A DNA stretch of 64,000 nucleotides from Pontibacter litorisediminis (GTDB lineage: Bacteria; Bacteroidota; Bacteroidia; Cytophagales; Hymenobacteraceae). Under the pieces are notes generated by a model. The model did no database searches and was not told the origin of the DNA. It was given only the letters and a program-made list of their open reading frames with translations. Where the stretch lies: positions 496,001 through 560,000 of the forward strand of contig NZ_JARDUA010000001.1 in assembly GCF_029360645.1 (NCBI RefSeq), given 5' to 3'. The translations under genes were made by a program, and so were the position numbers. Positions 1 through 64,000 of the stretch are shown piece after piece (position 1 is the first letter of the stretch; every line of letters starts with the position of its first letter).

Positions 1-441
1 TGCCACGGCCGCCACTGTTGCCATACTTTGCACTCCCTGTTGCCGCTTATCAACGGGTGCGGCTATTCTGTTTAGTGTTTGTGCCTTTCTTACAAAAGGA
101 AGCGCCTCCAGCTGCTGTAGCTGCTCTGCCGTACATTGCACCACTGCTGCATTAAACCAGCGCGAAGTATACCAAACAGTGGCACCAGCGTCTGTAAGCG
201 CAGCTACATAAGATGGGTTTACCGGGAGGTCTCGGGAAGAAAGGGTAATCTTCTGCCTCTGACGCCGCTCCAGCGCTTTAGAGGATAAAAACTCAAGGGG
301 TTTAGAGAGGGAATACGGGGAGTTAGCTTTATCCTTGAAGAAGATTAAACGCTTCTGCTCCTCTCCTTCTGCAGTGCCAGCATCCTGCGCCACTACAGGC
401 AGGTACAGCAACAGGCAGAGGAAGAGGAGCAGATGACGCAT
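1..441 (-). CDS. Subtilisin-like (S8) serine protease, N-terminal part, cut by window edge
   Basis: This is the first 147 codons of a secreted protease that continues beyond base 1. I translated it from the ATG at 439-441. It opens with a hydrophobic signal peptide (about residues 1-18, ending PVVAQD). A prodomain-like segment follows, with RLIFFKDK near residue 31, FLSSKALERRQRQ near 52 and DLPVNPSYVAAL near 73. This layout is familiar from Bacteroidota S8 peptidases. The catalytic domain lies outside the window, so activity cannot be judged. The ATG sits 2 bp after the stop of the upstream lipoprotein gene, which suggests cotranscription with it and mnmA. Family assignment is from memory of similar N-termini; an inhibitor-I9-like prodomain is likely. 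Confidence 0.7.
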   Translation of the reverse strand, partial: MRHLLLFLCLLLYLPVVAQDAGTAEGEEQKRLIFFKDKANSPYSLSKPLEFLSSKALERRQRQKITLSSRDLPVNPSYVAALTDAGATVWYTSRWFNAAVVQCTAEQLQQLEALPFVRKAQTLNRIAAPVDKRQQGVQSMATVAAVA

Positions 442-443
442 AT

Positions 444-1178
444 TTATTCTTTTCCGTAGTCAACTAATTCTTCGTGGCGTTCATGGCCGTGAATTTTGTA
501 TTCAGGTCCAAATTCACAATCATCATCGGAACAGGAAGTATAGATAATACGAGTAAAAAGCCTGTAAATCATACCAACTCCTTCAGCATAAACTTCTTTG
601 CGCTCGTCTAAGGTTACATCGTATGAGGTATAATCACCCTGAATTACTTCAACTGTATTAGAAAAGATTTGTCCATTAACACTATAAGGAGCTCCGACAG
701 CCGAATAAGTATACAGTTCCTTCCCATGTAACGTATGCAAAGCATAGCCTGGAGCCCTGTTATTGTTATAGGCATCTCCTGTCCATTGATTTCCCTCCTT
801 TACAGGAAAAACAAGCTTCACATACTTCGTATTATTCTTAGTCAGCATGACCATGGCATCTGTCTTCACAACAGTCATCACTGAGTCATCCACCCAGTTC
901 ATGTTTTCGTTGGCGCGAATTGAACGGATGATCTTGTAATTAAGTTGCCCCGTCTGATCAACGAAAGTTGTATCCACGCGCTCACGCAACTGGAAACGAG
1001 TGGTATCGCCCACATCGCTCATGTAGCGGATGTCCGTCACATTATAGATGCGCCAGTCGCCCACCTCAAGCGGGTAGTAGTCATAGCCCATCGCCTTTGG
1101 GTCCGGGTCTTTATACTTATCCTCGCAGGCAGCCACCAGGCCGACCAGAACAACCAAAAGCAACAGGGCTCGTCTCAT
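444..1178 (-). CDS. Lipoprotein of unknown function
   Basis: This 244-residue protein starts with a short hydrophobic stretch and a lipobox (LVAAC, Cys18), so it should be lipid-anchored in the envelope. The rest is hydrophilic and looks beta-rich, with many Tyr, Val and Thr residues. There are three cysteines near residues 214-221 (CSDDDC and neighbours). I do not recognise the family. Its ATG overlaps the mnmA stop codon by one base, and the protease gene follows 2 bp after its own stop. It is therefore probably the second gene of a three-gene transcript. No function should be assigned. Confidence 0.8.
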   Translation of the reverse strand: MRRALLLLVVLVGLVAACEDKYKDPDPKAMGYDYYPLEVGDWRIYNVTDIRYMSDVGDTTRFQLRERVDTTFVDQTGQLNYKIIRSIRANENMNWVDDSVMTVVKTDAMVMLTKNNTKYVKLVFPVKEGNQWTGDAYNNNRAPGYALHTLHGKELYTYSAVGAPYSVNGQIFSNTVEVIQGDYTSYDVTLDERKEVYAEGVGMIYRLFTRIIYTSCSDDDCEFGPEYKIHGHERHEELVDYGKE

Positions 1179-2305
1179 TATTGCAACACGTTCAGGTTAT
1201 ATTCTGAATTATAGTTCGACTCAATCCAGCCACCGCCCACCACGTCGTTGCCTTCGTAGAAAACAGCAGCCTGACCAGGGGCAATAGCATGTACGCCGCT
1301 CAGGAAGTGAACTTTCATTTTGTCTCCCTCCTGCTCAATGATTGCCTCCGTGCCCGGATCGTTATAACGTACTTTCGTTACCGTGGGGATGGGCTGCCCG
1401 ATCAGGTTCTCATACTTAGACATGTTCAGCTTACCCACCGTCATGGCATTTTTGGCCAGCTCATCGTAATTGCCTAGCACTACACGGTTGGTATCCTTCT
1501 CAATGCGTGTGACATAAGCCGGGAAGCCTAAAGCGACACCTAAGCCCTTCCGCTGGCCGATGGTGTAAAACGGATAGCCTTCGTGTTTGCCTACCACGGT
1601 ACCGTTTTCCAGTACAAACTCGCCACCAGCAACGCGCTCTTCCAAGCCCTCTACACGGCGTCTCAGGAACCCACGGTAATCGTTGTCAGGTATAAAACAG
1701 ATCTCATAGGACTCTGGCTTGTTCACCAGTTCAGTAAAGCCTCGCTCCTTAGCCATCTCCCGTATCTCAGTTTTATGCAGGCCACCCAGCGGAAAAATGG
1801 TGCGGCTCAGGCTCTCCTGCGAAATACCCCACAAGGCATACGACTGATCTTTGGTCTCGTCCAAGCCCTTGGAAATAACATAACGCCCATTCTCCTGGCG
1901 AAGGTTAGCATAGTGGCCGGTTGCAATAAACTCGCAGCCGAGTTTGTCGGCGCGGCGCAGCAGGGCATCCCATTTAATATGCGTGTTACACAGCACGCAC
2001 GGGTTTGGCGTACGGCCAGCCAAGTACTCATCCGTAAAATGGTTGATTACAAAATCACCGAACTCATCACGGATATCTATGATATAGTGCGGGAAACCTA
2101 GTTGAACGGCAATATTACGGGCATCGTTGATGGAATCGAGTGAGCAGCAGCCTGTTTCCTTTTTGCTGGCGCCGCTGGAGGCGTAGTCCCAGGTCTTCAT
2201 GGTCATCCCCACTACCTCGTAGCCTTGCTCATGCAGCATAACGGCCGCCACCGAACTATCGATACCACCGCTCATCGCCACCAATACCCTTCCTTTAGTA
2301 CTCAT
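1178..2305 (-). CDS. mnmA: tRNA-specific 2-thiouridylase MnmA
   Basis: MnmA adds sulfur to C2 of the wobble uridine in tRNA-Lys, -Glu and -Gln, using ATP and a persulfide relay. The PP-loop is MSGGIDSS at residues 11-18. The two catalytic cysteines are in the expected places: C103 in TPNPCVLCN and C203 in EICFIPD. The GQRKGLG motif of the central domain and a C-terminal beta-barrel follow. At 375 residues the length is normal for the family. It is the first gene of a minus-strand unit with the lipoprotein and protease genes. A TATATTTG box lies 46 bp upstream of the ATG. Confidence 0.96.
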   Translation of the reverse strand: MSTKGRVLVAMSGGIDSSVAAVMLHEQGYEVVGMTMKTWDYASSGASKKETGCCSLDSINDARNIAVQLGFPHYIIDIRDEFGDFVINHFTDEYLAGRTPNPCVLCNTHIKWDALLRRADKLGCEFIATGHYANLRQENGRYVISKGLDETKDQSYALWGISQESLSRTIFPLGGLHKTEIREMAKERGFTELVNKPESYEICFIPDNDYRGFLRRRVEGLEERVAGGEFVLENGTVVGKHEGYPFYTIGQRKGLGVALGFPAYVTRIEKDTNRVVLGNYDELAKNAMTVGKLNMSKYENLIGQPIPTVTKVRYNDPGTEAIIEQEGDKMKVHFLSGVHAIAPGQAAVFYEGNDVVGGGWIESNYNSEYNLNVLQ

Positions 2306-2350
2306 CTATCTAAAAAGTGTATGTCGAATAAAAAATTTAGCAATTTGATA

Positions 2351-2358
2351 CAAATATA
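2351..2358 (-). promoter_or_regulatory. Candidate -7 box for mnmA (TATATTTG)
   Basis: On the minus strand the sequence reads TATATTTG, an exact match to the Bacteroidota -7 consensus TAnnTTTG, 46 bp upstream of the mnmA ATG. I see no convincing TTG at the expected -33 distance, so this rests on one box. Confidence 0.35.
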
Positions 2359-2453
2359 GCAACAACAACACACTTATTAAGTTTCAGGTTCTAATTTATA
2401 CCTTTACCCTGACAGGCCTAAAGTATAAATACCCCGGAAAAATCTGAAAAAGG

Positions 2454-2484
2454 TTGGCTCTAAAGGAAAATCGCCTTTACTTTG
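2454..2484 (+). promoter_or_regulatory. Candidate promoter for the TrpF-like gene
   Basis: A TTG at 2454-2456 is followed after 21 bp by TACTTTG at 2478-2484, a one-base-shorter variant of the TAnnTTTG box. It ends 53 bp before the start codon at 2538. Confidence 0.4.
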
Positions 2485-2537
2485 GCCTCTGAAACTCTGT
2501 GTAAAAATCTAAAACTAATCATAAAGCATTAATTTGT

Positions 2538-3161
2538 ATGGGCCTACGTACCTCTGTGATAGTGAACGGCATAAACAACCTGAGCGATGCGCGTTACTGC
2601 GCTGGCATGGGTGTAGACATAATTGGATTCAACCTGAAATTGGATGACCCGGAGCGTGTGCAACCGCAAACCCTGAAGGAGATAATGGGTTGGGTAGCGG
2701 GCGTACAGACTGCGGGTGAGTTCCTGCGCGCCAGGCCAGACATGATCAATGAGCTGGCAGATGAGTATAACCTGGACCTTATTCAGCTGGACGTGCCCTA
2801 CCTGATAGACGAGATAGAGGAAATCAACCGCCCGGTCATACAGAAGGTGTTCATCAACAAAGACACCGTTGAAAGTGAATTACAGGAAATGATGGAGCTT
2901 TACAGCCCTTACGTGCACTCCTTCATCATCTTCTCCGACGATTTCGATTCGATCGATGAAACCAACTCCAGCTTTCTGGCCGAACTTGCAAAGAAATTCG
3001 AAGTGTACCTAGGCTTCGGAATAGAGAAAGAAAACGTTACCTCTGTGCTGAAATCTATCAAGCCGAAAGGCATTGGACTGACAGGCGGCCATGAGATAAA
3101 GCCAGGCCTGAAAGACTTTGATGAACTGGCCGACATTTTTGAGGAAATAGAGGAAGCATAG
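2538..3161 (+). CDS. TrpF-like (phosphoribosylanthranilate isomerase-related) protein, probably non-catalytic
   Basis: The 207 residues match the length and order of a TrpF beta/alpha barrel. There is a strand-1/helix-1 segment (residues 6-30, ending GVDIIGF), an LIQLD strand, an LGFGIEKENV segment near 157, and a final TGGHEIKPGLKD segment resembling the TrpF phosphate-binding end. The KICGIT motif of true TrpF is replaced by VIVNGI, so the general-base Cys is absent. The SPR element and the QLHG motif are also not kept. I infer a paralogue with another, perhaps non-enzymatic, role. No trp genes are nearby, and the gene stands alone between a divergent mnmA unit and a convergent trmB unit. 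Confidence 0.6.
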   Translation: MGLRTSVIVNGINNLSDARYCAGMGVDIIGFNLKLDDPERVQPQTLKEIMGWVAGVQTAGEFLRARPDMINELADEYNLDLIQLDVPYLIDEIEEINRPVIQKVFINKDTVESELQEMMELYSPYVHSFIIFSDDFDSIDETNSSFLAELAKKFEVYLGFGIEKENVTSVLKSIKPKGIGLTGGHEIKPGLKDFDELADIFEEIEEA

Positions 3162-3230
3162 GAAGTTAGGAAGCGTTGTGATCTAATTGCTTAAAGAACA
3201 CCACACCTGAGCTTCTCAGAAGTATAAACA

Positions 3231-3267
3231 AAGCGGCCTGATGAAACTACATTTCATCAGGCCGCTT
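3231..3267. terminator. Bidirectional intrinsic terminator between TrpF-like gene and trmB
   Basis: A perfect 16-bp stem (AAGCGGCCTGATGAAA and its complement) closes a 5-base loop between two convergent genes. An A-rich stretch precedes it and a T-rich stretch follows, so it could work in both directions. Confidence 0.85.
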
Positions 3268-3299
3268 ATCTTTTACCCGGAACAGAAGGTTTATTATGC

Positions 3300-3959
3300 T
3301 TAGTAACTCACCGTATACTGCAGGTATTTGATCGGAACACCCTCGGCCAGATAGCGCTTCTCATAGGTGGTGTAGATACCCATGGTATGCGCTTGGAGAT
3401 CAGATTTGTAAAGGTCTGCCGTGTTAACCAGGCCCTTTACCTTTCGCTCCTGCAGCACCTCCAGGGTATACTCGTAAAGGCCTAAATTATCCGTCTTCAG
3501 GTGAATGATGCCGCCGGGCCTCACGATATGCTCATACAGGTCCAGGAAGCGAGACGAAGTAAGGCGACGCTTGATGTCGCGGTCACGGGGGCGTGGGTCC
3601 GGAAACGTGATCCAAATCTCGTCCACCTCGTTCTCAGCAAAATTCTCCTGGATGTTTTCGATGAAGGTTCTCAGAAACGTTACGTTCTCCAGTCCCTCCT
3701 CTTCTGCCAGCGTGCTGCCTTTCCAAAGACGCGCCCCTTTTATGTCGGAGCCAATAAAGTTCTTCTCGGGGAACAGGCGTGCCATCCCAACGGTATACTC
3801 ACCGCGTCCACAGCCAACTTCCAGAATAATGGGGTTCTGATTCTCGAAATGCTGCTCACGCCATTTACCCGCCAGTTGGCCATACAGCTCATCCCCGGGC
3901 TCTATTACATTCTCCCGCTCAGCAATAGCGGCAAATTTTGCTAGTTTAGATCTTCCCAT
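3300..3959 (-). CDS. trmB: tRNA (guanine-N7-)-methyltransferase TrmB
   Basis: TrmB methylates N7 of G46 in the tRNA variable loop using S-adenosylmethionine. The protein has the class I methyltransferase motif ILEVGCGRGEY near residues 45-55, then FIGSDIKG, and the family signature ITFPDPRPRDRD near 117-128. It is 219 residues, normal for the family. Its ATG is 2 bp from the folC stop, making it the last gene of the long unit that begins at 13300. The bidirectional hairpin at 3231-3267 lies just beyond its stop codon. Confidence 0.95.
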   Translation of the reverse strand: MGRSKLAKFAAIAERENVIEPGDELYGQLAGKWREQHFENQNPIILEVGCGRGEYTVGMARLFPEKNFIGSDIKGARLWKGSTLAEEEGLENVTFLRTFIENIQENFAENEVDEIWITFPDPRPRDRDIKRRLTSSRFLDLYEHIVRPGGIIHLKTDNLGLYEYTLEVLQERKVKGLVNTADLYKSDLQAHTMGIYTTYEKRYLAEGVPIKYLQYTVSY

Positions 3960-3961
3960 GC

Positions 3962-5257
3962 CTATAGTTCTTCAATTTCTGCGACCACAAAGGTACTACC
4001 TCCGATAAAAATAACCTCATCCGGGGCAGCATTTGCCTTGGCCGCCGCTATGGCCTCCGGCACCGAATGGTAGAAGCTTCCTTTTAGGCCCGACGCTTCA
4101 GCCTGTTGCACCAAGTCCTGCACCGGAAGCGCGCGCGGTATGTTGGCTTGGCAAAAGTAGTAAGTATACCTTTGAGGCAACAGCTGCAGGATCTTCATCA
4201 CATCCTTATCATTCACAGCACCGAAAACCATGTGCACCTGCTTTGGATGCAGCTGCTCCAGCCCTTGCAGTATCTGCCGGATGCCATCTTCGTTGTGGCC
4301 CGTGTCGCAGATGGTAAGCGGCTCCTGCTGCAGCACCTGCCAGCGCCCTTTCAGGCCAGTGATGCTTTTGGCGTTAGCAAGCCCGCTTCGAATGGCCGCC
4401 TCAGGTATAAGAAGCCCTTTCTGATCTTGCAGCACCTGCAGTACCTGCAATACCCCCGGCAGGTTATACTTCTGGTACCCCCCTGCCAAGTCTAGTTCCA
4501 GGTTTTGCAAGTATAATTTACCTTCCCGTGATACATGGAACACTTGCCGCAGCAAAGTGCTTTCCGTCAGATCCAAACTATAAAAGTCCTGGGCAAAGTA
4601 TAGAGGGGCCTTTACTTCGCTTGCTTTGGCAATAAACACCTCCTCCGCCTCAGGCTGCCGCATGCTTATCACGGCCGGCACATTCGGTTTTATGATGCCG
4701 GCCTTCTCCGCAGCTATCGCAGCAATGGTATCGCCCAGCATACTTTGGTGATCAAAGCTGATGTTGGTGATGAGCGAGACCTCAGGCGTGATGATATTAG
4801 TGGAGTCCAGGCGGCCGCCTAAGCCAACCTCTACCACCGCCACATCCACCTGTTCCTCGGCAAAATACTTAAAAGCGAGCGCCACCGTCATCTCAAAGAA
4901 CGACGGCTGTATCCTTTCGAACAGCTGCTTGTGCTGCTCTACAAATTGTATAAGGTAATCCTGCGGGAGCTCCTGCCCGTTTACGCGAACGCGCTCAGTA
5001 AACGACTTGAGGTGCGGTGAAGTATAGAGCCCGGTCTTGTAACCGGCCTCCTGCAGCACCGCCGCCAGCATGTGCGAGCTGCTGCCCTTGCCATTGGTGC
5101 CTGCCACATGGATACTCTTGAACTGGTGCTGCGGCTGCCCTAGCGCCTCGCAAAGAGCCAGAATATTGTCCAGGCTCTTCTTAAAAGCAGCATTGCCGAT
5201 GCGTTGGTACATCGGCAATTGCTGGTATAAATAATCAAGACACTCTTGATAGGTCAT
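3962..5257 (-). CDS. folC: Folylpolyglutamate synthase / dihydrofolate synthase FolC
   Basis: FolC is an ATP-dependent ligase that joins glutamate to dihydropteroate and to folates. The Mur-ligase-like P-loop is at residues 53-60 (GTNGKGSS). It is followed by LYTSPHLKSFTERVRVNG, VEVGLGGRLDSTN, NISFDHQSMLG and the C-terminal CDTGHNEDG. The open frame extends to 5443, but the extra 62 residues overlap tonB and do not resemble FolC. I place the start at the ATG at 5255-5257 (MTYQECLDYLYQQLPMYQRIG), giving 431 residues and a 16-bp gap to tonB. It is probably cotranscribed with the envelope genes upstream, although its role is folate metabolism. Confidence 0.95.
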   Translation of the reverse strand: MTYQECLDYLYQQLPMYQRIGNAAFKKSLDNILALCEALGQPQHQFKSIHVAGTNGKGSSSHMLAAVLQEAGYKTGLYTSPHLKSFTERVRVNGQELPQDYLIQFVEQHKQLFERIQPSFFEMTVALAFKYFAEEQVDVAVVEVGLGGRLDSTNIITPEVSLITNISFDHQSMLGDTIAAIAAEKAGIIKPNVPAVISMRQPEAEEVFIAKASEVKAPLYFAQDFYSLDLTESTLLRQVFHVSREGKLYLQNLELDLAGGYQKYNLPGVLQVLQVLQDQKGLLIPEAAIRSGLANAKSITGLKGRWQVLQQEPLTICDTGHNEDGIRQILQGLEQLHPKQVHMVFGAVNDKDVMKILQLLPQRYTYYFCQANIPRALPVQDLVQQAEASGLKGSFYHSVPEAIAAAKANAAPDEVIFIGGSTFVVAEIEEL

Positions 5258-5273
5258 CAAAAGAAAATAAAAA

Positions 5274-6200
5274 TTAGCGGGACGTAATTCTGAACGTAAC
5301 AACACCGGAAGCCCCCGAAGTGGCAGCGCCCGAGCCTGTACGGCTAAAGGTGGTCTTGTAAAGCTGGTCGCGATACCATTTCTCCACCTGCGGCGAAACT
5401 GTGCTTTCGACACGCTCCACGCTGACAAGGTTACCGTCAGCATCGATTTGTATCTTAAAGCGGATCACACCTGTTTCGTTGCTGTATGGGTCTCGCTTCG
5501 GCTCAATGTCGTAACGCCAGCCAGGCATGTTCAAGGAGCCGCCGGCTCCACCACCCGCTTTGCCATACAGTGCTTTGGCGTTCACATCTCCGTCCGGGCT
5601 GCCCTTATCGCCTACCTTGCCGGTATCGTCGCCGTTGTTGTTGCCCGTGGCAGCATCCGAAGAGCCGTTTTTACCCGTGCCCGAACTAGTGGTAGGCTGG
5701 CCTGGGTAAAGGGCCCGTGGCTTCTCGGGCTCTTTCTTCACCACTTCCTCCTTTGGAGGCTCAGGTTTTGGCTCCGGCTTCTTCACCTCCTCCTTTTTAG
5801 GCTGCGGCTTAGGTACTGGCTTCACTTCCTCCTTCACCGAAACCGGCTCCGGGGCCGTGGTCGTAGTTACCTTCGGTGTCTCCACAGGCTGTGCCGGAGG
5901 AGTTGGCTGCGGCGTTGGCTCTGGCTGCGGTTCCGGCTCAGGGTCTGGCTGTGTCGGCGCAGGCTTGCTGTCCTCTACGTTCTTAGACTCATTCGGCACG
6001 GCCTTGGTCTGCACATTGCCACTGCCCACGTTATCTGTGCCGAAGTTCAGCTGGATGCCGAGTTCCGGTGCAGGTGGGTCTGGCGCGCGCCAAGCCAGCA
6101 TGTAGATCAGGAAAAGCAGGATAAGCACATGCACCCCGATGCTGACACCGGCGGCGATGCGTTTATTCTTCTCTTCTTCCTTAGAAAGGGCAATTGCCAT
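5274..6200 (-). CDS. tonB: TonB-family energy transducer
   Basis: This 308-residue protein has the TonB plan: a short cytoplasmic N-terminus, one membrane segment (about residues 17-44, GVSIGVHVLILLFLIYML), then a Pro/Glu/Lys-rich linker (about 70-165, many PEP/PKP repeats). A Gly/Asn-rich stretch and a C-terminal domain of about 85 residues follow. The C-terminal domain has GVIRFKIQIDADGNLVSVERV and ends VTFRITSR. It transmits energy from ExbB/ExbD to an outer-membrane partner. exbD lies 11 bp upstream, and exbB and a beta-barrel gene are in the same unit. The set could equally act as a TolQRA-like system; sequence alone does not decide. Confidence 0.9.
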   Translation of the reverse strand: MAIALSKEEEKNKRIAAGVSIGVHVLILLFLIYMLAWRAPDPPAPELGIQLNFGTDNVGSGNVQTKAVPNESKNVEDSKPAPTQPDPEPEPQPEPTPQPTPPAQPVETPKVTTTTAPEPVSVKEEVKPVPKPQPKKEEVKKPEPKPEPPKEEVVKKEPEKPRALYPGQPTTSSGTGKNGSSDAATGNNNGDDTGKVGDKGSPDGDVNAKALYGKAGGGAGGSLNMPGWRYDIEPKRDPYSNETGVIRFKIQIDADGNLVSVERVESTVSPQVEKWYRDQLYKTTFSRTGSGAATSGASGVVTFRITSR

Positions 6201-6211
6201 AGTATGCGTTC

Positions 6212-6613
6212 TTATTCATTTGGCACAGTGGCCAGTGTTACACTTGCGTTCAGGTTTTTGGCGATGCCGGCTACCCTTGCCAGGTGCTCTACCGGTACGC
6301 TTTTATCTACGTGTAACACCACAGCCCCCTGCTCTGTTCCAGCGTCCTGCAGCAAGGCGGTAAGCTGCGGCTCGATGTCCTCCGGCGCAATTTCCTTATC
6401 ATTCAGGTAGTACTTCAGGTCCTCAGAGATCGTAATGCTGATCTTTTGCATCACAATGTCGGAGGTCTTGCTGCTTGGCAGGCTAACAGGCAAGCCGGAA
6501 GGCGTCACGAAGTTAGACGTCAGCATGAAGAAAACCAGCAACAGGAAAATAATGTCGGTCATAGACGACATGCTGAACTCTGCGTTAATCCTGTTTTTAG
6601 AGCGAATGTTCAT
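6212..6613 (-). CDS. exbD: ExbD/TolR-family proton channel subunit
   Basis: The 133-residue protein has one N-terminal membrane segment (about 17-36, MSSMTDIIFLLLVFFMLTSN). It carries the conserved membrane Asp (D20) that takes part in proton transfer in ExbD and TolR. The periplasmic part (about 45-133) has the usual ITISEDLKYYLNDKEI and VVLHVDKSVPVEHL features. The ATG lies 2 bp from the exbB stop and 11 bp precede tonB. ExbD and TolR cannot be told apart from sequence alone. Confidence 0.93.
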   Translation of the reverse strand: MNIRSKNRINAEFSMSSMTDIIFLLLVFFMLTSNFVTPSGLPVSLPSSKTSDIVMQKISITISEDLKYYLNDKEIAPEDIEPQLTALLQDAGTEQGAVVLHVDKSVPVEHLARVAGIAKNLNASVTLATVPNE

Positions 6614-6615
6614 CC

Positions 6616-7326
6616 TTAAAGCTGTGGTTCTTGTAATAGATCAAGGAACTCTATAGAAGAGTACTCCATGGCATGCACAATGCTGTCTATCTTAGACACC
6701 AGGTAGTTATACCCAACATAGGCTGGCAAACCAATAATCAGACCAGTTGCTGTGGTTACCATGGCCTCGTAGATACCACTGGAAAGTAACTTCGGGCTAA
6801 CAGAGCCCTCTGCCTGCGCAATGGCGATGAAGGCACCGATCATACCCGTTACCGTACCCAGGAAACCCAGCATAGGCGCAGCACCGGCAACCGTGGCTAG
6901 CGCGGCAAGGTTCTTCTCCAGTTGGCTGATTTCGATCTTACCCTGGTTCTCAATAGAGGTCTCGATATTCTTCAGCGGGTGCCCGATGCGCGTAATGCCT
7001 TTAGAGATCATGCGGGATACGGGGGTGTTCGTCTGTGCGCAAAGCATTTTAGCCCCATTGATATCGCCGGCCAGCACCATGCTTTTGATGCGGTCGTTGA
7101 AGCCCTCCGGATTCTTCGCCGCCTTCTTCAGCGTCAGGTAGCGCTCCACGAAAATATAAATGCCTGCCAAAGACAGGAGCGCGAGCGGAATCATGGCCCA
7201 CCCGCCATTCATGGCCAAATCTAAAAGTGAAACGGAAGTTTCAGCAGCAGCTTCAGCCCCCTCTGCCAGTGCTACGGTTGTGTCGGCGTCAGCCGCGGTT
7301 GTGATTTGTAATAACAGCGATGTCAT
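6616..7326 (-). CDS. exbB: ExbB/TolQ-family proton channel subunit
   Basis: This is a 236-residue membrane protein of the MotA/TolQ/ExbB family. It has a first membrane segment at about 43-61 and a large cytoplasmic loop. Two further segments lie at about 140-170 (VAGAAPMLGFLGTVTGMIGAF) and 185-215. The LGTVTGMI stretch is the family signature lining the proton path. An N-terminal stretch of about 35 residues rich in Ala, Asp and Thr precedes the first segment. It sits between the HU-SPOR gene (1 bp away) and exbD (2 bp away), so coupled translation is likely. Confidence 0.93.
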   Translation of the reverse strand: MTSLLLQITTAADADTTVALAEGAEAAAETSVSLLDLAMNGGWAMIPLALLSLAGIYIFVERYLTLKKAAKNPEGFNDRIKSMVLAGDINGAKMLCAQTNTPVSRMISKGITRIGHPLKNIETSIENQGKIEISQLEKNLAALATVAGAAPMLGFLGTVTGMIGAFIAIAQAEGSVSPKLLSSGIYEAMVTTATGLIIGLPAYVGYNYLVSKIDSIVHAMEYSSIEFLDLLQEPQL

Positions 7327-7327
7327 G

Positions 7328-8425
7328 TTAATTATTAAGTACCCAAAGTGTTTCTCCGAATTTCTTTCTATAGTTGTTCAGGGCTTCCTGTGCCTCCTCG
7401 CCAGAGTTAAAACCTGCTAGCGAGACACGGAACAGCCTGCTGCCAGGCTGTGGCAACAGAATGTGCACCTCTTCGTGGCCCTCCTTTAGCAGGGTGGCAC
7501 GGTATTGCTCGGCATTCTCCAGGCGGGCATACCCTCCCGAGATGATATAAGAACGTCCGTCTCTTGTATAAATTATGTGTGCCGGGGCTGTCTCTTCTGC
7601 TTCTGCCGCCACAGGCACCTCGGCCTCTGCAACCTCCTCAGGCGCAAATGCATCCGCATCGCTTCCTGAAGTTAAACTTTCCGCTTCTGTTGCCTCCGAA
7701 GTATAAGCTTCAGGGGCAACAGGACTTTCTTGCAAAGATGGCGTTCCCTCCTCAACCAGCGGCTCCTGCTCATCTACGACGGTGGTGGTGTGGCCGCTCG
7801 AGGCGAAGACTGCCATTGGATTCAGGCTGCTCAGGTTATACCCGTCCTGCAGCGACAGGAAGTACAGGGCCGACACCGAAAGGCCTGCCAAGGCAAGTCC
7901 GGCGGCAACGTTGTACGCACGCTTGATGCGACGGCGAAGCGGTTGCCTCTCCTCCACCAGTTCCTGCTGCCGCTCCTTGATAAGAGTTCGCAGCACGGCC
8001 GGTTCCTCTACTTTCACAGGCCTTGCAGAGAGCTCTGGCAAACCGAAACTCTCCTCCAGCATGTTATCCGCTTCCGTATGCTCAAACACCAGGCGCCGCT
8101 CCGCATTGTAGCGAAAAACGCCGATATCGCTTAGCTCATACTTGTTGGCCTGCTGCAGATTGCTTTTGGCTCTGTGCACAAACTCTGCCACCCGCTGCTG
8201 CGCCTCCGCTTTTGGTATCTGGTTATGGTGCGCAATGGTGCTGATAAGCAGCCCGTCGTTCAGAATAAGCTTCTCGTTAAAAGCTATCTTTTTAGATGGC
8301 GGCGAGAGCGTATGCTTTACCGGGTTTATACGGGCAGGCACGTAACGTGCGATCAACCCGCCAAAGTCCGGGATGATGACGCAGTCGTGATCATACAGCA
8401 GTGACTTGATGTGCTTCTCAACCAT
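7328..8425 (-). CDS. HU-CCDC81-like domain plus transmembrane segment plus SPOR domain protein
   Basis: I use the ATG at 8423-8425, giving 365 residues; an in-frame TTG two codons upstream is possible. Residues 1-130 match the paired HU-CCDC81-type bacterial domains (VEKHIKSLLYDHDCVIIPDFGG; later ANKYELSDIGVFRYN). A basic RRRIKRA stretch (164-170) precedes one membrane segment (172-191), which predicts that the N-terminus is cytoplasmic. A Glu/Ala-rich linker leads to a C-terminal SPOR domain (about 285-365, RSYIISGGYARLENAEQY), which in other proteins binds denuded septal peptidoglycan. The protein would thus connect the cytoplasm, possibly DNA, to the cell wall. It lies between a beta-barrel gene and exbB. 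Confidence 0.8.
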   Translation of the reverse strand: MVEKHIKSLLYDHDCVIIPDFGGLIARYVPARINPVKHTLSPPSKKIAFNEKLILNDGLLISTIAHHNQIPKAEAQQRVAEFVHRAKSNLQQANKYELSDIGVFRYNAERRLVFEHTEADNMLEESFGLPELSARPVKVEEPAVLRTLIKERQQELVEERQPLRRRIKRAYNVAAGLALAGLSVSALYFLSLQDGYNLSSLNPMAVFASSGHTTTVVDEQEPLVEEGTPSLQESPVAPEAYTSEATEAESLTSGSDADAFAPEEVAEAEVPVAAEAEETAPAHIIYTRDGRSYIISGGYARLENAEQYRATLLKEGHEEVHILLPQPGSRLFRVSLAGFNSGEEAQEALNNYRKKFGETLWVLNN

Positions 8426-8434
8426 AAGCAAAGT

Positions 8435-10123
8435 TTAGAATGAGTAAGTTACGCCTCCTATCAGGTTTATACTTTTGTGCGGGTAATTTACGAAACGCTC
8501 GTACTTTTTCCCAAACAAGTTATTGGCCATCAGGAACACAGTAAAGTTATTGGTGAACTTGTAGTCCGCCTTCAGGTTCAGGTCCACGATCGAGTCAGTT
8601 TCACGTAACTCAAAGGTACCATCCGGGCGGGTAATACGGCCAAATGAACTCCCAATATAGTAAAGTTCTGAATTAAACAGAATCTTGTCGTAGAAGTTGT
8701 AGGTGCCGTAAACGCTGGCCATGAGCTCCGGACGGTGGAAGGGCTGCTCCAAGCTAGCCATGTTATAGCTGTTATAATCAGCCTTTAAACCCAGCCGCAC
8801 CTCATCCGAATAGTTGAAAGAGGCCTCGCCATAAATATTGAAAACATTTGTCACACCGTCGTCATACAGCAGCTCAAACTTAGCAGGGTCTGCCACGGAG
8901 TTGTTGTAAAAGTACAGGTTGCGGAAGTTCTGGTATGCCACGCGGCCGTTCAGGTGCACATAGTTGGCGATGTTTGCCTGAAAGCCACCGTAAATCTCCA
9001 GCCCTTTGTTCACGTCGGCCACCTGCACGTTTGGCGCCAGGAACGGATTCTCCTGCGTCAGCTCATATAAAGTAGTTCTTTCCAGGTCGCCCCCAATACC
9101 ACCGTATATCAGCAGGTTTCCTTTTATCGGCTCCAACCCTACGCGCACCATAGGGTACACGTTCATCTGGCGGGCATCGTTCACCTCGTCGCCCGTGTAA
9201 GCCACCCGCGCACCTATCGTCAGGCGCACCACCTCGAACTGGCGCTCGTAGGCAGCGGTCAGTTTAAAGAGACCACGGCTCACATCGGCAGAGTCTTTAT
9301 GCGACAGCACCGACAGGTCGGCATCCACTTTAAATGCTGAGATGTCGTCGATGCCATACTCGCTGCGGAAGTCCACAGCAAAGTTGCTCTCGTTCATCTC
9401 ATAGTTGTCATTGATATAGCGGAAGCGGGCGTTAGTCCTGTACAGGAAAGGCGAATTAGAATTGTGGTTGTGGAAATAGCCCTGCGCATGAATGCGGTTA
9501 AACACCTGCTTAATCGTGTCCCGATCTACCTCCACACCCTCTACCGGCTCGTAGCCGTAGAAATAGCGTTTCTCCCGGCCATACTTCAGGTCGCCGCCAA
9601 CAGTAAGGCCCTGCAGGTAACGCTCCCCGTGCAGGCCGATATCAGATTGGCTTACAGCAGAGTTAGCCCTGTCTACCGGACCTCTGGATGAAGACACATG
9701 GCTCACGTTGGCACCGATGCTCGCATCCTTACTGCGCTTGTTATGGAAGTACCCTTTTAAGTATAAGGTACCATAATTACCCAAGCCAGCTTTTACATAG
9801 TTGCCGTACAATTTGGTTAACTCGTCCTGCTTTATTGTCAGCACCTTCATCTGCAGGTCCACGTCCTGGTCTGGCAGTCGGTAGTCTGAGAAACGGTAGC
9901 GAACGTTGCGGTCAGCGATCTCAGGCGGGTTGATCCGGAACTTTTCATAGTTACGGGCTGCCTGTGGCAGCTCGATCACACGGTTCTTCTCCACCACAAC
10001 CTCAGCGTCCTCCAGTTTTCCTCCCTCGGACCAGCCTTGATTCTGCGCCTGTGCTGTGTTTAAGTAGCTGTAGCCTACACTCAGAACAATGGCAAGCGAT
10101 GCTAATCTTAATTTATTTTTCAT
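8435..10123 (-). CDS. Outer-membrane beta-barrel protein, TonB-dependent-receptor-like, no plug
   Basis: A signal peptide (about residues 1-26, ending AQAQ) is followed by about 535 residues of alternating amphipathic strands. The C-terminus is aromatic (VTYSF), as expected for a BAM-inserted outer-membrane barrel. The last third (LKADYKFTNNFTVFLMANNLFGKKYERF) resembles the end of TonB-dependent receptors. I see neither a plug domain nor a CarboxypepD_reg-like repeat. At 562 residues it is shorter than typical receptors. It lies 33 bp after the large TPR gene and just before the HU-SPOR/exbB/exbD/tonB genes, so it is the likely outer-membrane partner of that module. The ligand, if any, is unknown. 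Confidence 0.75.
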   Translation of the reverse strand: MKNKLRLASLAIVLSVGYSYLNTAQAQNQGWSEGGKLEDAEVVVEKNRVIELPQAARNYEKFRINPPEIADRNVRYRFSDYRLPDQDVDLQMKVLTIKQDELTKLYGNYVKAGLGNYGTLYLKGYFHNKRSKDASIGANVSHVSSSRGPVDRANSAVSQSDIGLHGERYLQGLTVGGDLKYGREKRYFYGYEPVEGVEVDRDTIKQVFNRIHAQGYFHNHNSNSPFLYRTNARFRYINDNYEMNESNFAVDFRSEYGIDDISAFKVDADLSVLSHKDSADVSRGLFKLTAAYERQFEVVRLTIGARVAYTGDEVNDARQMNVYPMVRVGLEPIKGNLLIYGGIGGDLERTTLYELTQENPFLAPNVQVADVNKGLEIYGGFQANIANYVHLNGRVAYQNFRNLYFYNNSVADPAKFELLYDDGVTNVFNIYGEASFNYSDEVRLGLKADYNSYNMASLEQPFHRPELMASVYGTYNFYDKILFNSELYYIGSSFGRITRPDGTFELRETDSIVDLNLKADYKFTNNFTVFLMANNLFGKKYERFVNYPHKSINLIGGVTYSF

Positions 10124-10156
10124 GGTGATGCTTCTCTTCTAAATCTGATAATCGGA

Positions 10157-13100
10157 TTAGTTCTGCTGCCCAGTTGTGTCGATCGGCTGGGTGGTAGTAT
10201 CCACCGGCTCCAGGATTACTGCGTCCTGGTTCTGCTGCTTCCGCTGGCGCTGTTGCTGCAGGTTTTGCGGCTGCGCTTGCTGCTGCTGCTGAGGCTTTCC
10301 CTCCAGCTTGGCCAGCTTTTGCTTCGCCTCCGCCACAACTTCCTGGTTAGGCGCATTCTCAATAATGGAGTTAAGCGTGGCACGCGCCTGGAACATCTCA
10401 TTTTGTGCAGTATAAATATCGGCTATCAGCAGGAAGGTCCTGCCCAACCAGAAGTCGTAACTGCCATACTTGTTGCTGAACTCAAAGGCATGGTCAAGCG
10501 CCTGCTGGTACTGCTTCTGCTTGAACATCGTCTCTGAGATAAGGTAATGAGCCTCTGCCCCGTGGATGTCGGTTGCTGAAGCAGTGGTTTCCTTCAACTC
10601 CGTCATCGCCTGGCTCAGGTTACCCTGCGCCAGCGTTGCCTTGGCCCTGAACAGCAACGCCGAGTTGTAAGCGTTAAGCGAGGCGTTGCCCTGGCTGATC
10701 AACTCGCCTGCTACCCGCTTGGTGGCGGCATAGTCGTTGGTGCGGAAATAGCTTTGCATCAGGCCAAGCAGCGCTGTCTGCTGCTCCTTTCGGTTGGTAG
10801 CCAAATCGCGCAGGCGGCTGTAGTATTTGATGGCCTCCGGATAGTTGCCCACTTCAAACTCCAGGTCAGCCACACGCTGTATCGCGCGGTTCACAAATTC
10901 GGAGCGGTTTTCCTGTACCACCTGTTTCATCACCTTCACGCCTTCCTGCTTTCTGTCGCTGCGCAGGTACGAGTCGGCCAGGTAGTAGCGGGCGTCCGGC
11001 AGGAAAGAGCTTTTTGGATAGGTGTTGACATACTTCTCCAGCTTGGCGGCCGCCTCTTTGTAGTTTTGGTTAAAGTACAAGGTCTTAGCGGCCTCAAACT
11101 CTATGCTTTCCAAAGCGTTGCTCTCCGGGTTGGCAGACTTGTAACGGTCTACATACTTGTCGAATTCGCTGCTGCGGTTCTCTTGCCCCAGTACTTCCTG
11201 CAGGCTGTAAAGCGCTCCACTCGCCACTTTGGAATCCGGGTACTCATCCAGCACGCGTTTCTGATCGGCAATAGCCAGGTCGTTTTGGCGCAGGTTAGAG
11301 TAGGCCAGACCACGCTTCTGCAGCGCGTTAGGCACCAGCCTGCTGTCCGGCACATCGTTGATCATCCTGGTAAAGCCCTGCACTGCCGCCTGGTAGTTAC
11401 CTGCCTCAAAGTCGATCACGGCATACTGGTACATCGCATCATCGCGGAAGCGGGATGTCTTATAGTTGTTGATCAGCTCCTGCAGCGCGTCTTTGGCCCT
11501 GGCGTTCTGGTTCTGAATGCTCAGCACCACCCCTTTTTGGAACAAGGCGTAATCACGGTCTGGTGAGCTGCTGGAAATGACGCGCTCGTACAGGCGCAGG
11601 GCCTCGTTGTAATTCTTGTTGACGTAATAGGTATCCGCCAGGCGCACCGTGGCGTCGTTATAGTTCGGGTTACTTGGCTGGACGTTGTCCAGGTACGCCT
11701 TAAAGTGCGTCAGGGCCTTGTCGTACTCTTTGGTGTTGAAGTATGCGTACCCAATGCCGTAGCGCGACTTGATGTAGTAATCCTCTTTGTTGTTTGGCGC
11801 CGTACGGAACACCGCTGCGTAGCTGTTGATCGCATCGTTGTAACGCTGCCCGATAGAATAGGCCTCGCCTTTCACAAAATGGCTGGCAGCCGTCACTTCC
11901 TTATCATAAGGGTACTGCAGCGACTTATCCAGCATGGCCACTGCTTGCGGGAACTTGCTGTCGTTAAACAGGTTCACGCCGTGGAAGTAGGTCACGCGCT
12001 GGTAGGTTTGCAGGATGCGCCAGCTTTTCTTGTCCATGGCCTCGATGTGGCGGATGGCAGCCGCATAGTCATTTGAGCCAAAGTATGACTCGCTCAGCAA
12101 CCGGTCTGCTTCCTCGGCTTCTTCCGATTTAGGGTATTTGGCCGAGAAATCAGAAAGGGAGTTGATCACTTCACGGAAGTTACCCAGGTCAAAGTTCACC
12201 TGCGCATACTTCAGCGTAGCCGCCTCGGTTACGGCCTTATCCAGGTCGTTCTTGCGCGCCTGGTCAAAAGCCGTGAGGGCAAACTGCTTGTTATTCTCCT
12301 TCAGGTAGCTCAGGCCCAGGTAGTAAGCCGCGTTCTGCCCCAAAGTATCCTTCTTAAGCGCTACTGACTTAAAGTTGGCAATGGCGTTTTTGTAGTTGTT
12401 GTTCTTGTAATCCGTGAAAGCGATCTTGTACTGTATCACCGGGTCCAGCGAGCGTTTCCCCTCGGCATACTGGCTAAAGTATTTCTCTGCAGTCTTGTAC
12501 TCAGCGCGCTGGTAGTAGGCATCCCCCACCAGCAGGGCAATCTCATCGCGCTGCTGCACCTCCGGCTTTTTGGCCAGCGCCGCCTCACCGTAACGGATCA
12601 CCTCGTACACATCATTCTCCTTGTACAGGATCTCCGTGATCATATAAGGCACAATGCGGGCATAAGCCTCGTTTTTCTCGGCTATCTTCAGATCCTCTTT
12701 CGCCGCGGCGTAATCCCCTTTGCGGTAGGAGATGTAGCCGGCATAGTAGTTAGAGGCATAGGCAAAACGGTGGTCGTCCTCGCGGAAACCAGTAGTCTTG
12801 TTTTTATCGAACCAGATCTTGGCGTTATCGAAATCTTTGGTAGCGAAGTAGGAATAACCCAGCTTAAACTCCAGCTCCTTGTTCTGCTTGATGCTGAGCA
12901 GGTGCGTAGGCGCATCCTTCAGCAGCTCCACCGCTTTCTTGTAATCCTTCTGCTCAAAGTAGTACAGACCCAACTCATAGTTGGCCAGGGCTGTTTTAGG
13001 GTGCGTCGGATACTTGCGGGCAAAGTTTAGCACCAGTTGCTCGGCATCCGGGTGCAGCAGGTACAAGCCGCTCAGGGCATAATAATACTGCGCATCAGCA

Positions 13101-13300
13101 GTTTTGGCGTCGTTGCCGATGAGCTCGATATACTTTTTGAAGGCCTCCTGCGCCGCGCCATACTTGGCACGGTCAAAAAGCTCTACGCCTTCATGAAAGT
13201 ATCGCTCCTCGGAGGTGAAAGCCTGCGTGTGCTGCGCCACCACCACGTGGGAGCCGCCCGTCAGGACCGATGCAAGTGCTATTTTGTAACCTATCTTCAT
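10157..13300 (-). CDS. Large periplasmic tetratricopeptide-repeat protein
   Basis: I place the start at the ATG at 13298-13300 (MKIGYKIALASVLTGGSHVVVAQ), which gives a proper signal peptide; the open frame runs 20 codons further upstream. The mature protein is about 1,020 residues of TPR repeats, with many copies of the A-x-x-Y-x-L-A-x-x-Y-x type, for example near YAKALAKY-like segments throughout. It ends in a Gln-rich tail (QQQQQAQPQNLQQQRQ) and a Thr/Asp stretch. TPR arrays are protein-binding scaffolds. CpoB/YbgF, a TPR protein, is the periplasmic partner of Tol-Pal in proteobacteria, and a similar role is plausible here. It is the promoter-proximal gene of the eight-gene unit. Confidence 0.85.
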   Translation of the reverse strand: MKIGYKIALASVLTGGSHVVVAQHTQAFTSEERYFHEGVELFDRAKYGAAQEAFKKYIELIGNDAKTADAQYYYALSGLYLLHPDAEQLVLNFARKYPTHPKTALANYELGLYYFEQKDYKKAVELLKDAPTHLLSIKQNKELEFKLGYSYFATKDFDNAKIWFDKNKTTGFREDDHRFAYASNYYAGYISYRKGDYAAAKEDLKIAEKNEAYARIVPYMITEILYKENDVYEVIRYGEAALAKKPEVQQRDEIALLVGDAYYQRAEYKTAEKYFSQYAEGKRSLDPVIQYKIAFTDYKNNNYKNAIANFKSVALKKDTLGQNAAYYLGLSYLKENNKQFALTAFDQARKNDLDKAVTEAATLKYAQVNFDLGNFREVINSLSDFSAKYPKSEEAEEADRLLSESYFGSNDYAAAIRHIEAMDKKSWRILQTYQRVTYFHGVNLFNDSKFPQAVAMLDKSLQYPYDKEVTAASHFVKGEAYSIGQRYNDAINSYAAVFRTAPNNKEDYYIKSRYGIGYAYFNTKEYDKALTHFKAYLDNVQPSNPNYNDATVRLADTYYVNKNYNEALRLYERVISSSSPDRDYALFQKGVVLSIQNQNARAKDALQELINNYKTSRFRDDAMYQYAVIDFEAGNYQAAVQGFTRMINDVPDSRLVPNALQKRGLAYSNLRQNDLAIADQKRVLDEYPDSKVASGALYSLQEVLGQENRSSEFDKYVDRYKSANPESNALESIEFEAAKTLYFNQNYKEAAAKLEKYVNTYPKSSFLPDARYYLADSYLRSDRKQEGVKVMKQVVQENRSEFVNRAIQRVADLEFEVGNYPEAIKYYSRLRDLATNRKEQQTALLGLMQSYFRTNDYAATKRVAGELISQGNASLNAYNSALLFRAKATLAQGNLSQAMTELKETTASATDIHGAEAHYLISETMFKQKQYQQALDHAFEFSNKYGSYDFWLGRTFLLIADIYTAQNEMFQARATLNSIIENAPNQEVVAEAKQKLAKLEGKPQQQQQAQPQNLQQQRQRKQQNQDAVILEPVDTTTQPIDTTGQQN

Positions 13301-13396
13301 ATTTGCGTGTTCGCCCCGCAGGGCACATCGTTTTATTCTGATTAAAGGAGAAAGTATCAAACAACTGTTATTTCCTGCTCCTCATACTACCTCACT

Positions 13397-13425
13397 CAAA
13401 GTTAGTAATTTTTGGAAAGCCGCAA
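13397..13425 (-). promoter_or_regulatory. Promoter of the TPR-barrel-HU/SPOR-exbBD-tonB-folC-trmB unit
   Basis: On the minus strand a TTG (13423-13425) is followed after 18 bp by TAACTTTG (13397-13404), matching both Bacteroidota promoter boxes. It lies about 97 bp upstream of the TPR gene start. No other promoter-like gap exists before trmB. Confidence 0.55.
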
Positions 13426-13524
13426 CGGCCTTTGCACATTTTATAAGGACAAGCCGCTAAGTATAGCAGAATCACTATAACAATGGCCGAAAGCCTAAAA
13501 TATTGTACCTGTGGATAAAAAAAC

Positions 13525-14571
13525 CTAGGAAGCCAATGCGCGGGGCACCGGGTGCAGCACCTTGAAAACCAGCTCGCGCAGGATATCCGCCTCACTCATA
13601 TCGCCGCCCGTGATCCCCTTCACTTGCAAGTCGGCCACCCGGATGAAATGGATGATATCGACGCAACGTGGCAACGGGTACACGCGCATGGCCTGCATGT
13701 AGTCCTTCACCTTCCAGGCTTGGTTGCCGAGGCTTTTCTTCAGGCCCGCCTCCGACTTATCGGCCTGCGTGTGCAGCGTCAGGATCTTGGTGAAAAAGGT
13801 GAACAGCATCGTCAGGTTCGGGATGAGCGGGTTATTCTTGGGGTTGGCCTCAAAGTAATGGATGATGCGGTTGGCCTTTAGTGCGTCGCGGGCAATGAGT
13901 GCCGACTGCAGCTCAAAGATGTTGTATTCTTTGCTGATGCCTACATTCTCCTGCACCAGCCCCTCGTCCACCGTTGCCCCCGGCTTCAGGTTGATCAGCA
14001 GCTTATCGATCTCGTTGGCCAGCCTAGAGAGGTCAGAGCCGATATACTCTGCCAGAAGCTGCACCGCGGGCTGGGTAGCCTTCATGCCTTTGCTCTTGAG
14101 GTAACCGTTTACCCAGGCCGGCACCTGGTTGTCGTAGAGCTTTTTGGTGGTGAGCAGCACCGCATGCTTCTGCACCGCCTTGGCCAGCGACTTACGCCCA
14201 TCCAGCGACTTATGCTTGTAGCAGAAGACAAGTATGGTGGAGGCAAGTGGGTTTTGCAGGTAAGCCTCCAGTTGGCGCATCCCCTCCTCCTTCTCAATGT
14301 CCAGGATGCTCTGCGCCTCTTTCACGATCACCACCGACTTGTCCGACATCATCGGGAAGCGCTTGGCCTGCAGCAACACCTGCGACACATCCACATCCTT
14401 GCCATACAGCACAACCTGGTTAAAACCCTTCTCGTGCTCCTGCAGCGCGTGCTCCTCGATGTAGTCGGCAATGGTATCAATGTAGTACGACTCCTCGCCC
14501 TGCAGAAAGTATACAGGGGCGAACTGCCTTTGCTCTAGTTGCTCTAGAATGCCTTCGGGTGTTTGGGCCAT
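13525..14571 (-). CDS. holA: DNA polymerase III delta subunit HolA
   Basis: The delta subunit opens the beta sliding clamp within the clamp-loader complex. The 348-residue protein begins MAQTPEGILEQLEQRQFAPVYFLQGEESYYIDTIADYI, the typical HolA N-terminus. It then has the AAA+-like FPMMSDKSVVIVKEAQ segment, with no Walker A motif, as expected for delta. The Lid segment AEYIGSDLSRLANEIDKL is at about residues 173-190. A C-terminal helical collar domain completes it. It is transcribed alone from a good promoter at 14627-14655 and separated from the TPR unit by 220 bp. Confidence 0.93.
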   Translation of the reverse strand: MAQTPEGILEQLEQRQFAPVYFLQGEESYYIDTIADYIEEHALQEHEKGFNQVVLYGKDVDVSQVLLQAKRFPMMSDKSVVIVKEAQSILDIEKEEGMRQLEAYLQNPLASTILVFCYKHKSLDGRKSLAKAVQKHAVLLTTKKLYDNQVPAWVNGYLKSKGMKATQPAVQLLAEYIGSDLSRLANEIDKLLINLKPGATVDEGLVQENVGISKEYNIFELQSALIARDALKANRIIHYFEANPKNNPLIPNLTMLFTFFTKILTLHTQADKSEAGLKKSLGNQAWKVKDYMQAMRVYPLPRCVDIIHFIRVADLQVKGITGGDMSEADILRELVFKVLHPVPRALAS

Positions 14572-14626
14572 AGGAATGTAGGGATTGCTAAAAACAGGGC
14601 CATTTATACTTGCAGCCCCACTCCTA

Positions 14627-14655
14627 CAAAATTAAGGCATCCCCCCGAAACACAA
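14627..14655 (-). promoter_or_regulatory. Promoter of holA
   Basis: On the minus strand a TTG (14653-14655, within CTTTGTG) is followed after 18 bp by TAATTTTG (14627-14634). Both boxes and spacing match the Bacteroidota consensus, 56 bp upstream of the ATG. An AAGTATA motif overlaps the -33 region. Confidence 0.55.
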
Positions 14656-14783
14656 AGTATAAAACCGGAATAATGGCAGCTGTTGAAAGCAGAACTCTCT
14701 CGCAGCTTTAAGTGTTTTATACCACACAGCCAGGAACATACGTTTCAGAGGCATAGTTCTAGGCTGCTTTATAATTTATTTCC

Positions 14784-15932
14784 ATGATTTTCTCCTATAA
14801 AAACAGCCGCACGGCGCAGCGCAGCAGAAGATTTGTAAAGCAACTGGCCTTCTGGGGGGTGGTCGTGCTCCTGCTGGTAAGTATGCTCTCGGCAATTAGG
14901 CCAGACACCGGCATTGCCCCTATTGTGCTGAAGGCAGAAGCGCTTGGTTTTACCCCCAAGGAGTTTTATGTGGCCCGTGTGGAGGATGAGCGTGCCGACA
15001 AGAAAGCGGTGGCGCACGTCATACCTGCCCCCGCTCCCGGCAAAGCTCCCGCCACTACTGCCGTACCCGTGGATTTGCAAGGGGGTGGCTTGCAGGCGGT
15101 ACAGCAGTTTATCGGCAAGGGCATCCCTGTCAATAAAAAACTGCGCCCGGTCATCATCACGCTGAAAGAATTTGAAGTAAAGGAAGCGCCTGCCGCCAAC
15201 GGGCGCGTGCAGGGCCAGGCCGTAACGGCCATGAAGTTTGAGCTGCAGGGCGACGGCGAGATCATCCCCCTGACCGAGTATAAAGGCGGCGTGCGCTACA
15301 ACAGGCCGGCCAGCCAGGTAGAGGCAGTGGAGCCGGCGCTGCGGCAGTCGCTGACAGGGGTGCTGGCTTACTTTAACAAGTGGATAGAAGAAAACGCCAG
15401 CACCAATTCAAGGCTGGCCAGAAGTATAAAAGTAATCTTCAAGGACTATACTGCTGCCTCCGCGCCGGACACGGTTTTCTTCTCGCCTGACCGCCCGCTT
15501 GTCTGGAGCGATTTTACCGGTAGCCCTTCCAAACCAAGTAAATATGCGGCGGCTGTATTCCCGGGTTTTGCCTATAAAGGCCGGAGCGAAGTCGTGAACG
15601 GCGAACTACGCCTCCACCTCGACATGCAGGTATACGTACTGCAAAGCTCTTCCTGGGCGAAATCAGATTCACGCAATGCTTATACCTTAAACCACGAACA
15701 AAAACACTTCGACCTGGTAAAGCTGGTGGCAGAGCGTTTTAAAAAGAAAATCACACCTGACATTCTATCCGTGGAAGACTACAATAGCATTATCCAGTAC
15801 CACTACATTGAGTCGTTTCGGGAGATGAACCAGCTGCAGGACCAGTACGACGCCGAAACCAGGCATGGCTTAGATAAAGTGGCGCAGGAGCGGTGGAACA
15901 AAAAGATTGCGGAGGAGTTGAGGAGGTTATAA
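14784..15932 (+). CDS. Membrane-anchored DUF922-like putative zinc protease
   Basis: This 382-residue protein has an N-terminal basic region and one membrane segment (about 23-42, KQLAFWGVVVLLLVSMLSAI), so it is probably anchored with the rest in the periplasm. The C-terminal third has LVWSDFTGSPSKPSKYAAAVFPGF and then NHEQKHFDLVKLVAERF. The HEQxHFD helix is the presumed zinc site of the DUF922 family. Residues 50-190 are not recognised. It is divergent from holA and alone on its strand. The family is described only as a putative protease, so the substrate is unknown. The assignment rests on these two motifs. Confidence 0.65.
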   Translation: MIFSYKNSRTAQRSRRFVKQLAFWGVVVLLLVSMLSAIRPDTGIAPIVLKAEALGFTPKEFYVARVEDERADKKAVAHVIPAPAPGKAPATTAVPVDLQGGGLQAVQQFIGKGIPVNKKLRPVIITLKEFEVKEAPAANGRVQGQAVTAMKFELQGDGEIIPLTEYKGGVRYNRPASQVEAVEPALRQSLTGVLAYFNKWIEENASTNSRLARSIKVIFKDYTAASAPDTVFFSPDRPLVWSDFTGSPSKPSKYAAAVFPGFAYKGRSEVVNGELRLHLDMQVYVLQSSSWAKSDSRNAYTLNHEQKHFDLVKLVAERFKKKITPDILSVEDYNSIIQYHYIESFREMNQLQDQYDAETRHGLDKVAQERWNKKIAEELRRL

Positions 15933-16001
15933 CGGGCTTATATGAGTCATGCGAACCCTTCAGGCGACGCATGGCTTAGGCACATTGTAGGGTGCCCGCT
16001 T

Positions 16002-16682
16002 TTATTTTTCTTTTTTTATGATCACTGATACTCCCATTCCGTGGATTGAAAATGAAGGATATTCACTCAAGTCAGATTTGGGGATATACTTTTTATAATC
16101 TTCTCTTTCTAATAACTGAAATTTTTCTATTCCATATCTTCTTGTGCTCTTGTTAAACTGACTCAGGAAGGCACCAACTTTTTTTTCTAACCATGAATCC
16201 ATTAAAAACTCATTCAGTTGCTCATATTTAATAATTTTCTGTCCGAACTGAATTTCATAGCTCTTGGTAAGCTCTTTTGTCATGTCTTTGTAGAAAATTG
16301 GCGGTTCGAAATAGAGGTAGCTAAGCTTACTTAAATTAAAATCTTGCTTAATTAGGGGTAAACTTTCATTTATCTTATCCAATGCATCTGAAAATAAAAT
16401 TGGATTACGGTGAAATATCCTGAGCTGTACCGAGCTGTCCCTAACATGTTCTGTCACTCCAATTTTAAGATCTAGTGTGTCTTTATCAGCAATCCAACAG
16501 TATGTAAATGACTTTGAATAGAAGCCAACATCGTACGACTTGTCTTCTGTATTGTCAATCTTAATCAATACTGTGTCTCTTGGGCTTTCTTCAACATCAG
16601 GGCCAATGGTGTTATTGTTTTGACTTGAATCATTACAAGACAATAAAGCTAGAGTAAATATTAATAGAACTATTATTTTCAT
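16002..16682 (-). CDS. Orphan lipoprotein, AT-rich gene
   Basis: This 226-residue protein has a short signal sequence with a lipobox (LALLSC, Cys16), then an Asn/Ser-rich stretch and a hydrophilic body rich in Lys, Asp, Phe and Tyr. I do not recognise a family. The gene is much more AT-rich than its neighbours and uses A/T-ending codons heavily. It sits with the next small gene in a short AT-rich patch, both on the minus strand with 75 bp between them. Recent acquisition is possible. Confidence 0.7.
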   Translation of the reverse strand: MKIIVLLIFTLALLSCNDSSQNNNTIGPDVEESPRDTVLIKIDNTEDKSYDVGFYSKSFTYCWIADKDTLDLKIGVTEHVRDSSVQLRIFHRNPILFSDALDKINESLPLIKQDFNLSKLSYLYFEPPIFYKDMTKELTKSYEIQFGQKIIKYEQLNEFLMDSWLEKKVGAFLSQFNKSTRRYGIEKFQLLEREDYKKYIPKSDLSEYPSFSIHGMGVSVIIKKEK

Positions 16683-16757
16683 TTTTAACTAGTGCCTAAC
16701 GGGGTTGGCTATAAGATGGCGTAGCTAACTTATAGGTTTTGTTGACTTCAGTTATTT

Positions 16758-17144
16758 TTAGTTCTCAAGCTTTACTGGAATTTCTTGCCAGCCTTCTGAT
16801 GGGGCTGCTATTATGCTGTCTGGTACAGGTATATCTTGAAGAATTTCACTTACACTTGGTCTTTCCGCACTAAATTTCACAAAGTACTTACCAGGAACTC
16901 GACTTCTATCATTGTAGCGGTTTAAACGAAGGTAACTTTCTCCGTTCACAACATATTCAAAACGAAGCTTTTTGCCCGATGCTACAGTCCAATAAGTTTC
17001 AGTAGCAACTCCTATTGTATATCGAGGGTACTCACTCAAAAGGTTTTGCTCCCATTGGATATAAACTACAATTGCTGATAAGCTGCCAAAGAAAAGGATA
17101 CCTGGTATAAGCTTATGTATTATCCAGTTCTTTTTCTTATTCAT
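16758..17144 (-). CDS. Small membrane-anchored protein of unknown function, AT-rich gene
   Basis: This 128-residue protein has a basic N-terminus (MNKKKNW) and a single hydrophobic segment (about 12-29, LIPGILFFGSLSAIVVYI). The outside domain of about 95 residues contains VVNGESYLRL and PGKYFVKFS. The family is not recognised. Like its neighbour at 16002-16682 it is AT-rich and has no operon link to core genes. The two may form a pair, since both are predicted to face the periplasm, but their functions cannot be stated. Confidence 0.65.
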   Translation of the reverse strand: MNKKKNWIIHKLIPGILFFGSLSAIVVYIQWEQNLLSEYPRYTIGVATETYWTVASGKKLRFEYVVNGESYLRLNRYNDRSRVPGKYFVKFSAERPSVSEILQDIPVPDSIIAAPSEGWQEIPVKLEN

Positions 17145-17351
17145 AGGGAAGTTCTATACTTTTAATTAAAGTCAACTAGCAGCTAAACGGAACTCCTATT
17201 CAGCTTCTCTGCTCTATGTATGGTATCGTTCGGTATGAAGCTTAATCTAAGATTCAAGTTTCTTCCCCTTCTAATATAGCATATTAGGATAATCCCCACC
17301 ATTCCTTCACCCTTTCCGCTCCAACCCCACCCCAATCTGCCAACTCTTTTT

Positions 17352-17359
17352 TATCTTTG
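17352..17359 (+). promoter_or_regulatory. Candidate -7 box for tyrS (TATCTTTG)
   Basis: TATCTTTG is an exact TAnnTTTG match 26 bp upstream of the tyrS ATG. No TTG is found at the usual -33 spacing. Confidence 0.4.
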
Positions 17360-17385
17360 CCTAGAACAGATGAACGAAGGTATAG

Positions 17386-18690
17386 ATGAATCTTATTGAA
17401 GAACTGCGTTGGAGAGGCATGCTCCATGATTTCATGCCAGGTACCGAAGAGCAGCTTGCATCGGAAATGACTTCCGGTTACATTGGTTTCGACCCCACGG
17501 CAAAGTCGCTGCACATTGGCAACCTCGCCACCATCATGCTGCTGGTGCACCTGCAGCGTGCCGGCCACAAACCTTTAGCCCTGGTGGGTGGTGCCACCGG
17601 CATGATCGGCGACCCTTCCGGTAAATCAGCGGAGCGCAACCTGCTGGACGAGGCTACCCTGCGCGAAAACCAGGATGGCATTAAAAAGCAGCTGGAGAAG
17701 TTCCTCGACTTTGACTGCGGCGCCAACTCTGCCGAGATCGTGAACAACTATGATTGGTTCAAGGAATTCAGCTTTCTGGGTTTCCTGCGCGAAGTGGGCA
17801 AGCACATCACCGTAAACTATATGATGAGCAAGGACTCCGTGAAGAAGCGCATCAACGCCGACGAAGACGGTGACCGCGCCGAGGGCCTCTCCTACACGGA
17901 GTTTGCATACCAACTCATCCAAGGCTACGACTTCTACCACCTCTATAAGAACAAAGGGGTGAAACTGCAGATGGGCGCCTCCGACCAGTGGGGCAACATC
18001 ACCACGGGCACTGAGCTGATCCGCCGCATGGATGGCGGCAAAGCGTACGCCATGGTTGGCAAGCTCGTAACCAAATCGGATGGTACTAAATTTGGCAAGT
18101 CTGAGGGCGGTAACGTATGGCTCGACCCGAACCTGACCTCTCCATACAAGTTCTACCAGTTCTGGCTTAACCTGTCGGATGAGGAGGCGGAGAAGCTTAT
18201 AAAAGTGTATACTTTGCTGCCACAGGAGGAGATCGAAAAGATAACTGAAGAGCACAAACAGGCCCCCCACATGCGTTTACTGCAGAAAGCCCTTGCTAAA
18301 GATGTTACAATTCATGTACACTCCGAGGAAGACTACAACGCTGCCGTAGATGCCTCTGAAATTTTATTTGGAAAAGGTGATTTAGAGACGTTAAAAGGCC
18401 TAAAAGAGGACGTTTTGCTGTCTGTGTTCGAGGGTGTGCCGCAAATACAGGTAAGCCAGGCTGATTATGCCAATGCTCCAACCGTAACAGACCTATTGTC
18501 GGAGGTAACGGGGGGACAGGTGTTCGAGTCGAAGGGTGAGGCGCGCCGCATGATCAAGAACGGGGGCGTGAGCGTGAACCGTCAGAAGGTGCAGAACGCT
18601 GATGAGGCCGTAGCATTCGAACTGCTGCAGGGAAAATACCTGGTCGTGCAGAAAGGAAAGAAAAACTACTACTTAATTTCAGTTAATTAA
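17386..18690 (+). CDS. tyrS: Tyrosyl-tRNA synthetase
   Basis: TyrS charges tRNA-Tyr. This 434-residue class I synthetase has the HIGN motif at residues 43-46 and the KMSKS-equivalent KFGKS at 235-239. The [17 protein letters not shown] segment near 68-85 and the tyrosine-binding YxxxQGYDF region near 175-183 are present. A C-terminal S4 RNA-binding domain covers about 360-434 ([23 protein letters not shown]). It is monocistronic. A strong hairpin terminator follows, and a 24-base perfect palindrome overlaps its last codons. Confidence 0.97.
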
Positions 18691-18698
18691 CTGAAATT
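18675..18698. repeat. 24-base perfect palindrome across the tyrS stop codon
   Basis: The sequence is AATTTCAGTTAA followed by its exact reverse complement, centred on TTAATTAA. It spans the last codons and stop of tyrS, 11 bp upstream of the terminator hairpin. Confidence 0.7.
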
Positions 18699-18708
18699 CA
18701 ATAGAATA

Positions 18709-18749
18709 AAACAAAAAAGGAGGCCAGAATTGGCCTCCTTTTTTGTTTT
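18709..18749. terminator. Bidirectional terminator between tyrS and the histone-like gene
   Basis: A GGAGGCCA/TGGCCTCC stem is extended by A-tracts on one side and T-tracts on the other, with a 4-base loop (GAAT). It lies between convergent genes and can serve both. Confidence 0.85.
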
Positions 18750-18767
18750 ATTCAGTCTGTCTGAAAC

Positions 18768-18959
18768 TTATTTTTTGTCAGCAGTGCTGTTTTTCATGTC
18801 CTGAACTTCCTTACGGATGTCCTGCGCCATGTTCTTCAGGTCCTGCATGCCTTTGCGTACGCGAGTACCAGCAGCGGCATTGCCTTTCTCATAGAACTTT
18901 TCGAAGTCGCTTTCCAGTGACATAACCAAGTCCTTCAGTTTGCTAAAGTTGTTGTTCAT
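18768..18959 (-). CDS. Hc1-type histone H1-like protein
   Basis: This is a 63-residue, highly charged, helical protein (MNNNFSKLKDLVMSLESDFEKFYEKG) with an RVRKGMQDLKNMAQDIRKEVQDMK second half. This short form is common in Bacteroidota and is grouped with the chlamydial Hc1 N-terminal domain. It is thought to be nucleoid-associated, although direct evidence in this phylum is scant as far as I know. It has no Lys/Ala/Pro-rich tail, so DNA binding is less certain than for Hc1 itself. It is monocistronic. Confidence 0.75.
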   Translation of the reverse strand: MNNNFSKLKDLVMSLESDFEKFYEKGNAAAGTRVRKGMQDLKNMAQDIRKEVQDMKNSTADKK

Positions 18960-19064
18960 TAGAGCAATTGTTATAGTGAAACATTTGATTTTATAGCTCT
19001 AATATACACATTTGTTACAAACAAGCAAAGATTAGCAAATTTTAATATATGCCTCTAGGAGCCA

Positions 19065-20303
19065 TTAAGCCGTAACTGCTGGCGAAGAGTATAGTCCCTT
19101 GTCTAGCTTTTGTGCAATTTTCTCGAAAGCGTTGATCGTCTCCTCCACGTCAGCCAGTGTGTGTGCCGCAGTCGGGATAAGGCGCAGCATGATCACGTCC
19201 TTAGGCACAACCGGGTACACCACGATTGAGCAGAAGATGCTGTAGTTCTCACGCAGGTCCAACGTCAGCTGTGTGGCATCCGGAATTTGGCCGTTCAAGA
19301 ACACTGGCGTAACAGGCGATTCTGTTGTACCGATATTGAAGCCTTTTTCACGCAGGCCGCTCTGCAGGGCATGCACAATCTCCCACAGTTTATCTTTCAG
19401 TTCCGGCTTAGTGCGTAGCAGCTCCAGGCGCTTCAGGGCACCCACTACTAATGGCATCGGCAGCGACTTTGCAAAGATCTGGGAACGCATGTTATAGCGA
19501 AGATACTCGATCACTTGCTCGTTAGAGGCCACAAAGGCACCAATGCTGGCCATAGACTTGGCAAACGTGGAGAAGTATACGTCGATACCGTCCTGCACGC
19601 CCAGATGCTCCCCTGTGCCAGCGCCAGTAGCGCCCATTGTACCGAAGCCATGGGCATCGTCTACAAACAGGCGAAAGTTGAATTTCTCTTTCAGAGCCAC
19701 TACCTCATGCAGCTTGCCAAGGTTGCCGGACATACCGAACACACCCTCAGTGATCACCAAGATTGCACCGCCTGTGTTCTCTGCCCATTTCGTGGCGCGA
19801 ACCAGTTGCTTCTCCAAGCTTTCCATGTCGTTGTGGGCGTACACAAAGCGTTTGCCCTGGTGCAGGCGCAGCCCGTCAATAATACAGGCGTGAGACTCGG
19901 CATCATACACAATCACATCGTGGCGGTCAACCAACGCATCTATAATAGACAATACGCCCTGGTAACCGAAGTTCAGCAGCATCGCGTCTTCCTTCTTCAC
20001 AAAGTCAGCCAGATCAGCCTCAAGTTGCTCGTGCAGGTTCGTGTTACCAGACATGATGCGCGCACCCATTGGTGTCGCCATGCCCCACTCCGCCGCAGCG
20101 TCAGCATCCGCCTTGCGCACCTCCGGGTGGTTAGCCAAGCCCAGGTAGTTGTTCAGGCTCCACGTCAGCACATCTTTCCCCCTGAACTTCATTCTCGGGG
20201 CAATTTCGCCCTCCAGTTTAGGAAACGTAAAATAGCCATGTGCATAATGTGAGTGGCTGCCTAACGGACCACGGTTGGTCAACAACTTTTCAAATAAATC
20301 CAC
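19065..20303 (-). CDS. Alpha-oxoamine synthase family PLP enzyme (serine palmitoyltransferase / KBL / AONS type)
   Basis: These PLP enzymes condense an amino acid with an acyl-CoA. The 412-residue protein has the expected layout: NNYLGLANHP (51-60), ESHACIIDGLR (136-146), VDDAHGFGTMG (214-224) with the PLP-pairing Asp, and the PLP lysine K249 in STFAKSMASIGAF. The STFAKSMASIG lysine motif is closer to serine palmitoyltransferases than to biotin-pathway AONS (TLGKALG). Bacteroidota make sphingolipids, so SPT is a reasonable guess, but KBL-like or other roles are possible. There are no biotin or lipid genes alongside. It has a good promoter at 20386-20416. Confidence 0.8.
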   Translation of the reverse strand: MDLFEKLLTNRGPLGSHSHYAHGYFTFPKLEGEIAPRMKFRGKDVLTWSLNNYLGLANHPEVRKADADAAAEWGMATPMGARIMSGNTNLHEQLEADLADFVKKEDAMLLNFGYQGVLSIIDALVDRHDVIVYDAESHACIIDGLRLHQGKRFVYAHNDMESLEKQLVRATKWAENTGGAILVITEGVFGMSGNLGKLHEVVALKEKFNFRLFVDDAHGFGTMGATGAGTGEHLGVQDGIDVYFSTFAKSMASIGAFVASNEQVIEYLRYNMRSQIFAKSLPMPLVVGALKRLELLRTKPELKDKLWEIVHALQSGLREKGFNIGTTESPVTPVFLNGQIPDATQLTLDLRENYSIFCSIVVYPVVPKDVIMLRLIPTAAHTLADVEETINAFEKIAQKLDKGLYSSPAVTA

Positions 20304-20385
20304 TTGTGTAATAATTAGGTTTTCGGGATAATTTCTGATCTCAATGCCTCATTCCTTACTGCATCCAATAAGGTATATTGCAGCG

Positions 20386-20416
20386 CAAAGTTATGGTTTA
20401 TTCATCTCATATACAA
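20386..20416 (-). promoter_or_regulatory. Promoter of the alpha-oxoamine synthase gene
   Basis: On the minus strand TTG (20414-20416), 20 bp, then TAACTTTG (20386-20393), ending 82 bp before the ATG. Both boxes match the phylum consensus. Confidence 0.5.
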
Positions 20417-20459
20417 TTGTTGCCCTATACTGTAGGAGGCATTTTTAAGATAGCATTTT

Positions 20460-20467
20460 TAACTTTG
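20460..20467 (+). promoter_or_regulatory. Candidate -7 box for the biotin carboxylase gene (TAACTTTG)
   Basis: Exact TAnnTTTG match 44 bp before the preferred ATG at 20512. No clear -33 TTG at normal spacing. Confidence 0.4.
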
Positions 20468-20511
20468 CCCTCAAAAACGTTTCTTTGAGTAAAATATACC
20501 GTAGCTTCTGC

Positions 20512-22017
20512 ATGAGAAAAATCAACAAGATTCTGGTAGCCAACCGTGGTGAGATCGCCCTGCGCGTGATGCGTAGCGCTAAAGAAATGGGTATCAAGAC
20601 TGTAGCCATATATAGCGAGGCAGACCGAAATGCCCTGCACGTGCGGTTTGCCGATGAGGCCGTTTGCGTGGGCGGTCCGAAATCCAGCGAATCGTACCTC
20701 CGGGGAGACGTGATCATACAGATTTGTAAAGAGCTTGGAGTAGATGCCATTCACCCCGGCTATGGATTCTTGTCTGAGAATGCTGGCTTTGCGAAAGCGG
20801 CGGAGGAAGCCGGTATTATTTTCATAGGCCCCTCACCTGAGGCAATCGAGCTTATGGGGAGCAAACTGGCTGCCAAGGCGGCTGTGGCTAAATATAACAT
20901 CCCCATGGTACCGGGTACCGAGCACGCTATCACGGATGTAGAAGAAGCAAAGCAAATCGCGGAGCGTGTGGGTTTCCCGATTCTTATCAAAGCCAGTGCC
21001 GGTGGCGGAGGCAAAGGCATGCGCGTAGTAGAGCATGTGGGCCTGTTTGAGGAGCAGATGCAGTTAGCTGTCAGTGAGGCCGTTTCTGCTTTCGGTGATG
21101 GTTCTGTCTTTATTGAGAAATACATCGGCTCTCCCCGCCACATCGAGATACAGGTGCTGGGCGACATGCATGGGAACATCGTGCACCTGTTCGAGCGGGA
21201 GTGCTCCATTCAGCGTCGCCACCAAAAGGTGATCGAGGAGGCTCCTTCGGCGGTCCTCACCCCTGCCCTGCGCGAGGAAATGGGACGCAACGCCGTAAAC
21301 GTGGCAAAAGCCTGCGACTATGTTGGCGCCGGCACCGTAGAGTTCCTGCTAGACGAGAACATGAACTTCTACTTCCTGGAGATGAACACGCGCCTGCAGG
21401 TGGAGCACCCGGTTACAGAGCAGATCACTGGCCTGGACCTGGTGAAGGAGCAGATTATGATTGCGGAAGGAAAGCCTCTGAGCTTTGGACAGGAGGATTT
21501 AAAAATTTACGGCCATGCCTTAGAGCTGCGCGTATATGCCGAAGATCCGGCCAACAACTTCCTGCCAGACATCGGCAAGTTGGAAACCTACAGAAGGCCA
21601 CAGGGCTTGGGTGTTCGTGTGGACGATGGCTTTGAGCAGGGAATGGAGATTCCGATCTATTACGATCCGATGATTGCCAAGTTGGTAACCTTTGGCAAAG
21701 ACAGGCAGGAAGCGATTGAAAAAATGCTGCGCGCCATTGATGAGTACCAGATCACCGGTATCGAAACCACCTTACCTTTTGGGGCTTATGTGCTACAGCA
21801 CGAGGCATTTGTAAGCGGCAACTTCGACACGAAGTTTATAGAGCGCTATTTTAGCCCGGAGGTGCTGGAAAGAAAGCCGGATGAGGGGGCAGACGAAGTA
21901 GCCGCCGCTCTGGCAGCCATGCTGATGAACAAGCAAAAGCCAAGCGCCGCGGATGGCACTGCTGCCCTAGCTTCAGAAAAGCAGACTTCTAACTGGCGCA
22001 GGAACAGAACACGTTAA
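20512..22017 (+). CDS. accC: Biotin carboxylase subunit of an acyl-CoA carboxylase
   Basis: The protein carboxylates biotin using ATP and bicarbonate. It begins MRKINKILVANRGEIALRVMRSAKEMG. I prefer this ATG to the TTG nine codons upstream. The HPGYGFLSEN, GGGGKGMR ATP-grasp loop, ERECSIQRRHQK and EMNTRLQVEHPVTE motifs are all present. At 501 residues it is longer than E. coli AccC (449). A C-terminal extension of about 45 residues (rich in Ala, then NWRRNRTR) contains no biotinyl-lysine motif. It could serve acetyl-CoA or propionyl-CoA carboxylase; no partner subunit is adjacent, so the symbol marks family only. Confidence 0.88.
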   Translation: MRKINKILVANRGEIALRVMRSAKEMGIKTVAIYSEADRNALHVRFADEAVCVGGPKSSESYLRGDVIIQICKELGVDAIHPGYGFLSENAGFAKAAEEAGIIFIGPSPEAIELMGSKLAAKAAVAKYNIPMVPGTEHAITDVEEAKQIAERVGFPILIKASAGGGGKGMRVVEHVGLFEEQMQLAVSEAVSAFGDGSVFIEKYIGSPRHIEIQVLGDMHGNIVHLFERECSIQRRHQKVIEEAPSAVLTPALREEMGRNAVNVAKACDYVGAGTVEFLLDENMNFYFLEMNTRLQVEHPVTEQITGLDLVKEQIMIAEGKPLSFGQEDLKIYGHALELRVYAEDPANNFLPDIGKLETYRRPQGLGVRVDDGFEQGMEIPIYYDPMIAKLVTFGKDRQEAIEKMLRAIDEYQITGIETTLPFGAYVLQHEAFVSGNFDTKFIERYFSPEVLERKPDEGADEVAAALAAMLMNKQKPSAADGTAALASEKQTSNWRRNRTR

Positions 22018-22044
22018 GTACACCTCTCCTACATAACTTCCAGC

Positions 22045-22093
22045 ATAAATCCCCTGAGGATGCAAGTATAAACTTTGCCTTCAGGGGATTTAT
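22045..22093 (+). terminator. Hairpin downstream of the biotin carboxylase gene
   Basis: A perfect 13-bp stem (ATAAATCCCCTGA and its complement) encloses 23 bases that include an AAGTATA motif and short GCAAG/CTTTGC complementarity. Confidence 0.65.
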
Positions 22094-22178
22094 CGTGTTT
22101 GGCCCTCTCGCTTTCTGACAAGGCCTCCGCTGCATGTGTTTCGGAGACGCGGGGAATTTTAGGAGCACAAAAAACAAA

Positions 22179-22206
22179 AAGGGCTTAGCAAGTATGCTAA
22201 GCCCTT
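22179..22206 (-). terminator. Terminator of the infC-rpmI-rplT transcript
   Basis: A perfect 12-bp stem (AAGGGCTTAGCA) with a 4-base loop lies 23 bp past the rplT stop. On the minus strand it is followed by a T-rich run. Confidence 0.85.
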
Positions 22207-22228
22207 CCGTATTATATCTGCAAGTAAA

Positions 22229-22573
22229 TTACTTTACTTTATCAACGATAGCTTTGAAAGCCTCTGGGTGGTTCATCGCCAGGTCAGCAAGTACTTTGCG
22301 GTTCAGGTCGATGTTAGCCTTCTTCAGGCCGCCCATCAGCGCAGAGTAAGACAAGCCATGCTCGCGGGCACCGGCGTTAATACGCTGGATCCACAGGGCT
22401 CTGAAGTCTCTCTTCTTCGCTTTTCTGTCGCGGTAAGCATACAGCAAACCTTTCTCTACCGCGTTTTTCGCAACTGTCCAAACGTTCTTGCGACGGCCAA
22501 AGTAACCTTTGGCCATTTTCATTACTTTTTTTCTTCTGTGTCGTGCTGCTACGACATTGACCGATCTTGGCAT
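22229..22573 (-). CDS. rplT: Ribosomal protein L20
   Basis: L20 is an early-assembly protein of the large subunit. The 114 residues start [30 protein letters not shown] and include [23 protein letters not shown], both diagnostic. It is the last gene of the thrS-infC-rpmI-rplT run. The 101-bp gap before it, after rpmI, contains a small hairpin (GAATC-CTCA-GATTC). In other bacteria L20 represses this operon by binding its own mRNA. Whether this gap holds such a site cannot be told from sequence alone. Confidence 0.97.
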
Positions 22574-22674
22574 TTTGTTTAAAGTTTTGGCGGCTGGTGA
22601 ATCTGAGGATTCTTCTTAAGACCAGATGCCGGGTTCGTACTAATGATTAACCTACTTCTAACTCTGCTTGAGAA

Positions 22675-22869
22675 TTAGATTTTCAGCATGAATTTAACGT
22701 TTGCTTCGTCAGCTTTGCTAACAAGGCCGATGTGCGTCAAATTACGCTTCTGCTTTGTCGTCTTCTTCGTCAGGATGTGGCTTTTGTAAGCGTGCTTACG
22801 CTTGATCTTGCCAGTACCTGTCAAAGAAAAACGCTTCTTTGCACCAGATTTGGTTTTTACTTTTGGCAT
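22675..22869 (-). CDS. rpmI: Ribosomal protein L35
   Basis: The 64-residue basic protein begins [33 protein letters not shown], the L35 signature. It sits 23 bp after infC and before rplT, in the order conserved across bacteria. Its length is normal. Confidence 0.97.
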
Positions 22870-22892
22870 GAGTATATAATTAATTGAAAAAA

Positions 22893-23456
22893 TTACTTTT
22901 TCACAGGAGCGTTTTTCGGCGCCAAAATCAGGAACATGCGCTTTCCTTCCAGCTTTGGCAGCTGCTCAACCTTCGCCAGTTCTTCCAGCGCCTGCGCAAA
23001 CTTAAGTAACAGGATTTCGCCGCGCTCTTTAAACACGATCGACCTGCCCACAAAGTGCACATATGACTTGATCTTGAAGCCGCTCTCCAGGAAGCCTTTG
23101 GCATGCTTGAGCTTAAACTCGAAGTCATGATCATCGGTGTTCGGGCCGAAGCGGATCTCCTTGATCACAACCTTCTGCTGCTTCGCCTTCATCTCCCTTG
23201 TCTTCTTCTTCTGCTCGTACTTAAATTTCGAGTAGTCGATGATGCGGCATACGGGTGGGTTGGCTGTCGGCGAAATCTCAACCAGGTCAAGATTTTGCTC
23301 ATTTGCCATTCTCTGAGCATCTCGGGTTGAGTATACTCCTTGCTCAACATTGTCACCAACCACCCTTACTTCTCTGGCAGTTATTCTTTCGTTGACTTTG
23401 TATGGCTCCTCCACCTTTCCGCGTGGGATGTTGCGCCTGTTTTGCGTAGTAGCTAT
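22893..23456 (-). CDS. infC: Translation initiation factor IF-3, apparent AUA start
   Basis: IF-3 keeps the ribosomal subunits apart and checks start-codon pairing. Its signatures are [43 protein letters not shown], the basic linker and a C-terminal domain ending in FLILAPKN. No ATG exists in frame upstream of PYKVNER. The first NTG is a GTG at 23412-23414, which would remove the usual Arg-rich N-terminus. Upstream, the frame opens at a TAA (23469-23471) overlapping a near-perfect Shine-Dalgarno (AAGGAGGT). Seven bases after GGAGG is ATA (23454-23456), then codons for [19 protein letters not shown] take ATA as the start, giving 187 residues. E. coli infC uses AUU, allowing IF-3 to repress itself; the same logic probably applies. 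The GTG is the alternative. Confidence 0.85.
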
Positions 23457-23462
23457 AGTTGT

Positions 23463-23470
23463 ACCTCCTT
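23463..23470 (-). promoter_or_regulatory. Strong Shine-Dalgarno of infC
   Basis: The minus strand reads AAGGAGGT, seven bases before the proposed ATA start when measured from GGAGG. Such a full match is uncommon in this window, where most starts have weak or no Shine-Dalgarno. It supports the ATA start over the GTG 42 bp downstream. Confidence 0.8.
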
Positions 23471-23533
23471 AATTAAATTCCACAATTAAGTTGCGAATAT
23501 CGCAAATTATCTATCAAAAAAGAAATTTCTTTC

Positions 23534-25471
23534 CTATTTGTTCAGCATTTCGGCAATCTTGCCCTGGAAAAACGTGCTGAACTCCTCCACCGGCATGGAG
23601 CCAAGGTCGCCTTCGCCGTGCCTTCTCACCGAAACGGCACCGTTCTCCTGCTCCTTCTCCCCCACGATCAGCATGTAAGGCACCTTGCGCACCTCTGCGT
23701 CACGGATCTTGCGGCCGATCTTCTCATCGCGGTTATCTACATAACCCCTGATGTCGTCCTGCTGCAGGCGATCGTATACTTGCTGGGCATAATCGTGATA
23801 CTTCTCCGATATCGGAAGTATAGCAATCTGCTCCGGGCTCAGCCAAAGCGGGAAGTTGCCTCCACAGTGCTCGATCAACACCGCCACGAAGCGCTCCAGA
23901 GAACCGAAAGGCGCACGGTGAATCATCACAGGGCGATGTTTCTGGTTATCAGCACCGATGTATTCGAGCTGGAATCTTTCTGGTAAGTTATAATCTACCT
24001 GAATAGTTCCCAGCTGCCATTTACGGCCCAATGCATCTCGCACCATGAAATCCAGCTTAGGTCCGTAGAACGCAGCCTCTCCCAATTCGGTTACAGTAGG
24101 CAGGCCTTTCTCCTCAGCCGCCTCTATAATAGCGCGCTCTGCTTTCTCCCAAGCCTCGTCAGAGCCGATGTACTTCTGCTTATTTTCCGGGTCCCGCAGC
24201 GATATCTGAGCGGTATAATCCTCAAAGCCCAGGGCCTTGAACACGTACAGCACCAGGTCGATCACCTTAGTGAACTCCTCTTTTACCTGATCCGGGCGAC
24301 AGAAGATGTGCGCATCGTCCTGCGTGAAGCCACGCACGCGGGTCAGGCCGTGCAGCTCGCCGCTCTGCTCATAGCGGTACACGGTTCCAAACTCAGCCAG
24401 GCGCACCGGCAACTCTTTGTAAGAGCGCGGACGTGTCTTGTAGATCTCGCAGTGGTGCGGGCAGTTCATCGGCTTCAGGAAGAACTCCTCCCCTTCGTTC
24501 GGTGTCCTGATCGGCTGGAAGGAGTCTGCGCCATACTTCTCGTAATGGCCTGAAGTAACATACAGCTCTTTGCTACCGATGTGCGGGGTAACCACAGGCT
24601 GGTAGCCGGCTTTCACCTGTGCCTTACGCATGAACTGCTCCAGGCGCTCACGCAGCAGTGTGCCTTTCGGCAACCAAAGCGGGAGGCCCATGCCCACTTT
24701 CTCAGAGAAAGCGAACAGCTCCAGCTCTTTGCCCAGCTTACGGTGGTCGCGCTTCTTGGCTTCCTCCAGGCGCTCCAGGTATTCTGTCAGCTCCTTCTGT
24801 TTCGGGAACGTGATGCCGTAGATACGGGTAAGCTGCTTGTTTTTCTCATCGCCGCGCCAGTAGGCACCGGCGATATTGGTGATTTTAGCGGCCTTGATGA
24901 AGCCAGTATTCGGAATATGCGGACCGCGGCAAAGATCAACAAATTTACCTTGCTCGTAGAACGTGATACTTCCGTCCTCTAGGTCCTTGATCAGGTCCAG
25001 CTTATACTCATCCCCTTTCTTGGTAAAGTAATCAATGGCCTCCGCCTTCGAAACCTCGCTGCGCAGGTAAACGTTCTTCTCCCGGGCCAGCTCCAGCATC
25101 TTCTGCTCCAGCTTGGCAATATCCTCCGGAGAAAGGTGGTGGTCGCCCAGGTCCACGTCATAGTAAAAGCCGTTCTCCACCGGAGGGCCAATGCCGAACT
25201 TCACATCTGGGTACATGTCCTCTAAAGCTTCTGCCAGCAGGTGGGCAGAGGAGTGCCAGAAGGTGTTCTTGCCTTCCTCATCATTCCAGGTGAGCAGCTG
25301 CACCGTCGCATCCGAGCTGATGGGGCGCGTGGCATCCCAAACAGTACCGTTTACTTTGGCAGCAAGCACGTTACGAGCCAAGCCTTCGCTGATGCTCTGT
25401 GCAATCTCTAGGCTGGTTACGCCGCTCTCATACTGGCGCACCGAACCGTCTGGCAGTGTGATGTTGATCAT
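23534..25471 (-). CDS. thrS: Threonyl-tRNA synthetase
   Basis: ThrS charges tRNA-Thr and edits Ser-tRNA-Thr. The 645 residues include an N-terminal TGS domain ([27 protein letters not shown]). The editing domain has [11 protein letters not shown] and the HxxxC-like metal site, with [14 protein letters not shown]. The class II core has the zinc ligand region [11 protein letters not shown] and the [25 protein letters not shown] motif. A C-terminal anticodon-binding domain follows. It starts 6 bp after a TPR lipoprotein gene and precedes infC by about 75 bp, the conserved thrS-infC order. Confidence 0.97.
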
Positions 25472-25477
25472 AGTTGT

Positions 25478-26557
25478 TTATCTTTCTGTCTTCTCCTGTA
25501 GGCGTACAGCTGCACTATCAGGTACTCGTGTTGCTATTCTATACTTAAGTCTGGCGATGGACCTGTAAGCGTACGTGGCAGTCGGGTCAATGACGGCCAA
25601 GCGCTCATATGTAGTCAGCGCCTTGGAATAAAAGCCATTGCGCTCATAGGCGGTGGCTAACTTCGCAAGGTACTCTGGCTTGGAGCGGTACGTTTTGTAG
25701 ACCTGCTCCAGGTGCTCCATTGCCTCAAAATCATGTCCCTGGGCCAGATGGTAAACCCCCAACTGGTAATGCGGCCCAGACAGTGTATCGTTTAAACTTA
25801 CCGCTTTGTCAAAAGCCTGCATGGCGCTGTCCCGCTTCTGCTCCGCCTGGTACACCAATCCTCGGTTGTACCACAGCTTGGCGTCGTTGGGCGCTTTCTG
25901 CAGGGCCTTCAGCAAGTATGGCCTGGCAGCGGCATGCTCCCCTCTTCCTATCAGCATCGCCGACAGCTCACGCTGCGGCTGCATAAAGCTTGGAGCCTGT
26001 TCCAAGGCCAGTTTATAGTTGCGTATCGCACTGGCCGAATCACCTGTAGCCTCCTGTATCCGGCCCTTGTAGTAAAAAGCAAACTCATCAGCCGGAGACA
26101 GCTCCTGCGCCTTTCGAATGTAGGCCATTGCCTGCTCATACTCCTTGCGCTGCAAGTATAACTCGCTCAGCAGCACATACAGGGAGGAGCTTTGGTAGGA
26201 ATTGCGCTCCGCAGTAAGCGCCAGGGGCAACGCTTCTTCCGGTTTACCCATGGCCCGCAACACCTGCGCTTTCACAAACAGACTGGAAGGCTCATTCCTG
26301 GTGAACCGAACGGCCTGATCAGCATCTTCCAGCGCCTTTTCAAGCTCTCCGTTCTGCAGCAGTACCACGGCGCGCCGGGCATACAGGCTGCCATCACGCT
26401 TTGAGTTCTCCAGCGCGATGTTCAGGTTTTGCAATTGTGCGGCAGGATCATCTTTCACCTCCTGCAGGTTCACCATTTGCTCACGATCGCTCTCCTCCAA
26501 AGTACAGGCGCTAAGGCTCACCGACACCGCCAACAGCATCAAACTCAAAATCCGCAT
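25478..26557 (-). CDS. TPR-repeat lipoprotein
   Basis: The 359-residue protein has a signal peptide with a lipobox (SLSAC, Cys18). It is followed by about eight or nine TPR units, for example LENSKRDGSLYARRAVVLLQNGELEKALEDADQAV. It is expected to sit at a membrane facing the periplasm and to act as a binding scaffold. Its stop lies 6 bp from the thrS start, so it probably leads the thrS-infC-rpmI-rplT transcript; the link to translation genes looks positional only. The 120 bp upstream contain two TATACTT motifs and no clear promoter boxes. Confidence 0.8.
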   Translation of the reverse strand: MRILSLMLLAVSVSLSACTLEESDREQMVNLQEVKDDPAAQLQNLNIALENSKRDGSLYARRAVVLLQNGELEKALEDADQAVRFTRNEPSSLFVKAQVLRAMGKPEEALPLALTAERNSYQSSSLYVLLSELYLQRKEYEQAMAYIRKAQELSPADEFAFYYKGRIQEATGDSASAIRNYKLALEQAPSFMQPQRELSAMLIGRGEHAAARPYLLKALQKAPNDAKLWYNRGLVYQAEQKRDSAMQAFDKAVSLNDTLSGPHYQLGVYHLAQGHDFEAMEHLEQVYKTYRSKPEYLAKLATAYERNGFYSKALTTYERLAVIDPTATYAYRSIARLKYRIATRVPDSAAVRLQEKTER

Positions 26558-26677
26558 CCTTACCGGCTAATTTTATACTTCTTCAAAAGCGCGTTTATAC
26601 TTTGCCTGCGCTAAATTAAGACATTTTACCCAAATAGAAACTATCCATTCCCGGAAGCCCGCCGCACTTTTAAAAAC

Positions 26678-26709
26678 AAAAGCCTGCCACCAAACAGGGA
26701 GCAGGCTTT
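26678..26709 (-). terminator. Terminator after the TPR gene at 26729-27517
   Basis: A 9-10-bp stem (AAAGCCTGC/GCAGGCTTT) with a 13-base loop lies just past the stop. On the minus strand a T-rich tract follows. Confidence 0.7.
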
Positions 26710-26728
26710 CTAACAAAGTTTTCTACCT

Positions 26729-27517
26729 TTATAGTTTCTGTTGCTGCTGCAACAGGATACTGCATCGCCTGCTAAGCTCCAGCTCCTCTTTCGTCTCGAG
26801 CGTCAGCGTCTGCGCCTTTTGCAATGTACTGATGCAGGCGGCGGTGTTTTTCATCTCTTTGTAAATACTGGCCAGGTCATAGTAGTACCGGATGTTGTTC
26901 GGCTCATACACAATGGCCTGCTCGATGGCCTTCGCGGCCATTTCGTTGGAAGCCTCTCCGCAAACGCCGCCAAAGAACATTTTAGTGGCGGCCTTTTCAG
27001 CGAAGTTAAGGTTGGCCATTTTAAAGTGCCAGCGGCCGAGCATGTACCAGGCACCCGCATGATGGTTGTTGTTCGCCAACGCGGCATCCACAAACGACTT
27101 CATCTGGTGTATACCTTGCAAGCGTTCCTTAGGCCCTGAAATCATAGCGTTGGCGCCCAAGGCGACTGCCATGACAAAATTTGCCTCGGCATCCACCGGG
27201 TCGAGCTCGTAAGCGCGCTTCGCCAACTCCTTAGCCGTCGCGAAGTGCTCCTGCTTACGCGTCTCGTCCATAAACCTGTCGCCAATGCGGCTGTGCAGCA
27301 GGCTGGCCTTACACAGCGCCTCATAATTATCTGGCGACTCTGCCAATACCTGCTCAAACAGCCGCAGTGCTTCGCTTTCCTTATAGTTACTTAAAAGCTG
27401 CTCCGCCCGCTTCATCAACTCCGTGTTGCCAGATGCACCACCCTCTGCCCAGGCAAGTGCCGGGGAAAGGGTGCAAAGCACGCAACCGAGCAAAACAGCT
27501 TTAAAAACTCTCTTCAT
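26729..27517 (-). CDS. Periplasmic TPR-repeat protein
   Basis: I use the ATG at 27515-27517 (MKRVFKAVLLGCVLCTLSPALAWAEG), which gives a standard signal peptide; the frame extends ten codons upstream. The 262-residue product has TPR-like helical pairs (LMKRAEQLLSNYKESEALRLFEQVLAESPDNYEALCKASLL, then AIEQAIVYEPNNIRYYYDLASIYKEMKNTAACISTLQKA). It resembles the Bacteroidota regulator-of-microtubule-dynamics-like/TPR group, but that label says nothing of function. It follows parC by 66 bp and may be cotranscribed. A terminator follows. Confidence 0.75.
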   Translation of the reverse strand: MKRVFKAVLLGCVLCTLSPALAWAEGGASGNTELMKRAEQLLSNYKESEALRLFEQVLAESPDNYEALCKASLLHSRIGDRFMDETRKQEHFATAKELAKRAYELDPVDAEANFVMAVALGANAMISGPKERLQGIHQMKSFVDAALANNNHHAGAWYMLGRWHFKMANLNFAEKAATKMFFGGVCGEASNEMAAKAIEQAIVYEPNNIRYYYDLASIYKEMKNTAACISTLQKAQTLTLETKEELELSRRCSILLQQQQKL

Positions 27518-27527
27518 ATATAGATAT

Positions 27528-27579
27528 TCTCTCCCGTAAACTACCAAGTACCAGCGACTTTCGCAAGGCCCGGGAGAGA
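27528..27579 (-). terminator. Weak hairpin between parC and the TPR gene
   Basis: A 9-bp stem (TCTCTCCCG/CGGGAGAGA) encloses 34 bases and overlaps the gap between parC and the next gene. No good T-tract follows, so it may attenuate rather than stop transcription. Confidence 0.3.
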
Positions 27580-27583
27580 AAAA

Positions 27584-30334
27584 TCAAAACAAGTCGAGCT
27601 GTTTCTTCTCCTTCAGGGCCTTCTTCGCCTCCTCGGTGTCTACATCAATTTCTACGGCTTCAGCCTGCATAGGTTGAGCACCACTGGCCCGGGCCGCCTC
27701 TTCGGCCAGCTCCTTCAGCTGCGAGGGCAGCGACACCGGCTCTTTCCGGGCAGCTTTTTTCGCTTTTGGCTTGTCGTCCTCCGGTTGTTCCACCTCATCC
27801 ATTCTCGGCACCTCCACCTCATACACCTTAAAGTAGTTGAGCTTGTTGCCAAGGGCCTTCCAGCCTTTCACGTCAATGAACTCGCTGAGCAGCAGCTTTT
27901 CGGTTTCGCGCTCGCCGCGGATGGAACGCTTAAACTTAATTGTCGCTAACGGTGCGGAGTGCGTGGACACAGCCTCGAGCCTGCTGTTCTTCGTTTCCGG
28001 GATAAAGGCGAAGCGCTTGCCTACCGTGGTCGTCTCTACCTTGAAACGTTTTACGTAGTAGGTTTTATTTTCCCCTTCGTAATAAAGGGCTGAAATCACC
28101 AGCTCCGGATCGAACTTCTGCAGCACCTTCAGTTTCTCCACCGTATAGTGGTTGGCCAGGTCGAAGGTCGTCAGCTCGTAGGAACCGTCCTCATAAATGG
28201 CCAGTATGGTGTCATCTGTATTGAAAGAACCAAGGTAACGACCGCGTGCTTCGGTGTTCAGCCTTCCGATCACCTCATCGTAGTAGATCTCACGGCCACC
28301 CAGCGTAGACTCACCCAGGCTCTTCTGCACCACTTTCTTCACCGGGTACTTCGTTACAATATTGCCGTTGGAGCCTTTGCCCTTGATCATCAGCTCAGCA
28401 AAGTCAAAATCAAAGACTTTGTTTCGCGCTGACGCATTCGGAGCCAACGTAACAGTTACCACCTCTGACTCAGAGTTGGGGTTGGCAGTAAGGTAATGCA
28501 CTTTGGAGCCTTTGTTGCCCTTGGTCAGGTCATACTCCTTGTCGCGGGTAATGGACTTGACAGAGAAACGCTTGGCATACGACACCCCTGACTTGCCATC
28601 CAGGTAAATCATGTTATACACCATGTGCTCGTCGTTCTTGTTGTAAACGCCGGCAAGCACAATGTCTTTGCCCACAAAGGTTTTCTCGGCCACCTTCGTC
28701 ACCATGAACTTCCCATCCTTCCGGAAAACGATGATGTCATCCATGTCAGAGCAATCGCACACAAATTCGTCTTTGCGCAAACTGGTGCCGATAAAGCCAT
28801 CCTTAGCATTCATGTACAGCTTCTGGTTGGCAATGGCCACGTTCTGTGCGTTGATCACGTCGAAGGTCTTCACCTGCGTGCGGCGGTCTTTGCCCTGGCC
28901 ATACTTCTTCAGTAGTCCCTCAAAGTATGAAATGGCGTAGCGGATCAGGTTAGCCAGGTTATCGTCCACCTCAGCCATTTCCTCCTCCAGCTTGTTGATG
29001 TACTCGTCCGCTTTAAAGGAGTCATACTTGGAGATGCGTTTAATCTTGATCTCCGTCAGGCGGATGATATCCTCCTCCGTTACCTCGCGGCGCAGTAAAG
29101 GTTTAAAAGGGTCTAAACCGATGTCAATGGCATTCAGCACGGCCTCCCACGTCTCACATTCCTCAATATCACGGTAGATGCGGTTCTCGATGAAGATCTT
29201 CTCCAACGAAGAATAGTGCCACTTGTCCTCCAACTCTCCCTTTCGGATCTCCAGCTCACGCTTCAGCAGGTCCACCGTTTTGAAGGTAGAGATGCGCAGC
29301 AGCTCGTTTACGTCCAGGAAGTGCGGCTTCTCATTGATGATGACGCAGGCATTCGGGGATATGGAGACTTCGCAGTCGGTGAAAGCATACAGCGCGTCCA
29401 TCGTCAGGTCCGGCGACACGCCTGCCGGCAGGTGCACCTGTATCTCCACGTTGGCAGCCGTGTTGTCGACTACCTTCTTGACTTTGATCTTGTTGTTCTC
29501 ACTAGCCTTCACGATCGACTCCATCAACCCGGTAGTCGTAATGCCGTAGGGCACGTCGCGGATGATGAGCATCGTCTTGTCTACCTTCTCGATGGTAGCG
29601 CGCACACGGATCCTGCCGCCGCGCTGACCGCCGTTATAATTGGTCACATCCACCTGACCGCCTGTAGGGAAATCCGGCAGCAGGTTAGTGCTGCGCCCTT
29701 TCAGCACATCGATAGAACCTTTGATCAGCTCCTTAAAGTTGTGCGGCATGATCTTGGTAGACAGGCCAACGGCGATACCCTCCACGCCCTGCGCCAGCAG
29801 CAGCGGGAACTTCACCGGCAGCGTCACCGGCTCGTTTTTACGGCCGTCGTAGCTCAGCTGCCACTGCGTAGTCTGCGGGTTAAACACCACATCCAGCGCA
29901 AACTTGGAGAGGCGCGCCTCGATATAACGAGCCGCCGCCGCACTGTCGCCCGTACGCACATCGCCCCAGTTACCCTGCGTCTCAACCAGCAGGTCTTTCT
30001 GGCCCAGGTTCACAATCGCGTCGCCGATGGAGGCGTCGCCGTGCGGATGGTACTGCATGGTCTGGCCGATTACGTTGGCTACCTTGTTAAAGCGGCCATC
30101 GTCCATCTCGCGCATGGCGTGCAGAATGCGGCGCTGCACCGGCTTCAGGCCGTCCTCGATGGCTGGCACCGCACGCTCCAGAATTACATAAGAAGCATAG
30201 TCGAGGAACCAGTTTTCGTACAGACCGGAGACAGGGGTCACGTTGTGGATGATCTCCTCATCCCCATCGGAGAACTCCACCTCCAGCTCTTCGTTTTGCT
30301 CTAATTCTTCGTTGTTCAACTCGTCGTTATGCAT
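27584..30334 (-). CDS. parC: DNA topoisomerase IV subunit A
   Basis: ParC is the DNA-cleaving subunit of topoisomerase IV, which unlinks sister chromosomes. The 916-residue protein has [29 protein letters not shown] near residue 46. The breakage-reunion core includes [26 protein letters not shown], with the catalytic Tyr in ARYIEAR. A long C-terminal region follows, ending in an acidic/basic tail ([12 protein letters not shown] ... KKQLDLF). The C-terminal part lacks an obvious GyrA-box repeat set, favouring ParC over GyrA. It overlaps parE by 8 bp, the usual Bacteroidota arrangement. Confidence 0.92.
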
Positions 30335-32189
30335 ATACTTCCTCTACTATATCTTTTTCAATCTTCAGGTTATCAATGATGAACTGCTGACGGTCAGGCG
30401 TGTTTTTGCCCATGTAGTAGCTCAGCATCTTCTGTATCGTGGTATCCTTCTGCAGGATCACCGGCTTCAGCTTGATGTTATCGCCGATAAACTTGCCGAA
30501 CTCGTCCGGGGAAATCTCCCCCAAACCCTTAAAGCGGGTGATCTCCGGCTTCTTGCCTAGTTTATTGATCGCTTCCTGCTTCTCGGTCTCGTTGTAGCAA
30601 TAGATCGTTTCCTTCTTGTTGCGCACCCGGAAGAGCGGCGTCTCCAGGATGTACACATGGCCGTTGCGCACCAGGTCCGGGAAGAACTGCAGGAAGAACG
30701 TGAGCAGCAGCAGGCGGATGTGCATGCCGTCCACGTCGGCATCCGTCGCGATCACCACGCGGTTGTAGCGCAGGCCCTCCAGCCCCTCCTCGATGTTCAG
30801 GGCGTGCTGCAGCAGGTTAAACTCCTCGTTCTCGTACACCACCTTTTTCTTCAGTCCAAAGCAGTTAAGCGGCTTTCCGCGCAAGCTGAAAACAGCCTCC
30901 GTGTCCACGTTCCGGGATTTGGTGATAGAACCACTGGCCGAGTCACCCTCTGTAATGAACAGCGTGGAGACAGCAGCGTTCTCGTGTTTGTCTTCATTAA
31001 AGTGCAGGCGGCAGTCGCGCAGTTTGCGGTTGTGCAGGTTTGCTTTTTTGGCGCGCTGGTTGGCCAGCTTTTTCACACCGGCCATATCCTTGCGCTCGCG
31101 CTCGCTCTGCTCTATCCGCTTCTTCAGCGCCTCGGCCGTTGCCTGGTTCTTGTGCAGGTAATTGTCCAGGTGCTCCCGCACAAAGTCGTTGATGTACGCC
31201 CGCACGGCTGGTCCGTCCGGCCCCATCTCAATGGAGCCCAGCTTGGTCTTGGTCTGCGACTCAAACACCGGCTCCTGCACCCGTATGGAAATGGCACCAA
31301 TGATAGAGCCCCGGATATCGGCGGCATCGTAGTCCTTCTTATAGAAATCACGCACCGTTTTCACCACCGCCTCACGGAAGGCAGCCAGGTGCGTGCCCCC
31401 CATAGTCGTGTATTGCCCGTTCACGAAGGAGTAGTACTCTTCGCCGTAGTCGTTGCCGTGCGTCATGGCCAGCTCGATATCCTCTCCTTTCAGGTGGATG
31501 ATAGGGTAGCGCATGCTCTCCTCGTCGGCTTTGTTGCGGAGCAGGTCCAGCAGGCCGTTTTCAGAGTAGAATTTCTTGCCGTTAAAGTTAATGGTCAGGC
31601 CGGCGTTCAGGTATACATAATTCCAGATCTGGTTCTCCAGGTAGTCCGGGTTGAACTGGTAGTTCTTGAAAATAGTATCGTCTGGCGTGAACGTGGTTAG
31701 GGTGCCGTTGCGCTGCGACGACTCCTGCACGTCAAAGTCCTGCACCAGCACCCCTTTTTCAAACTCGGCAGCCTTCATCTTGCCGTCGCGCACCGACTGG
31801 ATGCGGAAGTGGCTGGAAAGGGCGTTCACGGCCTTTGTACCCACGCCGTTCAAACCCACCGACTTCTGGAAAGCCTTGCTGTCGTACTTGCCGCCGGTGT
31901 TGATCTTGCTCACGCAGTCGATCACCTTGCCCAGCGGTATGCCACGGCCATAGTCGCGCACCTGCACTTTGTGGTCGGAGATCTTCACCTCAATGGTCTT
32001 GCCGAAGCCCATCACGTGCTCATCGATCGAGTTGTCGATCACCTCCTTCACCAAAATGTAAATTCCATCGTCTGCCGAAGATCCGTCGCCCAGCTTGCCG
32101 ATGTACATACCCGGGCGCAGCCTGATGTGCTCGCGCGGCTCAAGGGAGCGTATGCTGTCTTCGTCGTAATTATGCTCTAACTCTGCCAT
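30327..32189 (-). CDS. parE: DNA topoisomerase IV subunit B
   Basis: ParE is the ATPase subunit of topoisomerase IV. The 620 residues contain the GHKL ATPase site ([13 protein letters not shown] near 49; DYGRGIPLG near 79; [14 protein letters not shown] near 112). The TOPRIM region has [14 protein letters not shown] and the metal site [17 protein letters not shown]. The C-terminal MKGLGE-type segment reads [14 protein letters not shown]. It is the first gene of the parE-parC pair. A TAAATTTG box at 32434-32441 on the same strand is a distant promoter candidate. Confidence 0.93.
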
Positions 32190-32540
32190 TCTGAAAGCGT
32201 AAGTGTAGTTGATTAGGTAATATCAATGCGAAAGATAGGAAAAACTAGAAGACATGATGCAACTGATTAGTTCCTATCACAGGCTAAATTAAGAACTCTC
32301 GCTCTAAATTACTAACCTTTTTAGCCAAAGCTTTACATGCTAAATACTGGCTGCTTATTCATAACAGTATAATACAGGAGGTAGTTCAGCATATCTTTAT
32401 AGTTTACTATATTTTTTAGGCTAACTTTTTTAGCAAATTTATATATTGATATTCATATGCTTAATCGCGCGACATTTGCTTATTTTGAAGTGGCAAAAGT
32501 AGGAGTTGACAGGAGAAATAAAACGACATGGAGAAGTTAA
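32190..32540. other. Intergenic region between divergent parE and transporter genes
   Basis: These 351 AT-rich bases hold no convincing ORF or RNA gene. A minus-strand TAAATTTG box lies at 32434-32441. Close to the plus-strand gene there is a TATTTTG-like sequence and a purine-rich GGAG at about 32511-32515. I see no strong hairpin. Confidence 0.5.
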
Positions 32541-33680
32541 ATGGAAATTAAGCTACCCGCATACTTTAAATATACAGTTATACTTCTGGGGCTGGCCCTG
32601 CTCATTTACACGCTGCAGCTTTTAAAGGCGGTACTCATGCCGCTGGCATTCGGCCTGCTCTTTGCCCTGCTGCTGCTGCCCCTCACCCGAGACCTGGAGA
32701 AAAAGCTGCGGTTCCCCAGGCCCTTGGCCATACTTACATGTATTACCCTGGTGATCATTGTACTTGGCCTGGTCGTGTGGTTCCTGTCGATGCAGCTCGT
32801 GAGCCTTACCACGGAGCTGGAGTCAATCGGTAAGAACATGCAAAAGCTGATCCTGAACGTGCAGGAGTTCTTCCTGACAAACTTCGGCATCGCACCGCCC
32901 AACAAATCCCAGCTGATACAGAACGCGATCGGGGGGCTCCAGGAATTCACCACCTCATTTCTCGGCAGCACCATCTCCATCACCACCGGCGCTATTACTG
33001 TCCTGACCCTGGTACCTATCTTCGTTTTCCTGCTGCTCTACTACCGCGACCATCTGGAGCAGTTCCTGTTCAAGTTTGTGGCTAAGGACCGCCGTAGCGG
33101 CGTGATCCAGACCATGACCGATATCCAGCATGTGGTGCAGAGCTACATTTCCGGGCTGATGATCGTGATCGTGGTGGTGGCCCTGCTGAACTCGGCGGGG
33201 CTGCTTATACTGGGGGTGAAGTATGCCGTCTTCTTTGGGGTATTCGCCTCCATCCTGACCATCATCCCCTACATCGGGATTATGATCGGTGCCTCCCTGC
33301 CGGCCCTGTTCACGCTGGCCACCACCGGCAACCTGCTGGACGCCGTGCTGGTTGTGGTGGTGTTCATGTTTGTGCAGTTCCTGGAGGGGAATTTCATCAC
33401 ACCGTTCGTGGTAGGGTCTAAGGTGAGCCTGAACCCTTTTGCGGCCATACTTGCCCTATTGGTAGGCGGCGAGATCTGGGGGGCGGCAGGTATGATCCTC
33501 TCTATCCCCATCATCGCCATGATGAAGGTGATTTTTGATGTGTATGAGCCGCTGCAGCCCTTCGGTTTTCTGCTGGCGGACATAGATGAGGTTAAGCCGA
33601 AGGGGAAAGGACGGGTGCGCAGCTGGCTCGACGAGTTTGTGAATGGCATCTGGCGCGGCAAAAAGAATCCGAACGAGTAA
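32541..33680 (+). CDS. AI-2E family transporter (UPF0118)
   Basis: This 379-residue polytopic membrane protein has hydrophobic segments at about 9-28, 31-48, 64-85 and 148-170, and four or more from about 210 to 345. The family's typical segments are visible: FILLLYYRDHLEQFLFKF, IQHVVQSYISGLMIVIVVVALLNSAGLLILGVKYAVFFGVFASILTIIPYIG and QFLEGNFITPFVVGSKVSLNPFAAILALLVGGEIWG. Members have been reported to export autoinducer-2 or to be Na+/H+ antiporters; the substrate here is unknown. The next gene follows after 42 bp on the same strand. Confidence 0.9.
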   Translation: MEIKLPAYFKYTVILLGLALLIYTLQLLKAVLMPLAFGLLFALLLLPLTRDLEKKLRFPRPLAILTCITLVIIVLGLVVWFLSMQLVSLTTELESIGKNMQKLILNVQEFFLTNFGIAPPNKSQLIQNAIGGLQEFTTSFLGSTISITTGAITVLTLVPIFVFLLLYYRDHLEQFLFKFVAKDRRSGVIQTMTDIQHVVQSYISGLMIVIVVVALLNSAGLLILGVKYAVFFGVFASILTIIPYIGIMIGASLPALFTLATTGNLLDAVLVVVVFMFVQFLEGNFITPFVVGSKVSLNPFAAILALLVGGEIWGAAGMILSIPIIAMMKVIFDVYEPLQPFGFLLADIDEVKPKGKGRVRSWLDEFVNGIWRGKKNPNE

Positions 33681-33722
33681 GCTTGCCAACCTTTTTGGCA
33701 GCCAACAAGCACAGAGAGCAAA

Positions 33723-35228
33723 TTGAAACGGAATACTAATAATTTTGGTTTAGAAGAAGGGGCCGCGGCTAATGCCTCGGGCCCGGATCCACACGACCTA
33801 AACCAGAGCAACTTGTACGCCATAGTAGACATCGAGACAACCGGTGGCCAGCCGCACCAGGACAAGATCACCGAGATTGCCATTTTTATTCACGACGGGG
33901 AGAAAATTGTAGACAAGTACCACACGCTCGTTAACCCGGAGCGCCCCATCCCCTTCTTTATTACCCAACTGACAGGCATAAAGGACGACATGGTGCAGGA
34001 CGCGCCGAAGTTCTACGAGGTGGCCAAGGAAATCGTCGAGTTCACTGAAGGGAAGGTTTTTGTGGCCCACAACGTGCGCTTCGACTACTCCTTTATCAAG
34101 AAGGAATTTGCCGACCTTGGCTTCACCTTCCAGCGCAAAACCCTCTGCACCGTGCGGCTCAGCCGCTCCCTGATGCCGGGCCTGCCTTCCTACAGCCTGG
34201 GCAAGCTCTGCAAAAGCATAGACATACCGCTCAGCCAGCGCCACCGCGCCATCGGCGATGCCGAGGCCACCGCCATACTTTTCGACAGGCTTATAAAGAT
34301 CAACCGCCCTGTGGTGGACGGCAACATGAACATGGCCGCCGAGCATACCACGCAGGTGCTGAAGCAGGAAATTAAAACGTCGCTGCTACCGCCCGCCATC
34401 AGCAAGGAAAAAATAGATGCCCTGCCCATGGTCCCGGGGGTGTACTACTTCCATAACGAGCAGGGCGAGGTGATCTATGTCGGCAAAAGCATCAACATCA
34501 AGAAGCGCATCATTCAGCACTTCAACATCGACTACAAGAGCCGCAAGTCGCTGGACTTCAAAAACAGCATTGCCGACATCACCTATGAACTGATGGGCAA
34601 CGAGCTGGTGTCGCTGCTGTTTGAGTCGGCGGAGATAAAGCGTATGAAGCCGCACTACAACCGCCAGCAGCGCCGCAGCGTGTTTAACACCGGCATTTAT
34701 GTGTACGAGGATGCTGACGGCTACAAACGCCTGACCTACAGCAGCGTGAACAAGGCTGATAATGTAAGCATGACGCCAATTATTGCCTTATCCAACCATT
34801 TCAAGGCAAAAGGGTTTCTTTTTCATAAAGTAGCCAAGTTTAACCTCTGCCAAAAACTCTGCGACCTCTACAAGACCAACGGCGCCTGCTTCGATTACCA
34901 GGTGCACCAATGCAATGGTGCCTGCATCGGCAAGGAGAGCCCGGAGGAGTATAACAAGCGCGTGGACGAGGCCATCGACTCCTTCACCTATGAGCACCAC
35001 AGCTTCGTGATCGTAGGCAAAGGCCGGGAGCCCGGGGAGCGCTCGGTGGTGGTGGTGGAGCACGGCACCTACCTGGGCTTCGGCTTTGTGGACGATACCT
35101 TCTCGGCCAGCACCCTGGAGGACTTCAAGGGAGCCATACAGCGCTTCCACGACAACAAGGATGTGCAGCAGATTATCCGCAACCACATGCGCGGCAAACA
35201 CAAAGATAAAGTACTGGTGTTTGATTAA
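33723..35228 (+). CDS. DEDDh exonuclease fused to GIY-YIG (UvrC/Cho-like) nuclease
   Basis: The 501-residue protein uses a TTG start; no ATG precedes the first domain. Residues 32-195 form a DnaQ-type 3'-5' exonuclease: Exo I VDIETTGG, Exo II AHNVRFDYSF, Exo III HRAIGDAEAT with the catalytic His. Residues 237-325 form a GIY-YIG endonuclease (LPMVPGVYYFHNEQGEVIYVGKSINIKKRI ... ESAEIKRMKPHYN). A UvrC-like Cys cluster follows (LCQKLCDLYKTNGACF, then CNGACIG, about residues 378-402). Similar DnaQ-UvrC fusions are known in mycobacteria and resemble E. coli Cho, which incises damaged DNA. The role in nucleotide excision repair is inferred. Confidence 0.88.
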   Translation: MKRNTNNFGLEEGAAANASGPDPHDLNQSNLYAIVDIETTGGQPHQDKITEIAIFIHDGEKIVDKYHTLVNPERPIPFFITQLTGIKDDMVQDAPKFYEVAKEIVEFTEGKVFVAHNVRFDYSFIKKEFADLGFTFQRKTLCTVRLSRSLMPGLPSYSLGKLCKSIDIPLSQRHRAIGDAEATAILFDRLIKINRPVVDGNMNMAAEHTTQVLKQEIKTSLLPPAISKEKIDALPMVPGVYYFHNEQGEVIYVGKSINIKKRIIQHFNIDYKSRKSLDFKNSIADITYELMGNELVSLLFESAEIKRMKPHYNRQQRRSVFNTGIYVYEDADGYKRLTYSSVNKADNVSMTPIIALSNHFKAKGFLFHKVAKFNLCQKLCDLYKTNGACFDYQVHQCNGACIGKESPEEYNKRVDEAIDSFTYEHHSFVIVGKGREPGERSVVVVEHGTYLGFGFVDDTFSASTLEDFKGAIQRFHDNKDVQQIIRNHMRGKHKDKVLVFD

Positions 35229-35340
35229 GGGCTTCTGGTTTGCTTTTACAGCAAAAGCCGCCTAACTTCAAGACGTTTAAAGTATACAGAGAGCCATACT
35301 TTCTGATACATAGTATAATCCATTATTAACGAATAATTCT

Positions 35341-36420
35341 GTGAACGAAACAAAAACAAGATTCAGGCCGGGCGTATTGTACGGCGATGAGGTGACAGAG
35401 CTGTTTAAGTATGCGAACGAGAATAACTTTGCACTGCCAGCGGTAAACGTGATCGGCACGAATTCGATCAACGCTGTGCTGGAGACAGCCAAAGCCGTTA
35501 ACTCACCGGTCATCATTCAATTCTCGCATGGCGGCGCCCAGTTCTTCGCTGGCAAGGGCCTGAACAACGATAACCAAAAGGCTGCCATTGCCGGTGCTGT
35601 TTCCGGGGCACAGCACGTGCACCTGATGGCCGAGGCTTATGGCGTGCCTGTGGTGCTGCACACCGACCATGCCGCCAAAAAACTGCTGCCTTGGATAGAC
35701 GGCCTGCTGGACGCGGGAGAAAAGTACTATGCGCAGCACGGCAAGCCACTCTTCAGCTCCCACATGCTGGACCTCTCGGAGGAAGAGATCAAAGAGAACA
35801 TTGAGACCTGCGCCAGCTACCTGAAGCGCATGGACAAGCTGGGCATGACGGTGGAGATTGAACTGGGCGTGACTGGCGGGGAGGAAGACGGCGTGGACAA
35901 CACCGGCGTGGACAGCTCCAGACTATACACCCAGCCTGAAGAAGTGGCCTATGCTTACGAGGAACTGAACAAGGTGAGCACCCGCTTCACGATAGCGGCA
36001 GCCTTCGGCAACGTGCATGGCGTGTATAAGCCAGGCAACGTGGAGCTGCGCCCGGTTATCCTGAAAAACTCGCAGGACCATATCCAGGAGAAGTTTGGCA
36101 CGGGCCCTAACCCGGTGCACTTCGTATTCCATGGCGGCTCCGGCTCCGAAAAGCACCTGATCAAGGAGGCTATCGAGTATGGCGCCATCAAAATGAACAT
36201 TGATACGGACATGCAGTGGGCCTTCTGGGAAGGCATCCGCAACTACTACGAGGAGAAGAAAGGCTACCTGCAGAGCCAGATCGGCAGCCCGGATGGCGAA
36301 GACTCGCCAAACAAAAAATACTACGACCCGCGCGTTTGGCTGCGCGAAGGCGAGAAGAATTTCATCGCCCGTTTAAAGGAGGCCTTCACGGACCTAAACG
36401 CGAACAACCGCAACGAGTAA
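35341..36420 (+). CDS. fbaA: Class II fructose-1,6-bisphosphate aldolase
   Basis: The enzyme reversibly splits fructose 1,6-bisphosphate into dihydroxyacetone phosphate and glyceraldehyde 3-phosphate with a zinc ion. The 359-residue protein (GTG start, VNETKTRFRPGVLYGDEV) is the E. coli FbaA type. It has LHTDHAAKKLLPWID, with zinc-site histidines, ELGVTGGEEDGVDN, FGNVHGVYKPGNVELRP, FVFHGGSGS and MNIDTDMQWAFW. It is transcribed towards pfkB, the two sharing the hairpin at 36426-36454. In glycolysis it acts directly after PfkB. Confidence 0.96.
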   Translation: MNETKTRFRPGVLYGDEVTELFKYANENNFALPAVNVIGTNSINAVLETAKAVNSPVIIQFSHGGAQFFAGKGLNNDNQKAAIAGAVSGAQHVHLMAEAYGVPVVLHTDHAAKKLLPWIDGLLDAGEKYYAQHGKPLFSSHMLDLSEEEIKENIETCASYLKRMDKLGMTVEIELGVTGGEEDGVDNTGVDSSRLYTQPEEVAYAYEELNKVSTRFTIAAAFGNVHGVYKPGNVELRPVILKNSQDHIQEKFGTGPNPVHFVFHGGSGSEKHLIKEAIEYGAIKMNIDTDMQWAFWEGIRNYYEEKKGYLQSQIGSPDGEDSPNKKYYDPRVWLREGEKNFIARLKEAFTDLNANNRNE

Positions 36421-36425
36421 TTTCC

Positions 36426-36460
36426 AGTATGGCGAGGCAAAACCTCGCCATACTTTTTTA
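36426..36460. terminator. Terminator between fbaA and pfkB with AGTATGG arms
   Basis: A perfect 12-bp stem (AGTATGGCGAGG and its complement) with a 5-base loop is followed by a T-run for fbaA. The T-run contains the pfkB stop codon. The arms carry the window-wide AGTAT motif. Confidence 0.85.
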
Positions 36461-37408
36461 TACCTGCTCCTTACGCTCCTGCAGCCACTTGTAGATTCTT
36501 TCGGTATCCTCCTTGCGGCAAAGCTCCGAGCCGGGCGTCATGGTGGCGGCGGTGCCGGCCGCCACGCCATAACGGACCATATCCTCCAGGCTGCCTCCCC
36601 GCAACAGGCAGAGTACCATACCTGCCACCATGCTATCGCCGGCCCCCACGGCGCTCTGCTGCGGCATGGTGGGCGGCACTACATAGGTGATGCCTTCCTT
36701 AGAGGCCAGCATGGCTCCGCGCGGCCCCAGCGACACCACCAGCACCTTGCATTTCCCCTCGTTCAACACCTGCATCGCAATCTCTTCCTGCTCCATTGCC
36801 GATATCTGCTCCTTCCCGGCCAGTGCTGCCAACTCGCCCAGGTTCGGTTTCAGCAAGTATACCCCCTCTCCTGCCGCCTTCAACAGGGCATCACCGGAAG
36901 TATCCACGATCAACCTGAAATTCTTGCGGTGCGCAATCAGGGCGAGCTGCTCGTAAAAATTGTCTGGCACACCCGGCGGAAGGCTGCCGCTGGCCACGAC
37001 ATACTTTGGTGTTTGCGCCTCGGGCAGTTGCTCCAGATCATCCAGGCACTGCCGCCACTCCTGCTCGTATACTTCGGGGCCGGGCATGCCAAAGCGGTAT
37101 TGATTGCCAGAGTTGTCTTCCATCACCATCAGGTTTTCGCGGGTCCAATTCTTGGTTTTGAATGCCCTGAAATGTACGCCCTCCTCCTCCAGCAGAAGAC
37201 AGATCCGCTCCCCGGAAGGGCCTCCTACCAGCATCCAGGCGCAGGAGCTGCTACCGAGCTTCCGCAGTGCCCGCGACACGTTGATACCGCCGCCACCCGG
37301 CTCATAGATGGGGGAATCGCAGCGGAGCTTTTTCTCGGGCAGCACCTGCGCCACATGGGTGCTCTTATCCAGCGCCGGGTTGAGAGTGATGGTGATGATA
37401 TCGCTCAT
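36458..37408 (-). CDS. pfkB: 6-phosphofructokinase 2 (PfkB type)
   Basis: PfkB phosphorylates fructose 6-phosphate with ATP. The 316-residue ribokinase-fold protein follows E. coli PfkB closely as I recall it: ITLNPALDKSTH, KLRCDSPIYEPGGGGINVSRAL (27-48), WTRENLMV, QYRFGMPG, SGSLPPGVP, VVSLGPRGAML and the catalytic GAGDSMVAGMV with Asp258. Closer kin to FruK or LacC is less likely, given the EPGGGGINV and SGxQYRFxMPG matches. It lies 29 bp after the GH65 gene on the same strand, so the whole 41425-36458 run is probably one transcript. Confidence 0.9.
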   Translation of the reverse strand: MSDIITITLNPALDKSTHVAQVLPEKKLRCDSPIYEPGGGGINVSRALRKLGSSSCAWMLVGGPSGERICLLLEEEGVHFRAFKTKNWTRENLMVMEDNSGNQYRFGMPGPEVYEQEWRQCLDDLEQLPEAQTPKYVVASGSLPPGVPDNFYEQLALIAHRKNFRLIVDTSGDALLKAAGEGVYLLKPNLGELAALAGKEQISAMEQEEIAMQVLNEGKCKVLVVSLGPRGAMLASKEGITYVVPPTMPQQSAVGAGDSMVAGMVLCLLRGGSLEDMVRYGVAAGTAATMTPGSELCRKEDTERIYKWLQERKEQV

Positions 37409-37437
37409 AAAAAGAGAAGTTATAAAGTATAAACCGG

Positions 37438-39840
37438 TTACCGGGCAATGTTGAACTCGCGCTGCTCACCTGTTCGGAAAGTATGCACCTCGCCCCGCAC
37501 CCCGATCTGCACCTCCTTAGACCAGCCGCGGTCAAAGGTTATGCGCATGGTGTCCTGGGTCAGGCGAATAGAGATCCAGTGGTTGCGGTATCGCACCTGG
37601 AAGTTCAGGCAGCCCACCTCGTCTGGCAGCACAGGATTGAGCCACAGCACGTTATCCCGGATCTCCATACCTGTAAAGCCTCGCTGCACCAAGTCCACGG
37701 TGCCTGCCATCGCCCCCAGATGGATTCCTTCCGCGGTAGTTCCTCCCTGGATGTCTTCCACATCGCTTACCAGGGCAATCTCAAAGTTCCTCCAGGCGCG
37801 TTTACGGTCTGAGCGTGCCAGCACCCAGGAATGCACGATTTTACTGAGCGTGGACCCGTGCGAGGTGCGCTGCTCATAGTAGGTGATGTTGGCGGGGATA
37901 CTCTCCGGCTTAAAATCGTACTGCAGCTGCCGGAAAATCTCCAGCAGTTCCTCGGAGGAGAACAAGTAAAACAGCATGAGTACGTCTGCCTGCTTGCTGG
38001 CTTTATACTTGTTCACGTTGTCGCCCTGGCTTTCCAGGATACGGTCCAGGCGCATGGCCTCACCATGCTTGGCCCGGTACTCCTCCCACGGAAACTCCGC
38101 CAGCTGCTCGTAGCCCTCAAACTGGGCAATAATACCACTGTCACCAATAAAGGGTACGTACATCTTGGCCGCGATGTCGCGCCAGCGGGCGGTGTCCTCC
38201 TTGCTGATGCTTAGCTTCTGAAACAGCTCCTCCAAACGGGAATCGTCGAGAATCCCGAAAAGTTTCAGGGACGCTTGTATCACCCACACCGCCATCACGT
38301 TAGTGTAGGCATTGTTGCTTAACCCTGGCTCATCAGAGCCGGGATAGGCTGTATGGTACTCGTCTGGTCCGACTACATGGTGAATTTCGTAGCGCCCACG
38401 GGTGGGGTTTAAGGTGGCAATAGAGGACCAGAACTGGGCAACATCGAGCATCAGCTCGGCCCCCATAAAAGCCAAAAAGCTCATGTCTTCAGTGGCCTGG
38501 TAATACTGCCACACATTGTAAGCAACGGCGGCACTGATGTGGCGCTGCAAATAGGTGTTGTCTGGTAACCAACGGCCCGACTGCGGGTTCAGGTGGATAA
38601 TCTGGCTCTCCTCGCGCCCATTACTGCCGCTTTGCCACGGAAACATGGCTCCGCGATAACCCGCCTGACGGGCGGCATAACGCGCCTCCGGCAGGCGGCG
38701 GAAGCGGTACTGCAGCAGTTCGCGCGTCAGCTCGGGCAGCCGGAAGTTCAGGAAAGGAAAAATAAAGAGCTCATCCCAGAAAATGTGGCCACGGTACGCC
38801 TCGCCATGCAGCCCGCGGGCCGGCACCCCCACATCAAAGCCCACGGTGTTAGCCGAGACGGTTTGCAGCAGGTGGAAGATATGCAGGCGGAGGATGCCCT
38901 GGGTTTTGGTGTTGCAGGCTATTTCTAAATCGCAGCGGTTCCAGAGGCGCTGCCAGGCCAGCACATGCCTGCCCAGCAGGTGTTCAAAGTTACCTTGGCG
39001 GTCGATGTTCTTGCAAGCCTCCTGCAGCGGCTCAGTAATTGCCTGGTCGCGGGAAGTATGGAGCTGCACCACTTTCTCAATTTGCACCGGCTTGTTCTGC
39101 TCGCACCGCACACGGCATTGAAGGGCTACGTACCCCTCTTCCTGCTGCATCTCATAGGAGATGTTTTCCTGTACCGAACCGCGGAACACCCGCACCCGGG
39201 CCGCCTGCGCCATCAGCAGCTTCGACTGTACCGTCTCCACCTCCAGGTAAATCGTCTCCGGATTATGCTGCCCCTGCCCAACGGGCCGCAGGTGCCGGTT
39301 CTGCAAGGCGCTGTAGCGCTCCACGCCGCTGTTCGTCACGCGCCCATCCAAGGCGGCGCGTACCACTACCTCTCCTGACCAATTCAAGGGGGTTATTTCC
39401 CATTGCAGCGCCGCCACATGCTTGTTGGCCATACTCACCAGCCGCCTGCTTACCAAGGACGTCTCACGGCCCTTCTTATCGCGGAAATGCATTCGACGCA
39501 GCAACAGCCCCTGGCGCATGTCCACCTCCAACTGAAAGCCGATCATCTCTACCTTCCTGACATCGAACAATTCTTCATCGGGATGGCAAAAGGTAAGCGG
39601 AAGCCAATTAGGCCAGTTAACCAGATCCTCGTTCTCTATCTTCTCACCCGCTATTTCGGAAGTGAGGCGGTTGTAGCCGCCAGCCAGGTAGGTACCGGGA
39701 TAGTGGGCGCCGCGCTCTGCTGCGGCCTCCTCGAAAGCTCCCCGGGTGGCAAAGTAGCCGTTACCCAAGGTGCAAAGCGCCTCGCGGAGCGCCTGTTGCT
39801 CCGGGTTCCAGCTGTCGAAGGTGACTTTCCAGTCCTGCAT
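37438..39840 (-). CDS. Glycoside hydrolase family 65 disaccharide phosphorylase
   Basis: GH65 phosphorylases split alpha-glucosyl disaccharides (maltose, trehalose, kojibiose, trehalose 6-phosphate) with phosphate, releasing beta-glucose 1-phosphate. The 800-residue protein has an N-terminal beta-sandwich (from WNPEQQALREALCTLGNGYFATRG). An (alpha/alpha)6 barrel follows, with GHIFWDELFIFPFL (351-364), AMFPWQSGSNGRE (398-410) and the general acid Glu494 in VGPDEYHTAYP. HGSTLSKIVHSW follows. The phosphate-binding loop and beta-rich C-terminus are present. It lies 4 bp after the beta-PGM/trehalose-phosphatase gene. This pairing favours trehalose or trehalose 6-phosphate as substrate, but specificity cannot be read from sequence. 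Confidence 0.9.
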   Translation of the reverse strand: MQDWKVTFDSWNPEQQALREALCTLGNGYFATRGAFEEAAAERGAHYPGTYLAGGYNRLTSEIAGEKIENEDLVNWPNWLPLTFCHPDEELFDVRKVEMIGFQLEVDMRQGLLLRRMHFRDKKGRETSLVSRRLVSMANKHVAALQWEITPLNWSGEVVVRAALDGRVTNSGVERYSALQNRHLRPVGQGQHNPETIYLEVETVQSKLLMAQAARVRVFRGSVQENISYEMQQEEGYVALQCRVRCEQNKPVQIEKVVQLHTSRDQAITEPLQEACKNIDRQGNFEHLLGRHVLAWQRLWNRCDLEIACNTKTQGILRLHIFHLLQTVSANTVGFDVGVPARGLHGEAYRGHIFWDELFIFPFLNFRLPELTRELLQYRFRRLPEARYAARQAGYRGAMFPWQSGSNGREESQIIHLNPQSGRWLPDNTYLQRHISAAVAYNVWQYYQATEDMSFLAFMGAELMLDVAQFWSSIATLNPTRGRYEIHHVVGPDEYHTAYPGSDEPGLSNNAYTNVMAVWVIQASLKLFGILDDSRLEELFQKLSISKEDTARWRDIAAKMYVPFIGDSGIIAQFEGYEQLAEFPWEEYRAKHGEAMRLDRILESQGDNVNKYKASKQADVLMLFYLFSSEELLEIFRQLQYDFKPESIPANITYYEQRTSHGSTLSKIVHSWVLARSDRKRAWRNFEIALVSDVEDIQGGTTAEGIHLGAMAGTVDLVQRGFTGMEIRDNVLWLNPVLPDEVGCLNFQVRYRNHWISIRLTQDTMRITFDRGWSKEVQIGVRGEVHTFRTGEQREFNIAR

Positions 39841-39844
39841 AGCT

Positions 39845-41425
39845 TCATTTCTTTAGGTGTTGCGCCAGCGCCTCCAGGAACTGCTGTACTTCCTCCACAC
39901 TCTCCAGCCGGTAATCTGCTGCGGTTTCCTCAGCATGCTCCCCCACCAGGATGCTTACACCCTCTCCCTTCAGGGCGGCAAAGGCATCCTCATCCGTCAG
40001 GTCATCGCCAATATACAGGGGGAGAATATTCGGTTGGCGTAGGTCCAGCTCGTCCAGGAGCCAATGCACGGCCTTGCCTTTGTGCCAGTCGAGGTTCGGC
40101 TTCAGCTCCAGGATCATTTTGCCTGGGCCGGGCTTGAGCTCCTCATACCTGGCGAGCACCTCGTGCGCCACCTCCAGCACCCGGCTCACTTCCTCTTCAG
40201 CCACGTTGCGGTAATGCACGGCAATCGCGTAGCGCTTCCGCTCCACCAGCGCCCCTGCCACATCTTTCAGGCGCTCGTTCAGCTCTTCCTGTGCCTTATC
40301 CAGCGCGGGAATGGCGGCGGCGGCGCCTCCCGGCTCGGTGTGCAGGTTGTCGGGCCCTGAGATATCGAAGCCGTGCGAGCCGGCATAGTACAGGTTATCC
40401 AGTTGCACCAGCTTCTCCACGTTGGCACGGTCGCGCCCGCTCACAACAGCAACCGGGCATACTTCCGCCAACTGCCGCAGCGTCTGCCGCATGCTGCCCG
40501 AAAGAATGGCTTTGTCCGGATCCTTCACAATGGGGGTCAGGCAGCCGTCATAGTCCAGAAATACAGCGGGAGTTTTGCCATTTAAAAGCTCACTTACTTT
40601 GTTTAAAGCGGAAGGAAGGTTTTTGCCGTCCTGCTTCTTTACCGTGGAGGTAGTCGGGTTCGTCATAGTATGGTTTTGGCTTGGAAAGGTTTGCAGCACC
40701 AGGTCGGCACCGTGTTCTGTTAATTCTTGTGCTTCATTTGTGCGGTCGATGCCTACGACCAAGGCAAAGCCGCCTGCCTTGCCGGCCTCTACACCGGCCA
40801 GCGCATCCTCAAATACGGCCGCCTGCTCGGGCTTTACGCCTAGCCTCTTGGCGGCCTCCAGAAAGATATCGGGGGCGGGCTTGCCTTTCAGGCCCAGTTC
40901 CGCCGACAGCAGGCCGTCCACCCGCACCTCGAACAGCTCCTCTAGCCTTGCCGCGGCAAGTATGGCTTTGCAGTTCTTGCTAGCCGAGATTACAGCCGTT
41001 CGCATTCCTTGGCGCCGCATCTCTTTCACGAAGGCTACTGTGTCAGTGTATACTTCCACCCCTCCGTCCTCCAGCAGTTCCTGAAAGTAAACATTCTTTA
41101 AGTTGCCTAAACCAGACACTGTCTCGGCTCCAGGTTTGTCTTGCGGGCTGCCTTCCGGCAGGTTGATGCCTCTGGAGGCCAGAAAATTGCGCACCCCGTC
41201 GTAACGCGGAATGCCATCGATGTAGCGGCGGTAATCCGTGGCGATAGCCAGCGGCTCATAATTTTTCCCATCCTGCCGCCCCCGCTCCTGCAAGTAGGCA
41301 TCAAACATGCGCTTCCAGGCGGCGGCATGGACCCTGGCTGTCTGGGTAATCACCCCGTCCAGGTCGAAGATGAGCGCCTTGACGCGCTTGCTCTCCAGTA
41401 GGTGAAACAGGTTCTGCTGTGGCAT
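39845..41425 (-). CDS. Beta-phosphoglucomutase-like HAD domain fused to trehalose-6-phosphate phosphatase
   Basis: Two HAD modules lie in 526 residues. Residues 14-250 are a beta-phosphoglucomutase-type domain (FDLDGVITQTARVHAAAW with Asp21 and Asp23; AVISASKNC; KGKPAPDIFLEAAKRLG). Residues 275-526 are an OtsB domain (VFLDYDGCLTPIV with Asp291 and Asp293; VVSGRDRANVE; GSHGFDISGP; LELKPNLDWHKGKAVHWLL; YIGDDLTDEDAF). The first would convert beta-glucose 1-phosphate to glucose 6-phosphate, and the second removes phosphate from trehalose 6-phosphate. With the GH65 gene 4 bp downstream, the domain set and total length equal mycobacterial OtsB1 (from memory, about 1,300 residues) split in two. No OtsA is visible here. 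Confidence 0.88.
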   Translation of the reverse strand: MPQQNLFHLLESKRVKALIFDLDGVITQTARVHAAAWKRMFDAYLQERGRQDGKNYEPLAIATDYRRYIDGIPRYDGVRNFLASRGINLPEGSPQDKPGAETVSGLGNLKNVYFQELLEDGGVEVYTDTVAFVKEMRRQGMRTAVISASKNCKAILAAARLEELFEVRVDGLLSAELGLKGKPAPDIFLEAAKRLGVKPEQAAVFEDALAGVEAGKAGGFALVVGIDRTNEAQELTEHGADLVLQTFPSQNHTMTNPTTSTVKKQDGKNLPSALNKVSELLNGKTPAVFLDYDGCLTPIVKDPDKAILSGSMRQTLRQLAEVCPVAVVSGRDRANVEKLVQLDNLYYAGSHGFDISGPDNLHTEPGGAAAAIPALDKAQEELNERLKDVAGALVERKRYAIAVHYRNVAEEEVSRVLEVAHEVLARYEELKPGPGKMILELKPNLDWHKGKAVHWLLDELDLRQPNILPLYIGDDLTDEDAFAALKGEGVSILVGEHAEETAADYRLESVEEVQQFLEALAQHLKK

Positions 41426-41507
41426 GCTGCATGGGGTTTGGGAGATGCTGCTCTCAGGAAAAGCATACTATAGTTTAGGCCATTAAGTTATACTTCCCGG
41501 ATAAACC

Positions 41508-41540
41508 AAAAGCGCCTCCTGCAAGACAGGAGGCGCTTTT
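41508..41540 (-). terminator. Terminator of the second HAD gene
   Basis: A perfect 14-bp stem (AAAAGCGCCTCCTG) with a 5-base loop lies 28 bp past the stop of the HAD gene at 41569. It separates it from the fused HAD/OtsB gene. Confidence 0.85.
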
Positions 41541-41568
41541 GTAATGGTTTCAGAAGTATATGAATGGA

Positions 41569-42348
41569 TTAGGACCCGAGCGAGGAGGCTGCTTTCTCTT
41601 GCAGCTCCGCCGTAAATCCTTTGATCACGACGTCAGCTCCTTTTGCCTCCAGCCTTTCCTGCACAAAGCTGCGGTCTATTCCTACTATCAAGCCGAAGCC
41701 TCCAGCCTTGGCACCTTCGATGCCGCCTACGGTATCTTCAAAAACAGCTGTTTCCTCTGGGCCAACGCCCAGACGTCGGGCCGCCTCAAGGTAAATATCC
41801 GGAGCGGGCTTGCTCTGCATTTTCAGCTCATTGGCCACTACCTTGTCTACACGCACCTCAAAAAGCTTGTCCAAACCGGCACGGCGAAGTATGGTCAGGC
41901 AGTTGCGGCTACCAGAAACAATGGCCGTTTTCATGCCTGCCTCCTGCTGCTCTTTCACATACTTTACAGCATCATCAAACACTACCACGCCATTCTGCTT
42001 CAGCAGCTCGTGGAAATAGTAGTCCTTTCGCTCCCCCAGGCCAACCAGCGTATTAGCACCTACACTGTCGCTGGGCTCGCCCTCTGGCAGCTCAATGCCC
42101 CTGGAGGCCATGAAATTACGCATTGCATCAATGCGGGGCACGTCGTGCACGTACGTCTGGTAATCCTCTTTCAGGTCAAAAGGCGCATAGGTTTTGCCGT
42201 CCTGCTCGCTGCGCTGGCGCAGGAACGAGTCACATAGCTTTTTCCATGCTTCGGCATGCAGTCCGGCCGTATTGGTGATTACCCCGTCCATATCCAGGAT
42301 GAGGGCCTTGATGTTTCTCTCTTGTATAAGATTACTCAGATTGCTCAT
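41569..42348 (-). CDS. Beta-phosphoglucomutase-like HAD hydrolase
   Basis: The 259-residue protein is a close paralogue of the first domain of the next gene downstream: ILDMDGVITNTAGLHAEAWK (Asp19, Asp21), RNFMASRGIELPEGEPSD, AIVSGSRNC, SKPAPDIYLEAARRLGV and FEDTVGGIEGAKAGGFGLIVGIDR. It has the cap-domain insertion of beta-PGM. It presumably interconverts beta-glucose 1-phosphate and glucose 6-phosphate. A strong terminator separates it from the fused gene, so the two copies are independently expressed. The pair looks like a tandem duplication. An AAGTATA motif touches the start codon at 42349-42355. Confidence 0.87.
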   Translation of the reverse strand: MSNLSNLIQERNIKALILDMDGVITNTAGLHAEAWKKLCDSFLRQRSEQDGKTYAPFDLKEDYQTYVHDVPRIDAMRNFMASRGIELPEGEPSDSVGANTLVGLGERKDYYFHELLKQNGVVVFDDAVKYVKEQQEAGMKTAIVSGSRNCLTILRRAGLDKLFEVRVDKVVANELKMQSKPAPDIYLEAARRLGVGPEETAVFEDTVGGIEGAKAGGFGLIVGIDRSFVQERLEAKGADVVIKGFTAELQEKAASSLGS

Positions 42349-42749
42349 AAGTATAGGTTTGCTTGATAGGTTTCTATTTCAGTTTTAGACGACTGGACTT
42401 ATGGCAACTGGCTTTCTTCCCCAGCGCTGGCCACGCCTTTTTGCCCTGCCTTACACCCACGGGCACGCCCCTTTGTGATTGTTGCGCACCGGGAAAAGCA
42501 ACACGAAGCCTTTATCCGGCTCATCAAATATAGGTACCTGCCCTCACAGTTGCAGCATCTACGGCTATTAAATTGTATATGTTTACAAACAAATACTTCG
42601 CGGTTTGGCTCATTCGACCAAGGGCCAGCCTCTCATATGCTGTTTATCCTATATAGTGCGCTGCGTCAGGAAAGAGAAAAAAACTTTTTCCCATTGGTCT
42701 TTCAGGTGCGTCTGCCTCTCCACCCATCGACTGTTTTACAGGATTGCGG
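42349..42749. other. Intergenic region without recognised genes
   Basis: About 400 bp separate the HAD gene from the small ORF at 42750. Both strands have short open frames with no recognisable protein features. The stretch between 42361 and 42480 is C-rich. I see no tRNA or terminator. A small RNA or a 5' region of the HAD gene is possible but unsupported. Confidence 0.4.
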
Positions 42750-42935
42750 CTACGGAATACCTGTTGTGCGCTCCTCTGGGGGTACATCCGGCCCCTGCTC
42801 TGGCCGGGTAGACCAGTTTTCCCCGCCGGTAATGTAGCCCGTGGCCCCAGGGGATGAACCCTTGCCTTTATCTTCTCCTGGGTTATCGTTTTTCTTTTCA
42901 GCATTTCCAGCCTGATCTTTCTTTCTCTCTTCCAT
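42750..42935 (-). CDS. Small hydrophilic protein of unknown function
   Basis: This is a possible 61-residue protein, MEERKKDQAGNAEKKNDN..., ending in an unusual Gly/Pro/Glu-rich segment (GYITGGENWSTRPEQGP ... EERTTGIP). It has no signal peptide or membrane segment and looks disordered. The Asn, Gly and Pro codon choices resemble those of its neighbours. I keep it as a probable gene because the composition is protein-like, whereas the overlapping frames are not. There is no family and no function. Confidence 0.45.
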   Translation of the reverse strand: MEERKKDQAGNAEKKNDNPGEDKGKGSSPGATGYITGGENWSTRPEQGPDVPPEERTTGIP

Positions 42936-43102
42936 AAGGCATCCTTGTTAAATGTTAAGTTCAAAAGGGGGCACAGCAACTGCAGTAGCTCCAACTGGTC
43001 CTTTCAAACGAATAATACCTTACCTACGCAACACAAGGGGTTTTGATCAAGTTGTTCTTGGCGCTGTACCAGGCAGGAGTCTGTATAATCTGCAGGAATT
43101 CC

Positions 43103-43110
43103 TATCTTTG
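43103..43110 (+). promoter_or_regulatory. Candidate -7 box for pgi (TATCTTTG)
   Basis: Exact TAnnTTTG match 114 bp upstream of the pgi ATG. No TTG at -33, so the assignment is weak. The rest of the 289-bp gap 42936-43224 shows nothing else I can support. Confidence 0.3.
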
Positions 43111-43224
43111 AGCACGGGCAATTTGCCGTATAACCTTTATACGTAAAAACTGAACTGGCCGCAACCTGGTATACCAAATCAAAGTAATGGACCCCGGAAG
43201 GCCACCTATCCCTGAAAAAACACT

Positions 43225-44871
43225 ATGCTAAAAAACTACTCTCCCACCAAAACCGAAGCCTGGAAAAAGCTGGAGGAACATTATAAGGCAGTGCAGCCAC
43301 TGCACCTGCGCGATATGTTTGCACAGGACACAGACCGCTTCAACAGGTTCACCTACCGCCTGAACAATACGATCTACGACCTCTCCAAAAACCGTGTCAC
43401 CGAAGAAACCCTGCAACTGCTGGTACAGCTGGCAGAGGAGATGGAGGTGGCTGGCGCCATAGAAGGTATGTTTGGCGGGGAAAGGATAAACGCCACCGAG
43501 AACCGCGCGGTGCTACACACTGCCCTGCGCAACTTTTCTGATGAAAGCCTGGAGGTAGACGGTGAGAATGCCCTGCAGGAAGTGCGCCAGGTGCAGGAAC
43601 AGATGCGCACGTTCTGCAATAAGCTGCACTCTGGCGAGTGGACCGGCTACACCGGCAAGCGTATTCAGAGCATTGTGAACATCGGTATCGGAGGCTCCGA
43701 CCTGGGCCCCAAGATGGTGGTGGAGGCGCTGAAAAAGTACCAGCAGCCGGACCTGGAGGTATACTTTATCTCTAACGTGGACGGCACCGACGCCGCCGAG
43801 GTCCTGCGCCGCCTTGACCCGGAAACGACACTGTTCATCATCGCCTCTAAAACCTTTACCACGAAAGAAACCATCACCAATGCTGAAACCGCCCGTGGCT
43901 GGTTCCTGAACAAGGCTGTGGACCGTGAGCACATTAAGAAGCATTTCGTGGCGCTTTCCACCAACCTTGAGGCAGTAACGAAGTTTGGCATTGCCGAAGA
44001 GAACGCGTTCCGCTTCTGGGACTGGGTAGGTGGCCGCTTCTCTCTGTGGTCGGCTATCGGCTTGTCCGTTGCCTGTGCGCTGGGCTATGATAAATTTGAG
44101 GAGCTGTTGCGCGGCGCGGAGTCAATGGACAAGCACTTCCAACAGGAATCGCTGGAAAAAAATATTCCGGTACTGATGGCGTTGCTCAGCATCTGGTACA
44201 CCAATTTCTTCGGTTGCCAGACCCACGCCATCCTCCCGTACGACCAATACCTGCGCCTGCTGCCAGAGTACCTACAGCAACTGCTGATGGAGAGCAACGG
44301 CAAGAGCACTGACCGCAACGGCAACCGTGTGGATTACCAGACGCAGCCGGTGGTATGGGGAGCGGCGGGCACCAACAGCCAGCACTCCTTCTTCCAGCTC
44401 ATTCACCAGGGCACTATCCTTATCCCCTGCGATTATATTGCCCCGGCCGAAAGCCACAACCCTATCGGCAACCACCACCCACTGCTGCTGTCTAACTTCT
44501 TCGCCCAGACCGAGGCGCTGATGAAAGGCAAGAACGCAGAGGAGGTGCGCCAGGAGCTCACGCAGAAAGGGATGAGCGGGGAGGAACTGGAACAGCTGCT
44601 GCCGCACAAGCTTTTTGAGGGAAACAAGCCCACCACCTCTATTATGATGAAGAAGCTTACCCCTTTTGAGCTGGGCAGCCTCATTGCCATGTACGAGCAC
44701 AAAACTTTTGTACAGGGCGTGATCTGGAACATCTACAGCTTTGACCAGTGGGGTGTGGAGCTGGGCAAGCAACTGGCCGGAACAATTGAAGGCGAACTGC
44801 TGCAAGGCAAAGTCTCCAGCCACGACAGCTCTACCAGCGGGTTAATGCAGTACTACACCGAAAATAAATAG
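43225..44871 (+). CDS. pgi: Glucose-6-phosphate isomerase
   Basis: Pgi interconverts glucose 6-phosphate and fructose 6-phosphate. The 548-residue protein has the long-form Pgi signatures: [18 protein letters not shown] (about 150-167), [16 protein letters not shown] (209-224), [18 protein letters not shown] (268-285) and [19 protein letters not shown] (about 379-397). [32 protein letters not shown] lies near 490. It links the GH65/beta-PGM products (glucose 6-phosphate) to PfkB (fructose 6-phosphate) encoded just upstream on the other strand. Confidence 0.97.
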
Positions 44872-44878
44872 CTTATTG

Positions 44879-44970
44879 AGTTAAGAGTTGAGAATTATGA
44901 GTTGTACCTATTTGATTAATACCTCTACCTTCTTTTCAACTTTCAACTCTTAAACTTTTAACTCTTAACT
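44879..44970. repeat. Inverted AGTTAAGAGTT repeats between pgi and the next gene
   Basis: AGTTAAGAGTTG at 44879-44890 has its complement twice downstream (CAACTCTTAA at 44944-44953 and AACTCTTAACT at 44960-44970). A related GAGTTG element lies between. The result is a low-complexity, palindromic spacer of a type I recall as scattered in Bacteroidota genomes. It could fold as a terminator for pgi but lacks a clean T-tract. Confidence 0.6.
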
Positions 44971-44977
44971 AAAATAA

Positions 44978-46558
44978 ATGAAGCGAGTGGCGTTGGTGCT
45001 GTTTTGCAGTCTGGCTTTAAGCGGCTGTGCAAACGAGGATTTTTTTCAGCACGACGCCCTGGCAACAGAACAAGAACTAGCAGGAAGAGCCGCTGCCGGT
45101 CCGGATAGTGCCTGGGTGATACTGGGGCGCCACTACGACCGCAGCGGCTTTTACCGTTTTTTCTGGGGAAACCACCACCGCCCACTCTGGACAACACCGG
45201 TTCAGCTCCCCATTTTCAAGCTCGACTCCATACAGGGAGGGTTGAAAGTCGTAAAAAAAGGCGGCGGTTACCAAACCACCAGCTTTCAGCTGCAGGATAA
45301 ATATGGTCGTCTCTATGCGCTCCGCTCGATCGATAAAGACCCAAAAGAAGTTGTCTCCAAGTTCTGGCAGGGCACTTTTGTCACCAACATCCTACGCGAC
45401 CAAACGTCTGCCGCCAACCCTTTTGGCGCTTTGGTGGTGCCTCCACTAGCCAAGGCTGCAGGAGTATACCATACCAACCCAAAGCTATACTATGTGGCAG
45501 CCAACGACACTCTTTTCGGGAAGTTTAGCCAGCAAGTGCAAGGAAAGGTATTTATGCTGGAGGAGAAGTATGAGACGCCTGCTGATATCACGGCTGCCTT
45601 CGCCCCGGACGTGATCGGCTTTGAGGAGTCGGAGGATGCGCTTCGGAAGCGGTTTAGGAGCAACGCGTATCATTTTAACCAAAGGGCCTTTGCCCGCGCC
45701 CGCCTGCTCGACCTGCTCATCGGCGACTGGGACCGCCATAAAGGCCAGTGGGACTGGGCAGTTACGGCACAGGGTACCGACACCGTCTACGACCCCATCC
45801 CGAAAGACCGTGATCAGGTTTTCCTGAAAATGAAGGATGGTCTCATCCCTTTTATTGCCACCAATAAGCTGCTGGCACGCAAGTTCCATACCTTCGACCA
45901 CGACTTCAGCGACGTGAAAGCTTATATGATAAACGCAAAATTCATAGATGAGCGCCTGCTGAACGAATTAAGCCAGGAGGACTGGCAACGGATCGCCAAA
46001 GATATGCAGGCTCAGCTGACAGATGAAGTAATCGAGAGTGCCGTGAAAGAGCTTCCTGCGCCAATCTATACTATGGTAGGCGCAAAAATAAGCAGCAACC
46101 TCAAAAGCCGCCGCAACCTGTTAGACAAGGCTGCTGCAAAAATGTATGCACTACTTGCCAAATCAGTAACCGTAGCTGGCTCTGATAAGAAGGAGCGTTT
46201 CGAGGTGAAGCGGCTGGACAACGAGCATGTAGAGGTAACCGTGACGCGTGACGCCTCTGGCACCCAACTGTACAAGCGCACTTTTAAGCGGGGCGAAACA
46301 GAAGAGATCAGACTATATGGCTTAGCTGGAGATGATGAGTTTATACTTTCAGGCGAAGTGCAAGAAAGTATACTTGTAAGGATCTACGGCGGACTGGGCG
46401 AGGACGAGATCACCGACAATTCCCGCGTGAGCGGCTGGAAGAAGTATACCCGCATTTACGACACAGACCGCGGCAACGAGATAGAGTTCGGCACCGAAGC
46501 CAAGGACATGACGACAGATGACGTCCGGGTGCACGCCTACGACCGGGAAGGCAATTAA
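44978..46558 (+). CDS. Secreted lipoprotein with kinase-like (Fam20C/PI4K/HipA-type) core features
   Basis: The 526-residue protein has a lipobox (ALSGC, Cys17). Its body resembles the middle region of large Bacteroidota metallophosphoesterase/surface-antigen proteins as I recall them. Residues 93-118 look like a kinase glycine-rich hairpin (KKGGGYQTTSFQLQDKYGRLYALRS). Residues 190-198 (KVFMLEEKY) look like a hinge. LLDLLIGDWDRHKGQWDW (243-260), with PIPKDRDQVFLK (273-284), mirrors the catalytic and metal-binding D...DRH...D segments of Fam20C, type II PI4-kinase and HipA folds. The end (about 430-520) is beta-rich (RLYGLAGDDEFILSG, VRIYGGLGEDEITD). A kinase function is inference only; no phosphoesterase or barrel domain is attached here. 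Confidence 0.6.
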   Translation: MKRVALVLFCSLALSGCANEDFFQHDALATEQELAGRAAAGPDSAWVILGRHYDRSGFYRFFWGNHHRPLWTTPVQLPIFKLDSIQGGLKVVKKGGGYQTTSFQLQDKYGRLYALRSIDKDPKEVVSKFWQGTFVTNILRDQTSAANPFGALVVPPLAKAAGVYHTNPKLYYVAANDTLFGKFSQQVQGKVFMLEEKYETPADITAAFAPDVIGFEESEDALRKRFRSNAYHFNQRAFARARLLDLLIGDWDRHKGQWDWAVTAQGTDTVYDPIPKDRDQVFLKMKDGLIPFIATNKLLARKFHTFDHDFSDVKAYMINAKFIDERLLNELSQEDWQRIAKDMQAQLTDEVIESAVKELPAPIYTMVGAKISSNLKSRRNLLDKAAAKMYALLAKSVTVAGSDKKERFEVKRLDNEHVEVTVTRDASGTQLYKRTFKRGETEEIRLYGLAGDDEFILSGEVQESILVRIYGGLGEDEITDNSRVSGWKKYTRIYDTDRGNEIEFGTEAKDMTTDDVRVHAYDREGN

Positions 46559-46631
46559 TCTACGTTATGCATTACTCATTGCTCTTTAATCGATCTAAAA
46601 CGAACAACTATAAACGAGTAACGAACAACGA
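46559..46631. repeat. Low-complexity ACGAACAACGA-type spacer
   Basis: Degenerate direct repeats (AACGAACAACT, AACGAGTAACGAACAACGA) fill the gap between the lipoprotein gene and the convergent DUF58 gene. Together with 44879-44970 they flank that gene on both sides. Confidence 0.45.
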
Positions 46632-47543
46632 CTACCGTCCTTTTGCCCGCTTTACCAAATAAGAATATAATACTTTGTCGAAGGGCTCGCTGATATCTAC
46701 GGGCACAAAATCAATTTTATACTGTCCGCACTTCAGGGCCAGCTCTTTTTTATAGTTCTCTACGGCAGTGCGGTAATGCTCGCGCACTTGTGAGGGTTGC
46801 AGCTTCAGCTCCTGCCCTGTCTCCACATCCACGAACACATAAGGCCGCTCGGAGAAATCAAACTCCTCCTCTGTTTTGCGGTCCATCACATGGAACAAAA
46901 GCACCTCATGGTTCTGGTGCTTCAGGTGCTGCAGGGCGGCAAAACTAGCCTCAATGTCATCCACCCGGCTCAGCATATCGCTGAAGATGACCACCAGCGA
47001 GCGCTTCGGAATCTGCTGGGCGATTTGGTGCACCACATCCGCCACGTTCGTATCGCGGGCGGTTGGCCTCTGGTCTAATTGCTGCTGCAGTAGCAATAAC
47101 AGGGTATGGAGGTGAGAGGCCGTGGAACGCACCGGTGTCTGCTGCTCGATTTTATCGGAGAACGTCACCAGCCCCACGGCATCGCGCTGCTTGCGCAGCA
47201 GGGTGGCAAGGGCGGCGGCGCAGAGGGCCGAGAAAGTGAGCTTGCCGTTGTTTTCCAGGGGGTAGTACATGGATGGCGAGACATCCAGCAGGATGTGGCA
47301 GCGCAGGTTCGTCTCCTCCTCAAAACGCTTTACAAAAAGTTTATCGGTACGGGCAAAGACTTTCCAGTCGATGTGGCGGGTACTTTCGCCGTTATTGTAG
47401 AGACGGTGTTCTGAGAACTCTACCGAAAAGCCATGGTACGGCGACTGGTGCAACCCTGTGATGAAGCCCTCCACCAGTTGCTTTGCAAGAAACTCCATAT
47501 TTTCGAACTTCTGTACATCGGCAAGGGTGAGGGGCTTTTTCAT
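46632..47543 (-). CDS. DUF58 domain protein (von Willebrand A-like)
   Basis: The 303-residue soluble protein has the DUF58 entry motif GFHQ/GLHQSPYHGFSVEFSEHRLYNNGESTRHIDWKVFARTDKLFVKRFEEE (about 31-82). It also has the vWA-like metal site DVSPSMYY (MIDAS DxSxS, about 92-99) and VVIFSDMLS near 188. DUF58 proteins usually accompany MoxR AAA+ ATPases and vWA membrane proteins as chaperone-like modules. No MoxR gene is adjacent. It lies 2 bp after an rlpA-like gene on the same strand. Confidence 0.9.
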   Translation of the reverse strand: MKKPLTLADVQKFENMEFLAKQLVEGFITGLHQSPYHGFSVEFSEHRLYNNGESTRHIDWKVFARTDKLFVKRFEEETNLRCHILLDVSPSMYYPLENNGKLTFSALCAAALATLLRKQRDAVGLVTFSDKIEQQTPVRSTASHLHTLLLLLQQQLDQRPTARDTNVADVVHQIAQQIPKRSLVVIFSDMLSRVDDIEASFAALQHLKHQNHEVLLFHVMDRKTEEEFDFSERPYVFVDVETGQELKLQPSQVREHYRTAVENYKKELALKCGQYKIDFVPVDISEPFDKVLYSYLVKRAKGR

Positions 47544-47545
47544 GG

Positions 47546-47959
47546 TTATTGTTGTGGTTTGGCTTCTGCCTCTGAAACGGCAAAAGGCGTCTCTTGTTGT
47601 GCCGGCTCGTCGGGCACTACCGCCAGGCTCACGGTCACGGTGCCATCGCGCACCATATCAATCTCTTTGGCGGCGGCCTTGGAAAGGTCGATCACGCGGT
47701 GCCGGCTTGAAGCCATGCGGTCGTTGATGCGCACGACCACGCTTTTCCCATTCCTGAGGTTGGTCACTTGCACCTTGGTATCAAAAGGCAGTGAGGCATG
47801 CGCGGCGGTTAGTTGGGCTTTATCGTAACGCTCGCCACTGGCGGTGCGGTGGCCCTGGAAACGGTCGGCGTAGAAGGAGGCTTTGCCGTTTGCCGTGTAA
47901 CTCTCTGGCGCCGAAAAGAACGAAAGCAGGAAGATCAATACTACTGAACATAAATTCAT
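47546..47959 (-). CDS. RlpA-like double-psi beta-barrel protein
   Basis: The 137-residue protein has a signal peptide (about 1-17, [16 protein letters not shown]) and then one DPBB domain: [58 protein letters not shown], followed by [13 protein letters not shown]. RlpA proteins act on septal peptidoglycan or bind glycan strands lacking stem peptides. This copy has no SPOR domain, unlike E. coli RlpA. A short C-terminal tail is rich in Glu and Pro. It leads a two-gene unit with DUF58. Confidence 0.88.
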
Positions 47960-47983
47960 AGTATCACATAGTTGGTCCGGCTA

Positions 47984-47991
47984 CAAATATA
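47984..47991 (-). promoter_or_regulatory. Candidate -7 box for rlpA-DUF58 (TATATTTG)
   Basis: Exact TAnnTTTG match on the minus strand, 24 bp upstream of the ATG. The -33 element is not convincing. Confidence 0.4.
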
Positions 47992-48094
47992 GAACTAAAA
48001 TAATTTATGCGAATTTTAAATTCAAAAACTTTTATATATCATAAGTATATATTACTTTTAGCTTCTCAAGGTTGAATTTAACGTCTAAATAACG

Positions 48095-48427
48095 GTGGAA
48101 GAGAACAACGAAAAAGCAGAAATTTATTCCCAGAGAGTAAGAGCCGGGAAGAGAACGTATTTCTTTGATGTGAAGTCAACTCGATCTAACGACTTCTACG
48201 TGACCATCACGGAGAGCAAGCGTAAGTTCAAGGATGACAGCTTCTCATATGAGAAACACAAGATCTTCCTGTACAAAGAAGACTTCGCGAAATTCATGGA
48301 AGCACTTCAGGGAACGATTGACCACGTTAAATCCGAACTCTTGACAGAGGAAGCGCTGGCAGCTCTGGAAAACCCTGTAGTGGAGAAAGAGGAAGCCTCC
48401 TTCGACGAAGAACTGAAGTGGGAATAA
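48095..48427 (+). CDS. DUF3276 / PUR-domain-like small protein
   Basis: The 110-residue protein starts with GTG (VEENNEKAEIYSQRVRAGKRTYFFDVKSTRSNDFYVTITESKRKF). It matches the DUF3276 family, related to the PUR-alpha nucleic-acid-binding fold, with the family's RAGKRTYFFDVK and YEKHKIFLYKEDFAKF segments. The tail is acidic. PUR domains bind single-stranded DNA or RNA; the role in Bacteroidota is not established as far as I know. It is alone between a divergent rlpA unit and ychF, with its own terminator. Confidence 0.85.
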   Translation: MEENNEKAEIYSQRVRAGKRTYFFDVKSTRSNDFYVTITESKRKFKDDSFSYEKHKIFLYKEDFAKFMEALQGTIDHVKSELLTEEALAALENPVVEKEEASFDEELKWE

Positions 48428-48456
48428 CACTCCCCTGCTTTTTATAAGGTACAAAT

Positions 48457-48490
48457 AAGCCTGCGCCCATAGCGCAGGCTTTTGTTTTTC
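48457..48490 (+). terminator. Terminator of the DUF3276 gene
   Basis: A 10-bp perfect stem (AAGCCTGCGC) with a 5-base loop is followed by TTTGTTTTT. Confidence 0.85.
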
Positions 48491-48543
48491 CCCTCCCCGG
48501 CTTAAATCAGGCAAAGGGGCGCGCACAGCAGCTTAAATTGTTG

Positions 48544-48551
48544 TATATTTG
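48544..48551 (+). promoter_or_regulatory. Candidate -7 box for ychF (TATATTTG)
   Basis: Exact TAnnTTTG match 28 bp upstream of the ATG. An AAGTATA motif (48572-48578) lies one base before the ATG where a ribosome-binding site would be expected. Confidence 0.4.
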
Positions 48552-48579
48552 CGGCCTGATACTAAAAACTAAAGTATAA

Positions 48580-49677
48580 ATGGGACTACGATGCGGTATT
48601 GTGGGGCTGCCAAATGTTGGTAAGTCTACCCTGTTCAACGCTATTTCTAACGCCAAGGCAGAGTCTGCCAACTATCCTTTCTGTACCATTGAGCCAAATG
48701 TGGGCGTGATTACGGTACCAGACGAGCGCCTGCAGATACTCGAAGATCTGGTGCACCCGGAGCGCGTGCTGCCAACAGTGATTGAGTTTGTAGACATCGC
48801 CGGTTTGGTGAAGGGCGCCAGCAAAGGCGAGGGCCTGGGCAACAAGTTCCTGGCCAACATCCGCGAGGTAGACGCCATCATCCACGTGGTGCGCTGCTTT
48901 GAGGACCCGAACATCGTGCACGTAGACGGTAAGGTGAACCCTATTTCCGATAAAGAGATCATTGACACGGAGCTGCAGCTGAAGGACCTCGAGTCGATAG
49001 ACAAGAAAATTCTGAAGGTAATCCGTTCTGCCAAGTCCGGGGATGCCAAGGCAAAGAAAGAACTGGCAAGCCTGGAGAAGTATAAAGCACACCTGGAGGC
49101 TGGCCTGAATGCCCGCAGCCTGGATGTGACCGAGGATGACCTGGAGGCTGTGGAGGACCTGAAGCTGCTGACAGCCAAGCCCGTGATCTATGCCGCCAAC
49201 GTGGATGAAAACTCAATGATTGAAGGCAACCAGTACTCTAAGGCACTGGCCGAGCATGTGAAGGACGAGAATGCGCAGGTAGTGCTGATCTCCGCCTCTA
49301 TTGAAGCCCAAATTGCCGAGCTGACGGATGAGGAGGAGAAGGAAATGTTCCTGGCCGAGTATGGTCTGAAGGAATCGGGCCTGAACAAGCTGATTCGCGC
49401 CTCTTACAACCTGCTGAACCTGATCACCTACTTTACCGCTGGCGTAAAAGAGGTACGTGCCTGGACGATACAGAAAGGCTGGAAAGCACCGCAGGCTGCC
49501 GGCGTGATCCACACCGATTTTGAGAAAGGCTTTATCCGCGCCGAGGTGATCAAGCTGGAGGACTACCAGAAGTATGGCACCGAGGCCAAGATTAAAGAGG
49601 CCGGTAAAATGGCCGTGGAAGGCAAAGAATACGTGGTGCAGGACGGCGACATCATGCACTTCCGCTTTAACGTGTAA
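48580..49677 (+). CDS. ychF: Redox-regulated ATPase YchF (Obg-family)
   Basis: YchF is a ribosome-binding P-loop ATPase conserved from bacteria to humans (OLA1). The 365 residues include G1 [15 protein letters not shown] (8-22), the switch region [14 protein letters not shown]3 [17 protein letters not shown], the G4-like NVDE and a C-terminal TGS domain. The end, [25 protein letters not shown] ... [11 protein letters not shown], is invariant in the family. It is monocistronic with a strong terminator. Confidence 0.97.
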
Positions 49678-49701
49678 GGCAAAAATATAAAGTATAAAAG
49701 C

Positions 49702-49734
49702 AGAAAAAGGCAGGTGTTCTACCTGCCTTTTTCT
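49702..49734 (+). terminator. Terminator of ychF
   Basis: A perfect 14-bp stem (AGAAAAAGGCAGGT) with a 5-base loop and T-tract lies 24 bp past the stop. Confidence 0.87.
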
Positions 49735-49904
49735 ATTTGCTAAAAGTTAGACCTTCTTCTGATTTGATAACTTAAGCACTGTTTAACTTTAGATAATGTG
49801 ACGCTCTTCTATACTTACTCTGTTTCAGGTCTGTCTGAACATGACCTATTTTCAACTATAGTACTAACGAAAGTCTATTCAGCTTATCTGCACTATACCT
49901 GTTC

Positions 49905-51224
49905 TTACTTCCTGTTGAAGAGCAACCTCTCATATCCGATCAGTAAATCGGCGCGGGAACCGGGCGGGCGGTAGTAGATCAGGATGTCGTAGTTATTTCC
50001 GGTTTCGAAGTGACTGTCCTCGAAGTAGCTATCATCTGGGGCGGCTGTGCCTGACTTTAAAGTATAGTAGTAGTTGTAGTAGCCCTGCTTCAGCAGCATA
50101 CGGCCGGTATACGCCTGCCGCTCGGCATCAAAGGTTAGCTTGGCGTCCGCGGTCTGGCGCCAGTTCGTTAGCTCACCCTGCAGGTATACTTCGCCAGGCA
50201 CCTTGTCCGATACCTGCAGCTCGAAATCAACCCAGTTATAATCGCCGTTCACATCGCCGTTGCCGTACTGGCGGTTGCCGAAAATACGCTTGCCGTTAAT
50301 ATCCGGATCCTGGCTATAGGCAAGGCCGCTGCGGCTCTTGTCCGTCTGCAGGTACACCACCGCCGGGCTCTGCTGCAGGTCTATTTCTTCCACCCCGATG
50401 CCATTGTAATTCAGGCTACGGGTATCAAATGCCCGAAACTCGCTTAAGCCTTTAAACAACTCGCTCGGCTCAAAGAACACATACTCCAGGCGGCGCTGTG
50501 CGTCCTGCACATAGGTGGGGCGGGCAAGACGCTTGGCATTGTCCCAACGGAAGTTCTGGCGCATCACGGCCTTCACCTCCGCGGCAGGGTTCACCAGCTC
50601 ATAATCTGCATAAAACACGTTAAACTCCACCGGCTGGCGCGTTTCGCGTCCCTGCGGGCCTAGGGGCGCCCCCAGTTTGGCTGCCACCGTTACCAACTCC
50701 TGGTACACCAAGAAACGCTGTGTCAGCAGCAGCTTGCCTCCCTCCTCCTGCACCACCAGCAGGTAGTTGCCGCTCAGCTTCACACGCGGCACCCGGAAGG
50801 TGTAGTGCACGTAGTTCACGCGGGTGTTCACCGAGTTCTGGGCATCTGTGATGAAGAACTCGTTAAAGTCGTTCAGAAATTGGGAGTCGTTAAGCGTGGA
50901 GGGCTTCCAGTTGGCATCGCAGTGTATGAGCTTTGCCTGCAGCCGGTTGGGGACGGCATTCAGGCGGTCGAACTCCAGTATGATCGGTTTGGTCTGGTTG
51001 ATGGGCACCACAGGAGGCTCCAGCACCTCCTCCTCAAAGCCGGTAGCCACATAGGCCTGCACCGACTGTATGCTTTCATCGTAGACAAAATCCTCGTATC
51101 GTAATTGGGATTGCGTGGTGTTACTGCTCTGCACCTGTTGCTCAATAGGCACACAGGCCACAGCGCCAACTGCCAGCGCTCCGGCAAGCAGGTAAGTATA
51201 GGTTGATCTTTTCAGCATCATCAT
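49905..51224 (-). CDS. Type IX secretion system Plug protein (DUF5103)
   Basis: The protein has a lipobox (VGAVAC). I place the start at the first of three consecutive ATGs (51222-51224), since the upstream 13 codons do not resemble a signal peptide; 439 residues. It matches DUF5103, named the T9SS plug protein, which closes the SprA outer-membrane channel when no cargo is present. Recognised segments are PIILEFDRLNAVPNRLQAKLIHCDANWKPS (about 80-109), PRVKLSGNYLLVVQEEGGKLLLTQRF and a C-terminal domain with GEVYLQGELTNWR ... YNYYYTLKSG. Other T9SS genes are usually scattered, so its isolation is normal. Confidence 0.88.
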   Translation of the reverse strand: MMMLKRSTYTYLLAGALAVGAVACVPIEQQVQSSNTTQSQLRYEDFVYDESIQSVQAYVATGFEEEVLEPPVVPINQTKPIILEFDRLNAVPNRLQAKLIHCDANWKPSTLNDSQFLNDFNEFFITDAQNSVNTRVNYVHYTFRVPRVKLSGNYLLVVQEEGGKLLLTQRFLVYQELVTVAAKLGAPLGPQGRETRQPVEFNVFYADYELVNPAAEVKAVMRQNFRWDNAKRLARPTYVQDAQRRLEYVFFEPSELFKGLSEFRAFDTRSLNYNGIGVEEIDLQQSPAVVYLQTDKSRSGLAYSQDPDINGKRIFGNRQYGNGDVNGDYNWVDFELQVSDKVPGEVYLQGELTNWRQTADAKLTFDAERQAYTGRMLLKQGYYNYYYTLKSGTAAPDDSYFEDSHFETGNNYDILIYYRPPGSRADLLIGYERLLFNRK

Positions 51225-51370
51225 TCGGTAGGGCCATGCTTTGCTGCATAACCACAGGTTCATCAGAACGAATATAGCTAAAAAGAATAAACCATCGCTA
51301 CAAGAACGGTACCGGTGGTTGAAAGAGCGCAGCCTTATTTGTAATATTCTACTTGTACTTTAAACAAAGC

Positions 51371-51601
51371 ATGGAGCATGTACTTTTGGCCAGAGCTACG
51401 GGAAAGCTCGGCCGCCACATTCTGCACGCCCTTACCTCAAGGGGCTACCCTGTAACTGCATTGGTCAGGAGCAAGCAGAGGGGAATACTGCTCACTCCGC
51501 CGCCTATAGGCTTGTTTGTTGCTGCTGCCACACGCCCGGAGGAGCTACGAAGCTGCTGTCATGGCATTACGGTCGTAATCTCTGCCTTAGGAAAAATATA
51601 A
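51371..51601 (+). pseudogene. Remnant of an NmrA-like NAD(P)-binding protein
   Basis: The 77-codon frame reads MEHVLLARATGKLGRHILHALTSRGYPVTALVRSK and ends RPEELRSCCHGITVVISALGKI. It follows the first about 75 residues of NmrA/SDR-like proteins of about 290 residues. The dinucleotide motif GATGxLG has become ARATGKLG, the segment between is shortened, and a stop follows ISALGK. No continuation is recognisable in any frame up to 51683. It looks like a truncated, decaying gene, although a short expressed protein cannot be excluded. Confidence 0.65.
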
Positions 51602-51683
51602 GCTTAAACGACCGCAGCAGGATGGGCGATCACTCCCTGGAGGCTCACTTACAGCCACCAGCTGAAGCCGGAGCAACCAGGCC

Positions 51684-52139
51684 CTAAACCGGCTCTTCCA
51701 GCAGGTGTGTTGTTATGGCTATGCCTGCCTCCAGCGTTTTCTGAACCGGGCATTTACTGGCAATCACCGTTAGCCGCTTTCGCTGCTCCTCTGTTAAATC
51801 TCCCGTAAGGCGGAGGTGTTTGGTAACCTGGTTGAGTTTAGCCTCCTTCTCTTCACATTGCTGGCAGTCGTTGGCATGCACGCGCTCGTGCCGCAGGCTT
51901 ACCTCCGCCCGCTCCAACGGCCAACCTTTGCGCTGTGCATACATGTGCAGCGTAATTGCGGTACAGGCACCCAACGCAGCCAATATGTAGTCGTAGGGGT
52001 CGGCTCCTTCTTTAAGACCCTGCGCCACACCAGATTCGTCAATTGTCATGGTGTCTACTCCAGCGTTGATACGTGCTACCATGGGGGCGCCACGCTCTGT
52101 GTACACCGTTACAAAACCTTCTTTCTCCTCTAGGCTCAT
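51684..52139 (-). CDS. OsmC-family peroxide-reducing protein
   Basis: OsmC/Ohr proteins reduce organic hydroperoxides with two cysteines. In this 151-residue protein they are Cys59 (ALGACTAITLHMYAQRKGW) and Cys130 (IASKCPVQKTL). The active-site Glu/Arg environment (GADPYDYILAALG) is present. An additional CxxC (DCQQCEEKE, 92-95) is common in a Bacteroidota/proteobacterial subgroup. It lies 63 bp after the histidine kinase gene on the same strand and may be cotranscribed with the two-component genes. Confidence 0.9.
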   Translation of the reverse strand: MSLEEKEGFVTVYTERGAPMVARINAGVDTMTIDESGVAQGLKEGADPYDYILAALGACTAITLHMYAQRKGWPLERAEVSLRHERVHANDCQQCEEKEAKLNQVTKHLRLTGDLTEEQRKRLTVIASKCPVQKTLEAGIAITTHLLEEPV

Positions 52140-52202
52140 GTTTATACTTTAGGGGATGATGCTACTAGTATAACGGTAGGCAGCGGAAAGGTTGCGGCTG
52201 CC

Positions 52203-53558
52203 CTAGAAGCGCAGCAGGAAAGTGGTGCCCTGCCCCAGTACGGATTGAACCGAGATAGTGCCCTTGTGCAGGCGCATCATCTGGCGCGACAGGCTCAGGC
52301 CAATGCCAGAGCCGGCTTTCTTGGTGCTGTAGAAAGGGATGAAGATCTTCGCCTGCGCTTCCTCTGTCATCCCTGGTCCGTTATCCGCAACGGCAATCGT
52401 CACGCGGCTACGCTCATCCAGGGCGGCGCGCAGCACCACCTTACCGTCCGGCTGCTCGTGCACGGCTTCGCTGGCGTTCTTCACCAGGTTAATCAGCACC
52501 TGCTCGATCATGCTTCGGTCGGCGGTAAGCAGCATGTTGTCCCGGGGGGCCTGCACCACTAGCTGCACCTGCTGCTGTGTCAGCTGTTCGCGCAGCAGCA
52601 GTTTTATCTCCTGCAGCAGCTCGGCCACATCAAAGCGGCTCATCTGTGGCGTAGAAATGGTGGTCAGGTTGCGGAACTCCTGCACAAAGCGAATGAGCCC
52701 ATCGGAGCGGCGGCTAATGGTTTGCAGGCACTGCCCGATGTCTTCCAGCTCCTCGCGCAGCAGCGTGACCTCCTCAGCATCAGTATCCGTGTAGCTGTGG
52801 ATCTCTTCGCAGGCACTGGCCGAGAGCGAGGAAATAGGGGTTACCGAGTTCATGATCTCATGCGTCAGCACCCGGATGAGCTTGCCCCAGGCCTCCATCT
52901 CCTTCTCCTCCAGCTCCGACTGGATGTTCTGCAGCGAGGCCAGCCGCACCCTATCCCCCAGCAGGGAGAGCTCCATCACATGCACGGAGAGGTTGGCCTG
53001 CTCCCCCTCCTGCCGCATGGGCACCAGCACTTTTTCGCCGCCGGCCAGCTGCTGCAGCTGCTGCGCAAGTACAGGGCTGCTTTGCTGTAATTCCTGCACC
53101 CTCCGGAGCTGGCTCACGCGCAGGAGCTTTTTAGCGGCGTTGTTCAAAGAAAGTATGCTTCCGTCGGGTTTGTAGGTGATGATGCCAATGCCGATATGTT
53201 GCACAATCACCTCGAAGTACTGCAGATGCGCCTCCTTCTCTGCCCGCACCTCCTTAAACTTTGCCATCACCTCGTTCAGGCGCAAGGCCAGCATGTTCTG
53301 GGTCTTGCCCTCGCCGCCTACATGGAACTGCTCGGTAAAATCGTCATACTTGATGGAGTTGAGGAAGCGGAGAAAAAGCCGGTTTGTGCGCTCCATGTAG
53401 CGCATCAACAACCATACCTGCAGCAGAACAAAAAGCCCCAGGCCCAGTATGGTGCCGCTATACTCCTGGCTAAACTCTATTTTGGCCAAAGCAAATACCG
53501 AAGCAGCCAGCACCAGCACCCGCAGCAAGAGCTGTAACTTATAGTGCCTATAGCTCAT
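52203..53558 (-). CDS. NtrY-like sensor histidine kinase
   Basis: The 451-residue kinase has two N-terminal membrane segments (about 8-24 and 35-53) with almost no periplasmic loop. A HAMP/coiled region follows, then a PAS domain (about 110-210, HIGIGIITYKPDGSILSLNNAAKKLL). The dimerisation domain has phospho-acceptor His233 in LTHEIMNSVTP. The ATPase domain has N-box LINLVKNASEAV, G1 VADNGPGM and GSGIGLSLSRQMMRLH. The lack of a periplasmic domain suggests it senses a membrane or cytoplasmic signal. Its start overlaps the regulator gene by 11 bp, so the regulator is made first. This is the usual Bacteroidota NtrC/NtrY pair. Confidence 0.93.
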   Translation of the reverse strand: MSYRHYKLQLLLRVLVLAASVFALAKIEFSQEYSGTILGLGLFVLLQVWLLMRYMERTNRLFLRFLNSIKYDDFTEQFHVGGEGKTQNMLALRLNEVMAKFKEVRAEKEAHLQYFEVIVQHIGIGIITYKPDGSILSLNNAAKKLLRVSQLRRVQELQQSSPVLAQQLQQLAGGEKVLVPMRQEGEQANLSVHVMELSLLGDRVRLASLQNIQSELEEKEMEAWGKLIRVLTHEIMNSVTPISSLSASACEEIHSYTDTDAEEVTLLREELEDIGQCLQTISRRSDGLIRFVQEFRNLTTISTPQMSRFDVAELLQEIKLLLREQLTQQQVQLVVQAPRDNMLLTADRSMIEQVLINLVKNASEAVHEQPDGKVVLRAALDERSRVTIAVADNGPGMTEEAQAKIFIPFYSTKKAGSGIGLSLSRQMMRLHKGTISVQSVLGQGTTFLLRF

Positions 53559-54933
53559 ACTTTTCCAGTCTTCGGTAGAGCGCTCCTCTGCTCAGTCCCA
53601 GCTCCTTTGCGGCTTTCGAGATGTTGCCATCATGTTTTTGCAGAGCCCGCTGCACCGCCTCCCGCTCCAGGTCGTCCAGGTCCAGGGTCTGGGCCGTCAC
53701 GGCTGGCGCTGCGGCAACTTCCTCCTCTGCCAGGAAAAAGAAATCCTCGGCCTGCAGCTCGCGGTTGTCGCTCATGATGGAGGCGCGCTCCAGGGCATGC
53801 TGCAGCTCGCGCACGTTGCCTGGCCAACTATAGCGCTTTAAGCGTGCCAAGGCCGACTCGCCAAGGCGCTTAACCGGCTGCTTATACTTTTGTGCGTAGC
53901 CCTGCAGGAAATGATCAGCAAGCAACTGGATATCCTCCAGGCGCTCCCGCAGCGGCGGCAGGTGCAGCTCCACCGTATTGATGCGGTATAAAAGATCTTG
54001 TCGGAACTCGCCTCGCTGCACCATCTCCTTCAGGGGCATGTTGGTGGCGCAGATCAGCCGAACGTTTACAGGGATAGGTTTGTTGGTGCCCACCCGTATC
54101 ACCTCGCGCCGCTGCAGCACCGTGAGCAGTTTGGCCTGCATGGCCGGCGACAGGTTGCCGATCTCGTCGAGGAACAACGTGCCGCCGTTGGCCGCCTCAA
54201 TGCGCCCGATCCGGTCTTCCTTGGCATCGGTGAAGGCGCCCTTTTTATGGCCAAACAACTCACTCTCGAACAGCGATTCTGTCAGGGCTCCCATATCCAC
54301 CGTGACAAATACTTTGTCTGCGCGGGAGGAGCGCTCGTGCAGGGTGCGGGCGATCACTTCTTTTCCGGTGCCGTTCTCGCCCAGCAAAAGTATGTCCGCA
54401 TCCGTCTTGGCCACCTTGTCAATGATGGAGAACAGCTGGCGCATGGCTTTGCTCTCGCCTTGTATGATGTCTTTGCCGGTGTTGAGTTGGGAGCTGAGGG
54501 CGCGGTTCACCTCTTTGAGCTGGCTCACCTCTTTATAAGAGTGGCGCAGTTTGGCAGCTGCAGAAAGCGTGGCGACCAGCTTCTCGTTTTGCCAGGGCTT
54601 CAGCACAAAATCAGTGGCTCCCTCCTTCAGGGCCCGTACCGCCATCTCCACATCGCCGTAGGCTGTGATCATTACCACCACCGCCGATGGGTCATACTTC
54701 AGGATCTCCTTCAGCCAGTAAAACCCCTCCTGCCCACTGGTAATGTCCTGGCTAAAGTTCATGTCGAGCAGGATGAGGTCGAACTCTTCATTGGAGAGCA
54801 GGAACGGGATCTTCTTGGGATTCTTCTCCATCACCACTTCCCGGGCGTGGCGCCGCAGCAGCATTTTGGCAGAAAAAAGCACGTCCTCATTGTCATCAAT
54901 CACCAGAATGCGCCCTAGGTTTTGTTCTTCCAT
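53548..54933 (-). CDS. NtrC-family sigma-54-dependent response regulator
   Basis: The 461-residue regulator has a receiver domain (1-130) with phospho-acceptor Asp57 (DLILLDMNF). The AAA+ sigma-54 activation domain (about 150-385) has Walker A GENGTGKE, the sigma-54 contact loop GAFTDA, Walker B GGTLFLDEIGN and arginine-finger region YRINTVELHLPPLRERLEDI. A Fis-type HTH lies at the C-terminus (ALQKHDGNISKAAKELGLSRGALYRRLEKYEL). It activates sigma-54 promoters. The divergent permease gene upstream has such a promoter and paired palindromes, so it is the likely target. An autoregulatory effect is possible because the sites lie in the shared intergenic region. Confidence 0.95.
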   Translation of the reverse strand: MEEQNLGRILVIDDNEDVLFSAKMLLRRHAREVVMEKNPKKIPFLLSNEEFDLILLDMNFSQDITSGQEGFYWLKEILKYDPSAVVVMITAYGDVEMAVRALKEGATDFVLKPWQNEKLVATLSAAAKLRHSYKEVSQLKEVNRALSSQLNTGKDIIQGESKAMRQLFSIIDKVAKTDADILLLGENGTGKEVIARTLHERSSRADKVFVTVDMGALTESLFESELFGHKKGAFTDAKEDRIGRIEAANGGTLFLDEIGNLSPAMQAKLLTVLQRREVIRVGTNKPIPVNVRLICATNMPLKEMVQRGEFRQDLLYRINTVELHLPPLRERLEDIQLLADHFLQGYAQKYKQPVKRLGESALARLKRYSWPGNVRELQHALERASIMSDNRELQAEDFFFLAEEEVAAAPAVTAQTLDLDDLEREAVQRALQKHDGNISKAAKELGLSRGALYRRLEKYEL

Positions 54934-55053
54934 AGTATAAGTATGATTGTTCGGGTATATGGCTGTTGCCGCTAAAGTAAAGTATAAAAATACTGTGCCA
55001 GCTTTAGCTACATCTAATTTAGCAAAAATTAGCTGGGAAAGTATACCTTGGGC

Positions 55054-55069
55054 TGTCCGGGCGTGGACA
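55054..55069. promoter_or_regulatory. Operator palindrome 1 (TGTCC-N6-GGACA)
   Basis: A perfect 5-bp inverted repeat with a 6-bp spacer lies about 73 bp upstream of the sigma-54-like promoter. It has the form of an NtrC-type enhancer site. A second copy starts exactly 21 bp further, two helical turns. Confidence 0.7.
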
Positions 55070-55074
55070 TAAAG

Positions 55075-55090
55075 TGTCCGGCAGTGGACA
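55075..55090. promoter_or_regulatory. Operator palindrome 2 (TGTCC-N6-GGACA)
   Basis: Same inverted repeat as the site at 55054-55069, on the same face of the helix. The two sites and part of the spacer (GG..GTGGACAT/A) are nearly identical, so a dimer pair of one regulator probably binds here. Confidence 0.7.
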
Positions 55091-55141
55091 TAGTTAAAAG
55101 CCTATACTTCCTCCTGCTGGCCTTTAATGCGTTTTTGAGCT

Positions 55142-55158
55142 TTGGCACAGGTATTGGC
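55142..55158 (+). promoter_or_regulatory. Sigma-54 promoter for the permease gene
   Basis: TTGGCAC (-24) is followed after 5 bp by TTGGC (-12). The first half is a perfect sigma-54 match and the second differs by one base from TTGC. It lies 50 bp before the permease ATG and downstream of the two palindromes, the usual enhancer-promoter arrangement. Confidence 0.65.
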
Positions 55159-55208
55159 CATGGCCAGTGCAGATAAGTGCTTTGGCTACTCCCTAAACCG
55201 TTAGAACT

Positions 55209-57614
55209 ATGTTAAAACTGTATTTCCTTACCGCCTTCCGCTCGCTCCTGCGCAACAAGAGCTACAGCCTCCTCAATATAGCCGGGCTTTCATTAGGCAT
55301 CACCTGCAGCATCCTGCTTTTCCTGGTGATAAAGTATGAGTTGAGCTACGACACCTTTCATAGCAACGCCGACCGTATTTACCGCATCACCTCCTTTTAC
55401 AAAACCGGGGATGGCGAGCAGCAGCACATCGGCATCCGCTTCCCTATCCCGAAACTGCTCCGCAGCAATGGCAATTTAGGCATGGAGAAGACAGCCATTG
55501 TTTATGGGGAGGAAAGCGCCCAGATCAACATCCTGAGCGAAGACGGCAGCGCGCCTAAGCGCTTTTTGGAAGAGAGCCCCATTGCCTTTGTAGAGCCGGA
55601 GTACTTCGATATCTTTAACTTTGAGACGGGCGAGACGGACCCTCGCCCCGCCCTTGCCGAGCCAAACAATGTAGTGCTGACCCAACGCGTGGCCGACAAA
55701 TATTTTCCGGAAGGGAATGCCCTGGGCAAAGTGATCAAGTTCAACAACATCCTTACCCTGAAGGTGAGCGCCGTAATTCCCAACCCGCCCTCTAATTCCG
55801 ATTTCCCGTTTGCCATGCTCATCTCCTATCCCTCGTTCCGGAACTACACCAAGTTCGAGATCGACAACTATAACATGCTCAACAGCAACTTTCAGCTTTA
55901 CGCACTGCTGCCGGAGGGCGTGGATCCGGAGCAAAAAGCAGCGGAGATTACTGCCTTTGTGAACAGCCACCGCGAGGAAAACCGCAAGGGCACGGAAAGC
56001 TATAAACTACAGCCGCTGAATGACCTGCACTTTAACGCTGATCTAGGCAATTTCGGGCAACGCACCATTGCTATTGAGGTGATTTGGTCCATGGCCCTTG
56101 TGGGCGTTTTCCTGGTGTTGGTGGCCTGCATCAACTTTGTGAACCTGGCTACTGCGCAGGCGGTGAAGCGTGCCAAGGAAGTGGGGGTGCGCAAGGTGCT
56201 GGGCAGCAGCAAAAGCCAGCTGGTGATGCAGTTTATCGGGGAAACCTTTCTGATTACGCTGCTGGCTACCTTCTGCTCTGTTATACTTACGGAACTGGCG
56301 CTGCCATACCTGAACAGCCTGCTGGAGCTGGAGATCTCCTTCAGCATCCTCCAAGATCCGGTGATCCTGCTGTTCCTGGTGGCGGAGGTAGTGCTGGTAA
56401 CGCTGTTCGCCGGTTTATACCCTGCCATGATACTGTCGCACTTCCAGCCGATAGCAGCGCTTAAAAGCCGCATCAGCACCCAGCAAGTGGCCGGCCTCCC
56501 CATACGGCAGGGGCTGGTGGTACTGCAGTTCACGATTTGCCAGGTGCTCATTATCTGCACCATTCTGGTAAACGAGCAGATGGACTACTTCCGGAGCAAA
56601 CCGCTGGGTTTTGCCAAAGAGGCTGTGGTAACGGTGCTCCTGCCGAACCAGGCAGGCGAGAAAATCCAGCCGCTGCGCGAGGAGATGCTTCGCAACCCGG
56701 CTGTGCGCGAGGTCAGCTTTGCGGGTGCGCCGCCGTCCTCCAACTTTACCTGGGGCTCTAACTTTTCCTACAACAACTCCAGCGACGACGCCACTTTTGA
56801 GGCTAACCTGAAATTTGCAGACGAGCATTACCTGGACCTGTTCGACATTAAGCTGGCAGCCGGCCGCGCCTACACCAACGCCGACTCGGCAGCCGTGATG
56901 ATCAACGAAACGATGCGTCGCAAGCTGGGGATCGAGAGCCCCGCTGCCGCCATAGGTAAAACCATGCGGGTCGGCAGGGAGTTTAAAGCACCCATCGTGG
57001 GCGTGGTGGAGGATTTTCACCAAACCTCCCTACACCGCCCGATCGACCCCATCATCCTGTTCACATCAAAGCAAGACTACCTGTACCTGAACGCCAAGAT
57101 CGACATGAGCCAGAAGCAGGAGGCCCTCGCCCACCTGGAGGAAGTATGGTCCATGGCGTACCCGGACGATGTGTTCAGTTACGAGTTCCTGGACGAGACA
57201 ATCGCCAACTTTTACCAGGAAGAGGCGCGGCAGAGCAAGCTGTTTAAGGTCTTCTCCTTCATCGCCATTTTTATCGGCTGCTTAGGCCTGTACGGCTTGG
57301 TTGCCTTTATGGCGGCTCAGCGCACCAAGGAGGTGGGCATCCGGAAGGTGTTGGGCGCCTCCATCTTCAACATCGCGGTGCTGTTCTCTAAGGAGTTCAT
57401 CAAGCTGGTTTTAATCGCCTTCGTGCTGGCGGCCCCCATCGCCTATTACATCATCAGTCTGTGGCTGGAGGACTTTACCTACCGCATCGGAATAGGCTAT
57501 TGGCCTTTTGTACTGGCTGGTTTGGCTACGCTTCTCATTGCCTTGCTTACCATGAGCACCAAGGCTGTGCAGGCTGCCCTAGCCAACCCGGTCGTATCGT
57601 TAAAGAGCGAGTAA
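55209..57614 (+). CDS. FtsX/MacB-type ABC transporter permease
   Basis: This 801-residue permease has the Bacteroidota double-FtsX form. A first membrane segment (about 21-44, LLNIAGLSLGITCSILLFLVI) is followed by a periplasmic MacB-type core (45-285) and three segments (about 287-310, 335-360, 385-410). A second periplasmic domain and three C-terminal segments (about 680-705, 725-750, 765-790) complete it. The coupling motif KEVGVRKVLGSSKSQL (about 322-337) recurs as KEVGIRKVLGASIFNI (about 705-720), so the protein is an internal duplication. No ATP-binding subunit is encoded nearby. Control by the divergent NtrC-type regulator is inferred from the promoter region. The exported substrate is unknown. 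Confidence 0.9.
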   Translation: MLKLYFLTAFRSLLRNKSYSLLNIAGLSLGITCSILLFLVIKYELSYDTFHSNADRIYRITSFYKTGDGEQQHIGIRFPIPKLLRSNGNLGMEKTAIVYGEESAQINILSEDGSAPKRFLEESPIAFVEPEYFDIFNFETGETDPRPALAEPNNVVLTQRVADKYFPEGNALGKVIKFNNILTLKVSAVIPNPPSNSDFPFAMLISYPSFRNYTKFEIDNYNMLNSNFQLYALLPEGVDPEQKAAEITAFVNSHREENRKGTESYKLQPLNDLHFNADLGNFGQRTIAIEVIWSMALVGVFLVLVACINFVNLATAQAVKRAKEVGVRKVLGSSKSQLVMQFIGETFLITLLATFCSVILTELALPYLNSLLELEISFSILQDPVILLFLVAEVVLVTLFAGLYPAMILSHFQPIAALKSRISTQQVAGLPIRQGLVVLQFTICQVLIICTILVNEQMDYFRSKPLGFAKEAVVTVLLPNQAGEKIQPLREEMLRNPAVREVSFAGAPPSSNFTWGSNFSYNNSSDDATFEANLKFADEHYLDLFDIKLAAGRAYTNADSAAVMINETMRRKLGIESPAAAIGKTMRVGREFKAPIVGVVEDFHQTSLHRPIDPIILFTSKQDYLYLNAKIDMSQKQEALAHLEEVWSMAYPDDVFSYEFLDETIANFYQEEARQSKLFKVFSFIAIFIGCLGLYGLVAFMAAQRTKEVGIRKVLGASIFNIAVLFSKEFIKLVLIAFVLAAPIAYYIISLWLEDFTYRIGIGYWPFVLAGLATLLIALLTMSTKAVQAALANPVVSLKSE

Positions 57615-57630
57615 GCACTGTCGCCACCAT

Positions 57631-57673
57631 AGTATAAAGCGAGCCGCCCTTTTGGGGCGGCTCGCTTTATACT
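57631..57673. terminator. 19-bp stem terminator between the permease and pirin genes
   Basis: AGTATAAAGCGAGCCGCCC pairs perfectly with its complement across a 5-base loop. It lies between convergent genes. The outer arms are the AGTATA motif. Confidence 0.88.
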
Positions 57674-57696
57674 TTTGCTTTACCTATAAGTGCCGA

Positions 57697-58422
57697 TCAA
57701 TAATTTGCCTCTGTTGCCGGCACGTCCACCAGAACAAACGTGGCTTCCGCGTTGCCGTGCAGAGTTACCACGTCTTGGTTTTCCAGCCTTACTTGGTCAC
57801 CGGTATCAGCTTCTACATTGTTGATCAACATGGCTCCGGTGAGCACGTAAACCAAGGTTTTGCGTATTTTGAAGGTTCTGAAATCTATTTCCTCTCCCTG
57901 TCCCACCTGGCCATAGTATACCGTTGAGTTAGAATTGAGGTAAGCTACGTTCTCCAACACCTTCTGCCCCGTAACCAGTGGCACCAACTTGTTCTTGAAC
58001 TTGGCATCCATAAAGTCAACATTCAGGTGCTCATACGACGGTGCCAGGCCCCGCTTGTTGGGCAGGAACCACAACTGCAGCAGCTCAGCAGTATGGTCAG
58101 TGTCGTTGGTTTCTGAGTGCGTAAAGCCGGTGCCGGATGTCATGCGCTGCACATCGCCGGCTTTTAGCGTTACCTCATTGCCCAGGCTATCCTTGTGCGT
58201 GACCTCCCCGTCCAGCACGACCGTCACCACTTCCATCTCGGCGTGCGGGTGCAGCGGAAAACCGTTGCCACCTTTGATACGGTCGTGGTTAAACGTGCGC
58301 AGCGGGCCAAACTGGATGTTGGTCGGATCATAATAATCGGCAAAAGAGAACATGTAGTAAGACTCCAGCCAATCTCCTATTTTAGCATGGTGATGCTCTG
58401 AGGCAGGTATCAGTTTTATCAT
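57697..58422 (-). CDS. Pirin family protein
   Basis: I use the ATG at 58420-58422 (MIKLIPASEHHHAKIGDWLESYYMFSFADYYDP), giving 241 residues; the frame runs 47 codons further without pirin character. The two-cupin pirin fold is indicated by FGPLRTFNHDRIKGGNGFPLHPHAEMEVVTVVLDGEVTHKDSLGN, which holds the metal-binding His-x-His and Glu ligands. VQRMTSGTGFTHSETN follows. Bacterial pirins such as YhhW have quercetin dioxygenase activity in vitro; the physiological role is unknown. It is monocistronic. Confidence 0.93.
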   Translation of the reverse strand: MIKLIPASEHHHAKIGDWLESYYMFSFADYYDPTNIQFGPLRTFNHDRIKGGNGFPLHPHAEMEVVTVVLDGEVTHKDSLGNEVTLKAGDVQRMTSGTGFTHSETNDTDHTAELLQLWFLPNKRGLAPSYEHLNVDFMDAKFKNKLVPLVTGQKVLENVAYLNSNSTVYYGQVGQGEEIDFRTFKIRKTLVYVLTGAMLINNVEADTGDQVRLENQDVVTLHGNAEATFVLVDVPATEANY

Positions 58423-58546
58423 AGTTGGTTTTGCTAAGGTGCATAATGAGTTGGGGCACAGGCTGTGCCCTTTCTGCTTAAACAGTACGGATATAGCTGA
58501 TTTGTTGTTAGCAGATGCCTCAAAACAGTAAGTACGGCCATAAAAA

Positions 58547-58579
58547 AGCCTGATGTCGCACACTCAGCAACATCAGGCT
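58547..58579 (-). terminator. Terminator of the XRE-S24 regulator gene
   Basis: A 10-bp stem (AGCCTGATGT/ACATCAGGCT) with a 13-base loop lies 23 bp past the stop. On the minus strand six T follow. Confidence 0.8.
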
Positions 58580-58601
58580 AATATAAAATTTAGAGGGCTC
58601 T

Positions 58602-59387
58602 CTACTCTGCTTTCTTTAGCTTCTGCACTTCCTTCTGCAGGTCCAGCACAATGCTGGATAGCTTGTCCAGCGACAGGTCGGCTATGGGGAAGGTGGAGCT
58701 AATGTAAGACCTGGCTTCCCAAATCTCCACCACATCCTCTACATGCACCTCATACGGGGAATACACCGGGTTGTCGGAGTGCAGGCGCAGCACAGCAGCA
58801 TCCTTGATCTTGTTAAAGACGCGCTTGAAGACCACCCCCTCTTTTTGGCTGACAATGATGCAAGGCGTACCATCCTTAATCTGGCTCCAATCCTCAATAA
58901 AGCGGCCCACAATCACTGTGCCCGAGGCGATTGGCAGCATGGAGTCGCCGCTGATCTCGAAAGCGCGAAACGTGCCGCCAGAGCCCAGCATCGGCAGCTT
59001 AAAACGGGGCAGTTCCTCTATAAACTCAGCATCCGCATACCCGTTCAGGTAGCCGGCACTGGCTTTGTACGGCACCAGCTCGATGTTCTCGTTCTCTTGC
59101 TCATCTACCGTAATGGCAAGTACCCGAAGGTTACCGCCATGGGCGCGACCTGTGCCTTCTGCCACTCCTGCAGGTGCCTCCTGCACCAGGTCACGTGTTA
59201 CCAGGTCATCGAGCGACACCTCAAACAGCCGGGCTACATTTACCAGCGTGCTCAGTTTCGGCTCTGCTCTCCCCTCTTCGTAGGCGCCCACCAAAGAGCG
59301 CTTTATATCCAGCTTCTCGGCCAGCTGTGCCTGGGTTAAACCGGCATGCTTGCGCAGGTGTCTTATATTTGATGTAACCAACTGCAT
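58602..59387 (-). CDS. XRE-type repressor with S24 (LexA/CI-like) self-cleavage domain
   Basis: The 261-residue regulator has an N-terminal XRE helix-turn-helix (residues 7-62, HLRKHAGLTQAQLAEKLDIKRSLVGAYEEGRAEP). A linker and an S24 peptidase domain follow: catalytic Ser149 in EISGDSMLP and Lys188 in GVVFKRVF. A possible cleavage pair lies at Ala111-Gly112 (YKASAGYLNGY). A coiled tail (LDKLSSIVLDLQKEVQKLKKAE) may aid dimerisation. The intact Ser/Lys dyad suggests it can self-cleave in response to DNA damage or another signal, as LexA and phage repressors do. No prophage is seen nearby. A direct repeat overlaps its promoter region. Confidence 0.88.
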   Translation of the reverse strand: MQLVTSNIRHLRKHAGLTQAQLAEKLDIKRSLVGAYEEGRAEPKLSTLVNVARLFEVSLDDLVTRDLVQEAPAGVAEGTGRAHGGNLRVLAITVDEQENENIELVPYKASAGYLNGYADAEFIEELPRFKLPMLGSGGTFRAFEISGDSMLPIASGTVIVGRFIEDWSQIKDGTPCIIVSQKEGVVFKRVFNKIKDAAVLRLHSDNPVYSPYEVHVEDVVEIWEARSYISSTFPIADLSLDKLSSIVLDLQKEVQKLKKAE

Positions 59388-59934
59388 AATAGCTCCTTTT
59401 TCTGTTCGCGGCTAGTCTTTAGCTGCTCATGTGTAAAAGTACGTAATCTTTAGCAAAGATACTAATTATTTTAGCACAAAAAAAGTAATATCCTTAATCC
59501 TATATTAATCTTTAACACTGATACAATTTCATATTTTCATGAAAATTACAAATAATAATAAAAGTACAATTTTTTATTAACACCAGACAGCACACATATT
59601 TTGATATTTGCTATTAATGCCACACTTTTAACCCCGATAGAAAAACAAACTTAAAACCAGATATAAAATTTGCAACACTACTACTTCTCCTCATTAATCA
59701 CTAAGGTTTAGAATAGTCCTAATCACACAGGTATTATTCTGTTTATATAGCCATAAAAAGAAGAGGCAGGGAATTTTATTGCCCTTTTTATACTTTACAA
59801 AGCTTATTATCTCTAAATTTTTCAAAAACAAGCCTAGGAATTGAACTTTAGGTGAATTTGCCCGGTTACAGCATCTAAAAAAAAATATATCCCTAAACCC
59901 ATAACTTTAAACCCTATTACTTCAACTTTTAGCT
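59388..59934. other. AT-rich divergent intergenic region
   Basis: These 547 bases between the repressor and the subtilase hold no supportable ORF or RNA gene. The left end has the repressor's candidate promoter and the TTTAGCA direct repeat. Poly-A/T runs fill the middle, and a TATACTT motif lies near 59790. A promoter for the subtilase must lie here, but no clean TTG/TAnnTTTG pair is visible. Confidence 0.5.
59449..59476 (-). promoter_or_regulatory. TTTAGCA direct repeat over the repressor promoter
   Basis: TTTAGCA occurs at 59449-59455 and again at 59470-59476, 21 bp apart (two helical turns). Between and over them a minus-strand TATCTTTG (59454-59461) matches the -7 box, and a TTTG lies 15 bp upstream of it. 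The layout suits an autoregulatory operator. Confidence 0.4.
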
Positions 59935-61395
59935 ATGATCAGTAACCTTACTCTTAGACGTTCGGTAGCGTTGGCTGCCATGGTCGCCGCTGTGTCCCTT
60001 ACCGGTTGCCAGAAAGAAGAGCTGATGGAAAATCAGTTTGCCTCCCCCGAGGCGACCTTCTCCTCACAAGATGGGCAAGCCATAGAAGGGCAGTACATCG
60101 TTGTTTTCAAAAATGGCAGCACCAGCCTGAGCACCAGTAACACTCAGGGGCTAAAGGCCAGCAAAGTAGAGGCGGCCATGAAGCGCGAGCGTGTGCTTAC
60201 AGCTGCTAAAGTTGAGGCAAGGGAAGTTTCCCAAGTATATGAAGGAGTGGTGAACGGCTTCGCCGCACGCCTTTCTCCAGAGCAGTTGGCCTCCCTTCGT
60301 CAAAACCCGGAGGTGGCCTATGTTGAGCAGGACCGCATTATTGCCCTTGCCCCGAAATGGAAAGATAACACAGCACCTACTTCCACTAAAGGAAATGGCA
60401 AAGGAGGCAACACAGGCGGTGAGACAACCACGAACGGAGGAAAAGGAAACAATAAAAACACCACAGAGCCTGCACCAACAGAGCCAACGCCTGTAGATCC
60501 TGCCCCATCAGATACAACCACAACAGCCCCTGCTCCCACAGAGCCAGCGCCGACAGAACCGGCCCCTACCGAGCCAGAGCCGACAGTGCCTTCTGAGCCA
60601 GCACCGGCTTATGCCACAGTTACACCGCTTGCCGGCGAGACAGTTCCATGGAACGTGGAGCGTGTAGGTTACGGCGATGGCACAGGCAAAACGGTTTGGG
60701 TAATAGACTCGGGTATAGATACGGACCACCCCGACCTGAACATCGATGTGGCCAGAAGCTTCTCCTTTATCTATGGTAACCCTTCTATTGAGGACGGTTA
60801 TGGACACGGTACGTCAGTGGCTGGTGTGATCGCTGCCAAGAACAACGGCTCCGGCATGCTCGGGGTGGCTTCTAACGCTACCATCATTGCGCTGCGTGTG
60901 TTTGACGATGCCGGTGCCGGCACAGTATCCAGAGCGATATCTGCCGTAAACCACGTGAGCAACAACGGTAAGCCTGGTGATGTCGTGAACATGAGCCTGG
61001 GCAGCGGCATCTCCTCTACCCTGGACAATGCCGTGATGAACGCCGCCGCTAAAGGCATTCTTTTCGCCATAGCGGCCGGTAACAGCAACGTAGACTGCTC
61101 CGGCACATCTCCAGCCCGTGTTAACGCCCCTGGGGTGTACACTATCTCGGCCATGGACAGCTATAACAGGATGTGGTCATCCTCTAACTTCGGTGCAGGT
61201 GTTGACTTTGCTGCCCCAGGTGTGAACGTGACGGCTACCAACAAAACGGGCGGTATCTCCGGCGGCCACTACGGCACGTCTTTGGCTGCGCCACACGTAG
61301 CAGGTATACTTGCCCTGCGCGGCGAGGTGCTGAGCCAGGGCTATATCACCGGCGACAAAGACAGTACGCCTGACCCAATCGCTTCTGTGAAATAA
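59935..61395 (+). CDS. Lipoprotein subtilisin-like serine protease (S8 with I9 prodomain)
   Basis: The 486-residue protease has a lipobox (SLTGC, Cys25). An inhibitor-I9 prodomain covers about 51-138 (GQYIVVFKNGS ... VYEGVVNGFAARLSPEQLASLRQNPEVAYVEQD). A low-complexity linker (about 145-225) is rich in Gly/Asn and then Thr/Glu/Pro repeats (APTEP). The catalytic domain follows, with Asp258 (VIDSGIDTDHPD), His291 (GHGTSVAGV), oxyanion Asn383 (AAGNSNVD) and Ser449 (GTSLAAPHVAG). It resembles proteinase K-type subtilases. All catalytic residues are present, so it should be active outside the cell or on its surface. No type IX C-terminal domain is seen. A 28-bp hairpin terminates it. Confidence 0.94.
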   Translation: MISNLTLRRSVALAAMVAAVSLTGCQKEELMENQFASPEATFSSQDGQAIEGQYIVVFKNGSTSLSTSNTQGLKASKVEAAMKRERVLTAAKVEAREVSQVYEGVVNGFAARLSPEQLASLRQNPEVAYVEQDRIIALAPKWKDNTAPTSTKGNGKGGNTGGETTTNGGKGNNKNTTEPAPTEPTPVDPAPSDTTTTAPAPTEPAPTEPAPTEPEPTVPSEPAPAYATVTPLAGETVPWNVERVGYGDGTGKTVWVIDSGIDTDHPDLNIDVARSFSFIYGNPSIEDGYGHGTSVAGVIAAKNNGSGMLGVASNATIIALRVFDDAGAGTVSRAISAVNHVSNNGKPGDVVNMSLGSGISSTLDNAVMNAAAKGILFAIAAGNSNVDCSGTSPARVNAPGVYTISAMDSYNRMWSSSNFGAGVDFAAPGVNVTATNKTGGISGGHYGTSLAAPHVAGILALRGEVLSQGYITGDKDSTPDPIASVK

Positions 61396-61404
61396 TTTAC
61401 CAGT

Positions 61405-61464
61405 ACAAATACCTAAACAGAAAGGCCGCTCTATGTAGAGCGGCCTTTCTGTTTAGGTATTTGT
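61405..61464. terminator. Unusually long (28-bp) perfect hairpin terminator
   Basis: Bases 61405-61432 pair without a mismatch to 61437-61464 around a 4-base loop (ATGT). It lies between the convergent subtilase and recQ genes. The GC-rich core is AAAGGCCGCTCT, and the outer arms are ACAAATACCTAAACAG. Confidence 0.9.
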
Positions 61465-61486
61465 CGTTTGCTGCAAGCTTAGGCTT

Positions 61487-63619
61487 TTACCAAGCGTTTT
61501 CTTTTTTGAAGATTGAGATCGAGAGCCTGATTTTATAGTATTCGTAAGCTTCATTCAGCGCCTCAAAGATATCCTTCAGTTTGGCATCTACGCCAAGTTT
61601 AGCGATGGCCTTCGCAATAACCTTGTACTCCGCCCTGCTCACGTAGCGCTCCAGGTCTACTTTATACCCCTGCTCGTAAAGCGTGGCCAGGTGCGAGAAG
61701 ACGGTCACTGGGTTCAGGTTGCGCTCCTTGGCTATCAACTCTACACTGTACCCTTGGTTTAGCAACTCCAGCGTAGCCAAGTGAGTGGCTCCTTTTATCT
61801 TGTTGCCTTTGTTCTGCTCCTCGTTTATAAAATCAATGATCGCGGTGATGAAGGCGTCGCCGTAGCGCTCAAACTTCTGGGCACCCACACCGGATATGGC
61901 CAGCATCGCGATCTTGTTCGTTGGACGCTCGGCAGCCATTTCCTGCAAAGTGGTGTCGGTAAAGACCACGTAGGGCGGCACACCGTACTCGTCGGCCAGG
62001 CTCTTTCGTAGCGCGCGCAGCTTCTCGAACAGCGCATCCTTTATCAACTCGCGCTTCGGACGGGCTTTCACAGCAGGCTCCTCCTGCTTCACTTCCTCAA
62101 ACTTCACGAGCTGCACCTGGCGGCCCTCAAAGAGCACCTGCTTGCTCTGCTCCGTCAGTTTTAACGTATAGCCCTGGTCATACGCCATCTCGATCAGCCC
62201 CTCATTCAACAGCTGGTGCAGGTAACGGTTCCAGTCTAGTGTGCTGATGTCGCGGCCGGCCCCGTAGGTTTTCACCTTGTCAAAGCCCCCTTGCAGCACC
62301 TGCGCATTGCGGGCGCCCCGCAGCACATCCACCAGCAGGCTCATATTGGCGCGTTCCTGCGTCCGGGCAATGGCCGAGAGGGCTTTCTGCGCGATCACCG
62401 TACCGTCAAACCTAATGGGCGGGTTGCGGCAGATGTCGCAGTTGCCGCAGTCTTTGGTCATGGTTTCGCCAAAGTACTGCAACAGGATGCGGCGGCGGCA
62501 GGCGGCGGCCTCAGCAAACTGCTGCATGCGCTCCAACTTTACCAGCTGCAGCTCCGTTTGGTTCTCGTTCTGGCTCTCCTGCAGCATGCTGCGCATACTC
62601 ATCACATCGGCATAACTATAGAACAACAGCGCGTCCGACTTGGCCCCGTCACGCCCGGCACGGCCAATCTCCTGGTAATACCCCTCAATGTTCTTCGGCA
62701 GGTTGTAATGGATGACCCAACGCACGTTCGATTTATCTATGCCCATACCGAAGGCAATCGTGGCACACACGATTTGCACATCGTCGTTCAGAAACTCCTC
62801 CTGCGCCTTGGCCCGCGCGTTTGCCGACATGCCGGCATGGTAGTGGGTGGCGTTAAAGCCGCTGCGCTTCAACTTGTCTGCCAGGCTTTCGGTGGCCTTA
62901 CGGCTCAGGCAGTAGATGATGCCCGGTTGGTTCGGCCTTTTAGATAGAAAATCAGTGATCTTGTTGAAACGGTCGCGGCCTGGCTTCACCATCAGGTTGA
63001 TGTTGGGCCTGTCGAAAGAGGAAAGGTATACTTGCGGGTCGCGCAGGTACAGCTGCTCCTGAATGTCTTTTTGCGTGAGCCTGTCGGCAGTGGCGGTGAG
63101 GGCGATGACAGGAATATTCGGGAACTGCTGCTTCAGGGCCTTTAGCTGCGTGTACTCCGGGCGGAAGTCGTGCCCCCAGGACGAGATACAGTGGGCCTCA
63201 TCCACGGCGAAGAGAGAAATAGTGACACGGCGCAGGAACGCCAAAAAGCCAGAGGAGAGCAGCTTCTCGGGCGACACATACAGTAGCTTCAGCTTCCCCT
63301 CCAGACATTGGTTCTCGATCTGGTACTGCTGCTCCGCGCTTTGGGAGCTGTTGATGTAGGCGGCCGGAATACCGTTTGCCAGCAACGCCTCCACCTGGTC
63401 CTTCATCAGCGCGATCAGCGGCGACACCACCACGCACAGGCCTGGCTGCACCACCGCCGGCACCTGGTAGCAAACCGACTTACCGCCTCCGGTCGGCATC
63501 AGCACAACCACGTCCTTCCCCTGCAGCACCCCCTCAATGATCTGCTCCTGCATGGGGCGGAACTGTTCGTAGCCAAAGTATAGTTTCAGGGCTTCTCTCG
63601 CCTCTCTTATCGTCGCCAT
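61487..63619 (-). CDS. recQ: ATP-dependent DNA helicase RecQ
   Basis: RecQ is a 3'-5' helicase in recombination repair. I start it at the ATG at 63617-63619 ([28 protein letters not shown]); the preceding 25 codons of open frame are not RecQ-like. The 710 residues contain Walker A PTGGGKS (42-48), DEAH (140-143), motif [12 protein letters not shown] and the zinc-binding Cys set (AACRRR ... CGNCDIC). RQC and HRDC domains follow ([29 protein letters not shown]). The C-terminus (about 620-710, [33 protein letters not shown]) is a helix-turn-helix extension of the kind found in long RecQs. Confidence 0.96.
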
Positions 63620-63673
63620 AAGTATAAAAATCTCCTGCACAGGCTCACCTGCGCCTCCTGCTCTCTTTATCCC

Positions 63674-63681
63674 CAAAGGTA
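63674..63681 (-). promoter_or_regulatory. Candidate -7 box for recQ (TACCTTTG)
   Basis: Exact TAnnTTTG match on the minus strand, 54 bp upstream of the recQ ATG. No -33 TTG at the right distance. Confidence 0.35.
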
Positions 63682-63785
63682 ACCATAATGGCACTTAAAT
63701 ACGAGAAACTGTGCTGCTTTTCAATGTTCTGGAACCATCGGAAGCTACCGCCGTACCTTTTACCATACCTTAAAAAAGTAAAGCT

Positions 63786-64000
63786 ATGAAATCAGAAATA
63801 ACAAACAACCTGGAACACGTCCTGGTAAAGTGTATGACCGCCTGCGAAACCTGTGCTACCTTGTGCCTGCAGGAAGATAATGTAAAAATGATGGCCCGCT
63901 GCATCATGCTGGACCGCGATTGTGCAGACATCTGTGTGCTGACCGCCCAGTTTGTTGCCCGTAACTCACCGCATGCCAAGCACGTGATGAAGGAGTGCAT
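63786..64000 (+). CDS. Cys-rich four-helix-bundle copper-storage-like protein, cut by window edge
   Basis: The first 71 codons are visible: MKSEITNNLEHVLVKCMTACETCATLCLQ..., then MMARCIMLDRDCADICVLTAQFVARNSPHAKHVMKEC. The regular Cys spacing along helices (CMTACETCATLC; CIMLDRDCADIC) and the absence of a signal peptide match the cytosolic Csp/DUF326 four-helix-bundle family. Members of that family bind many Cu(I) ions inside the bundle. The third and fourth helices lie beyond the window. Its role as copper store is from family knowledge; no copper pump or sensor is in view. Confidence 0.8.
   Translation, partial: MKSEITNNLEHVLVKCMTACETCATLCLQEDNVKMMARCIMLDRDCADICVLTAQFVARNSPHAKHVMKEC

Follow-up and report, generated by a model that had tools for sequence, protein, structure and literature searches.

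A membrane protein with HU-CCDC81-type and SPOR domains as a candidate wall-binding component of a Tol-like trans-envelope machine in Bacteroidota

A membrane protein of Pontibacter litorisediminis, which carries two HU-CCDC81-type domains, a single membrane helix (TM), and a C-terminal SPOR domain, may be the subunit by which a Tol-like trans-envelope machine binds the wall from the inner membrane, a reading to which we give about an even chance. Its gene is located in the stretch of 64,000 nucleotides analyzed here (referred to as the window; contig NZ_JARDUA010000001.1, positions 496,001 to 560,000), within a block that also encodes a receptor-like outer-membrane barrel and an ExbB/ExbD-type motor. 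For the pinching of the outer membrane at division in Bacteroidota, this block is a concrete and genetically testable candidate.

Domain structure and predicted topology

The gene (7328-8425, minus strand) starts with ATG and has 365 codons plus a stop codon; its ORF listing begins at TTG, 6 bases upstream of this ATG, and first-Met starts were used for all sequences. The paired HU-CCDC81-type domains near the N-terminus, claimed in an earlier note on this DNA and referred to here as HU1 and HU2, were both detected above the curated cut-offs of Pfam (Table 1). The positive-inside stretch (RRRIKRA) and the single membrane segment of the same note were also recovered by sequence and hydropathy, at residues 164-170 and about 173-191: the most hydrophobic 19-residue window started from residue 173, with a mean value of 1.83. 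Lys and Arg accounted for 6 of the 17 residues leading to the helix and for none of the 15 that follow it, in agreement with the proposed topology, in which the HU part is predicted to be cytoplasmic and the SPOR part periplasmic. Lys and Arg were more numerous before than after the helix in 42 of 53 members and equal in 5.

In the AlphaFold2 model (28 sequences; mean pLDDT of 68.2), the HU and SPOR blocks showed pLDDT values of 73-93 and 80-88, respectively, a helix covered residues 163-191, residues 208-280 were a low-confidence stretch, and a SPOR fold with its strands and helices appeared at residues 292-364. Together with PF05036, whose cut-off was passed only narrowly (23.7 vs 21 bits), this fold bore out the assignment of a SPOR domain to the C-terminus. 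The closest named relatives were proteins from Pontibacter (73-74% identity), and no match was found for the protein in a PHROGs search. A search of solved structures using the single sequence gave one match (E 0.84); when a profile was used, HU, IHF, and SPOR chains were among the best matches.

Table 1. Features of the HU-TM-SPOR protein and the neighboring genes in the window
Feature	Position	Strand	Basis
HU1-HU2-TM-SPOR protein, 365 aa	7328..8425	-	ORF, Pfam, AlphaFold2 model
HU1 (HU-CCDC81_bac_1), residues 2-57	8255..8422	-	PF18174, 78.9 bits, cut-off 26
HU2 (HU-CCDC81_bac_2), residues 58-127, arm of 8 residues	8045..8254	-	PF18175, 70.6 bits, cut-off 35
FGLPELSARP, residues 127-136; F/Y-G-L core also in 8 HU-less slot proteins	8018..8047	-	sequence
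RRRIKRA positive-inside stretch, residues 164-170	7916..7936	-	sequence
Membrane helix, residues 173-191	7853..7909	-	hydropathy; model helix 163-191
SPOR, residues 293-354 (Pfam), 292-364 (model)	7364..7549	-	PF05036, 23.7 bits, cut-off 21; fold
TPR protein, signal-peptide-like start (by reading)	10157..13360	-	YbgF model TIGR02795, 213.6 bits, cut-off 90.1 (models of this type can also match other TPR proteins)
p6, TonB-receptor-like outer-membrane barrel	8435..10123	-	predicted model; Foldseek BtuB, E 2.5e-18
ExbB/TolQ-like motor subunit	6616..7326	-	PF01618, 103.9 bits, above cut-off
ExbD/TolR-like motor subunit	6212..6613	-	PF02472, 86.8 bits, above cut-off
TonB/TolA-like transducer, proline-rich, S-x3-H in membrane helix	5274..6200	-	sequence; TolA model, 24 bits, cut-off 59.45
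folC, true start probably downstream of listed ORF start	3962..5443	-	TIGR01499, 388.7 bits

Neighboring genes in the window

The genes of the block are arranged on one strand in the order TPR, barrel (p6), HU-TM-SPOR, ExbB, ExbD, TonB-like, and FolC, with gaps of 33, 9, 1, 2, and 11 bases along the block from TPR to TonB-like. The model of p6 (pTM of 0.67) consisted of a signal-like helix, a low-confidence region at residues 1-106, and then 26 strand segments, and its best matches in Foldseek were BtuB. No folded plug was seen in this model, in which residues 1-106 were at low confidence, and no family was matched by p6 in Pfam at E 0.1. In ExbD, the Asp residue in the membrane segment was present in all nine sequences listed. 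The TonB/TolA-like transducer gave no Pfam match at E 0.1 and reached no cut-off of the TonB or TolA families, and S-x3-H was found in the TonB membrane helix in 29 of 49 cases. Of 89 loci searched, 42 had folC adjoining the block. Since a second ExbB system is located elsewhere in the window genome, with two ExbD-like neighbors (by reading), the system in the window looks dedicated. The block is preceded by the gene for the delta subunit of DNA polymerase III (13528-14571); at the same place in 8 loci of the family f2 (see below), an ORF of 341-370 amino acids was found.

Gene order across the phylum

Gene order was read from HMM searches, for which the alignment A1 supplied the SPOR and HU models; both models favor its members. 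SPOR in the counts for the slot, the position behind the barrel, was called by this family-built model at E 0.01 and not by that of Pfam. A1 omits L062 (start trimmed into HU1), L092, L094-L099, most of the near-identical relatives in the genus, and many loci of f7, and contains L035 with its N-terminus missing through the choice of start.

The complete block of the window, from TPR to FolC, was identical in 28 relatives. Barrel and ExbB shared one strand at 63 loci (the window, 28 close relatives, 26 found by HU, and 8 of f2 found via the barrel alone), and between them TM-SPOR was located in all 63, HU2 in 55, and HU1 in the same chain in 40. The earlier note had suggested a link to envelope constriction from the order beside ExbB/ExbD/TonB and proposed co-conservation with exbBD as a check. 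The tie to these genes was supported: the order recurred in other classes, and TM-SPOR was located between barrel and ExbB in 77 of all 78 loci in which these flank the slot (28 being the close relatives). A less biased sample was drawn from other classes by the barrel alone, with HU and SPOR ignored, and comprised 20 genomes from 14 families: TM-SPOR adjoined the barrel in 19, and ExbB was present in 15, with SPOR between barrel and ExbB in 14 of these. The sole exception among the 15, L199, had barrel and ExbB without a slot protein. Furthermore, the barrel-SPOR-motor core was kept at loci with no folC detected in the vicinity, and also at loci whose barrel has an identity of 13-18% to that of the window. 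In other lineages, the genes of the block lie apart.

PF18175 was matched by 204 of 392 genomes of the phylum at E 0.001 and by 76 above the cut-off; often just 14 first-look candidates were scored per search, and some of the weaker matches were short ORFs of HU size. At the 60 loci chosen by HU (L060-L119), barrel and ExbB both adjoined in 26, the barrel only in 5, and neither in 29. The barrel alignment at E 1e-20 matched 99 of 148 genomes of the phylum, with one match per genome in 98 of the 99; all 37 listed genomes of the window's class were matched, and the misses listed (20 of 49) were all outside the class. Among 28 hand-picked genomes of the class, 27 were matched by the barrel at E 1e-5 (G269 weakly), and G373 gave no match. 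At the 24 barrel loci of the class that were fetched, the TPR gene adjoined in all 24, and the barrel was followed by SPOR in 8 (f2), by HU-TM without SPOR in 2, and by neither in 14; since the hand-picked set was chosen largely for HU lying elsewhere, the separation of the genes is overstated by it. In two genomes of the family f5, the slot protein had HU and no SPOR. HU-TM proteins ending without SPOR were seen at L079-L081, L164, and L165, of which L164 and L165 are in the slot behind the barrel.

Where the motor genes were not adjacent, the HU-SPOR gene had an EnvC-like gene two or three genes away at 9 of 34 loci (for example, L102, 4808-6025), as counted by a greedy gene caller that misses genes covered by overlapping ORFs, such as ExbD and TonB in the window. 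This is suggestive, and was not used as evidence because the name rests on the reading of one sequence.

HU part of the slot protein

In the AlphaFold2 model, HU1 had a single leading helix, and neither of the two units corresponded to a full canonical HU. Among the 54 relatives, which were picked by PF18175 or by the window HU-TM-SPOR protein itself, 46 and 54 were matched at E 0.01 by PF18174 and PF18175, respectively, and 4 by the Pfam model of eukaryotic CCDC81. The general HU family (PF00216) matched the window protein at residues 59-106 only, with 22.6 bits against a cut-off of 22.4, and matched 31 of the 54 relatives at E 0.01. The arm of HU2 comprised 7-8 residues in all 54 members vs 26 between comparable marks in the genome's own HU, and that of HU1 was longer (median of 28 residues over positions 22-49 of the window protein; median net charge of +1). 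Asn-Pro was found in the HU1 arm of only 4 of the 54 members (48 have the HU1 stretch), the window protein being one of the 4. The median pI of the HU region was 5.6, with values below 7 in 50 of 54 relatives, in contrast to 9.8 for the genome's own HU; the region in the window protein had a pI of 7.1 and a net charge of 0. Compared with canonical HU/IHF, the window protein thus passed the cut-off of PF00216, and had neither the long basic beta-arm nor the basic character.

In VIA comparisons, HU2 was superimposed on HU (4p3v) with a Z of 8.0 (70 residues, rmsd 2.9). For the tandem (residues 1-127), the highest Z values covering both units were obtained with two proteins of the doublet microtubule, 8v3l_A (Z 8.1 over 109 residues; rmsd of 4.2) and 8snb_1K (Z 7.8 over 118 residues; rmsd of 5.2), and with a chain of a gliding ATPase from Mycoplasma, 9io5_R (Z 7.5 over 108 residues; rmsd of 3.0). 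The value for single-chain IHF with DNA, 2iie_A, was lower (Z 5.5 over 87 residues; rmsd of 2.9); a Z near 8 is middling, and values less than 8 may reflect merely a common arrangement. In this tandem-HU structural match, the window protein resembles the eukaryotic CCDC81-type microtubule inner proteins. The titles of 8v3l_A and 8snb_1K name just the doublet microtubule, and our guess is that both are CCDC81 chains; according to one paper, a Tetrahymena axonemal model printed as 8V3I contains CCDC81b.

The HU part differed among lineages. In the window's class, HU1 and HU2 are in one chain. At 22 of 35 loci of other classes, a small HU1-like ORF was located just upstream of the SPOR protein, as detected by an HU1 model that contained two of the loci scanned, and HU2 was on the SPOR protein in 21 of these. 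This occurrence of HU1 as a separate ORF elsewhere and in one chain in the window's class argues that HU1 and HU2 pair. In f2, a family of the window's order, HU was absent in all 8 slot proteins, and the membrane helix and SPOR-like end were kept; the Pfam SPOR model matched 1 of the 4 HU-less proteins scanned, and PF18175 had no match in the genomes of this family, a zero that is not absolute since often just 14 first-look candidates were scored. Three states of HU (separate, joined, and absent) occur in one slot, which suggests that the two units form a pair that serves the SPOR protein and not the chromosome. Fusion and loss of HU would be the corresponding events, with a direction given by parsimony only. 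On the minus strand of L192, a stand-alone HU-like protein of 93 amino acids (6231-6560) adjoins a SPOR protein with an HU-like start (4921-6237).

A short motif in the cytoplasmic part was shared by proteins with and without HU. G-[LM]-x-x-hydrophobic-x2-4-P was found after HU2 in 34 of 54 members and its looser form in 44, as compared with 1% and 8.5% of shuffled 40-mers, respectively. When 130 residues were searched in each HU-less slot protein, the strict motif was found in 7 of 8, and the F/Y-G-L core in 8 of 8. Our best guess from these sequences is that the G-[LM]-x-x-hydrophobic motif may be a docking site.

SPOR domain

The SPOR domain of the window protein was superimposed by VIA on 6ozd_A (Z 8.7, 77 residues, rmsd 2.7), DedD (Z 7.2, 74 residues, rmsd 3.1), and DamX (Z 5.5), and the Pfam SPOR model was matched by 42 of 54 relatives at E 0.01. 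According to PMC6895207, Q270 of RlpA is the Gln residue that contacts denuded glycan. The column assigned to this residue, by reading of the motif in an alignment without RlpA, contained Ile295 in the window protein and Ile, Val, Met, or Ala in all 51 alignable members, and Gln was found there in six slot proteins of other classes (L192, L193, and L195-L198). The binding of peptide-free glycan by SPOR, as expected in the earlier note, is plausible by fold for the window protein and not assured, because this Gln is absent. The only other SPOR match in the window genome was within a BioF-like ORF (BioF by sequence reading). A sole SPOR protein per genome was considered as a clade-wide feature and dropped, since 55 of 60 genomes of the class had 2 to 7 SPOR matches.

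Proposed function and alternatives

In the proposed machine, the proton-driven ExbB/ExbD (TolQ/TolR-like) motor would power the TonB/TolA-like transducer, which would cross the periplasm towards the receptor-type barrel without a visible plug and the large TPR protein. The bitopic SPOR protein would place the machine through its binding to the wall, for which constriction sites are the most likely location, and its cytoplasmic side (the G-L-x-x-hydrophobic motif, with or without HU) may dock on a partner in the cytoplasm, with a division protein as a plausible candidate. The two HU units would form a pseudo-dimer for protein contact and not a DNA clamp. We infer this function, including the localization, docking partner, force coupling, and constriction role of the machine, from domains, gene order, and conservation. 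A wider proposal, possible but with the chances somewhat against it, is that the block is the missing outer-membrane constriction machine of Bacteroidota and sister classes, in which the plugless barrel would replace TolB-Pal, the machine's own SPOR protein would position it, and its cytoplasmic readout would be the HU fold, recruited as a separate protein, fused, and in one lineage discarded.

The earlier note had seen in this protein a nucleoid tether, in which HU1 and HU2 bind DNA, SPOR holds the septal wall, and the position of the chromosome is coupled to division, with the use of the HU fold for protein contacts as a second option. Membership of the HU superfamily (PF00216 was passed by 22.6 vs 22.4 bits and matched 31 relatives), the superposition of HU2 on HU over 70 residues, and the long, on the median slightly positive arm of HU1 are consistent with a tether, as is the title of Burroughs et al. 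2017, which gives chromosome partitioning for HU clades; going by this title, both the domain family and a chromosome-partitioning proposal have been published. However, the HU2 arm is short in every member, the HU region is mostly acidic in comparison with the genome's own HU, Asn-Pro is rare in the HU1 arm, and HU is absent in all slot proteins of f2. We consider a tether through DNA binding quite unlikely, and the second option of the note fits better; some contact with DNA is still conceivable because HU2 passes PF00216, the HU1 arm is longer, and the window protein has Asn-Pro. The bacterial HU-CCDC81 proteins are defined by PF18174 and PF18175, both above the curated cut-offs in the window protein, to which the SPOR partner across the phylum, the operon context, the separate HU1 ORF, the HU-less members, and the acidic charge are added here. 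A role in protein contact would shift the HU-CCDC81 fold in bacteria away from its presumed DNA role, and would agree with the use of HU-CCDC81 in eukaryotic cilia.

FtsN, DedD, and DamX are bitopic proteins with the N-terminus inside and a C-terminal SPOR domain. The window protein is predicted to be alike in all three respects, but differs in having HU inside (in most members), motor and barrel neighbors, and no glycan-contacting Gln. An activator of this FtsN/DamX type, which would switch septal wall synthesis via its periplasmic linker and dock on a division protein, with the motor genes acting at the same stage without physical contact, agrees with this topology, with the VIA matches to the SPOR domains of DedD and DamX, and with the lack of another SPOR match in the window genome outside the BioF-like ORF; on the other hand, most genomes of the class have other SPOR candidates, and the gene order joins the SPOR protein to motor and barrel and not to genes for wall synthesis, which leaves this role rather unlikely. 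The receptor-like barrel alongside ExbB/ExbD/TonB might also indicate a TonB system for nutrient uptake that the SPOR protein anchors to the wall. We regard this as highly improbable: the barrel model has no folded plug (with residues 1-106 at low confidence), and there is a single barrel match in 98 of 99 genomes, unlike a nutrient-receptor family. Inherited clustering of housekeeping genes without a shared machine would explain the housekeeping genes, folC among them, on the flanks of the block, but is very unlikely given that the core of barrel, SPOR, and motor is retained at loci with no folC detected in the vicinity and at loci with a barrel identity of 13-18%.

Comparison with Tol-Pal

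The run of genes in the window resembles Tol-Pal in the TolQ/TolR-type motor, the TonB/TolA-like transducer, and the TPR protein above the YbgF cut-off, but has a receptor-like barrel and a SPOR protein, and no TolB or Pal. The proton-motor pair is located beside the transducer, which was called by sequence and not by a family cut-off, and the equivalog scores were 96.4 (cut-off of 221) for TolQ and 44.6 (127.3) for TolR. In the window genome, no match was found for TolB_N, and none of the 14 matches of the Pal model was above the cut-off; TolB_N was above the cut-off in the control, Bacteroides ihuae, so that a TolB-like domain does occur in the phylum. The machine proposed here would thus work like Tol-Pal without belonging to it, and the second ExbB system of the genome could do the Tol job.

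In a 2025 survey (PMC12204202), tol-pal loci are described as not identifiable in Bacteroidetes, other systems are expected, and PorE is proposed as a candidate for constriction of the outer membrane in Bacteroidota. The top-ranked matches in open-licence literature contained no account of the operon as a machine, and none on this protein by title; SPOR, ExbD, and tetratricopeptide occur in a Chryseobacterium genome paper (PMC10710014). Apart from the slot protein, the barrel and the TPR protein may by themselves be a core pair of the envelope, the barrel being matched in all 37 listed genomes of the class and the TPR gene adjoining it at all 24 loci.
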